28,504 nucleotides of DNA from a virus. The notes beneath the pieces are model-generated. The model ran no database searches, had not been told where the DNA came from, and saw only the letters and a list, made by a program, of their open reading frames with translations. Positions 1-28,504 of this stretch are shown here, piece after piece; positions within the stretch are counted from its first letter, which is position 1; every line of letters begins with the position of its first letter. Location of the stretch: positions 1 through 28,504 of the IMG/VR virus record IMGVR_UViG_3300033143_000900, one strand, 5' to 3'. Position numbers and translations under genes: made by a program.

Positions 1-30
1 AGTATATGTTTTTCTTTGATGTAAAAATCA

Positions 31-3000
31 TTATGGTGTTACTCCTGCACCCATTAATACGTAAATTGTCGTTGACTCTCGAATCAGAGTTGCATAGCCA
101 CCCGCAGCAATCGTTGCGCTTCCAGCAGCATCAGTAGCAGATGAACCATCTAAAACCCACAACGTAGTTCCTGAACCTTCCGTGACAGTCATTGTGCCAG
201 ATGTTCCTCTGTTGTAAATAGCAATTTGAGAACCAACTGGAAACTGAGTGTCTGTACTCGGCTCAAGTGTCAGTGTATAGGCAGTTGTATTTGTCTTGAT
301 CCATGCGCCGCCGACCATTGCATCAGCAACAGTATCAGTTGTCATGTTCAGTGTTTGATTTATGTTGTCGATTACGTTAGCAGAACTTCTACGATACGTA
401 GCATAACCCACTGGGTAATCAACACCAACGTCGTTAGTGAAATACAGATCATTTGGTGCGTTGTTCCTGACCCATAACTGACCATCGCCAGCTACATCAG
501 CATCAGCAGAAGCAGATTCTAAGATAAAGATATTATCATCAAATGTCCATGCTGCTGAAATGGTTTCTACTGCTGTCTTATCAACTAAGTTAGCTTCTGT
601 AATGCCGCCGATTATTGTTGCTGACAAAGCACCTGTGCTAGAGTTAAACGTTAAGTTACTACCTGTTTTCGGTGGTAGATCACCTGTAGCCGCAGTAACA
701 AATAATGGGAAACACGTTGGATCTGCGCTTTCATCAGCAACAGTAATATTTGCTGCTGTCGCTGCCGCTTTTGCGCCCCATACCCAAAATATTGCATCAC
801 TGTATTTATAAACTGTGACAATACCACCTTGTTCTACTGTTACATTACCGCCAACTGGTGCTGCTCCTGGAGACAAGAACTCAATAGTTGCAGTACCTTC
901 TGCAATTGTTAAGTCCTCTGTGTCATCATTGTGTACCATATACGACGCACCTTGGGGAATGGTTGTGTCGTTATCACAAGTGAATGTAACGGCTGCGCCA
1001 GCATCTTTGTGCCATAGCATTCCGTTGTGCGCTAGATCAAAAGTATCCACTGCATCAATCTCGTATACTGGGATCGTGTTGAAACCAATTGGCTGTGAGT
1101 TATCTAGTCCGTCTTTAACTCTACCACCAGTACCAAAGTCGGAAGTTGAAACTGTGCCATCAAGTGTCCACGTTCCTACAATTACTTCTGTAGCGTTCTT
1201 ATCTAAGAGGCTTTGCTCTGCGACACCACCATATGATGTTGCTGTGATTGCATCGAAGTCAGCATCAACCGCGGGTGCGATAATAGATCCTGCTGAGAAC
1301 GTAATTGATGTAACTGCTGTGCCTGTGCCTCGTTGAAAACTGATCGGAGCAACACCCGCTCCATCAGCATCAGTACGAGTCTGTATGGAAAAATCACCAT
1401 CCTGATTAATGATCCGCCATAATTTCTCATCAGCGGCGGCGTTGTTATCATATAGTTCGAAACCAGGGTCGGTAGCATCTATACGAAAGCCTGGGAAAGA
1501 AGTATTGTCAAAATCTACACGACTACTAAATGAATATTGGCCGCTAACTATTTCTGTTGCTGACTTATCAAGTAAGTCAGTTGATGTGATACCACCAATA
1601 TTTGTGCCTGTTACATTCGTAGCAAACATTGTTGTGCCATCCCATGTAAACGTAGAATCGCTATTGATGTCTGTAGCTGTAGCAAATACAGCAACTTCAT
1701 TGTTAAGTGGCGTACCAGATGATGTTACCGTACCAGTGCCGCCTGCTGGTGCTTGGAATGTTGGTGCTACACCTACTCCGTTAGAAGTTAGAACATGTGT
1801 TGCCGTACCAACTGCTACTGTGGCTGCTACGCCTGTAGCACTCCATGTAATCAGTTCACCATCTGTACCATCAGCCAGCATTGCTACGTCTACTGCTTTA
1901 GCAGCAATTGTTGTCGTAAAAGATATGTTACCAGTACCGTCCCATGCTGCTGACACACCCGTTACGTCACTCGTTAGTGTAATTGTTCTACCAGTTGTCC
2001 AACCTGCTGCTGTTGTTGCTGTTGTTGCATTACCGCTCAATGCGCCTGCAAACGTGCCTGTAGTCAACGTGCCTGTTGATGCAGCACTGTAAGTTAAATT
2101 ACCATCAGTCAATAATGCTTCATCACCCGTAGCATTGTCTGTCATTGTTATGAATGTTGATGTACTTGCTGTATCTACTACTGCAATTGTATTAGCAGGT
2201 TCTGCAATCACAAAGGCAGTTGTCGCGAGTTGTGTTGTGTTAGTACCCGCTGCTGCTGTTGGTGCTGCTGGTGTGCCAGTAAACGTCGGCCCCGCGCTTA
2301 ATACTGCTGTACTACCTGTACCAGTAGTCGTTGCTGCTGATATAGCTGTACCATTGCCTGCTAGTATTGGAGAGTTAATTGATGTAGTGAGGGTGATAGC
2401 TGGTGTTGTCGTAGCTGTCGCTACTGAGCCTGCAAACCCATTAGCTGATACAACAGATACAGATGTTACCGTACCAGTGCCGCCTTGCGAAAACCATTGT
2501 ATGCTAATGCGTATTTGATCGCCATTAGTAAAAATAGTACCTGTATGAATTAGAGTCAGTGGCACAGTCCAAAAACCAGTGCTGTCAGTGGGTGTTCCAT
2601 TTACACTTGCAACAATATAATCTGCTGCATCTGTTGATCCACGTATAGTAAGTATGTCGCCGTCTGCTAGATTACTTAACGCCCAGGCATAATCTTGCCC
2701 TGTGCTAATAAGATCATCAATATATAATGTAGTGATTGAACCAATTGTTACGCTGTTGAAGTTCAGCGATCCTGCTCCTGGATCAGTTGATGTAGTGGCA
2801 CTACTATAATTGTAATCGACTTCTGTTGTGTTGCCGCTTATAACATTATCAAGACCTGTATCATCAGTAAACATAAGTGTGTTGGGTGCATCACTACGTA
2901 TCCAAATTTGACCATACGTAGCAAGATCAGTTGTTGCTGATGCGCGTTCTTCAAGGAATAACGGAACATCATTAACTTTCAACCGTGTCGTACCGTTGAA

Positions 3001-4296
3001 GTTGAAATTTTGGTCAGTTCCATCATGTATAAATTCAATATAATCTAATACAGTAGAGTCATAGAAGCGAACTCCGCCGCCACGAACATAGAACTCATCG
3101 CCACTTGCAATACGAACTGTGTTTGCGTTTAATTCAAGAATAGAGCCTGTTGCTACAATAGAGTTAACCCCAGTGGATGCCGTTAAAGTCATCCACGCTG
3201 TATTTGCTGAGTTATAAATCACAAGTCCGCCAGACCCACCACGAACACGAACTGTTGTTTGTCCAGTAATATCAAGATTTGCTGTATTGACTGAAGTGAT
3301 AGATGCGTCTAGGTCATCATGGCTTAGTTCGATATAATCTGTTTCGCCAGAATTATCATAAACACGCAATGAATTATTTACAACTCGCACACCAGTTTCT
3401 TCTTCCCAGGCAGATCCATTCCATTTTTGAATAGCATCTGTAGTAGTTCCTGATGGAGCGCCTCCAGAAGGTGCTTGGAATGTCGGTGCAACACCTACTC
3501 CGTTAGAAGTTAGAACATGCGTTGCCGTACCGACTGCTACTGTGGCTGCTACGCCTGTAGCACTCCATGTAATGAGTTCACCATCTGTACCATCAGCCAG
3601 CATTGCTACATCTACTGCCTTAGCTTGAATTGTTGACGTACCTGTTACATTACCACTACCGTCGAACGATGTACTAGTCCATACAACATCACCTGTCATA
3701 CCGATTGTACGACCAGTTGCTAATGCTGTCGCTGTAGATGCATTACCTGTTAGCGCACCAACAAAAGTTGTACTTGTGATTGATGTAGCGCCAGTAACAA
3801 CACCAGCATCAATTATAATTGTGCCGTCAAGAATTAACTGTTGGCCTGCAAGCGGTGTGATGAATAAGTCTGTGCCTGCTGTGGATGAAATTGTGTTGAG
3901 ATTTATGTTGACGTTATCAACTTGTAATGCAGTTAGTGTACCTACAGTTGTCAAGCTTGATGTTACAACACCTGAGTTGAGTACAGTCCCGGTTAGATTG
4001 TTTGCATCATGGGTGTGACTATCGTTAGCTACTACTGTGCTAGTAATTGTAATGTTCCCACTGCCATCAATATTAACTGAATCAGATGAAACGTCACCTG
4101 TCATATTGATAGTACGAGTTGTTTCCCATGCTGTTGCTGTATCAGCATTACCAGTTAGATCACCGATAAATTGTCCAGCTGTTAGGGTAGCAGCGCCTAC
4201 GGTTAGATTTGCTCCGCTGCGCGTTATTGTGGGTCCGCTTTTGCCGATCTGAAACGAATCGACACTAGTACCTCTGGCGTTTAATGTTACAGCCAC
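31..4296 (-). CDS. Large tail-fibre-like structural protein (1421 aa)
   Basis: The protein is rich in Gly, Thr, Ala, Ser and Asn, with repeated short beta-type modules such as LTGNA.TAT, TRTI.MTGDV and FDGSGN. This composition is typical of trimeric beta-structured phage fibres. A module with the core GTATHVLTSNGVGVAP occurs twice (near residues 225-300 and 800-875), and related modules recur in the 16041-17918 protein. The start is GTG (4294-4296), preceded by an AGGAGA ribosome binding site in a leader from the late promoter at 4363-4371. The gene is complete, with TAA at 31-33. The C-terminus has no recognisable chaperone or protease domain. Receptor binding or host adhesion is the likely role, inferred from composition. 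Which fibre it is (T4 gp34-37 equivalent or another) cannot be told. Confidence 0.75.
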   Translation of the reverse strand: MAVTLNARGTSVDSFQIGKSGPTITRSGANLTVGAATLTAGQFIGDLTGNADTATAWETTRTINMTGDVSSDSVNIDGSGNITITSTVVANDSHTHDANNLTGTVLNSGVVTSSLTTVGTLTALQVDNVNINLNTISSTAGTDLFITPLAGQQLILDGTIIIDAGVVTGATSITSTTFVGALTGNASTATALATGRTIGMTGDVVWTSTSFDGSGNVTGTSTIQAKAVDVAMLADGTDGELITWSATGVAATVAVGTATHVLTSNGVGVAPTFQAPSGGAPSGTTTDAIQKWNGSAWEEETGVRVVNNSLRVYDNSGETDYIELSHDDLDASITSVNTANLDITGQTTVRVRGGSGGLVIYNSANTAWMTLTASTGVNSIVATGSILELNANTVRIASGDEFYVRGGGVRFYDSTVLDYIEFIHDGTDQNFNFNGTTRLKVNDVPLFLEERASATTDLATYGQIWIRSDAPNTLMFTDDTGLDNVISGNTTEVDYNYSSATTSTDPGAGSLNFNSVTIGSITTLYIDDLISTGQDYAWALSNLADGDILTIRGSTDAADYIVASVNGTPTDSTGFWTVPLTLIHTGTIFTNGDQIRISIQWFSQGGTGTVTSVSVVSANGFAGSVATATTTPAITLTTSINSPILAGNGTAISAATTTGTGSTAVLSAGPTFTGTPAAPTAAAGTNTTQLATTAFVIAEPANTIAVVDTASTSTFITMTDNATGDEALLTDGNLTYSAASTGTLTTGTFAGALSGNATTATTAAGWTTGRTITLTSDVTGVSAAWDGTGNISFTTTIAAKAVDVAMLADGTDGELITWSATGVAATVAVGTATHVLTSNGVGVAPTFQAPAGGTGTVTSSGTPLNNEVAVFATATDINSDSTFTWDGTTMFATNVTGTNIGGITSTDLLDKSATEIVSGQYSFSSRVDFDNTSFPGFRIDATDPGFELYDNNAAADEKLWRIINQDGDFSIQTRTDADGAGVAPISFQRGTGTAVTSITFSAGSIIAPAVDADFDAITATSYGGVAEQSLLDKNATEVIVGTWTLDGTVSTSDFGTGGRVKDGLDNSQPIGFNTIPVYEIDAVDTFDLAHNGMLWHKDAGAAVTFTCDNDTTIPQGASYMVHNDDTEDLTIAEGTATIEFLSPGAAPVGGNVTVEQGGIVTVYKYSDAIFWVWGAKAAATAANITVADESADPTCFPLFVTAATGDLPPKTGSNLTFNSSTGALSATIIGGITEANLVDKTAVETISAAWTFDDNIFILESASADADVAGDGQLWVRNNAPNDLYFTNDVGVDYPVGYATYRRSSANVIDNINQTLNMTTDTVADAMVGGAWIKTNTTAYTLTLEPSTDTQFPVGSQIAIYNRGTSGTMTVTEGSGTTLWVLDGSSATDAAGSATIAAGGYATLIRESTTIYVLMGAGVTP
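1751..1902. repeat. Internal fibre-gene repeat, copy 1
   Basis: This 152-bp segment is nearly identical to 3473-3624 in the same reading frame of the fibre gene. Only scattered, mostly third-position differences are visible. It encodes the module containing LTSNGVGVAPTFQAP. Confidence 0.9.
3473..3624. repeat. Internal fibre-gene repeat, copy 2
   Basis: This is the second copy of the 152-bp module at 1751-1902. It continues into a segment (about 3622-3760) that is homologous to 17272-17410 of another fibre gene, so modules are shared between genes as well as within one. Confidence 0.9.
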
Positions 4297-4362
4297 GTTT
4301 ATTCTTCTCCTGTCATATTATATGTCTGTAACAATGTGGTTACAGTCAGGGATTTTATAACA

Positions 4363-4371
4363 GTATTTATC
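4363..4371 (-). promoter_or_regulatory. T4-type late promoter (GATAAATAC)
   Basis: On the minus strand the box GATAAATAC is followed by CTGTT and then ATA. The predicted +1 is A4358, about 62 bases upstream of the GTG of the 1421-aa fibre gene. It sits just downstream of the terminator at 4391-4419, so the fibre gene has its own late transcription unit. Confidence 0.8.
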
Positions 4372-4389
4372 TACAAACGGAAAAGATAT

Positions 4390-4601
4390 AAAAAAACAGG
4401 TAGCGAACGCTACCTGTTTGTCGTACTCATCATTATTTCTAATATAATTTCTATATAACACTCAACTCGAATAAGCCTTAGCATGAGCGTTTAGACATAA
4501 GTTGCATACCTGCAATCTGCTAAGAGAACTACGTTTGCTGGTAGTGGCCCCCACTTAATAATTAGTATCAAGGCGTGGGGAACTCTTGTATTACTATCTA
4601 T
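4390..4601 (-). ncRNA. Candidate structured small RNA, about 210 nt
   Basis: No credible coding frame lies between the endonuclease gene and the fibre gene. On the minus strand this stretch begins 7 bases after a sigma70-type promoter and ends in a strong intrinsic terminator. The predicted fold has an outer stem 4583-4587 with 4522-4526. It encloses one arm of two stacked helices (4576-4580 with 4549-4553; 4567-4572 with 4554-4559) and a second hairpin (4541-4545 with 4528-4532), so a three-way junction. A following 7-bp stem (4518-4524 with 4477-4483) encloses the hairpin 4502-4506/4511-4515. It competes with the outer stem for bases 4522-4524, so the RNA could switch or stack. I do not recognise the family. 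It could be a trans-acting small RNA or a host-RNA mimic; the late promoter downstream of the terminator argues against a simple riboswitch for the fibre gene. Confidence 0.65.
4391..4419 (-). terminator. Intrinsic terminator of the small-RNA unit
   Basis: The arms 4394-4405 and 4408-4419 are perfect 12-base inverted complements around a 2-base centre; in practice a tight loop with an 11-bp stem. On the minus strand the stem is followed by a run of T (plus-strand A run 4391-4396) and TATATC. It ends minus-strand transcription from 4601 just before the fibre-gene promoter. Confidence 0.88.
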
Positions 4602-4607
4602 TTATTA

Positions 4608-4636
4608 ACTATACACTAGTATACGGCGATTGTCAA
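4608..4636 (-). promoter_or_regulatory. Sigma70-type promoter (TTGACA-17-TATAGT)
   Basis: On the minus strand the -35 box TTGACA is at 4636-4631 and the -10 box TATAGT at 4613-4608, separated by exactly 17 bases. The -35 box overlaps the TGA stop of the endonuclease gene. It is the only near-consensus host-type promoter I found in a region otherwise served by GATAAATA late promoters. A weaker AATAAATA at 4598-4605 could add late transcription. Confidence 0.75.
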
Positions 4637-5283
4637 GCAATTTTCTGCTTCGCCCATCGCTTTTTAGCTGCCTCGGATATTTTTCTCTTAGTTTCTTCAG
4701 AGTGTGTTCTTCCTGTATTTCGAGTATGCCCCTTAGCTAATTGTGATATTTTCCGCTTTGCTTCTTCTGAATGTTTATATTTGCCTACATTCCCCTTATT
4801 CGGAGAAATACGTCCTTTATTAGCTTCTGAAATCTTCGCTAATGTTTCTTCAGAATGTTTGCGGCCTCTACTGGCAAGGCCAATCTTTCTTTTAGTTTCT
4901 TCAGTATGCTGTTTCCCTTTCATCCAAGGTACGTTTCCCTTAAGAGAAGATGATATTTTTGATCTAGTTTCTGTTGATCTAATACAACCTGTTCGATCAT
5001 AATGATCCCAGCCGCCATATCCTCCTTGTTTGATATTATACGTATCCTTGCGTGATACAAATAATTCGTTCACAATCTCTGCTTCTTTAGCAAACATTTT
5101 CTCAGAGGTATCGAATAAATGCAAGATATCCTTTGTAAAATTTTCTTGACCGTATTTCCTATATGCTAACGGAAGCAGTTTACCAGAACCCATATAACCG
5201 TCGTCAACATTGCTAGTTTGATGGCAGCCTATATAGATTTTTTGATTTATATTATTTGTTATCTGGTAGATAATGTGATTCAT
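4633..5283 (-). CDS. GIY-YIG homing endonuclease with NUMOD3 repeats (216 aa)
   Basis: The N-terminal nuclease domain shows the paired tyrosine motif, IIY at residues 4-6 and YIG at 17-19, then a conserved GSGK, the glutamate-rich helix AKEAEIVNE (candidate catalytic Glu) and DTYNIKQGG. The C-terminal half is about five NUMOD3-type DNA-binding repeats with the core HSEETK.KIS.A.KG, near residues 103-210. It is predicted to cut specific phage DNA and spread its own gene. I start at ATG 5281-5283, because the longer frame begins with TTG and the GIY domain begins at residue 4 of the ATG form. There is no ribosome binding site: AATAAATA lies exactly five bases before the ATG, which predicts a leaderless mRNA. 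It is a paralogue of the 24158-24733 gene. Confidence 0.85.
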   Translation of the reverse strand: MNHIIYQITNNINQKIYIGCHQTSNVDDGYMGSGKLLPLAYRKYGQENFTKDILHLFDTSEKMFAKEAEIVNELFVSRKDTYNIKQGGYGGWDHYDRTGCIRSTETRSKISSSLKGNVPWMKGKQHTEETKRKIGLASRGRKHSEETLAKISEANKGRISPNKGNVGKYKHSEEAKRKISQLAKGHTRNTGRTHSEETKRKISEAAKKRWAKQKIA

Positions 5284-5288
5284 ACTAA

Positions 5289-5296
5289 TATTTATT
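5289..5296 (-). promoter_or_regulatory. Late promoter giving a leaderless endonuclease mRNA
   Basis: Minus-strand AATAAATA is followed by TTAGT and then the ATG at 5283. With the T4 late geometry (box ending at -6), +1 is the A of the ATG. It is divergent from the plus promoter at 5306-5314. Confidence 0.6.
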
Positions 5297-5305
5297 GCTT
5301 TTGTA

Positions 5306-5314
5306 GATAAATAC
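5306..5314 (+). promoter_or_regulatory. Late promoter of the 5336-10454 operon
   Basis: GATAAATAC is followed by a leader containing AAAGGAGT just before the ATG at 5336. It is the only promoter seen ahead of the four plus-strand structural genes. Confidence 0.85.
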
Positions 5315-5335
5315 AATATAATAAAGGAGTAACAA

Positions 5336-6547
5336 ATGCCTAAAATTTCCCTTTGGTCCCCAGTCCAAGGTAACGATTACAACTACGTTGACAGAATAGC
5401 TCGCGAATATATCGAGCTAGGAGGCACAGGTGTGTTTATTCACAAGTACCTCGGACCGAAAGAACAAGTGGGAGATGATAATAAGAGTGATGCTGAAGAT
5501 GGCGTCGAAACTACTCCTCTGAATATCGGTGACATTTTATTCTTAGAGAATCGTGATCGCAAGTATGCTCCTGACATCATTGAGATGCGCGGTGCATACA
5601 CAATTAGCGACACAGATTTTGACTTGACCCAGTTCGGTATCTTTCTCACAGACGATACAATCTTTATGTCGTTTCATCTCAACGAATGTGTTGAGCGTTT
5701 AGGTCGTAAGCTTATGTCTGGAGACGTATTAGAATTGCCTCACTTGAGAGAGTTTGCTTTACTAGATGATGATAAAGGCGCAGTCAATAGATTCTATGTA
5801 ATCGAAGATGCTTCTCATAGTGCAGAAGGCTACGGCCCTCGTTGGTGGTCTCACATGTGGAGAGTACGTGCGAAGCAGATGCCAGCAAGCACAGAGTATC
5901 AAGATATATTAGATCGTCTAACAGGCGATGGTCAGCAATTAGAGTCACAGCCTCCAGGAGATGATGACTGTTGCGATGAGACTATCGGTGATGTTATTAG
6001 CGATAAGAACAAGCTAGACGATATTGCAGATGCTATCATAGAAGAAGCAGCATTGAATGTTCCGTATGATCCGTTGTCGTATGATGCAGCACATTTATAT
6101 CTATACATTGATCCTGATACGCAACAACATCAGCTTATTTGGTTTAAGACAGGAGACGGAATTCCTCCAAATGGATTACCTCTGGCGGGTGATGGAAATA
6201 CATTTCCTTCTTCTCTAGTGAACGGCGATTACTTTTTGCGAACAGATTTTAGTAGCCCTGTGTTGTATCAAAAGCAAGGAACTACATTTAAGAAGATAGA
6301 AGTCGATCAACGTAAGCTACCGTGGACGGCAGCGAATCAGTTACTTGATACGTTTATCGACAATGACAATATTACAACTAATGATGATGGCACAACTGAG
6401 CCTCAGCGTCAGGCACTTAGTAAGACAGTGCTTGCACGACCAAAGACAGAAGACAGGTCACCTCCATTGAGAACTCCTAAAGATCCTAATGGACTTGATT
6501 TAGATTCTGAAACTTTTACACCAGACTTTGGTGACGAATTTGAATAA
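5336..6547 (+). CDS. T4-type virion structural protein, possibly neck (gp14-like), 403 aa
   Basis: The first 200 residues carry DRIAREYIELGGTGVFIHKYLG, LFLENRDRKY, DFDLTQFGIFL and GDVLELPHLREF. I associate this pattern with a conserved structural protein of T4-like marine phages, whose layout resembles the gp14 neck-protein family. The last 200 residues are acidic and low in recognisable motifs (CCDE near residue 214; DPDTQQHQLIWFKTGDG near 252), and may form a separate module. The start is ATG with a strong AAAGGAGT site 22 bases after the late promoter. It is first in an operon with 6560-7213, 7217-10117 and 10119-10454. Its position two genes before a gp15-like gene supports a neck or tail-completion role, but the gp14 assignment is an inference. 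Confidence 0.6.
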   Translation: MPKISLWSPVQGNDYNYVDRIAREYIELGGTGVFIHKYLGPKEQVGDDNKSDAEDGVETTPLNIGDILFLENRDRKYAPDIIEMRGAYTISDTDFDLTQFGIFLTDDTIFMSFHLNECVERLGRKLMSGDVLELPHLREFALLDDDKGAVNRFYVIEDASHSAEGYGPRWWSHMWRVRAKQMPASTEYQDILDRLTGDGQQLESQPPGDDDCCDETIGDVISDKNKLDDIADAIIEEAALNVPYDPLSYDAAHLYLYIDPDTQQHQLIWFKTGDGIPPNGLPLAGDGNTFPSSLVNGDYFLRTDFSSPVLYQKQGTTFKKIEVDQRKLPWTAANQLLDTFIDNDNITTNDDGTTEPQRQALSKTVLARPKTEDRSPPLRTPKDPNGLDLDSETFTPDFGDEFE

Positions 6548-6559
6548 GAGGAATTTATA

Positions 6560-7213
6560 ATGGTAGATCATAATACTGGAACACCCAGAACAGAAGCAAA
6601 TTTATTACAAAATCTTTTCCAAGATGGACAAGGTAACAATTCAATTTCTGCACAAGACATGCGTGATTTCGTAGCTAGTGCAAGATACTTACAACCGATT
6701 GGCTGGGAATTTAGATTTGATAGTCAATATACTGTTAGTAATAAACTTACATTAGCGGCTGGAGTACCACAGAAGATTACATTCACGGCTTTCGAAGGCG
6801 AAGATTTACGTTATCCATCAACATTTCCAGAAATTTGGAACAACACAGATCAAAAGCTTGATATATCAGATTTTTCACAAGGGTTCGGAATTGTTCGATT
6901 ATCGCTGTTCGGTTCTTACACTGGTGGCACAGTGCCTCATCTGGATTTCAAAATAGATGTTGGATCAGACCCAATCGCGCCAGCAGGTGGCGGAACTGCT
7001 AGTAATGTCATTTACACCGACTCTCCAAACTTTGCTAAAGCGGCAGATGACCCACAGGCATTTAATTTCATTATGCCTCTATTTGGTGGCACAGAATTTG
7101 TAACCAATGGTGCACAATTTATTATAGAGGCTGACGGAGCTAACGTAGATATTTGGCAAGCTACACTAACTGCTGCTGCTATTTTAGTACCTAATCCCGC
7201 AGGTGAAGGATAA
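6560..7213 (+). CDS. Putative virion structural protein (217 aa)
   Basis: The N-terminal 45 residues (RTEANLLQNLFQDGQGNN, then SISAQDMRDFV) look like a short helical attachment segment. The remaining 170 residues are beta-rich (TFTAFEGEDLRYPSTFPEIW, IVRLSLFGSYTGG, NVDIWQATLTAAAI) and resemble a jelly-roll or TNF-like virion domain. It starts at ATG with GAGGAA seven bases upstream, 12 bases after the previous gene, and is followed after 3 bases by the gp15-like gene. I cannot assign a precise function; a decoration or receptor-contact protein on the tail or neck is plausible. Confidence 0.65.
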   Translation: MVDHNTGTPRTEANLLQNLFQDGQGNNSISAQDMRDFVASARYLQPIGWEFRFDSQYTVSNKLTLAAGVPQKITFTAFEGEDLRYPSTFPEIWNNTDQKLDISDFSQGFGIVRLSLFGSYTGGTVPHLDFKIDVGSDPIAPAGGGTASNVIYTDSPNFAKAADDPQAFNFIMPLFGGTEFVTNGAQFIIEADGANVDIWQATLTAAAILVPNPAGEG

Positions 7214-7216
7214 TTA

Positions 7217-10117
7217 GTGAGTACGTTTTTCTACGATGAGCAACTTAGGCGTTATATATTACAGTTCTTGAGAATCTTTTCAGATTACTCAATTGAAATT
7301 CCGCCTGATGAAAATGGTACGCGAGTGCAGAAACGTGTGCCTATTCGTTATGGAGACATGCAGAGACAAGTAGCGCAAATATTGAAAGAGAACTCAGAAA
7401 ATGTAACGCTATCTGCGCCAGCTATGAGCGGCTACATCACAGGCATTGATTTAGCGAGTGATCGTAGACAAGACCCAATGAATGTTAATCCTGTACGTGC
7501 AATGGAGAGAGTTTACGATAAAGAAACTGGACTTTATGAATCTGATCTAGGCAATCGTTATACCATTGAACGCTACATGCCTGTTCCATATAATCTTACA
7601 ATGAATTTAGATATTTGGACAACTAACACAACTGACAAGTTTCAGCTTTGGGAGCAGATAATGGTTGTTTTTCCTCCGTCAGTTCAAATACAAATAAATG
7701 ACAACCCACTCGATTGGAGCGCCATCACTGAGATCGAACTTATTGATATGAATTTTTCGAGCAGAGGGGTTCCTCAGGGTTCAGTCAGTGCAAATGATTT
7801 TTCTACATTTACGTTTAAAGTACCGATCTGGATAAATGCTCCATCTAAGGTTAAACGACAAACTATCATAGAACAGATCGTAACTTCTGTATATGATGTT
7901 GATATTAACAGCATAGATACTGACATTTTTGATCCGTTACATAGTGCATTTAGTGAACTTGACCAAACGATTGTCTCACCTGGCAATTATCGCATTGATG
8001 TTAGTGCTATTGATTCTACGACAAGTCGTATAGAATTATTAGATGAGTACGGAGCTAGCGATGCTACTCTATCTTGGCAGTCTTTGTTTGCTGCATACGG
8101 AGCGATTGATCCCGCAACTACTACATTAACATTAAAAAGCAACGATGATATTGAAACAACAAGCGGTGATGTTCTCGGTTCTTTAGAAGTTAGTCCCACA
8201 GAACAAAATATTGCAACATTTGTTGTAGATCAAGATACATTACCTAGCACTATCGGTAGCGGTGCCGTCACTGATATTATTAATCCGTCTGTTAGCTTCC
8301 CTGGAGGCACGTTGCCTATAGCAGCAACAGGACAGCGATACTTGTTATTGACAAATGAGCAAGACGGCGGAGGAGAATCATTGATAGCAAATGACGGCCA
8401 AGGGAATAATCCTTGGGGAAGTATTACTGCCTTTGAAAATGACATCATTGAGTACAATGGCACGAACTGGTTTGTTTCATTAGATGGTGCTACTGTATCT
8501 ACACCACAGTATGTCGTTAATATAGCTGATTCACAGCACTATAAATTTGATGATGACGAATGGATTTTTACTTATCTAGGAACATTCAATCCTGGCTTTT
8601 GGCGTGTGAACACTTCACCAGTCAGTATTGCTATTGATCCGCCGCAAATTGATGCGCCAACCGCAAGAACAAGTATAAGTGGATCAAGCATTTATGATGA
8701 ACAAATACGTAGATATATATTACAATTTTTGCGTATTTTTGCTGATCTTAAAATTGAAACTCCACCAGACGAAAATAATATACAAGCACAGAAACGTGTG
8801 CCTATTCGTTATGGGGATATGCAGAGGCAAGTAGCGCAAATATTGAAAGAGAACTCAGAAAATGTAACGCTATCTGCGCCAGCTTTGAGCGGTTATATTA
8901 CAAGTATTGGTTTAGCAAGTGATCGTAGACAAGACCCAATGAATGTTAATCCTGTACGTGCTATCGAACGTACATATAATACGCAGACTGGATTGTACGA
9001 ACCAACTCAGGGCAATCGTTATACCATTGAACGTTACATGCCTGTTCCATACACACTAACAATGAATCTTGATTTATGGACAACTAATACAACTGACAAG
9101 TTTCAGCTTTGGGAGCAGATAATGGTTGTATTTAACTCATCTGTTCAACTACAAACAAATGATAATCCTTTAGATTGGGGATCAATTACAGAAATTGAGC
9201 TAGCAGACATGAATTGGTCGAGCCGCGGCGTGCCGCAAGGCTCAGTCAGTGCAAATGATTTTTCTACATTTACCTTCAAGGTGCCTATCTGGATAAGTCC
9301 GCCAGCAAAGGTTAAACAGCAGACTCTTATTGAGCAGATTGTAACTTCTATCTATGATGTTGATATTAGCAGCATAGACACTGATATTTTTAATCCTATT
9401 CATAGTGCATTTAATTCTCTCGAACAAGTTATAGTATCTCCTGGCAATTATCGCATTGATGCTAGTGCTATTGATTCTACGATAAGCCGTATAGAATTAT
9501 TAGATGAATATGGAAACAGCAATTCACAATTAAGTTGGGGGTCATTGTTTGCTGCATATAGTACTATTGATCCAATCACAACTACTCTTATATTAAAGAG
9601 CGGCGACAACATAGAAGAAACAGCAGGCGATATACTAGGCACGTTAGAGATTAGCAATACAGAACAAAATATTGCAACGTTTGTGATAGATGCAGATACG
9701 TTGCCTACGACAATTGGTAGTGGTCCTGTAACGGATCTTATTAATCCATCTGTTAGCTTTCCTGGAGGATTGCTGCCTGCAGCGACAACTGGGCAGAGAT
9801 ACTTATTGCTAACAAACGAACAAGATGGCGGTAATGAATCATTAATAGCGGATGACGGACATGGCAATAATCCATGGGGAAATCTTACTGCTTTTGAAAA
9901 TGACATCATTGAATACGATGGCACGAATTGGGTTGTCTCGTTTGATGCGCTAACTGTTAGTGCGCCTCAATATGTTGTTAACGTATCTGATTTGCAGCAT
10001 TATAAGTTTGACGGTGACCAATGGATCTTTACTTATCTAGGAACATTCAATCCTGGCTTTTGGCGTGTAGCTCTAACATCTGAATTGCCGCCGATCCAAA
10101 TAGGAGAAATAACTTAA
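7217..10117 (+). CDS. 15: gp15-like tail-sheath terminator with internal tandem duplication (966 aa)
   Basis: Two copies of one unit lie in a single frame: residues 1 to about 487 and about 488-966. Each has a gp15-type half with FYDEQ.RRYILQFLRIF, KRVPIRYGDMQRQVAQILK, NRYTIERYMPVPY.LTMNLD, WTTNTTDKFQLWEQIMVVF, NDNPLDW and a SSRGVPQGS loop. Each then has a second, beta-rich half with TGQRYLLLTNEQDGG, NDIIEY.GTNW and a YLGTFNPGFWRV end. The first half matches the T4 gp15 family, which caps the tail tube and sheath and joins tail to head. Family members usually carry one such domain (T4 gp15 is about 270 aa). It starts at GTG 7217 after GAAGGA. No internal stop or strong internal start separates the copies. 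Confidence 0.8.
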   Translation: MSTFFYDEQLRRYILQFLRIFSDYSIEIPPDENGTRVQKRVPIRYGDMQRQVAQILKENSENVTLSAPAMSGYITGIDLASDRRQDPMNVNPVRAMERVYDKETGLYESDLGNRYTIERYMPVPYNLTMNLDIWTTNTTDKFQLWEQIMVVFPPSVQIQINDNPLDWSAITEIELIDMNFSSRGVPQGSVSANDFSTFTFKVPIWINAPSKVKRQTIIEQIVTSVYDVDINSIDTDIFDPLHSAFSELDQTIVSPGNYRIDVSAIDSTTSRIELLDEYGASDATLSWQSLFAAYGAIDPATTTLTLKSNDDIETTSGDVLGSLEVSPTEQNIATFVVDQDTLPSTIGSGAVTDIINPSVSFPGGTLPIAATGQRYLLLTNEQDGGGESLIANDGQGNNPWGSITAFENDIIEYNGTNWFVSLDGATVSTPQYVVNIADSQHYKFDDDEWIFTYLGTFNPGFWRVNTSPVSIAIDPPQIDAPTARTSISGSSIYDEQIRRYILQFLRIFADLKIETPPDENNIQAQKRVPIRYGDMQRQVAQILKENSENVTLSAPALSGYITSIGLASDRRQDPMNVNPVRAIERTYNTQTGLYEPTQGNRYTIERYMPVPYTLTMNLDLWTTNTTDKFQLWEQIMVVFNSSVQLQTNDNPLDWGSITEIELADMNWSSRGVPQGSVSANDFSTFTFKVPIWISPPAKVKQQTLIEQIVTSIYDVDISSIDTDIFNPIHSAFNSLEQVIVSPGNYRIDASAIDSTISRIELLDEYGNSNSQLSWGSLFAAYSTIDPITTTLILKSGDNIEETAGDILGTLEISNTEQNIATFVIDADTLPTTIGSGPVTDLINPSVSFPGGLLPAATTGQRYLLLTNEQDGGNESLIADDGHGNNPWGNLTAFENDIIEYDGTNWVVSFDALTVSAPQYVVNVSDLQHYKFDGDQWIFTYLGTFNPGFWRVALTSELPPIQIGEIT
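7328..8630. repeat. gp15 duplication, copy 1
   Basis: This segment aligns with DNA 1461 bp (487 codons) downstream. The best-conserved stretch (7328 onward, against 8789 onward) is almost identical for about 100 bp. Other parts have diverged to moderate identity, so the duplication is not recent but may still be subject to conversion. Confidence 0.85.
8789..10091. repeat. gp15 duplication, copy 2
   Basis: This is the second unit of the in-frame duplication at a 1461-bp offset from copy 1. The last codons of both units encode YLGTFNPGFWRV. Confidence 0.85.
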
Positions 10118-10118
10118 T

Positions 10119-10454
10119 ATGGATTTTCAAATAAATTTACCGATTTCGCCTATTAACTTTTCTGCATTCTTTAAGAGCAAGTCTAGTTCACTATCTTATG
10201 CAATCGACGGCACGCCGCCTCCTGGACTAACTTTGAATCCTGTTACGGGTTTGATGAACGGCGTACCTGTAACAATTGGGGTGTTTAGTGATATTCGTAT
10301 TCTTGCTACAGACGTACGGCAAAAATATGTCTTATCAAATACATTTACTATGAGTGTATTTGCAATTGATACGAGAGTCATTACAATCACAGTAGATAAT
10401 GATGTATTTCAGGTACAAGATGTATTTGAAATTAAGATTAAATCTTATAACTAA
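10119..10454 (+). CDS. Small Ig-like (He_PIG-type) virion protein (111 aa)
   Basis: The central stretch SYAIDGTPPPGLTLNPVTG followed by a GVP turn and a VTIG.F.DIRILATD strand matches the putative-Ig (He_PIG) pattern common in phage adhesins. The protein is beta-rich throughout, with no signal peptide or membrane segment. It starts at ATG 1 base after the stop of the gp15-like gene, with TAGGAGA about 12 bases upstream. Its last 4 bases overlap the end of the convergent repeat-protein gene, whose own C-terminus also carries a He_PIG-like motif. A fibre or adhesion accessory role is inferred. Confidence 0.65.
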   Translation: MDFQINLPISPINFSAFFKSKSSSLSYAIDGTPPPGLTLNPVTGLMNGVPVTIGVFSDIRILATDVRQKYVLSNTFTMSVFAIDTRVITITVDNDVFQVQDVFEIKIKSYN

Positions 10455-12682
10455 AGTACTGTACCGCTTATCACCCCTGTATTTACATTAATTCTTAGTC
10501 CGTCTGGCAAATTCAAACTGCTATAGAGTAATTTTTGATTGGTTCGATCCTGAAAAAATACTGATACATCTATATTAACTATTTCGCCTGACTCAAAAAC
10601 AAAATTAGGAATTTCAGATAACAAAATTGGTTCAAATACTAGACTACCACTTTGGGGCTGTAACGGTATTTCTAGAGTTTTGTTAAACTGTCCGCTTGAG
10701 TGTACAATTTGAAAGAAACTAGCAATAGCATAGCTTGTCTGAGAAGCTGCTAGGGACTTAGTGAACGTGCCGATGCCATTTGTAGTAGGTAGTATGAAAC
10801 CACTTGAAACTTGTGTTGGAGTTGCTAATGTCTTAGTGAAGACACCTGTGCCAGTTATAACTGATGAGCCAGTAGCAGATTGAGTTGGAGTAGCTAGTGT
10901 CTTAGTGAATACTCCTACACCATCAACAAATATTGATGCGCCAGAGCTAACTTGTGTAGGTGTAGCTAGTGTCTTAGTAAAGACACCTGTACCTCTTGCT
11001 CCAACGAAACCAATACTAATTTGTGTTGGGGTTGCTAAGTCTTTAGTAAATACACCTGTGCCTATAGCTCCTGCTTTACCAGCAGCAGATTGAGTTGGGT
11101 TTGCTAAGTCTTTAGTAAATACACCTGTACCTACAACACCTACGAAACCAGAGCTAACTTGTGTTGGGGTTGCTAAGTCTTTAGTAAATACACCTGTACC
11201 TACAACACCTACGAAACCAGAGCTAACTTGTGTCGGCGTTGCTAGTGTCTTAGTGAATACTCCTACACCATCAGTGATAATAGCTGCACCAGAGCTAACT
11301 TGAGTAGGGGTTGCTAAGTCTTTAGTAAAGACACCTGTACCAATTGCTCCAGCTTTACCAGAACTAACTTGTGTTGGAGTTGCTAATGTCTTAGTGAAGA
11401 CACCTGTGCCAGTTATAACTGATGAGCCAGTAGCAGATTGTGTAGGTGTAGCAAGTGTCTTAGTAAAGACACCTACCCCATCTACGAATATTGATTCACC
11501 AGAGCTAACTTGTGTAGGAGTAGCTAGTGTCTTAGTGAATACGCCTACACCGTCAATTAAGAATGAGTCGCCAGAGCTAACTTGCGTAGGAGTGGCAAGC
11601 GTCTTAGTGAATACGCCGACGCCAATAACAGCAGAGGTACCAGTGCTGACTTGTGTTGGAGTTGCTAATGTCTTAGTAAATACACCTACGCCAATAGCAC
11701 CAGCCGTACCTGTTGCGATTTGAGTTGGGGTTGCTAGTGTTACATCAAATGCACCTGTGCCAAGTGCTCCGACATAACCATCAGAGGATTGAGTCGGAGT
11801 AGCAAGGTCTTTTGTAAATACACCAGTACCAATAGCACCAGCCGTACCACTTGAAACTTGTGTTGGGGTTGCTAATGTTTTAGTGAATACGCCTACACCA
11901 ATTGCACCAGCTTTACCAGTTGCAACTTGTGTCGCTGTTAAGTCTTTAGTAAATACACCAGTGCCAGTGACGCCAACTATGCCAGAACTGACTTGTGTTG
12001 GGGTTGCTAGTGTTACATCAAATGCACCTGTGCCATCAACAAATATTGATGCGCCAGAGCTAACTTGTGTAGGTGTAGCAAGTGTCTTAGTAAATACACC
12101 TGTTCCATCAATGAGGAAGGCTTCGCCTGAACTAACTTGAGTTGGAGTAGCAAGCGTCTTAGTAAATACACCTACACCAATTGCACCTGCCGTACCAGTG
12201 CTGACTTGTGTTGGAGTAGCAAGCGTCTTAGTGAATACACCCACACCAATAGCACCAGCCGTACCACTTGAAACTTGTGTTGGGGTTGCTAACGTCTTAG
12301 TAAATACACCTACACCAATTGCACCTGCCGTACCAGTGCTGACTTGTGTAGGAGTGGCAAGAGTCTTAGTGAATACGCCAACGCCAATAGCTCCAGCCGT
12401 ACCTGTTGCGATTTGAGTTGGGGTTGCTAATGTCTTAGTGAATACACCTACACCAATAGCACCAGCTTTACCAGTTGCGGATTGTGTTGGTGTTGCTAAT
12501 GTCTTAGTAAATACGCCGACACCAATGGCGCCTGCTGTACCTGTGCTGACTTGTGTTGGGGTAGCTAAGTCTTTAGTAAATACACCAGTACCGTCTGCGG
12601 TTTGCTTAGGGAATAGACGTAAGCTTCTACGACGTAGAATTCGTTCTAAATAACGAGTTTTTCTAAAGATGCCTCTGGACAT
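10451..12682 (-). CDS. Fibre-like protein with about 27 tandem 23-aa repeats (743 aa)
   Basis: A short basic N-terminus (RKTRYLERILRRRSLRLFPK, residues 7-26) is followed from about residue 30 to 650 by about 27 copies of GVFTKTLATPTQVSSG plus a variable 7-residue linker (TAGAIGV, SIFVDGT, SVITGT and others). One copy is shortened (DLTATQ). The last 90 residues end in PDGLRINVNTGVISGTV, a He_PIG-like motif that stops early. The regular 23-residue period suggests a beta-helix or stacked beta-hairpin fibre; function is unknown. Start ATG at 12680-12682 follows GGGAGATAGGA. No canonical late promoter lies directly upstream, so it may be read through from 13300. Confidence 0.75.
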   Translation of the reverse strand: MSRGIFRKTRYLERILRRRSLRLFPKQTADGTGVFTKDLATPTQVSTGTAGAIGVGVFTKTLATPTQSATGKAGAIGVGVFTKTLATPTQIATGTAGAIGVGVFTKTLATPTQVSTGTAGAIGVGVFTKTLATPTQVSSGTAGAIGVGVFTKTLATPTQVSTGTAGAIGVGVFTKTLATPTQVSSGEAFLIDGTGVFTKTLATPTQVSSGASIFVDGTGAFDVTLATPTQVSSGIVGVTGTGVFTKDLTATQVATGKAGAIGVGVFTKTLATPTQVSSGTAGAIGTGVFTKDLATPTQSSDGYVGALGTGAFDVTLATPTQIATGTAGAIGVGVFTKTLATPTQVSTGTSAVIGVGVFTKTLATPTQVSSGDSFLIDGVGVFTKTLATPTQVSSGESIFVDGVGVFTKTLATPTQSATGSSVITGTGVFTKTLATPTQVSSGKAGAIGTGVFTKDLATPTQVSSGAAIITDGVGVFTKTLATPTQVSSGFVGVVGTGVFTKDLATPTQVSSGFVGVVGTGVFTKDLANPTQSAAGKAGAIGTGVFTKDLATPTQISIGFVGARGTGVFTKTLATPTQVSSGASIFVDGVGVFTKTLATPTQSATGSSVITGTGVFTKTLATPTQVSSGFILPTTNGIGTFTKSLAASQTSYAIASFFQIVHSSGQFNKTLEIPLQPQSGSLVFEPILLSEIPNFVFESGEIVNIDVSVFFQDRTNQKLLYSSLNLPDGLRINVNTGVISGTVL
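10742..12594. repeat. Minisatellite: about 27 units of 69 bp
   Basis: The units are in frame and encode the 23-residue repeat. Near-identical neighbours alternate with more diverged units, and pairs of units recur as blocks: the TPTQSATGSSVITG and SSGASIFVDG units each appear at two distant places. This is the signature of unequal crossing-over or slippage. Confidence 0.92.
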
Positions 12683-12747
12683 GTGGGGTCCTATCTCCCT
12701 GAACTAATATCTTAGCCAGAAGCTTTTGACATTATTTTAATTTATTA

Positions 12748-13155
12748 TTATACGAATGCTACTGTAAATGTCATAGACGAAATACTTACTACAGCACCTG
12801 CGCCAATTACGACGCCGCCGCCTGGAGTACCATCATCAATGTTAAGATCAGCGCCTGATTCTGCAACTGTTCCGTTCCAGATTTCTGTTGCTGCGCCATC
12901 ACGCACTTCAAATTTTGTTACTGCTGAAGCATTGCCTGTGGCAGATGAATCATTCGTAATTGCTGATGCTGTTGCAACGCCTGCTGCTGAGGCTCCAAAC
13001 GCTGTAGCAGAAAATGTACATGTAGCAACTTCGACATCGCCAGCCGTTTGCATTATAATTGAACCAGCACCACCGACATCAACTAAATCAACGATTGCGT
13101 CACATGCGGCATTGATTGCTGCGGTGTCAGTCGCCGCTATTAGTGTTATTGCCAT
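12748..13155 (-). CDS. Small alanine/glycine-rich structural protein (135 aa)
   Basis: The protein is low in charge and rich in Ala, Thr, Ser and Gly, with alternating hydrophobic residues. A central segment (KFEVRDGAATEIWNGTVAES) and a strand-like end (GAVVSISSMTFTVAF) suggest an all-beta fibre or decoration fold. The ATG at 13153-13155 follows AGGAGA by about 8 bases and lies inside the 3' end of the 51-aa gene, so the two are probably translationally coupled. Function not recognised. Confidence 0.65.
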   Translation of the reverse strand: MAITLIAATDTAAINAACDAIVDLVDVGGAGSIIMQTAGDVEVATCTFSATAFGASAAGVATASAITNDSSATGNASAVTKFEVRDGAATEIWNGTVAESGADLNIDDGTPGGGVVIGAGAVVSISSMTFTVAFV

Positions 13156-13282
13156 CTTCTTTCTTCTCCTGTTTCAACGGAAAGTCGTCCGTTGTAATTG
13201 TAATTTCTTTTACAGTGCCATCTGGATACGTAATTGTTCCTTCAGCCACCATTTGTACTTTCATTTCGCCTTTGTTATCCAT
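13127..13282 (-). CDS. Small protein of 51 aa
   Basis: ATG at 13280-13282 is preceded by AAGGAA at a good distance, and the late promoter GATAAATAC is at 13300-13308. The product has a VQMVAEGTITYPDGTVKEI beta-type segment and a charged tail with KQEKKEDGNN. Its TGA (13127-13129) lies 29 bases inside the next gene. Codons read cleanly and every expression signal is in place, so I call it real. It may be a small partner or chaperone of the 135-aa protein; that is inference from the overlap only. Confidence 0.7.
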   Translation of the reverse strand: MDNKGEMKVQMVAEGTITYPDGTVKEITITTDDFPLKQEKKEDGNNTNSGD

Positions 13283-13299
13283 TGTGTTTCCTTGTGTAT

Positions 13300-13308
13300 G
13301 TATTTATC
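13300..13308 (-). promoter_or_regulatory. Late promoter (GATAAATAC)
   Basis: It gives a predicted +1 at A13295 and a 12-base leader with AAGGAA before the ATG at 13282. It serves the 51-aa gene, the 135-aa gene and probably the 23-aa-repeat gene. Confidence 0.8.
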
Positions 13309-13312
13309 ACTA

Positions 13313-13765
13313 TCAGCCGATTTCTTCAAATACGACTTCGTATACTAGTGTTGCTGATGTGATTGCAGCAGTTACGTTCAATGCAAAGAATCCTGCTCCA
13401 GGCACGATTGGTCGTTCTTCGGGTAAAAATACTTTATGGTATCCTGCTAAGACTGAAGCGCCTTCGCGACCAAGTATAACAGCACCTGTGGTTATATCTA
13501 CTGTGTGATTATCTTCTGCTGTGCCGCCAAAAACTGAATCACCTGGATCAAGTGCTTCAATATTTGCTGTAATGCTTGTGCCTGTGCCCGATGCCGTGTA
13601 TGTACCATAAGTTATTAATGTACTATCATCAACTTCAGTTGTTGATTGTGTCACACTCATTCTATGCACAGCGATAACCGTATTCGTTAGTGCGCCGATT
13701 TCAAATATCGTTTTAGGCCCTGTGAAGGCTGCAATTGTATTTGATAAAATATACATTCTGCCCAT
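13313..13765 (-). CDS. Putative virion structural protein (150 aa)
   Basis: The sequence alternates hydrophobic and polar residues (KTIFEIGALTNTVIAVHRMS, ITYGTYTASGTGTSITAN) and ends in a strand-rich segment (FALNVTAAITSATLVYEVVF), as expected for a beta-sandwich virion protein. A RPIVPGAGFFAL motif lies near residue 118. ATG at 13763-13765 follows AGGAGC, 24 bases from its own late promoter. No specific family recognised. Confidence 0.65.
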   Translation of the reverse strand: MGRMYILSNTIAAFTGPKTIFEIGALTNTVIAVHRMSVTQSTTEVDDSTLITYGTYTASGTGTSITANIEALDPGDSVFGGTAEDNHTVDITTGAVILGREGASVLAGYHKVFLPEERPIVPGAGFFALNVTAAITSATLVYEVVFEEIG

Positions 13766-13788
13766 AATTTGTTTGCTCCTGTTATACT

Positions 13789-13797
13789 GTATTTATC
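13789..13797 (-). promoter_or_regulatory. Late promoter (GATAAATAC)
   Basis: It is followed by AGTATAACAGGAGC and the ATG at 13765, a short leader with a ribosome binding site. The box overlaps the downstream edge of the preceding 242-aa gene, whose stop is at 13799. Confidence 0.8.
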
Positions 13798-13798
13798 T

Positions 13799-14527
13799 TT
13801 ATCGTGTAATTATTGTTCTAATTGCTCTACGTTGTTCATTAACTGAGTGGTACGGAAATGGATCTCTAAAAACCTCAATCTCTAGGTAATGCCCAGAGTT
13901 TTCATCCGATACGTTCCATGACCCTGTAAATGCACTTGGTGCGCTGTCTAGTAAATCTGTTACATATGCGGATATATCTGCGACAACACTGCCGCCACCA
14001 GATTCCCCGTCAAATATCTCAAAGAAACTATCTGAATTGCTAGAAGGTGTACCATCACCACCCTTGAATCCCGCTGCCGTATATAAGGCATTTCCCACTG
14101 TTCCAGCACTAGCAAATACTGTTGTACCCGTTGCTGCATCGTTTACATCTTCTTCTAGTAGAGAAATAGCATTAGCAACAGAAGATGTTTGTGTACCAAT
14201 ATAGTTGGTAGCCGTTGATATTGAATTATCGTTTGACGATACTGTGATTGTGACAGTACCGGCTCCAGACGTTGGACTGACAAGTGCCCAAGTCTCCATT
14301 GCCACGTCTTGCGCAGAACCACTGGATGTGGTTGCATCTACAAGGGTTAGGTTCTCACCGCCACCCAAAGACCATTGAGGGGTTCCACTAACAGTCTCAG
14401 CGGCTTCATAGAATACTGATACAACAAGTAGCGTAGTCCCACTATCGACTGTATGCGTAATGCTCGCATCAGTACCCGTAACGGTACGGGTTGTACTACT
14501 AAGTGTTGTACCCCGAGTAACAGCCAC
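13799..14527 (-). CDS. Putative tail/fibre structural protein (242 aa)
   Basis: A beta-sandwich-like protein: SGTTLLVVSVFYEAAETVSG, then PQWSLGGGENLTLVD, GAGTVTITVSSNDNSI and NVSDENSGHYLEIEVFRDP. The C-terminus is basic (NEQRRAIRTIITR). GTG at 14525-14527 is the start: AAGGAGG lies eight bases upstream and the overlapping stop of the 23-codon leader ORF forms TAGTG. Carbohydrate binding is possible given the fold-like pattern but not shown. Confidence 0.65.
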   Translation of the reverse strand: MAVTRGTTLSSTTRTVTGTDASITHTVDSGTTLLVVSVFYEAAETVSGTPQWSLGGGENLTLVDATTSSGSAQDVAMETWALVSPTSGAGTVTITVSSNDNSISTATNYIGTQTSSVANAISLLEEDVNDAATGTTVFASAGTVGNALYTAAGFKGGDGTPSSNSDSFFEIFDGESGGGSVVADISAYVTDLLDSAPSAFTGSWNVSDENSGHYLEIEVFRDPFPYHSVNEQRRAIRTIITR

Positions 14528-14598
14528 TACATCATCCTCCTTAACTTAATTATGCCCACATAAGTATCACCGTTATCATAGTAAATTTTCCATTTCAT
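14527..14598 (-). CDS. Leaderless 23-codon ORF coupled to the 242-aa gene
   Basis: ATG at 14596-14598 lies exactly five bases after the GATAAATA box, at the predicted transcription start. The peptide begins MKWKIYYDNGDTYVG and ends IIKLRRMM. Its TAG overlaps the GTG of the next gene (TAGTG), and its last codons contain the AAGGAGG site used by that gene. The W-x-IYYDNGDTY start resembles N-termini of longer marine phage tail ORFs, so it may be a shortened remnant now used as a leader peptide. Confidence 0.5.
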   Translation of the reverse strand: MKWKIYYDNGDTYVGIIKLRRMM

Positions 14599-14602
14599 AA
14601 CA

Positions 14603-14611
14603 GTATTTATC
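14603..14611 (-). promoter_or_regulatory. Late promoter (GATAAATAC)
   Basis: It is followed by TGTT and then the ATG of the 23-codon ORF, so +1 is predicted at A14598. It also drives the 242-aa gene and is back-to-back with the plus promoter at 14632. Confidence 0.8.
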
Positions 14612-14631
14612 ACATAACCAAATGGCACACA

Positions 14632-14640
14632 GATAAATAA
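14632..14640 (+). promoter_or_regulatory. Late promoter giving a leaderless Nudix mRNA
   Basis: GATAAATA (14632-14639) is followed by ACTGT and ATG 14645. No ribosome binding site lies between box and start codon. Confidence 0.7.
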
Positions 14641-14644
14641 CTGT

Positions 14645-15034
14645 ATGACTAATCAAAAAACAGCGGCAGGAGCACTATTCGTATCGTCTAAAACTAGACG
14701 AGTTTTGCTCAATCTTCGCGCACCCTACAAGACTCATAAGCATGAGTGGTCACTGTTCGGTGGCATGATAGATGGCGATGAAACTCCTAAGGAAGCACTT
14801 GATCGTGAGTGTCAGGAAGAGATGGGATTCATTCCTGACGTTACTAAGACGTATCCTATAGATATTTACGAGTCACGCGACAAGAATTTTCGCTACTATA
14901 CGTTTGTATGCATTGTTGAAGATGAATTCATACCTGTATTGAATGAAGAATCTACAGGTTATATGTGGATTGACTTGGGACAATGGCCGAATACCACCAT
15001 AATATCCAGTAGCTACAATTGTACTTCCACCTGA
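14645..15034 (+). CDS. Nudix hydrolase, 3' end replaced (129 aa)
   Basis: A perfect Nudix box lies at residues 40-62: G40, E46, R54-E55, E58-E59 and G61 in the G-x5-E-x7-REUxEExGU pattern. It predicts a Mg-dependent hydrolase of nucleoside diphosphate derivatives. Family-like sequence continues to YMWIDLGQWP (residues 106-115). Then the frame reads a non-family tail, NTTIISSSYNCTST, which is the antisense of the convergent tail gene. The normal C-terminus therefore seems lost at about 14990. The Nudix box is intact, so activity is possible if the fold tolerates the new tail. The start is ATG five bases after a GATAAATA box; there is no ribosome binding site. Confidence 0.8.
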   Translation: MTNQKTAAGALFVSSKTRRVLLNLRAPYKTHKHEWSLFGGMIDGDETPKEALDRECQEEMGFIPDVTKTYPIDIYESRDKNFRYYTFVCIVEDEFIPVLNEESTGYMWIDLGQWPNTTIISSSYNCTST

Positions 15035-15451
15035 ATCACTTGCTATTTCTACTTTAACAGAGCCTTCCGTAGTTGCGAAACCATCAGTTGTTTCTAACCA
15101 CCCAAAATATTGAACACCTGCACCGCTCCCAGCAATCTTTCGCCATGTTCCAGAAGCACTACCAACATTATGAACATCATTTGCATTGAATGTCCATCTA
15201 GCCCAATACTCTCCGAGTGGTGTGCTTGCACACCACTGTACTCCAGATTGAAATTGTATATCAGATCCTCGTAGAGCCATTTTCCATAACGAACCATCAG
15301 TTCTAAATTCCCAGTGCGCTTGTGCGTTCAGAGGTGAAAGTGCAAAATCCGTAAATATATTTGGTGATCCTGTTGTTCCTGATAATGTGATAACATCGTT
15401 TATAGGTGTGTAAAAATTAGTTCCAGCAGCAGCACCCATCATTATAGTCAT
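14873..15451 (-). CDS. Tail/fibre protein with a fused aberrant C-terminus (192 aa)
   Basis: It starts MTIMMGAAAGTNF at ATG 15449-15451 after AAGGAA. Residues to about 150 are a beta-rich tail module (LNAQAHWEFRTDGSLWKMAL, GEYWARWTFNANDVH, ATGYYGGI). Its end around GGSTIVATGYYGGI aligns with the end of the 15580-16041 protein (GGATIDSGAYEIV). After that the frame reads antisense through the Nudix gene for about 40 residues. The natural stop was probably within a few codons of 14990 and has been lost, so about 40 residues are not original. Confidence 0.6.
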   Translation of the reverse strand: MTIMMGAAAGTNFYTPINDVITLSGTTGSPNIFTDFALSPLNAQAHWEFRTDGSLWKMALRGSDIQFQSGVQWCASTPLGEYWARWTFNANDVHNVGSASGTWRKIAGSGAGVQYFGWLETTDGFATTEGSVKVEIASDSGGSTIVATGYYGGIRPLSQVNPHITCRFFIQYRYEFIFNNAYKRIVAKILVA

Positions 15452-15461
15452 GCGTGTTTCC

Positions 15462-15574
15462 TTATGTGTTTAGTCCGACATCATCGGCATAATAAGTTTC
15501 AATCACTGCTCGATCTGTTGGGTTGCAATTGCTTCTATGGCCGTGTTGCCTCCGGCCCCCATCATTATTGTCAT
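15462..15574 (-). pseudogene. Remnant of a tail gene
   Basis: An ATG at 15572-15574 after AAGGAG opens a 23-aa frame (MTIMMGAGGNTAIEAIATQQ...) that stops at 15503-15505. Its first residues copy the start of the neighbouring gene (MTIMMGA). In another frame the same DNA then reads NPTDRAVIETYYADDVGLNT, ending at TAA 15462-15464. That resembles the C-terminal motif (DR..IE.Y.A...GL) of LamG-like domains in phage and marine proteins. The simplest reading is an N-terminal piece joined out of frame to the last 20 codons of a deleted gene. Confidence 0.5.
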
Positions 15575-15579
15575 TTTAT

Positions 15580-16041
15580 TTATTCTCCTTCAGATACAAT
15601 CTCGTATGCACCAGAATCAATAGTAGCCCCGCCATTCCATCGTATATGAGCATCAAACGACATTGCATTAGAATCTGCACCACCTGGTGCCTGGCCTTTT
15701 ACAGACCATAGCCGATTAGAAGTTAGTGCAATCCATACGCCTTCGGCTGCTGCTGCATTGTTAAACCCATCGCCGGCGCCGCCAGAATCTAGCCAATTAT
15801 CTGTCATAACCTCAAACAAGTCTGGCGCATCGCCATTTGGAATAATCCAATCTGTACCAGTATCTATCTGGGTGTACGTGACGCCAATAAGTTCATCAAT
15901 GGTGCCATCACTATTGAATCTAATACCTACCTCATCTGTCCATATACTAGAAACAATTTGACCACTTAGCGTAACTGTTCCAGCAGGCTGGCTAACACCT
16001 GCACTCATCATACCGCCTCCTGCCATCATCTGTACTACCAT
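15580..16041 (-). CDS. Tail/fibre structural protein (153 aa)
   Basis: I start at ATG 16039-16041 (MVVQMMAGGGMMSAG), because the longer frame needs TTG; the ATG overlaps the stop of the upstream fibre gene as TAATG. The body is beta-rich with IRFNSDGTIDELIG, WIIPNGDAPDLFEV, GVWIALTSNRLWSVKG and AHIRWNGGATIDSGAYEIV. It is a paralogue of the 14873-15451 protein in both its methionine-rich start and its last 25 residues. It probably sits at or near the fibre tip. Confidence 0.65.
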   Translation of the reverse strand: MVVQMMAGGGMMSAGVSQPAGTVTLSGQIVSSIWTDEVGIRFNSDGTIDELIGVTYTQIDTGTDWIIPNGDAPDLFEVMTDNWLDSGGAGDGFNNAAAAEGVWIALTSNRLWSVKGQAPGGADSNAMSFDAHIRWNGGATIDSGAYEIVSEGE

Positions 16042-17918
16042 TAGCTTAGTCCTATTCCCCAAACGTCATAAATTGTATCACTTACTTTACGCACTGTTGC
16101 CACACCGCCTTGTGCTACTGTTACGTCTGCATCTGCAGGAGCGCCTGCACCGTCCCAATAGCGTATAGTTACTGATGTGCCGCCGCGAATTACAAGTATG
16201 GTCGTTGCTGCATTGTTTTGAACATACCACATCGTACCAACAGGAATATTTGTTTGTCCCGATTCAACATTTGTATATGTATCAAAGTTTGCTGTACCTG
16301 CTCCAGCACCAACGAAGTAAACTGTTTGTGTTGCGTTAGCTTGTTGGAATGGAGTATGTGTTGCTACTGTGTCAAAGGTTGTTGCATCATTAACAACAAC
16401 ACCTACGCCGACTGGTTGGAAGTTGCCTTCTGCATCTAGTACTTCTGCACCCGATATTTGATCTGCTGATGTATGATCTGTTGTTCTAAATTCTTCAACA
16501 TCTCCAAAGAACATCGACACTTCACCAGTAGAGTCAGTAAAAAGCATGTACCTATTGCCTGCTTCTCCTTCTGAATCTTCAAGTGTAAAGTCAGTACCAG
16601 TATAGCGCACAACCAATGATGTTGCATCAGTTGAGTCGTTCCATACAAACATATCTTTCGCAGCGCCGCCAGATCGACTAATGGACCACAGATTTGTAAT
16701 TGTTTCGGCGGCGGCTTTGTCAACCAGATTTGTTTCTGTGATGCCTCCATAACTAGTAGCTGTCAATACTCCTGCTGTTATAAATTGTGCGCTACCAGTC
16801 CAATCATCAAGTCCGTCTGGCGTAACCGCTAGTGTTGCGTCAGTGCCAGTATTTGTTTCTACCCCAGTGGCAAGCTCGACAATGCCTGCTACTGTTAATG
16901 AAGCTGCTGGTTCATCACCGCTGTTCGTACCAGTTAGATCAAGTGCTGTCTTTGCTTGTGCATTTGTTAGTACTTCTACTGTACCTGTTGCTGCTGTTAC
17001 TCGACCCAAGAACGTATCTGTGGCAATGTCAACAATCATATCCATTGTGACTACATCAGATGCGATTGTAGTTGCGAATGATCCAGTGCCAGTGCCAGTT
17101 ACATTACCTGTAAGCGTGATTGTTTGATCGCCAGTGTTTGAACCTGATAAGTCAAGTGCTGTTTTTGCTTGTGCGTTTGTAAGTACTTCAACAGTACCTG
17201 TCGCTGCTGTTACTCGACCTAAGAATGTGTCAGTGGCAACGTCAACAATCATATCCATTGTTACTACATCAGCTTGGATAGTAGATGTTCCTGTTACATT
17301 TCCGCTGCCATCGAATGATGCACTTGTCCAAACAACATTGCCAGTCATGCCAATAGTACGGCCAGTTGCTAGTGTTGTTGCTGTTGTTGCGTTGCCACTT
17401 AATGCACCAGTGAATGTTGTTGTTGCAAGGTTCGCTGCACTTGCATCGTATGTTAGGCCGCCGTCTGTGAGTGTTAGTTGATTGCCTGTTGCTGCGCCAA
17501 CCAACACTGGAAATGTCGTAGCATCTGCTGTGTCATTTACTGTAACCTGTGATGCTGCACCTGTCAATGGGCCTGAGAATGATGTTGCTATTACTGCATC
17601 AAAGGTAGCATCTACCGTTGCTGCTGAAATAGCTGTTATGCCAGTTATATTAATGTCAGCAGTTGTTGTACCTACGATATTAAAATCAGTACCATCATGT
17701 GAAAATGCAACACTATCAGCAAATGTCGAATCAAATATAGATAGCGTACCAGTTGATTCTGCTACATCAACTCTAGTCCCCAAATTAATAGTACCTGTGA
17801 ATGATCCATTTGTACCTAGATTAATATTACCGTCTTGTACATTTGTATCGAAATCACCATCAGCAAATGATATATTGAATTCTAGATTACCGTCTTGGAC
17901 TGTTATTACTTTAGACAT
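16041..17918 (-). CDS. Tail-fibre-like protein (625 aa)
   Basis: A repeat-built Gly/Thr/Ala-rich protein related to the 1421-aa fibre: both have ATGRTIGMTG.VVWTS.SFDG and both end in a VTV.QGG..TV.K.SD.I..VWG segment (residues 600-625 here). An internal duplication of the DMIVDVATDTFLGRVTAATG module is visible near residues 215-330. The N-terminal 80 residues (SKVITVQDGNLEFNISFADG...) differ from the larger fibre and may attach it to the baseplate. ATG at 17916-17918 follows AGGAGTACAGGA, from the late promoter at 17947-17955. The stop overlaps the next start (TAATG). Confidence 0.75.
   Translation of the reverse strand: MSKVITVQDGNLEFNISFADGDFDTNVQDGNINLGTNGSFTGTINLGTRVDVAESTGTLSIFDSTFADSVAFSHDGTDFNIVGTTTADINITGITAISAATVDATFDAVIATSFSGPLTGAASQVTVNDTADATTFPVLVGAATGNQLTLTDGGLTYDASAANLATTTFTGALSGNATTATTLATGRTIGMTGNVVWTSASFDGSGNVTGTSTIQADVVTMDMIVDVATDTFLGRVTAATGTVEVLTNAQAKTALDLSGSNTGDQTITLTGNVTGTGTGSFATTIASDVVTMDMIVDIATDTFLGRVTAATGTVEVLTNAQAKTALDLTGTNSGDEPAASLTVAGIVELATGVETNTGTDATLAVTPDGLDDWTGSAQFITAGVLTATSYGGITETNLVDKAAAETITNLWSISRSGGAAKDMFVWNDSTDATSLVVRYTGTDFTLEDSEGEAGNRYMLFTDSTGEVSMFFGDVEEFRTTDHTSADQISGAEVLDAEGNFQPVGVGVVVNDATTFDTVATHTPFQQANATQTVYFVGAGAGTANFDTYTNVESGQTNIPVGTMWYVQNNAATTILVIRGGTSVTIRYWDGAGAPADADVTVAQGGVATVRKVSDTIYDVWGIGLS
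16941..17059. repeat. Fibre-module repeat, copy 2 in gene order
   Basis: This 119-bp segment matches 17154-17272 with scattered synonymous changes. It encodes the TFLGRVTAATGTVEVLTN module. Confidence 0.9.
17154..17272. repeat. Fibre-module repeat, copy 1 in gene order
   Basis: This is the upstream (in gene direction) partner of 16941-17059. The adjoining 17272-17410 segment is homologous to 3622-3760 of the larger fibre gene. Confidence 0.9.
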
Positions 17919-17946
17919 TTATGATTCCTGTACTCCTGTTATGCAT

Positions 17947-17955
17947 GTATTTATC
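17947..17955 (-). promoter_or_regulatory. Late promoter (GATAAATAC)
   Basis: It gives a predicted +1 at A17942 and a leader with two AGGA-type sites before the ATG at 17918. It follows the terminator of the capsid gene. Confidence 0.8.
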
Positions 17956-17983
17956 AATAAATCGGAAAACTTTCCAGACAGGC

Positions 17984-18011
17984 AAAAAGAAAGGGTCTAG
18001 ATGACCCTTTC
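17984..18011 (-). terminator. Intrinsic terminator after the major capsid gene
   Basis: A 9-bp perfect stem (17989-17997 with 18003-18011) with a 5-base loop is followed on the minus strand by TTTTTG. It lies 27 bases after the capsid stop codon and closes the head operon. Confidence 0.9.
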
Positions 18012-18038
18012 GATTTTCTCTTAGTTGTAAATTCTTTC

Positions 18039-19199
18039 TTAGAAGAATGTTACGCCTGTGATGCCGACCTGAGATAGGTAGTCTGCTGCGTTACCTAGAG
18101 AGTTAGCTGTGTTAGATAGCTCTTGGTAGCCGTAACGAGTCATAAAGCTTACTACTGGCTCGAAAGTAGTTGGATCCATTACTGGTCCAGTAATGTAAGG
18201 GCAATAGAACGCCGCTGCATCTGTCTCTGTTGGGCCTTTGTAACCAATTAGTACTGGCTGATCGTCTGCCTGGTACTGATCGGAGTAAACCTTCATGCTG
18301 TTATTCAAAGTACCTACAAACTTTGTGTTTGTTGGTGCTTCGAACGTACCTTCTGTAGTACGAGCGAACGAAGAAGTTGTAGCACTCTGTAGGATCGTTA
18401 GAGCCTGCGGAGATACAACTGCCCAGTTTGCTGCGCCACGACGAGTACGTGCTGCAACTAGGTTAGCTTGCTGGTTGATTAGTACAGCTAGTGCTGCATG
18501 TTCGTCACCAACATATGTTGCTGTACCAGATACGGCCGTTTGATCGAACGTTACTGGTGCTGCGCCAGATAGTGCGCGTAGGTTGTTAATCAACTCTTGG
18601 TCGATTTCAACTGTAATCTCTTGGGCTAGTGCTTGCATGATTTCAGCTTCAATGTCGATGCCATGAACTGACTGTGCGTCCTGTGCTGCCTCAAAAGTCC
18701 AACGAGCAGATAGCTTACGTGTGCGAGCTTCTACTGTCTCTTTGAGGATCTGGATGGATAGACGGTTACCAGCTGCGCCTTCAAGTGCTGCTGTTCCCGC
18801 TGCTGCTCCGCCTGGTGGTACTGCTTCATCACCTGCGTAACCGCGTGCTAGATCAAACGGGCCAAGTGCTTCTGTACCCGCTGTGACACCGCCTGCTGAA
18901 TCAGCATAACGAACACGAAGCGTGTGGATTTGACCCACAGGACCCGTCATAGGCTGTACGCCTAGAATCTCGTTAGCAATAACAGTTGGCATTACACGAC
19001 GAATCAAAGGTAGCATAACCTTGTTCAATGTTGCAATGTTACCAGCACCTGTGCCACCCGCTGTAGCGGTTTCGCGAAGTTGCTGTTTGCGTGTGTTCTC
19101 AAGAACCACGCCGAGGGATTCACGACGATTTCCAGAAAGTCCTTCTAAAAGTGCTTCCTTAGTCGCTGCCCACTTACTTTCAAATAGCTTATCGGCCAT
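18039..19199 (-). CDS. 23: Major capsid protein (gp23-like), 386 aa
   Basis: The N-terminus MADKLFESKWAATKEALLEG and the stretch IATLNKVMLPLIRRVMPTVI, followed by ANEILGVQPMTGPVGQI, are characteristic of T4-type gp23 in marine phages. It forms the hexamers of the head shell. A gp21-type cleavage site is visible at LRE, residues 41-43, which would remove a 43-residue propeptide. It is shorter than T4 gp23 (521 aa) because the T4 insertion region is absent. Start ATG with AAGGAGA seven bases upstream. A CTAAATA box at 19225-19231 could be a degenerate late promoter, though it also encodes the end of gp22. Confidence 0.93.
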   Translation of the reverse strand: MADKLFESKWAATKEALLEGLSGNRRESLGVVLENTRKQQLRETATAGGTGAGNIATLNKVMLPLIRRVMPTVIANEILGVQPMTGPVGQIHTLRVRYADSAGGVTAGTEALGPFDLARGYAGDEAVPPGGAAAGTAALEGAAGNRLSIQILKETVEARTRKLSARWTFEAAQDAQSVHGIDIEAEIMQALAQEITVEIDQELINNLRALSGAAPVTFDQTAVSGTATYVGDEHAALAVLINQQANLVAARTRRGAANWAVVSPQALTILQSATTSSFARTTEGTFEAPTNTKFVGTLNNSMKVYSDQYQADDQPVLIGYKGPTETDAAAFYCPYITGPVMDPTTFEPVVSFMTRYGYQELSNTANSLGNAADYLSQVGITGVTFF

Positions 19200-19223
19200 T
19201 ATCTTTCTCCTTACTTATTATAG

Positions 19224-20342
19224 TTATTTAGAAATACCAGCCATGCGTTGCATTTGCTGAATCTCTGCGAGGGTTTCTTTATCCTCTTCTGTTTGGGCAA
19301 TAGAAGCCCTCTTATTACCTTCTTTTACAGTCCTTACTGATTCCTTCAGTGTGCTGCGTTTCTTACTTGGTGTGCGTGTGTCTTCGTTTAGGACTGCTGG
19401 AATATACTTCTTGAATCCTTCATCCAATTTGTCTGTCTTAACTGTTTGTAGCAACTCACCCATTACAGCACGTTCCTTCTTGCCCAATGGAGCCAACAGT
19501 TCGTTTAGTTTCTTATCACGATTAACGCGATCTGATACTGCACTTAGCTTGCGCTCAACTGACTCTGTTAGTTGCTTCTGTTCTGCACTCTTGACCTCAG
19601 ATGCTTCAACCTGCTCGTTTAACTTAGCAACCTCGTTCTGTAGCTTACGCACTTCACCACTCTCATTCAAGTGTGATGTCATGTACTCGCCAACGAACGT
19701 GTCAAACATTCTGCGACCAAAATCGTTCTCGCGTGCAGCTTTAATGTCTGTACGGAAAGAACCGATTTCTTTCTTAAGCGTTTCGTTAATGTTCTTCTCA
19801 ATTACTTGAGCAGCCTTAGTAACGAACTTGCGCTTTGTTTCTACTAGTTCTTGCTTGCCTTCGCGTACAAGTTTAACACGCTGTTCAGCTAGAGCTTTCT
19901 TGTCACCATGGAATTCTTTAACTTCTTCAGCTAGCTGCTTCAGTACGAATTCTTCTAGTTTGTGTACGTTGCCTGCTTGTGCAGTACGCTCAGAACGGAG
20001 CTCTTTTACTTCTGTAGCTAGTGTTTCTGTGATGAAACGCTCCAATACTTTTACGTGTTCTGCAATTCGTGCGCGGTACTTAACTCTATCTTCTGCTAGT
20101 GCTTTCTTATCTTCTGCGAATTCAACAATCTCCGACTGAACCTTATCATTTAGAAACTTGTCCATAGACTCGATCATAATAGTTTTATCATGCTCGAACT
20201 TCTGTGCAAATTCTTCACGTAGTTCAGACGTTAGTTCTTCCTTTGCTTCAACTAGCTTAGTGTCCCAAGCTACTTGAATAGCATCACGCGCTTCCTCAGA
20301 GAGATTAGTGCCTTCAGCTAGGATATCTGCGAACTTTGTCAT
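19224..20342 (-). CDS. 22: Prohead core scaffolding protein (gp22-like), 372 aa
   Basis: Almost the whole protein is charged helix and coiled coil, rich in Glu, Lys, Ala and Leu (for example ELTSELREEFAQKFEHDK). Near-repeats carry the core E..(D/E)KKALAEDRVK and E.FHGDKKALAEQRVK. The position between the protease and major capsid genes and the composition match T4 gp22, the internal scaffold degraded by gp21. Candidate LxE/IxE cleavage sites occur throughout, and the C-terminus is ETLAEIQQMQRMAGISK. It is about 100 aa longer than T4 gp22. Start ATG with AAGGAGA ten bases upstream, overlapping the end of gp21. Confidence 0.88.
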   Translation of the reverse strand: MTKFADILAEGTNLSEEARDAIQVAWDTKLVEAKEELTSELREEFAQKFEHDKTIMIESMDKFLNDKVQSEIVEFAEDKKALAEDRVKYRARIAEHVKVLERFITETLATEVKELRSERTAQAGNVHKLEEFVLKQLAEEVKEFHGDKKALAEQRVKLVREGKQELVETKRKFVTKAAQVIEKNINETLKKEIGSFRTDIKAARENDFGRRMFDTFVGEYMTSHLNESGEVRKLQNEVAKLNEQVEASEVKSAEQKQLTESVERKLSAVSDRVNRDKKLNELLAPLGKKERAVMGELLQTVKTDKLDEGFKKYIPAVLNEDTRTPSKKRSTLKESVRTVKEGNKRASIAQTEEDKETLAEIQQMQRMAGISK

Positions 20343-20354
20343 GTGTCGTTCTCC

Positions 20355-20978
20355 TTATATCTTTAATTCTTTAATGAACCTGGCAATATCTTTTGCAAGA
20401 TACCTTTCTGCTACTTTATCGTGTGTTGCGTCTGCTGCAAGGTTGTACATCGTTTGGCCACCGCGCATGTTAAATAGACTCTCATAAATCGTTTTAGGAA
20501 ACGCATCTGGTGCTGATGGTTGCGCAACAATATCGACCGTTATGATCTCAAATTCACTTACGCTACCGTCATTACCTACGTTACCTGATCCACGAGAGCT
20601 AACGCCAAGTTTCGCGCCGCTTTCAAGCAATGTTCTCACAATTTGTCCAGTTGGTGTAGGGATAATTTTCAAAGTCCCGTGACCATCCTTACCAACCATC
20701 GACATATCTTCAATGATATGACTTACACGGTCCAAATTAATCGACAGTTCTTCTGGATGGTCAAGCTCTCCCAGCACGGTTTCTCCATTTTGAATTCTTT
20801 CCATGATCTGATGAACAGCATGGTTGATTTCAGTAAGAGGATAGACGCGCTGGTTCTGATTTTTTACATCACCTTGGATAAAAATTCCCTTCATATAAAG
20901 GTCTTTGCCACCCGCAGACTCGACTAATTCAATATTAGCTTTGTCGAACGATATAAATTCATACAGCTTGTTTGACAT
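20355..20978 (-). CDS. 21: Prohead maturation protease (gp21-like), 207 aa
   Basis: This serine protease cuts the scaffold and capsid precursors. GELDHPEE places the candidate catalytic His at residue 74. KLGVSSRGSGN holds the serine pair at 127-128. EFEIITVDIVAQPSAPDAF follows with Asp149. This order matches the T4 gp21 family, and length is close to T4 gp21 (212 aa). The start is ATG 5 bases after the stop of the acidic core gene; the ribosome binding site is weak (TAAG), suggesting coupling. The stop TAA overlaps the GGAG site of the scaffold gene. Confidence 0.93.
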   Translation of the reverse strand: MSNKLYEFISFDKANIELVESAGGKDLYMKGIFIQGDVKNQNQRVYPLTEINHAVHQIMERIQNGETVLGELDHPEELSINLDRVSHIIEDMSMVGKDGHGTLKIIPTPTGQIVRTLLESGAKLGVSSRGSGNVGNDGSVSEFEIITVDIVAQPSAPDAFPKTIYESLFNMRGGQTMYNLAADATHDKVAERYLAKDIARFIKELKI

Positions 20979-20983
20979 ATTTC

Positions 20984-21814
20984 TTAGTTACCCTTTGGGG
21001 AGCCTTTGCTACCTAATGGGCTTTTTGCACCTTTGTCATCTTTTGCACTTACGTCAGCAGACTTCTTCTCGCCTGTCTTAACATCAATGTTTGATGTAGG
21101 TGTGTTGTCTTCACCTTCGCCTACTTTCTTTGTAGACTCGTCTCCGCCTTTACCTGTCTCATGTGGCTTGCCACCGTGGTCAGCTTTGGATGGAGCTTTT
21201 GTAAACATACTTTCTTTGCCAGTCGCACCGATCTTAGAATTCTTGCCTGTACCTGAGTACTTGCCTTCCTGCTTCTGACCTGTGTCAGCAACTTCATCTT
21301 GCAATTTTGTTGCTTCGTCTAGCTCATCAATGACTTCCTCATACATGCTTTCGTCAGCAAATTCTACTTCGCCTTCTTCTGCACCTAAGTCTACATCACC
21401 AAATCCTTCTTCACCGCCTACAATTTCTTCGTCGCCAAACTCGCCTTCGCCTTCAATACCTTCTTCGTCGCCCATAATCTGGTCAAACTGTACTGTTAGT
21501 TCTGCTAGTTGTGCTTCAACGTCTTCTAGTCGGTCTTCAACCTCTTCTTCACTGGCTGGTTCATCTGATATTTCTTCGCCTTCCTCACCTTCTTCAGCGT
21601 CAAAAATTTCGTCGGATTCAATTTCTGACTTGTCAGCTTCAATCTCTGCTGCAAAGTCTTCTTTTTCATCGCCACCAAAATCTTCGTCTACTAAGTCTTC
21701 GTACATTGTACGAGCCTTTTCAACTATGACGGTATGTAGTAGTTCGGATGCGGCATCGGTTTCTTCATTAATGAGCAGTTCTAGAACTTGCTCTAGTTTT
21801 TCACGATGGGACAT
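20984..21814 (-). CDS. 67: Acidic prohead core protein (gp67-like), 276 aa
   Basis: A helical N-terminus (REKLEQVLELLINEETDAAS, then ELLHTVIVEKARTMYEDLVD) is followed from about residue 45 to 170 by a strongly acidic Glu/Asp/Gly stretch. A basic-acidic tail rich in Gly, Lys and Ser (residues 180-276) ends in PLGSKGSPKGN. A helix-then-acid layout directly upstream of gp21 is that of T4 gp67, a small prohead core protein, but this version is over three times longer than T4 gp67 (80 aa). ATG follows AAGGAGA by 6 bases. The leader upstream is unusually structured (21839-21961). Confidence 0.75.
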   Translation of the reverse strand: MSHREKLEQVLELLINEETDAASELLHTVIVEKARTMYEDLVDEDFGGDEKEDFAAEIEADKSEIESDEIFDAEEGEEGEEISDEPASEEEVEDRLEDVEAQLAELTVQFDQIMGDEEGIEGEGEFGDEEIVGGEEGFGDVDLGAEEGEVEFADESMYEEVIDELDEATKLQDEVADTGQKQEGKYSGTGKNSKIGATGKESMFTKAPSKADHGGKPHETGKGGDESTKKVGEGEDNTPTSNIDVKTGEKKSADVSAKDDKGAKSPLGSKGSPKGN

Positions 21815-21838
21815 CTGTCTCTCCTTTTATGTTAGATA

Positions 21839-21961
21839 AACGTAATACAGATAGCATTGCGCCATCCATTGTATTACGTTGTATTTAATTGATATAGAAG
21901 AATAGGTGCGGAAAAGCACCAAAAAGTAGCGTTTTTTGTATTTAGCTCGTCGTTGCGACGA
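21839..21961 (-). other. Structured leader/intergenic region with three hairpins
   Basis: This non-coding gap holds three stems. A 10-bp perfect stem (21839-21848 with 21871-21880) ends 15 bases before the AAGGAGA site of the acidic core gene. A 5-bp stem with a 6-base loop lies at 21905-21920. A 6-bp stem with a 3-base loop lies at 21947-21961, just after the stop of the 84-aa gene. None has a following T run, so they are not standard terminators. Two degenerate late boxes, CTAAATAC (21938-21945) and TTAAATAC (21881-21888), lie between them. Confidence 0.5.
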
Positions 21962-21975
21962 TTAAACTAGTATTT

Positions 21976-22230
21976 TTAAAATTCTGGCTCTGCGCCTTCT
22001 TCTGGCGTGCCATACATGGTACGAACAAAATCATCATGCGCTTCCATCTCAAGTGCCTTTAGCTCTTGTATTTTACGTAGCTTGTTAAGATGACGAAGCG
22101 TGAGTCTAGGACGGCGAGTATCATTTAATTCAGTCTTGTTCCCCTCATCATCTTCGGGAAAGTAGTTCTCTGTGATGATACGCTTGTATGTTTCTTCAAG
22201 AGTTTCTGTGATTTTGTCTTTATTGGTCAT
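21976..22230 (-). CDS. Conserved-type head-cassette ORF (84 aa)
   Basis: A charged helical protein with YKRIITENYFPEDDEG, then RRPRLTLRHLNKLRKIQEL and a short acidic end (GTPEEGAEPEF). The RLTLRHLNKLRK segment looks like a conserved helix. Its position between portal and core genes corresponds to the T4 67/68 area, so a head-core role is likely but not shown. ATG 22228-22230 lies exactly five bases after a GATAAATA box with no ribosome binding site, so the mRNA is predicted to be leaderless. Confidence 0.7.
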   Translation of the reverse strand: MTNKDKITETLEETYKRIITENYFPEDDEGNKTELNDTRRPRLTLRHLNKLRKIQELKALEMEAHDDFVRTMYGTPEEGAEPEF

Positions 22231-22234
22231 AACA

Positions 22235-22243
22235 GTATTTATC
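22235..22243 (-). promoter_or_regulatory. Late promoter giving a leaderless mRNA for the 84-aa gene
   Basis: GATAAATA is followed by CTGTT and the ATG at 22230. The box overlaps the last codon of the 64-aa gene upstream. It probably drives the core, protease, scaffold and capsid genes as well. Confidence 0.8.
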
Positions 22244-22437
22244 TAAGATACGTGAATTTCATCAGTCATTTCTTCTGATGAATTATTTTTCCAATTAGCA
22301 TAACATTCGCTCTTGCCAGGAGAGTATGGTGATCTACATCCTATGTCTATTGCATTATCCCAGCCAGTCATATATGCTTCTTTGAGTTTTTCTTCAAAAC
22401 TGCCATCTATTTTAGCAATAAATTCTTTTCTATCCAT
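22243..22437 (-). CDS. Small hypothetical protein (64 aa)
   Basis: Its ATG overlaps the portal stop as TAATG, so it is coupled to portal translation. The product begins with a charged helix (DRKEFIAKIDGSFEEKLKEA) followed by YMTGWDNAIDIGCRSPYSPG and an acidic end. Two cysteines (C.SPYSPGKSEC) are nearby. No family recognised. The late promoter for the next gene lies across its stop codon. Confidence 0.6.
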   Translation of the reverse strand: MDRKEFIAKIDGSFEEKLKEAYMTGWDNAIDIGCRSPYSPGKSECYANWKNNSSEEMTDEIHVS

Positions 22438-24158
22438 TATACTTCATCTCCTCCAGCTTCAAGATCAACTTCACCACCAGGGAGGTCAGCACCATCACCT
22501 AAGTCTTCATCGCCCATATCCTCTTCGCCTTCTACATCGTCAAAGTCTTCGAAGTCTCCGCCGCCTACTCCTACTGATCTTAGGTCAGCTACAGCACCAC
22601 TGTCTTCTGTTGCGTGAGGTACTGATTGTTCTTGACGCCATAGTTTTTCGTTCTCAGCAATCTCAGTCTCATTCAAGCCTAAGTAACGTTTCATCATCCA
22701 TCGCTTACTCATGTAAGGTGTGTCTTTCATGCTGGCAAACAAGTTAGCGTATGCTGCGTCGATTTCGATTTGACGATATTCTGAGAAGTTCTGCGGCTCA
22801 CATAGCTCTAGTGCGAAAATACTGCTATCAATCGTAAAGCCTCTGTGCTTGAGGAATAACTTAAATTCTTCATCAAGTGTTGGCATGACTTGACGCTGAT
22901 GACGTTGACATACTTTCGAGAATCTGAATTCTTGAATGAATGCTGTGCCAACTCGTCCATCATTGTATGCTGAACTACCATCGTCTGGACCTGTAGGCAA
23001 ATAGCTGCTAGGTACGCCGAGGCCACGTAGCATCTTGTTGTTGAAGTATTTAAGATCATCAATCTCACCCAAGTTATCACCACCTGGGAGTGTCTCTACT
23101 TTAGAACCACGACCATCTGCTGTAGCAGCAAAGAAGTAATCTTCAAGCATTGACATTGGATTGTAAGCTGAATCAGTAATACTCTCGCCGCCGCCTGTTC
23201 GTGATGGAATACGCTTCTGCTGTACTTCATAACGAATGCGTTCTAGGTATTGTGCTGCTTTGTTAGGCGGCATTGTACCTACGTCAATATAGAATATACG
23301 ACGTTCTGGTGCACGGTGAACACGATAGATTAGAATGCTGTCTTCAAGTAGTTCTTTCTGCTTGTATACTTTGAAGATCGTTTCAAGAATACTGATACCG
23401 AAAGGCCATGAACTGTTCATGCCTTCTGTCATACTTAGCTGTACAACGTGCTGTCCATCAACAGGGAACGCTTCAGCGTTTGAGTACTGCGAACCTGATG
23501 TGCTAATCATTCCTGACGCTGAACCAGTAGAGTAGTTAGCTTGGCCAGTATACGGCGCATTAGGGAAGATTGTATCTTGAGCATTGTAGCCCATCTGTGT
23601 CTTCTTAAATGTATTAGTAGCTGTCAACGATTGAAGATTTAAGTCAAGTTCGCGAATGTAATACGCTTCGATTGCTTTACCTTCTGATTCATTGACTAGT
23701 ACTTTTTCTACAGTTGAAGGATCAACCCAATGTAGTTTGAATGTCTCTGGATCACGTATTAAGAACTGATCTCCATACATGAGTGTAGAACGAAATAGAC
23801 GCCATATGCGTTTAGGAAAGTCATTTAGATTAGACCACTGTCGTAGTGCTGCAACTAGAATTTCTTTCTCTGATGTGCTAGCATCTTTCGTATACTTAAT
23901 ATCAAACGGAGTCTGTGTTGTTACATTGACTGCTGTTGAGAAGTCTGCAATAGTGTCCATAGCTGCTGATACTTCATGGTCAAGATCCATCTGTTCATAC
24001 TGCATATAGCGCATGAGCCTATTAGGAGGGCCTTGATAGAATTCAGGAAGCCAACTAGAAAATTTGTTTAGTGCTGTTGCACCACCAGAACTGCTTCCAG
24101 GTGAAGATTGTTGTGGCAAAACCGAGTTAACCGGCTTAAAAAACTTAGTCCAAGCCAT
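22437..24158 (-). CDS. 20: Portal vertex protein (gp20-like), 573 aa
   Basis: The twelve-subunit ring at the head vertex, through which DNA enters and the tail attaches. Diagnostic segments include YEQMDLDHEVSAAMDTIADF (residues 49-68), LMYGDQFLI, YRVHRAPERRIFYIDVG, NKMLRGLGVPSSYLPTGPDD and LFLKHRGFTID. Length is slightly above T4 gp20 (524 aa), mainly an acidic Gly-rich tail from about residue 520 (DFEDFDDVEGEEDMGDEDLG). ATG 24156-24158 overlaps the stop of the upstream GIY-YIG gene (TAATG), and its AAGGAGA site lies inside that gene. Confidence 0.93.
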   Translation of the reverse strand: MAWTKFFKPVNSVLPQQSSPGSSSGGATALNKFSSWLPEFYQGPPNRLMRYMQYEQMDLDHEVSAAMDTIADFSTAVNVTTQTPFDIKYTKDASTSEKEILVAALRQWSNLNDFPKRIWRLFRSTLMYGDQFLIRDPETFKLHWVDPSTVEKVLVNESEGKAIEAYYIRELDLNLQSLTATNTFKKTQMGYNAQDTIFPNAPYTGQANYSTGSASGMISTSGSQYSNAEAFPVDGQHVVQLSMTEGMNSSWPFGISILETIFKVYKQKELLEDSILIYRVHRAPERRIFYIDVGTMPPNKAAQYLERIRYEVQQKRIPSRTGGGESITDSAYNPMSMLEDYFFAATADGRGSKVETLPGGDNLGEIDDLKYFNNKMLRGLGVPSSYLPTGPDDGSSAYNDGRVGTAFIQEFRFSKVCQRHQRQVMPTLDEEFKLFLKHRGFTIDSSIFALELCEPQNFSEYRQIEIDAAYANLFASMKDTPYMSKRWMMKRYLGLNETEIAENEKLWRQEQSVPHATEDSGAVADLRSVGVGGGDFEDFDDVEGEEDMGDEDLGDGADLPGGEVDLEAGGDEV

Positions 24159-24733
24159 TAGATTATCTCCTTCTTAACTTCATATGCAGTTCGCCTTGCA
24201 GCACTCCACGGCTTACCTTTATTGCCACAACCATTTTTATTATTCATTTTGCCTTTAGACATTTTCTGTCGTGTTTCTTGTGATACGGTTTTACCTTTGT
24301 GTACTTCGGATAATAATGCTTTGTGTTCATCAGTGATTACAGCACCTGTTCTCGGATGATTCTCTTTCTTCTTAAACAGTTCTTTCTTAATTTCTGATAT
24401 TTGTGCTTTGATTTCAGCGGAATGTGTTTTACCATAAAAAGTATTATTCTTGCCTGCGGCACCGCCCTTGCCGCCAACTCTTAAATTATAGGTATCTGAT
24501 CGTGCAACAAAATCTTCATTTACTAGTTCCACTTCTTTTGCAACCATCTGTTCTTCAGAATCATACACAAACAAAATTTTCTTTGTGAAGTTTTCAATGC
24601 CAGATTTTTTAATAGCGCGAGAAAGATGCAACCCCGATCCTAAATATTCATCATTTAAGTCATCAGTCGTGTGCATACCTATATAAATTTTGCTGTTGAT
24701 ATTGTTAGTTGTTTGATAAACCGTATAATTCAT
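24158..24733 (-). CDS. GIY-YIG homing endonuclease upstream of the portal (191 aa)
   Basis: VY (residues 5-6) and YIG (17-19) form the GIY-YIG core, followed by GSGLHLSRAIKKSGIENF, VAKEVELVNEDFVARSDTYN (candidate catalytic Glu) and a GGKGG turn. NUMOD3-like repeats follow (HSAEIKAQISEIKK, TDEHKALLSEVHKGK, SQETRQKMSKGK). It is a paralogue of the 4633-5283 gene. I start at ATG 24731-24733; the longer frame begins with TTG and runs through the promoter box. The ATG is exactly five bases after GATAAATA, predicting a leaderless mRNA. Its end overlaps the portal start, so portal translation depends on DNA inside this mobile gene. Confidence 0.85.
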   Translation of the reverse strand: MNYTVYQTTNNINSKIYIGMHTTDDLNDEYLGSGLHLSRAIKKSGIENFTKKILFVYDSEEQMVAKEVELVNEDFVARSDTYNLRVGGKGGAAGKNNTFYGKTHSAEIKAQISEIKKELFKKKENHPRTGAVITDEHKALLSEVHKGKTVSQETRQKMSKGKMNNKNGCGNKGKPWSAARRTAYEVKKEII

Positions 24734-24737
24734 ACCC

Positions 24738-24746
24738 TTATTTATC
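24738..24746 (-). promoter_or_regulatory. Late promoter of the endonuclease-portal unit
   Basis: GATAAATA (24746-24739) is followed by AGGGT and ATG 24733. It is the only late promoter seen directly upstream of the portal gene. Confidence 0.75.
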
Positions 24747-24777
24747 AACAACTAGTCGTTTTTACTGAGAGTTTTGG

Positions 24778-26745
24778 TTACTTTTCAGAAAGGCTGCCGC
24801 CGCGAATCTCAGCAAGCATTTTTCTTATCTGTGTTACCTGATCTTGGTTAAGTTTGAGTAGTTCTGCTTCGAACGCACTGTGTCCTGCGCCTGAACCTCC
24901 TGCTGTAGTATTGCTTAGATCAGCAGTTCCTGCATCTGATCTAGTTAATCTAGCTGCTTCTGCTCGTATTTGTTGAGTGTCCATGCCACCGACCATTACT
25001 GGTGGGGCTTCTCCTCCGCCACCAGTTAAATCTACTACACCGCCAGTAATCTCTTTAATCCATGCAGTTAGACTGCCCCATCCCATCATTATACCTTGAA
25101 TCATATTATTGATAGCTTCACCTGCTTTCTGAAACCAACCTATAACTGGTTTTATTACTGCGCTTAGATCAGCAAAGACTTCTTTCAACACTCCCCAAAA
25201 TATTAAGGCTTGTTCTTTCATTGATTCAATGCCATCAACCATAGGCCCGTCAATAAATGCGAGTGCTTTCTCATTTAGTACACCTAGTGCATCGGCAGCC
25301 ATGTTAACTGCTTGTGTTCCCTTGCCGCCGAGTAGTGTAGAGAATGCTTTAACCATCAAATACTCTTTAGTAGCTTCAAATTTTGATAGCTCATCTTGTA
25401 GATTTGCTTGTGCTGCAACGTTCTTATCTACAGTTTTCATATATTCTTCCATAGACTGTCCAGCGTCCGCTGCGGCTTTGCGATGATTTGCCATAGACAC
25501 TTTGCCTTCTTCTGCTGCTTGTCCCCAAGCTGAAGCTTGTACTGCTACATTCTTAATTTCGCCGCCTGCTAGACGCAATGCAGATAACTGTTCTTTTTCT
25601 GCATCTGTTAATTCAGCCATTGCCATTAACTGTGCAAGTGTTGCACCTTCACCAGCTTTGTTTGCATCAGAAAGTTTTACCATTCTCTGCGCTAGATCAC
25701 CGAGACCTGCATCAGCTAGCTGCTTGAACCCATCTGATGCTTCTGCTACTGGAGATGCAGCAATGTCAGTGAATATCTTGCCCATTTCTAATCCTGCAGG
25801 ACCCATTGCAGCAAACGATTGTGCTGTTTCTGCGAATGCTGCTTGCGCGGCCATTCGTTCTTTCGGAGCCATGCTAAACAGTTCTGCTTGTAGATCAGCA
25901 TTGCTCAACATCTCTCTAGATGCATCTTGCAAGTCTTTACGTGAGACATTCAATACTTTCGAGTAAGCTGTCAAACGTTCAATATTTGATTGTAGTGCTG
26001 CTGCTTGATTTGCTTGAGATGCCTTTCCAAATACACCAGCCATTCTCTGTTGATCTAGAAATTCTGCTGCATACTCAGTTGCTTCTGCTGTTGTTAGACC
26101 GAATTTGTGGAAGTTACCTGCTGATGCTTCTGTAGCCTTAGTAAGATCAAGTAATCCTTGAAGACCATTCTGGCCCATGACTCTAGCATACTTATCTGCC
26201 ATCTCACCAAATTGTTCAAGTGATATGCCTGTAACAGCTAGTGACCTTGATACTTCTACGAAGCTGCCCTGAAACTGAACACCTGAATCTGATAAGTTAC
26301 GTAATACAGATACACTTTGCTGTACAGATTTAATATACTTGCCTATTGCAGCGCCGATGAGGCCAACGCCTGCAAGCATTCCTTTAAATCCCATAGATGC
26401 GTTCTTTAATGACTTACCAAAAGCCTTCATTGGGCCAGTATTAAGTTTATCAAGTCCTGCTGCTGAATTTAGTGCGGCTTCTCCAGACTCTTTGAGGCCA
26501 GCAGTCATTAATTTAGTAGCAGACTGAACTTCTTTTGATCCCTTGCCGCCGCCTGAGACGCCACCTGAAGTTACTTTACCAGTATTCTTCATCTCCGTAG
26601 CTTGACGTTGAAGTATCTTCTTTTGTTCGTTACTTGTACCAGCTAAGTCTTTTATAGTATCAAGGAGATCAGCAAGCGTCTTCTCAGATGCCCACGCCCC
26701 ATAAATACTTCCTGTTACTTCAACTTCGCTACCAATGTCAGCCAC
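24778..26745 (-). CDS. Tape-measure-like virion protein (655 aa)
   Basis: A long, mostly helical, Ala-rich protein. Near residues 120-140 it has a hydrophobic glycine segment (FKGMLAGVGLIGAAIGKYI). Around 520-580 there is a second hydrophobic region (ALIFWGVLKEVF, VIKPVIGWFQKAGEAINNMI, then GIMMGWGSLTAWI). This layout is typical of phage tape-measure proteins, which set tail length and can enter the host envelope. It is near the length of T4 gp29 (590 aa), but I see no decisive gp29 motif. The start is GTG 26743-26745, with GAGGGG about 9 bases upstream. It is divergent from the gp26-type gene, with interleaved promoters. Confidence 0.65.
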   Translation of the reverse strand: MADIGSEVEVTGSIYGAWASEKTLADLLDTIKDLAGTSNEQKKILQRQATEMKNTGKVTSGGVSGGGKGSKEVQSATKLMTAGLKESGEAALNSAAGLDKLNTGPMKAFGKSLKNASMGFKGMLAGVGLIGAAIGKYIKSVQQSVSVLRNLSDSGVQFQGSFVEVSRSLAVTGISLEQFGEMADKYARVMGQNGLQGLLDLTKATEASAGNFHKFGLTTAEATEYAAEFLDQQRMAGVFGKASQANQAAALQSNIERLTAYSKVLNVSRKDLQDASREMLSNADLQAELFSMAPKERMAAQAAFAETAQSFAAMGPAGLEMGKIFTDIAASPVAEASDGFKQLADAGLGDLAQRMVKLSDANKAGEGATLAQLMAMAELTDAEKEQLSALRLAGGEIKNVAVQASAWGQAAEEGKVSMANHRKAAADAGQSMEEYMKTVDKNVAAQANLQDELSKFEATKEYLMVKAFSTLLGGKGTQAVNMAADALGVLNEKALAFIDGPMVDGIESMKEQALIFWGVLKEVFADLSAVIKPVIGWFQKAGEAINNMIQGIMMGWGSLTAWIKEITGGVVDLTGGGGEAPPVMVGGMDTQQIRAEAARLTRSDAGTADLSNTTAGGSGAGHSAFEAELLKLNQDQVTQIRKMLAEIRGGSLSEK

Positions 26746-26771
26746 GCTTTAAAACCCCTCACAATTTTATA

Positions 26772-26780
26772 GATAAATAC
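26772..26780 (+). promoter_or_regulatory. Late promoter of the gp26-type gene
   Basis: GATAAATAC gives a predicted +1 at A26785 and a 54-base leader ending in AAGGGG before the ATG at 26839. Confidence 0.85.
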
Positions 26781-26807
26781 TGATATAATTAGATTATTTC
26801 TATACTG

Positions 26808-26816
26808 TTATTTATC
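26808..26816 (-). promoter_or_regulatory. Late promoter of the tape-measure-like gene
   Basis: Minus-strand GATAAATAA gives a predicted +1 at A26803 and a leader ending in GAGGGG before GTG 26745. It lies downstream of the plus promoter, so the two transcripts overlap at their 5' ends. Confidence 0.8.
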
Positions 26817-26838
26817 ACAGTATTACAAGGGGTTTTAA

Positions 26839-27693
26839 ATGAATCAAAGCACAAATCCACTAACGCAGTTTTACCGTAAAGAAACTACGTACATACAACT
26901 GCCTTCAAGAGGACACTTTTATGACGATGATGTTGTCAACTTCTTAGACAACGGCGAACTTGCTGTAATGCCAATGACTGCGGCAGATGAAATTACACTC
27001 AAGAATCCAGATGCACTATTATCTGGAAAAGCTATTGTAGATGTAATTACTAGCTGTGTTCAAGGGGTAAAGAAGCCGAAGAAACTATTAGCTTGTGATA
27101 TTGATGCATTAATGATTGCAATTAGAGAAGCTTCTTATGGTGATGAAGCAGCAATGGAATTAGACTGCCCCAATGAAAAATGTAAAGCTAAAAACGAATT
27201 CGGTTTGAATCTTGAAATGTTACTCAATGAATCAGAAACACTTGAAGAAACATACGAAGTAGTACTACCTAGCAACTTAACAGTATATCTCAAACCAGGA
27301 ACATTTGACACAACAAATCGTCAAAACAAAGCAGCGTTTGAGAATGCTAAGATACAGAGAGCGATGAATAATCCTTCTATAACTGATGAAGTACAAATGA
27401 AACTGTTAGCTCAAGTATTCAAATCACTAACTAAGCTGAACTTTGAAGTAATTGAAGGAGCAATTGAAAAGATTGTATTCACAGATGATGAAGAAGAAAC
27501 ACAAACAATCACTAACAAGAAACATATTTCAGAGTTCATCAAAAATATAGACAAATCTACAGTTGATATTATAGATACTAAGATCAGTGATATTAATAAG
27601 ATAGGTATATCGAAAACACTAGACGCAGTATGTACAACATGTGGACATAAATGGGAAGCGCCAATTGAATTTAATCCTGTAAATTTTTTATAA
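26839..27693 (+). CDS. 26: Baseplate hub protein, gp26-type (284 aa, zero-frame product)
   Basis: Recognised by YIQLPSRGHFY (residues 18-28), LAVMPMTAADEITLKNPDAL and ACDIDALMIAIREASYGDEA, and by two cysteine pairs, C110/C115 and C265/C268, suggesting a zinc site. This is the pattern of the T4 base-plate protein (gp26) family; it is longer than T4 gp26 (208 aa). The C-terminal EFNPVNF is followed by TTA and TAA. The codons AAT TTT TTA form an in-phase U UUU UUA slippery site at 27684-27690. The start is ATG with AAGGGG six bases upstream. It probably acts in hub assembly and, as in lambda tail chaperone genes, a frameshifted longer form is expected. Confidence 0.85.
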   Translation: MNQSTNPLTQFYRKETTYIQLPSRGHFYDDDVVNFLDNGELAVMPMTAADEITLKNPDALLSGKAIVDVITSCVQGVKKPKKLLACDIDALMIAIREASYGDEAAMELDCPNEKCKAKNEFGLNLEMLLNESETLEETYEVVLPSNLTVYLKPGTFDTTNRQNKAAFENAKIQRAMNNPSITDEVQMKLLAQVFKSLTKLNFEVIEGAIEKIVFTDDEEETQTITNKKHISEFIKNIDKSTVDIIDTKISDINKIGISKTLDAVCTTCGHKWEAPIEFNPVNFL

Positions 27694-27923
27694 GGTTTCT
27701 ATCGTTAGCAGAACCCGAGGAGATCAGGGACCATTTACAACAGCTTCGGAAAGACACTGATGCTATCGAGCAAGGGTGTATTGAGTTATGTTATCACATG
27801 AAAGGTGTTACATGGAACGAAGCATGGGGAATGAGTCCCAAGCAAAGAAATAAAATAGTAGGATATATTAATAAAATATACAAAGATCAAGAAGAAGCAC
27901 AGACAGGCAAGAAATCAATGTAA
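27675..27923 (+). CDS. -1 frameshift extension of the gp26-type protein (77 aa after the shift)
   Basis: Opening just before the slippery site in the -1 frame, this ORF continues as IRFLSLAEPEEIRDHL, then RKDTDAIEQGCIELCYHMKG and VTWNEAWGMSPKQRNKIVGY, to TAA 27921-27923. The helical WNEAW/SPKQR segment looks like the short proteins that follow gene 26 in T4-like phages (gp51 area). No ATG, GTG or TTG occurs before the ATG at 27798, which would start inside the conserved segment. Expression is therefore most simply a gp26 fusion of 361 aa by -1 frameshifting at 27684-27690. The gp51 relation is tentative. Confidence 0.75.
   Translation, partial: SCKFFIRFLSLAEPEEIRDHLQQLRKDTDAIEQGCIELCYHMKGVTWNEAWGMSPKQRNKIVGYINKIYKDQEEAQTGKKSM
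27684..27690 (+). promoter_or_regulatory. Slippery heptamer U UUU UUA for programmed -1 frameshifting
   Basis: T27684 is the third base of the zero-frame AAT codon, so TTT and TTA are in phase and the stop codon follows at once. A small hairpin starts 3 bases later (27694-27700 with 27710-27715, one bulged T, 9-base loop). No Shine-Dalgarno-like stimulator is evident upstream. Confidence 0.75.
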
Positions 27924-27926
27924 ATT

Positions 27927-28430
27927 ATGGAAATATACGCAGCCACAAATAGAAAGAGTAATAAATCGTATATAGGTTATACGATGTATACACTGAATGA
28001 AAGACGCGATCAACATTATAGAGATGCCCGCGGCGGCTCTGATTATCATTTCCATAGGGCATTACGAAAATATAAAAAGACTGATTGGATTTGGGTAACA
28101 CTAACAACTTGTAATAATAAAGATCAATCACTTAACGAAGAAATAAAACTCATAGCAGAGTATGGCACATATGAAAATGGATACAATAGTACACCTGGCG
28201 GCGAAGGCGGAGGCGGTCCTACATCAGAAGCAACTAAGAGACTTATATCTAAAACATTAACAGGATCTAAACAGACACAAGAACATATTAATAATAAAGC
28301 AGCATCACACAGGGGAACGATACATGGTCCTCATACAGAAACAACAAAAGCAAAAATATCAGCGAGCAAGAAAGGTGTTGCATGGACAGAAGCTCGCTGG
28401 GAAGCACACAGACAGAGGCAAATAACATGA
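27927..28430 (+). CDS. GIY-YIG homing endonuclease (167 aa)
   Basis: EIY (residues 2-4) and YIG (15-17) are followed by an Arg pair (26-27) as in classical GIY-YIG nucleases, SLNEEIKLIAEYG (candidate catalytic Glu 71/72) and NGYNSTPGGEGGGG. The C-terminus has NUMOD3-like repeats (TSEATKRLISKTLTGSK, HTETTKAKISASKKG). It is less similar to the other two GIY-YIG genes than they are to each other. It sits 3 bases after the frameshift ORF with no clear ribosome binding site, and its TGA overlaps the next ATG (ATGA). No GATAAATA box precedes it, unlike the other two. Confidence 0.82.
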   Translation: MEIYAATNRKSNKSYIGYTMYTLNERRDQHYRDARGGSDYHFHRALRKYKKTDWIWVTLTTCNNKDQSLNEEIKLIAEYGTYENGYNSTPGGEGGGGPTSEATKRLISKTLTGSKQTQEHINNKAASHRGTIHGPHTETTKAKISASKKGVAWTEARWEAHRQRQIT

Positions 28431-28504
28431 CATTCCTTGGCATTGACACAAAAGACACAGTATTTGAAGACGTTGAAACAAACGTTGACATACCACTTAA
28501 CGAC
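28427..28504 (+). CDS. Start of a further gene, cut by the window edge
   Basis: The ATG overlaps the stop of the GIY-YIG gene (ATGA), and 26 codons (MTFLGIDTKDTVFEDVETNV...) run open to the window end. GAGGC is the only weak ribosome binding site. By T4 order (26, 51, 27...) a baseplate hub gene is expected, but the fragment is too short to assign. Confidence 0.5.
   Translation, partial: MTFLGIDTKDTVFEDVETNVDIPLND

Follow-up and report, generated by a model that had tools for sequence, protein, structure and literature searches.

The stretch of DNA under study (28,504 nucleotides, hereafter the window) is, as judged from its gene content, a 28.5-kb segment from a large T4-like phage, since its major head protein (18042–19199) shows 74% full-length identity to the counterpart in Pseudomonas jumbo phages such as PA5oct, and the gene at 5336–6544 belongs to phrog_11591, a virion structural protein. 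The motif ATAAATA, the core of T4-type late promoters, occurs 16 times in the window, compared to 7.2 expected occurrences. Among the other genes, an ORF at 7217–10117 (+) encodes a 966-aa tail sheath stabiliser-like protein that is internally duplicated, with a 300-base stretch recurring 1461 bases further on at 81% identity and two stretches matched to phrog_11196, and a 743-aa ORF at 10451–12682 (−) consists mostly of repeats of a unit resembling GVFTKTLATPTQVSSG. Three GIY-YIG/NUMOD3 homing endonuclease genes are found in the 28.5 kb, one of them beside the locus described here (Table 1) and the others at 24158–24751 (−) and 27927–28430 (+).

Divergent from the phrog_11591 gene lies a non-coding region that very probably constitutes a real small-RNA gene, with a promoter, a structured core and an intrinsic terminator of its own, followed by the leader of a tail-fibre-like gene. 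The coordinates of these features are collected in Table 1.

Table 1. Features of the RNA locus and its immediate surroundings (positions in the window; helix strands are written in the direction of transcription).
Feature	Position	Strand	Sequence and remarks
GIY-YIG/NUMOD3 homing endonuclease ORF (phrog_314)	4633–5316	−	Separates the RNA promoter from the divergent virion gene
−35 box	4631–4636	−	TTGACA; conserved in 5/5 distinct homologues
−10 box	4608–4613	−	TATAGT; spacer 17, also in relatives
Predicted RNA-gene transcript	4393–4601	−	Predicted start ~7 bases past the −10 box, predicted end in the T run
Conserved structured core (model R1)	4440–4580	−	135.6 bits, E 2.5e-25; the window is among the 5 sequences that make up the model
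Hairpin PA	4549–4580	−	CCCCAC 4580–4575 / GTGGGG 4554–4549; loop and sequence variable between relatives
Helix P1	4504–4548	−	GC 4548–4547 / 4505–4504 and TACC 4543–4540 / GGTA 4510–4507
Helix P2	4512–4532	−	GTAG 4532–4529 / TTGC 4515–4512; 19/20 cells paired
Pseudoknot helix P3	4477–4524	−	CTTAGC 4524–4519 / GCTAAG 4482–4477; crosses P4
Helix P4	4458–4490	−	ACGCTCA 4490–4484 / TGAGTGT 4464–4458; 34/35 cells paired
Small hairpin P5	4465–4476	−	GCTT 4476–4473 / GAGT 4468–4465
Intrinsic terminator	4394–4419	−	AAACAGGTAGCGTTCGCTACCTGTTT and T run; 11 bp stem, 4-base loop
Tail-fibre-like gene leader	4298–4376	−	Late-promoter-like ATAAATA, hairpin CTGTAAC/GTTACAG, GACAGGAG; separate element

Searching IMG/VR for the divergent gene yielded 13 loci, and in eight of them (L003–L010) the RNA is present with its position and orientation unchanged. 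Two others (L011 and L014) have a different sequence at this position, and the remaining three (L012, L013 and L015) start inside or at the divergent gene and are uninformative on the presence of the RNA. One core sequence, ~150 bases in length, is common to L005–L008 and another to L009 and L010; together with the window, the eight contigs make nine records that hold five distinct sequences from about three lineages. Between the window and L003, identity is 80% across an alignment of 367 bases. When model R1 was searched against 84 whole records besides the window, many of them fragmentary so that absence of the RNA there is not proof of loss, eight matches were obtained at E <1e-20, all of them to clade members. 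Matches to G020 and G022 (12.4 bits each) were rejected as chance-like, and a match in PA5oct (190593–190705, 18.4 bits), which overlaps annotated genes, was also taken as chance. Exact-pattern scans of IMG/VR produced no member outside the known clade; the extra matches failed model R1, or had the wrong spacing or a coding-like character together with poor nhmmer scores. With blastn, only short partial matches to phage records were obtained for the RNA. Model R1 had no match in 200 bacterial genomes of one phylum or in three others, in a search run without a positive control and with stricter filters for the 200.

According to the initial annotation, the region encoded a structured small RNA not described before, equipped with a sigma70-type promoter and a terminator of its own, and both signals were confirmed. 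The promoter was kept in all five distinct sequences, where TTGACA stands upstream of the core and is followed after 17 bases by a −10 box that matches at 5/6 positions, the −10 boxes of the relatives reading TATACT, TATTAT, TATCAT and TATTAT. An additional, weaker promoter of the same type is present in L009. In L004 and L005, the distance from the end of the −10 box to the core is 103–106 bases versus 57 in the window, which places their promoter ~46–49 bases farther from the core and implies a different 5' end. By count alone, promoter-like sites are not above chance in the 20 kb scanned (57 versus 49.3 expected from shuffles). The terminator heads the list of 21 terminator-like sites in the same 20 kb, and a terminator hairpin follows the core in all five distinct sequences at the same position, with stem sequences that are unrelated or altered in L003, L004/L005 and L009. 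Its stems and the helices of the core occupy separate positions. The predicted RNA would be ~210 bases long. A promoter and an intrinsic terminator placed around a conserved non-coding sequence are what is expected of a phage small-RNA gene.

Considered on the window sequence alone, the finding would be weak, because the promoter count is at shuffle level and the folding energy of the RNA region has a z of only −2.06, with 7 of 200 shuffles as low. Comparative support was obtained by counting pairs on a MAFFT alignment built without structure, which comprised the five distinct sequences, 23 pairs and five helices. Pairing was found in 98.3% of the 115 cells, and in 25–36% when the 3' partners were slid by 1–3 columns, a test that is biased toward the fold since the structure was derived from the same five sequences. 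Two-sided changes were present in 7 of the 23 pairs (shuffle mean 3.5; reached in 2 of 500 shuffles), and none of 500 shuffles reached the covariation score of 0.387. Further pair types showed no excess (13 versus 13.6 in shuffles). A column-permutation null was also used, in which relatedness was kept, the best helix was sought anywhere, and 132 of the 161 columns were used after dropping those with more than one gap. Under this null, helices as good as P4 (≥7 bp, ≥4 two-sided pairs) arose in 2 of 1000 permutations, and two helices with ≥6 bp and ≥2 two-sided pairs each in 3 of 1000. Compensatory base changes beyond chance, as expected of a structured RNA, are therefore present in this set of only five distinct sequences, and several of the two-sided changes are probably single events common to relatives. 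The compensatory changes indicate that the present fold is under selection.

The strongest helices are P4, with two-sided changes in four of its seven pairs, and P3, in which 30 of 30 cells are paired and two of six pairs have changed on both sides. P1 is likewise paired in 30 of 30 cells and has one two-sided pair (A-U to G-C), by which TACC/GGTA becomes TGCC/GGCA in relatives. P2 is the weakest helix, with no two-sided change. The small hairpin P5 appears in relatives as ACTC/GAGT, GCTC/GAGT and GCCC/GGGT, with L004 and L005 pairing only after a one-column shift. As P3 begins in the P1/P2 loop and ends inside P4, covariation supports a pseudoknot as the conserved fold. The CCCCAC/GTGGGG pairing of the initial annotation held up as hairpin PA, a contiguous helix of 6–7 pairs beside the core in all five sequences, although in L003 the longest helix differs from the aligned pairing; given single-sequence shuffle p values of 0.037–0.27 (0.27, 0.18, 0.048, 0.037 and 0.062), this hairpin is likely rather than proven.

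Other parts of the fold first drawn for this region have to be revised. Its 7-bp stem (4518–4524/4477–4483) is real and conserved, and corresponds to P3 plus one pair. The nested three-way junction, in turn, is not a conserved topology, as the 7-bp stem forms a pseudoknot with the second conserved stem. An outer stem (4583–4587/4522–4526), supposed to compete with the 7-bp stem as a switch, can form in the window and, with one G-U pair, in L003, but not in L004, L005 and L009, which lack the AAGAG strand. With AAGAG/CTCTT present in only two of the five distinct sequences and missing from three, the switch has no comparative support, and a riboswitch with two competing stems was rejected. A further stem, ACTAC/GTAGT (4545–4541/4532–4528), is paired in 92% of cells, shows a C-A mismatch in two sequences and no two-sided change, and was not accepted as it conflicts with the better-supported P1 and P2. 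The region had also been called non-coding, with relatives that keep a protein frame and lose the pairs named as the contrary outcome; the opposite was observed, as the pairs are kept and no ORF is common to the homologues, and a coding region was rejected on this ground. With a covarying core in five sequences and no Rfam match, the proposal of an undescribed structured small-RNA gene stands on firmer ground than when it was first made, with a different fold, and we are highly confident that the structured RNA gene is real and independently transcribed.

The endonuclease ORF next to the promoter raises the question of a common origin. Its TGA stop codon falls within the TTGACA box, and introns often house homing endonuclease genes, so that the RNA could be a by-product of the endonuclease, either an intron remnant or an endonuclease-associated RNA. 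This reading is hardly credible, since L003, L004, L005 and L009 have the RNA without the endonuclease and no intron or HEARO match was found in Rfam; an origin of the HEARO or intron type is refuted for the clade by these relatives. The distance from the −35 box to the divergent gene is 700 bases in the window versus 41, 52, 52 and 78 in L003, L004, L005 and L009, respectively. As these endonuclease-free relatives keep the RNA at a promoter-to-gene distance of 41–78 bases, the endonuclease is an insertion beside an older RNA gene and no part of it.

On the other side of the RNA, the leader of the tail-fibre-like gene follows in the window, L003 and L005, and another ORF intervenes in L004 and L009. 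The leader hairpin lies immediately upstream of the ribosome-binding site. The leader is 86–94% identical in seven relatives (L004–L010) and is also present in L003; it resembles Rfam RF03012 (Mu-gpT-DE) with a score of 26.6 bits (E 4.8e-4), below the gathering score, and the L005 leader matches the same family with 32 bits (E 1.2e-5). The RNA terminator precedes the tail gene, which lies on the same strand, and the competing stem does exist in the window and L003, as would suit a cis-acting leader or attenuator of the tail-fibre gene that works by alternative pairings. Such an attenuator is nevertheless very unlikely, given that the competing stem is missing from three of the five distinct sequences, the terminator stems are separate from the core helices, and the tail gene has a late-promoter-like leader of its own past the terminator. 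More generally, because the gene downstream of the RNA varies between relatives, being a different one in L004 and L009, a cis role for one gene appears unlikely.

The same position was then considered in more distant T4-like phages. An alignment-based search kept 80 relatives, and 30 loci were scanned for tRNAs. A tRNA-Ser(gct) gene on the same strand, 67–73 bases from the divergent gene, was found in 13 of the 30 (L249, L252, L255, L258, L263, L266, L270, L273, L275, L276, L285, L287 and L299), in every case preceded by a near-perfect promoter made of TTGACA, 17 bases and TATAAT or TATACT. Strand, position and promoter type are thus the same as for the RNA of the window. The other 17 loci include four with the new RNA (L003, L004, L005 and L009), PA5oct and Atu_ph07; in L261 and L268 a tRNA-Ser gene is present farther from the divergent gene. 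A host-type promoter followed by a stable RNA is accordingly a recurrent arrangement here, and the locus of the window appears to be a stable-RNA slot, which supports the view that the RNA is the product of a stable-RNA gene. Early expression can be proposed from the type of promoter and by analogy with the tRNA genes that occupy this slot in relatives.

A shared slot is no demonstration of descent from a tRNA, because neither ARAGORN nor Rfam finds one: ARAGORN predicted no tRNA or tmRNA in the window or in L003, L004, L005 and L009, and Rfam gave no tRNA at E up to 10. The slot gene of the distant phages is a genuine tRNA-Ser, whereas the window RNA is without tRNA features. The position and the promoter type that the RNA shares with the tRNA-Ser genes would be accounted for by a tRNA that had decayed or changed greatly and stayed in the slot without a function of its own; beside the negative tRNA searches, the compensatory changes, which indicate selection on the present fold, make this reading very improbable.

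The fold appears to resemble no catalogued RNA family. In the scan of Rfam 15 (4227 families) that the initial annotation had called for, no family reached its gathering score in the window, nor in L003, L004, L005 and L009, and permissive scans gave no match to the core at E<0.05. Type III antitoxin RNAs and phage pseudo-antitoxins are pseudoknotted and can act on a protein during phage infection. The window RNA shares the pseudoknot with type III antitoxins but has neither their short tandem repeats nor a recognised toxin gene adjacent, the only array detected in the tandem-repeat check being a 24-base AT-rich one at 4435–4458. GOLLD and ROOL are associated with phages and tRNAs. They are presented in PMC12286853 as ornate bacterial RNAs with function unassigned, in which they are like the window RNA; they are much larger, and the window RNA has no Rfam match. 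Structured RNAs are also found in T4-like cyanophages, among them manA and wcaG, cis-regulatory by the description in PMC2864571 and PMC9964418; unlike these, the window RNA has a promoter and a terminator of its own, and its neighbours vary. Closer in kind are the phage-encoded sRNAs tabulated in PMC12197685 (PreS, sar, misc_4 of phage phiR1-37 and others), which are likewise small non-coding phage genes, some of similar length. Rfam links the window RNA to no described one, and it differs from them as a covarying pseudoknot seen in this analysis in metagenomic phages only. The literature, as covered by titles and abstract openings with most subscription papers and all preprints outside the scope, contained no account of the window RNA.

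Taken together, the best explanation is a phage small-RNA gene with a host-type promoter and a pseudoknotted product, to which we assign a probability of roughly 65%. Host RNA polymerase with the housekeeping sigma factor would read the promoter, away from the divergent virion gene, and transcription would stop at the intrinsic terminator, releasing a free RNA. As supported by covariation, its core folds into hairpin PA and the P1/P2 stem, the loop of which pairs through P3 with the side of the second stem (P4/P5) to complete the pseudoknot. In this compact form the RNA may act in trans, binding a host or phage protein and altering its activity before the late genes are on. This last step is proposed tentatively, and we would put it a little short of even odds. 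Action in trans seems most likely because it is the fold that is conserved, rather than an open seed or a frame, and because the downstream gene changes. Protein binding is favoured since the conserved stretches are mostly paired, with GGGCCACTRCCA and GGYATGC largely within helices, and since no seed complementary to its own contig stood out: exact complementarity within the window extends over 11 bases at most, versus 11–13 in 20 shuffles. Antisense action on its own contig was rejected on that count. An antisense sRNA that pairs with a host or phage mRNA, its folded core merely stabilising it, would fit the AU-rich unpaired stretches between core and terminator and the several known phage sRNAs that act on mRNAs according to the table of PMC12197685. 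The helical location of GGGCCACTRCCA and GGYATGC, together with a longest complement at shuffle level, renders this unlikely.

Within the protein-binding explanation, a special case is an RNA that inhibits, or acts as a decoy for, a host enzyme of defence or RNA processing, such as a mimic of an antitoxin or a nuclease-binding RNA. Phage pseudo-antitoxin RNAs are a known precedent, and the compact pseudoknot, a promoter immediately readable by the host polymerase and the confinement of the RNA to one phage clade, as is often the case with arms-race genes, would agree with such a role; with no tandem antitoxin-type repeats and no Rfam match to antitoxin or AbiF RNAs, we regard this special case as doubtful, somewhat more so than the antisense alternative. 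A wider speculation, to which we give slightly more credit than to either although it is still improbable, is that a new class of pseudoknotted RNA took over the tRNA promoter slot and captures a host defence or RNA-handling protein before phage proteins appear. If true, a slot-captured RNA class would be a ready-made tool for host takeover, made at once by the host polymerase.

Annotation of phage genomes is nearly limited to proteins and tRNAs, and a covarying, independently promoted RNA that one clade of large T4-like phages conserves in a slot otherwise occupied by tRNA genes suggests that there are untapped RNA functions in infection. The slot itself, recognisable as a TTGACA-17-TATAAT promoter behind the divergent phrog_11591 gene, allows a simple search for other stable RNAs in these phages. 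In L014, a distant relative that has a different sequence at the position of the RNA, two intergenic units of ~180 bases (8479–8860) without a match in Rfam stand before the same divergent gene; they have the motifs AACCCAGAGAGAACTC and CATGGAGG in common, and may be another RNA element.

Follow-up and report, generated by a model that had tools for sequence, protein, structure and literature searches.

The slip site behind the gpG and gpGT tail proteins of phage lambda is of the G_GGA_AAG type. There, ribosomes that slip by -1 close to the 3' end of the tail gene produce a minor extended form, and T4 has been named as the exception ("except T4") to the conservation of lambda-style frameshifting among long-tailed phages (PMC5009743). 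In T4, gp26 and gp51 have been listed as hub assembly chaperones (PMC3004832), and a 2022 study by Vladimirov, Gautam and Davidson (Virology 566:9-15), cited in PMC10885494 and PMC12846349, assigned them as tail assembly chaperones. According to the two citing papers, short and long fused copies of the chaperone replace frameshifting in some T4-like phages (PMC10885494, citing Vladimirov et al. 2022), and poly-T -1 frameshift signals occur in the TAC-N genes of T4-like phages, with a similar site in Vandenendeviridae (PMC12846349, citing Vladimirov et al. 2022). The latter source also describes the chaperone gene of phage Adele (Vandenendeviridae/Andersonviridae), which lies 5' of the tape measure gene and has a conserved poly-T -1 site, GTTTTT, and a -1 extension; Adele, however, represents other phage families than the relatives of the virus studied here. 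The frameshift principle for T4-type chaperones is already known. The original prediction that led to this analysis had stated that no description of this kind was known for the gene 26/51 pair, which does not stand, since PMC10885494 and PMC12846349 report both the chaperone assignment and the poly-T signals. Our literature search found no paper on a 26/51 frameshift in jumbo phages or cyanophages, which is weak evidence, most subscription papers lying outside the search; the jumbo-phage part of the present findings and the clade that carries only A_AAU_UUU may be undescribed.

The locus that we compared with these systems lies in a 28.5-kb stretch of DNA from an IMG/VR virus record, analyzed at its full length and called the window below. 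Sequence comparisons indicate that this locus very probably encodes a T4-type tail assembly chaperone in two lengths, short and long, by way of a -1 programmed frameshift. Its features are as follows.

26839..27693, + strand: T4 gp26-type gene, 284 aa, predicted to encode the short tail assembly chaperone, TAC-N (PF12322, phrog_150)
27681..27687, + strand: first slippery heptamer, A_AAT_TTT, in X_XXY_YYZ phase (read from the sequence)
27684..27690, + strand: second slippery heptamer, T_TTT_TTA, in X_XXY_YYZ phase (T_TTT_TTC in most relatives)
27691..27693, + strand: zero-frame stop TAA, end of the predicted short form (read from the sequence)
27675..27923, + strand: -1 ORF, predicted extension of the long form (TAC-NC), crossing both heptamers, with profile links to cyanophage gp51
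27694..27732, + strand: weak predicted hairpin (arms 27694-27703 and 27722-27732), candidate frameshift stimulator (folding prediction)
24778..26745, - strand: divergent neighbor in the tape-measure position, 655 aa (similarity to PA5oct and RaK2 proteins)
27927-28430: GIY-YIG/NUMOD3 homing endonuclease gene, starting 3 nt past the stop codon of the -1 ORF
24158-24751, - strand: second homing endonuclease gene (phrog_314, 8e-45)

For the gene at 26839-27693, Pfam gives T4_baseplate (PF12322) at an E value of 3.9e-17 and 63.1 bits, above the Pfam gathering score of 24.5, and PHROG gives phrog_150 (baseplate hub) at an E value of 3.6e-24. An AlphaFold2 model of its product built with 59 sequences reached a pLDDT of 93.4; a single-sequence model (pLDDT 35) was discarded. 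When the gp26 model was compared with the HK97 chaperone 2OB9, Foldseek returned an E value of 2.9, and VIA-align a Z score of 6.2 with an rmsd of 5.1 over 102 of 107 residues, values that lie within background.

At its 3' end the gene reads GTA AAT TTT TTA TAA. As the original prediction had held, T_TTT_TTA stands in the slippery phase immediately before the stop, the -1 frame is open from 27675, 9 nt 5' of that heptamer, and it runs for about 77 codons beyond it to a TAA at 27921-27923; the first ATG, GTG or TTG in this frame does occur only at 27798, inside a conserved segment. The in-phase A_AAT_TTT at 27681-27687, which had been overlooked, overlaps T_TTT_TTA, so that both heptamers precede the zero-frame stop, and in some relatives it is the sole heptamer. 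At the local stop frequency, an open run of 77 codons would arise by chance in about 0.5% of cases. Neither PHROGs nor Pfam contained a match for the window's own -1 ORF. This ORF evolves as a coding frame under strong purifying selection: past the gp26 stop, the dN/dS of the -1 frame is 0.074 between the window and an 87% relative (L018) and has a median of 0.10 over 120 pairs, which are not independent of one another, and the differences between relatives in this region pile up at third positions of the -1 frame.

To place the arrangement among other viruses, tblastn located the -1 ORF beside gp26 in the jumbo phages PA5oct, Atu_ph07, Phosso, CBB, GAP32, BF and SCTP-2, among others, and gp26 also in RaK2, PBECO4, XacN1 and others. 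In all 16 named phages examined the gp26 gene ends with T_TTT_TTC or T_TTT_TTT in the same phase, and the -1 ORF begins with FF at the site. Overall, an in-phase heptamer and a -1 ORF were present in 126 of 126 related virus loci, a set limited to loci whose -1 ORF spans 60 codons or more; those excluded were partial matches of 20-33% identity. These loci include the window and some records shared by more than one collection, many of them from IMG/VR, and they group into 83 clusters when protein identity is set at 80% and into 51 when it is set at 60%. Two alignments, A1 and A2 (19 sequences), were too diverse to scan the collections with, and closer subsets took their place. T_TTT_TTC alone occurs in 57 loci, both types in 44, A_AAT_TTT alone in 23 and T_TTT_TTT alone in 2. 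Two different heptamers (T_TTT_TTC/A/T or A_AAT_TTT) sit at the same place across the family. Given the protein, the probability that synonymous codon choice alone would produce T_TTT in all 45 T-type representatives is about 10^-23 in combination, a value that overstates the surprise because representatives were treated as independent despite their shared ancestry. A_AAT_TTT is the sole heptamer in 16 of the 83 clusters. Among the window's own relatives, those with A_AAT_TTT only read GTA AAT TTT TCN (L019, L025, L027-L031 and L033-L041); such phages provide a natural test of which of the heptamers is in use.

The region 3' of the heptamer was scanned for RNA structure in sliding 50-nt windows over 51 representatives. 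Across the family, the mean folding z-score directly 3' of the heptamer was -1.30 +/- 0.21, while values elsewhere mostly lay between 0 and -0.4. The window's own hairpin is weak, with a z-score of only -0.76, and long stems that start approximately 5 to 8 nt 3' of the heptamer were found in several relatives (L126, L096 and L081). Within the window's clade, 84.8% of cells pair in the predicted stem, compared to 26-56% in slid registers, and the covariation score is modestly above that of shuffles, 35 of 500 of which reach it. RNAalifold recovered only a weak consensus stem in the window's clade, and two further clades that were tried gave no stem. Because the register of the stem varies both between and within clades, we limit our claim to the family-wide energy peak and the pair counts in the window's clade. 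An upstream SD-like motif was present in only 3 of the 51 representatives. A second, smaller dip in folding energy was observed family-wide near the end of the -1 ORF (mean z of -0.87 at +180).

Cyanophages (Kyanoviridae) share this organization. In S-PM2, gene 26 and gene 51, as annotated, lie side by side, the latter in the -1 frame, and gene 26 ends in TCT TTT TTC GCA TAA followed by a 14-bp hairpin that is stronger than the one in the window. T_TTT_TTC is in phase in 80 of 80 cyanophage-type loci, and it sits at -13 in every one among the loci listed. At about 60-68 aa, the cyanophage extension is shorter than that of the window, and its relationship to the latter is only distant. Profile comparisons with hhalign matched the cyanophage -1 ORF both to the C terminus of T4 gp51 (96.6%, E value of 5e-10) and to the jumbo-phage -1 ORF (69%, 4e-5), and in each case 0 of 100 column shuffles scored as well. 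Because the direct profile match between the jumbo-phage -1 ORF and T4 gp51 is faint (9%), homology between these two rests on the cyanophage link. An additional in-phase G_GGT_TTA or G_GGT_TTG is found 5' of T_TTT_TTC in 18 of the 80 cyanophage loci (several of L153-L231), at -25 among those listed.

T4 itself presents a different picture. Both gp26 and gp51 match PF12322 over the full length of the family profile (215.6 and 177.5 bits), and gp51 extends approximately 48 residues beyond the match; the two are therefore paralogues, one short and one long. Like the locus in the window, T4 therefore has a short PF12322 protein and a form with a C-terminal extension, but it encodes them in two separate, divergent genes, whereas the window has one gene and a predicted -1 slip. 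No heptamer was found at the end of gene 26 in any T4-type locus read through that end. T4 and its close relatives keep the EFF residues in gene 26, spelled GAG/GAA TTC TTT. In T4-type phages the long form is encoded by a gene of its own and gene 26 lacks the heptamer, which makes them a natural control. The link to genes 26 and 51 in the original prediction is supported, with one correction: the 80 cyanophage loci and the profiles uphold it, and the adjacent, frameshifted arrangement belongs to cyanophages and jumbo phages; in T4 the two genes are separate and divergent, with the tail already fused in gp51.

Taken together, these comparisons suggest the following mechanism. The majority of ribosomes would terminate at 27693 and release the 284-aa short form (gp26, TAC-N). 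A minority would slip back one base on AAT TTT TTA, either at A_AAU_UUU or at U_UUU_UUA, and continue to 27920, producing a long form (TAC-NC) with about 77 added residues equivalent to cyanophage gp51. At the level of sequence, the predicted short and C-terminally extended forms share their N-terminal part. By analogy with lambda gpG and gpGT, the role of the short form would be to coat the tape measure protein, that of the extension to recruit tail tube subunits, and both forms would depart before the tail is complete. In T4, the same two products would come from the paralogous genes 26 (short) and 51 (long). The sites themselves differ, lambda having a G_GGA_AAG-type heptamer and the window A_AAT_TTT and T_TTT_TTA; the comparative evidence supports the analogy with lambda that had been proposed from the window's sequence. 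We infer that slipping takes place at these heptamers from their conservation in sequence, and that gp26 and its -1 extension probably act as chaperones from the T4 assignments.

Several other explanations for the locus had to be weighed against a programmed frameshift. The downstream ORF could be a separate gene, with its own start codon or with translation coupled to the gp26 stop. An ATG does lie at or near that stop in several relatives (BF, PBECO4, XbC2, Kaldavass, Atu_ph07, Phosso and S-PM2), and a separate downstream gene is annotated in many. However, the heptamer is retained even in phages with an ATG at the gp26 stop, and conservation in the -1 frame extends to the FF and next residues, which are coded 5' of any start. 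The window's first start would fall inside the conserved segment, the -1 ORF of PA5oct contains no ATG, GTG or TTG at all, and in 25 of the 83 clusters a start codon is lacking near the site; just 14 clusters combine a start there with an SD-like motif. Because so many members lack starts, independent initiation is quite unlikely. Alternatively, RNA polymerase could slip on the T6 run that most members have and generate mRNAs in the -1 frame. Slippage of this kind needs no codon phase, yet the run is locked to one phase, and clades with A_AAT_TTT only (A3T5) still have the -1 ORF; for these two reasons we consider it very unlikely. The structure peak lies where a ribosomal stimulator would sit, although hairpins can also aid polymerase slippage.

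Homopolymer runs are also error-prone, and one continuous frame might have been split by a mistake in sequencing or assembly or by decay of the gene. This explanation is refuted for practical purposes, as the junction is identical in another contig (L017) and the same in L018, and 126 loci share the arrangement, with purifying selection; an error in the T6 run, named beforehand as a finding that would undo the prediction, can therefore be set aside. With a heptamer at all 126 loci, the reading as a -1 programmed frameshift is well supported by sequence comparison. A last alternative competes only with the functional half of this explanation: the frameshift would be real, but the long form would act in assembly of the baseplate hub and not as a chaperone of the tape measure protein. 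The fold comparison with the HK97 chaperone, being within background, leaves room for such a role. Against this alternative, a -1 slip is predicted to produce two forms of one protein, the gene next door occupies the tape-measure position, and gp26 and gp51 have been reassigned in print as tail assembly chaperones (Vladimirov et al. 2022, cited in PMC10885494 and PMC12846349); we consider it improbable.

If the locus is indeed a frameshifted chaperone gene, the T4 exception looks confined to T4-type phages with a separate long gene, as cyanophage and jumbo-phage relatives retain the slip signal. It is possible, and we offer this tentatively, that the T4 superfamily, from cyanophages and jumbo phages to their relatives, started out with a frameshifted 26/51 gene in which a hairpin lay 3' of the slip site and U_UUU_UUC and A_AAU_UUU were interchangeable as heptamers; the T4 group would then have lost the slip by duplication into 26 and 51, and "gene 51" elsewhere would not be an independent gene. 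The frameshift reading would also correct a frequent fault of annotation, the C-terminal part of the long chaperone being labeled "gene 51" in cyanophages and "hypothetical protein" or nothing in jumbo phages. In public annotation, the -1 ORF is given a late internal start in Atu_ph07 and CBB and is omitted in PA5oct and RaK2 (L001, L002, L005 and L014).

The genes on either side of the chaperone locus were also compared. The divergent neighbor at 24778-26745 matched no Pfam or PHROG family; it is related to a PA5oct structural protein at the same place (E value of 1e-15) and weakly (E value of 2e-4) to RaK2 ORF088, which is annotated as similar to tape measure protein. On the other side, the GIY-YIG/NUMOD3 gene looks like an insertion that spared the -1 ORF, because L018 has no endonuclease gene there and runs directly into the next gene (ATGACATTCTTAGG...). 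The second endonuclease gene splits the portal gene (22437-24158) from the tape-measure-like gene, two genes that are adjacent in RaK2.
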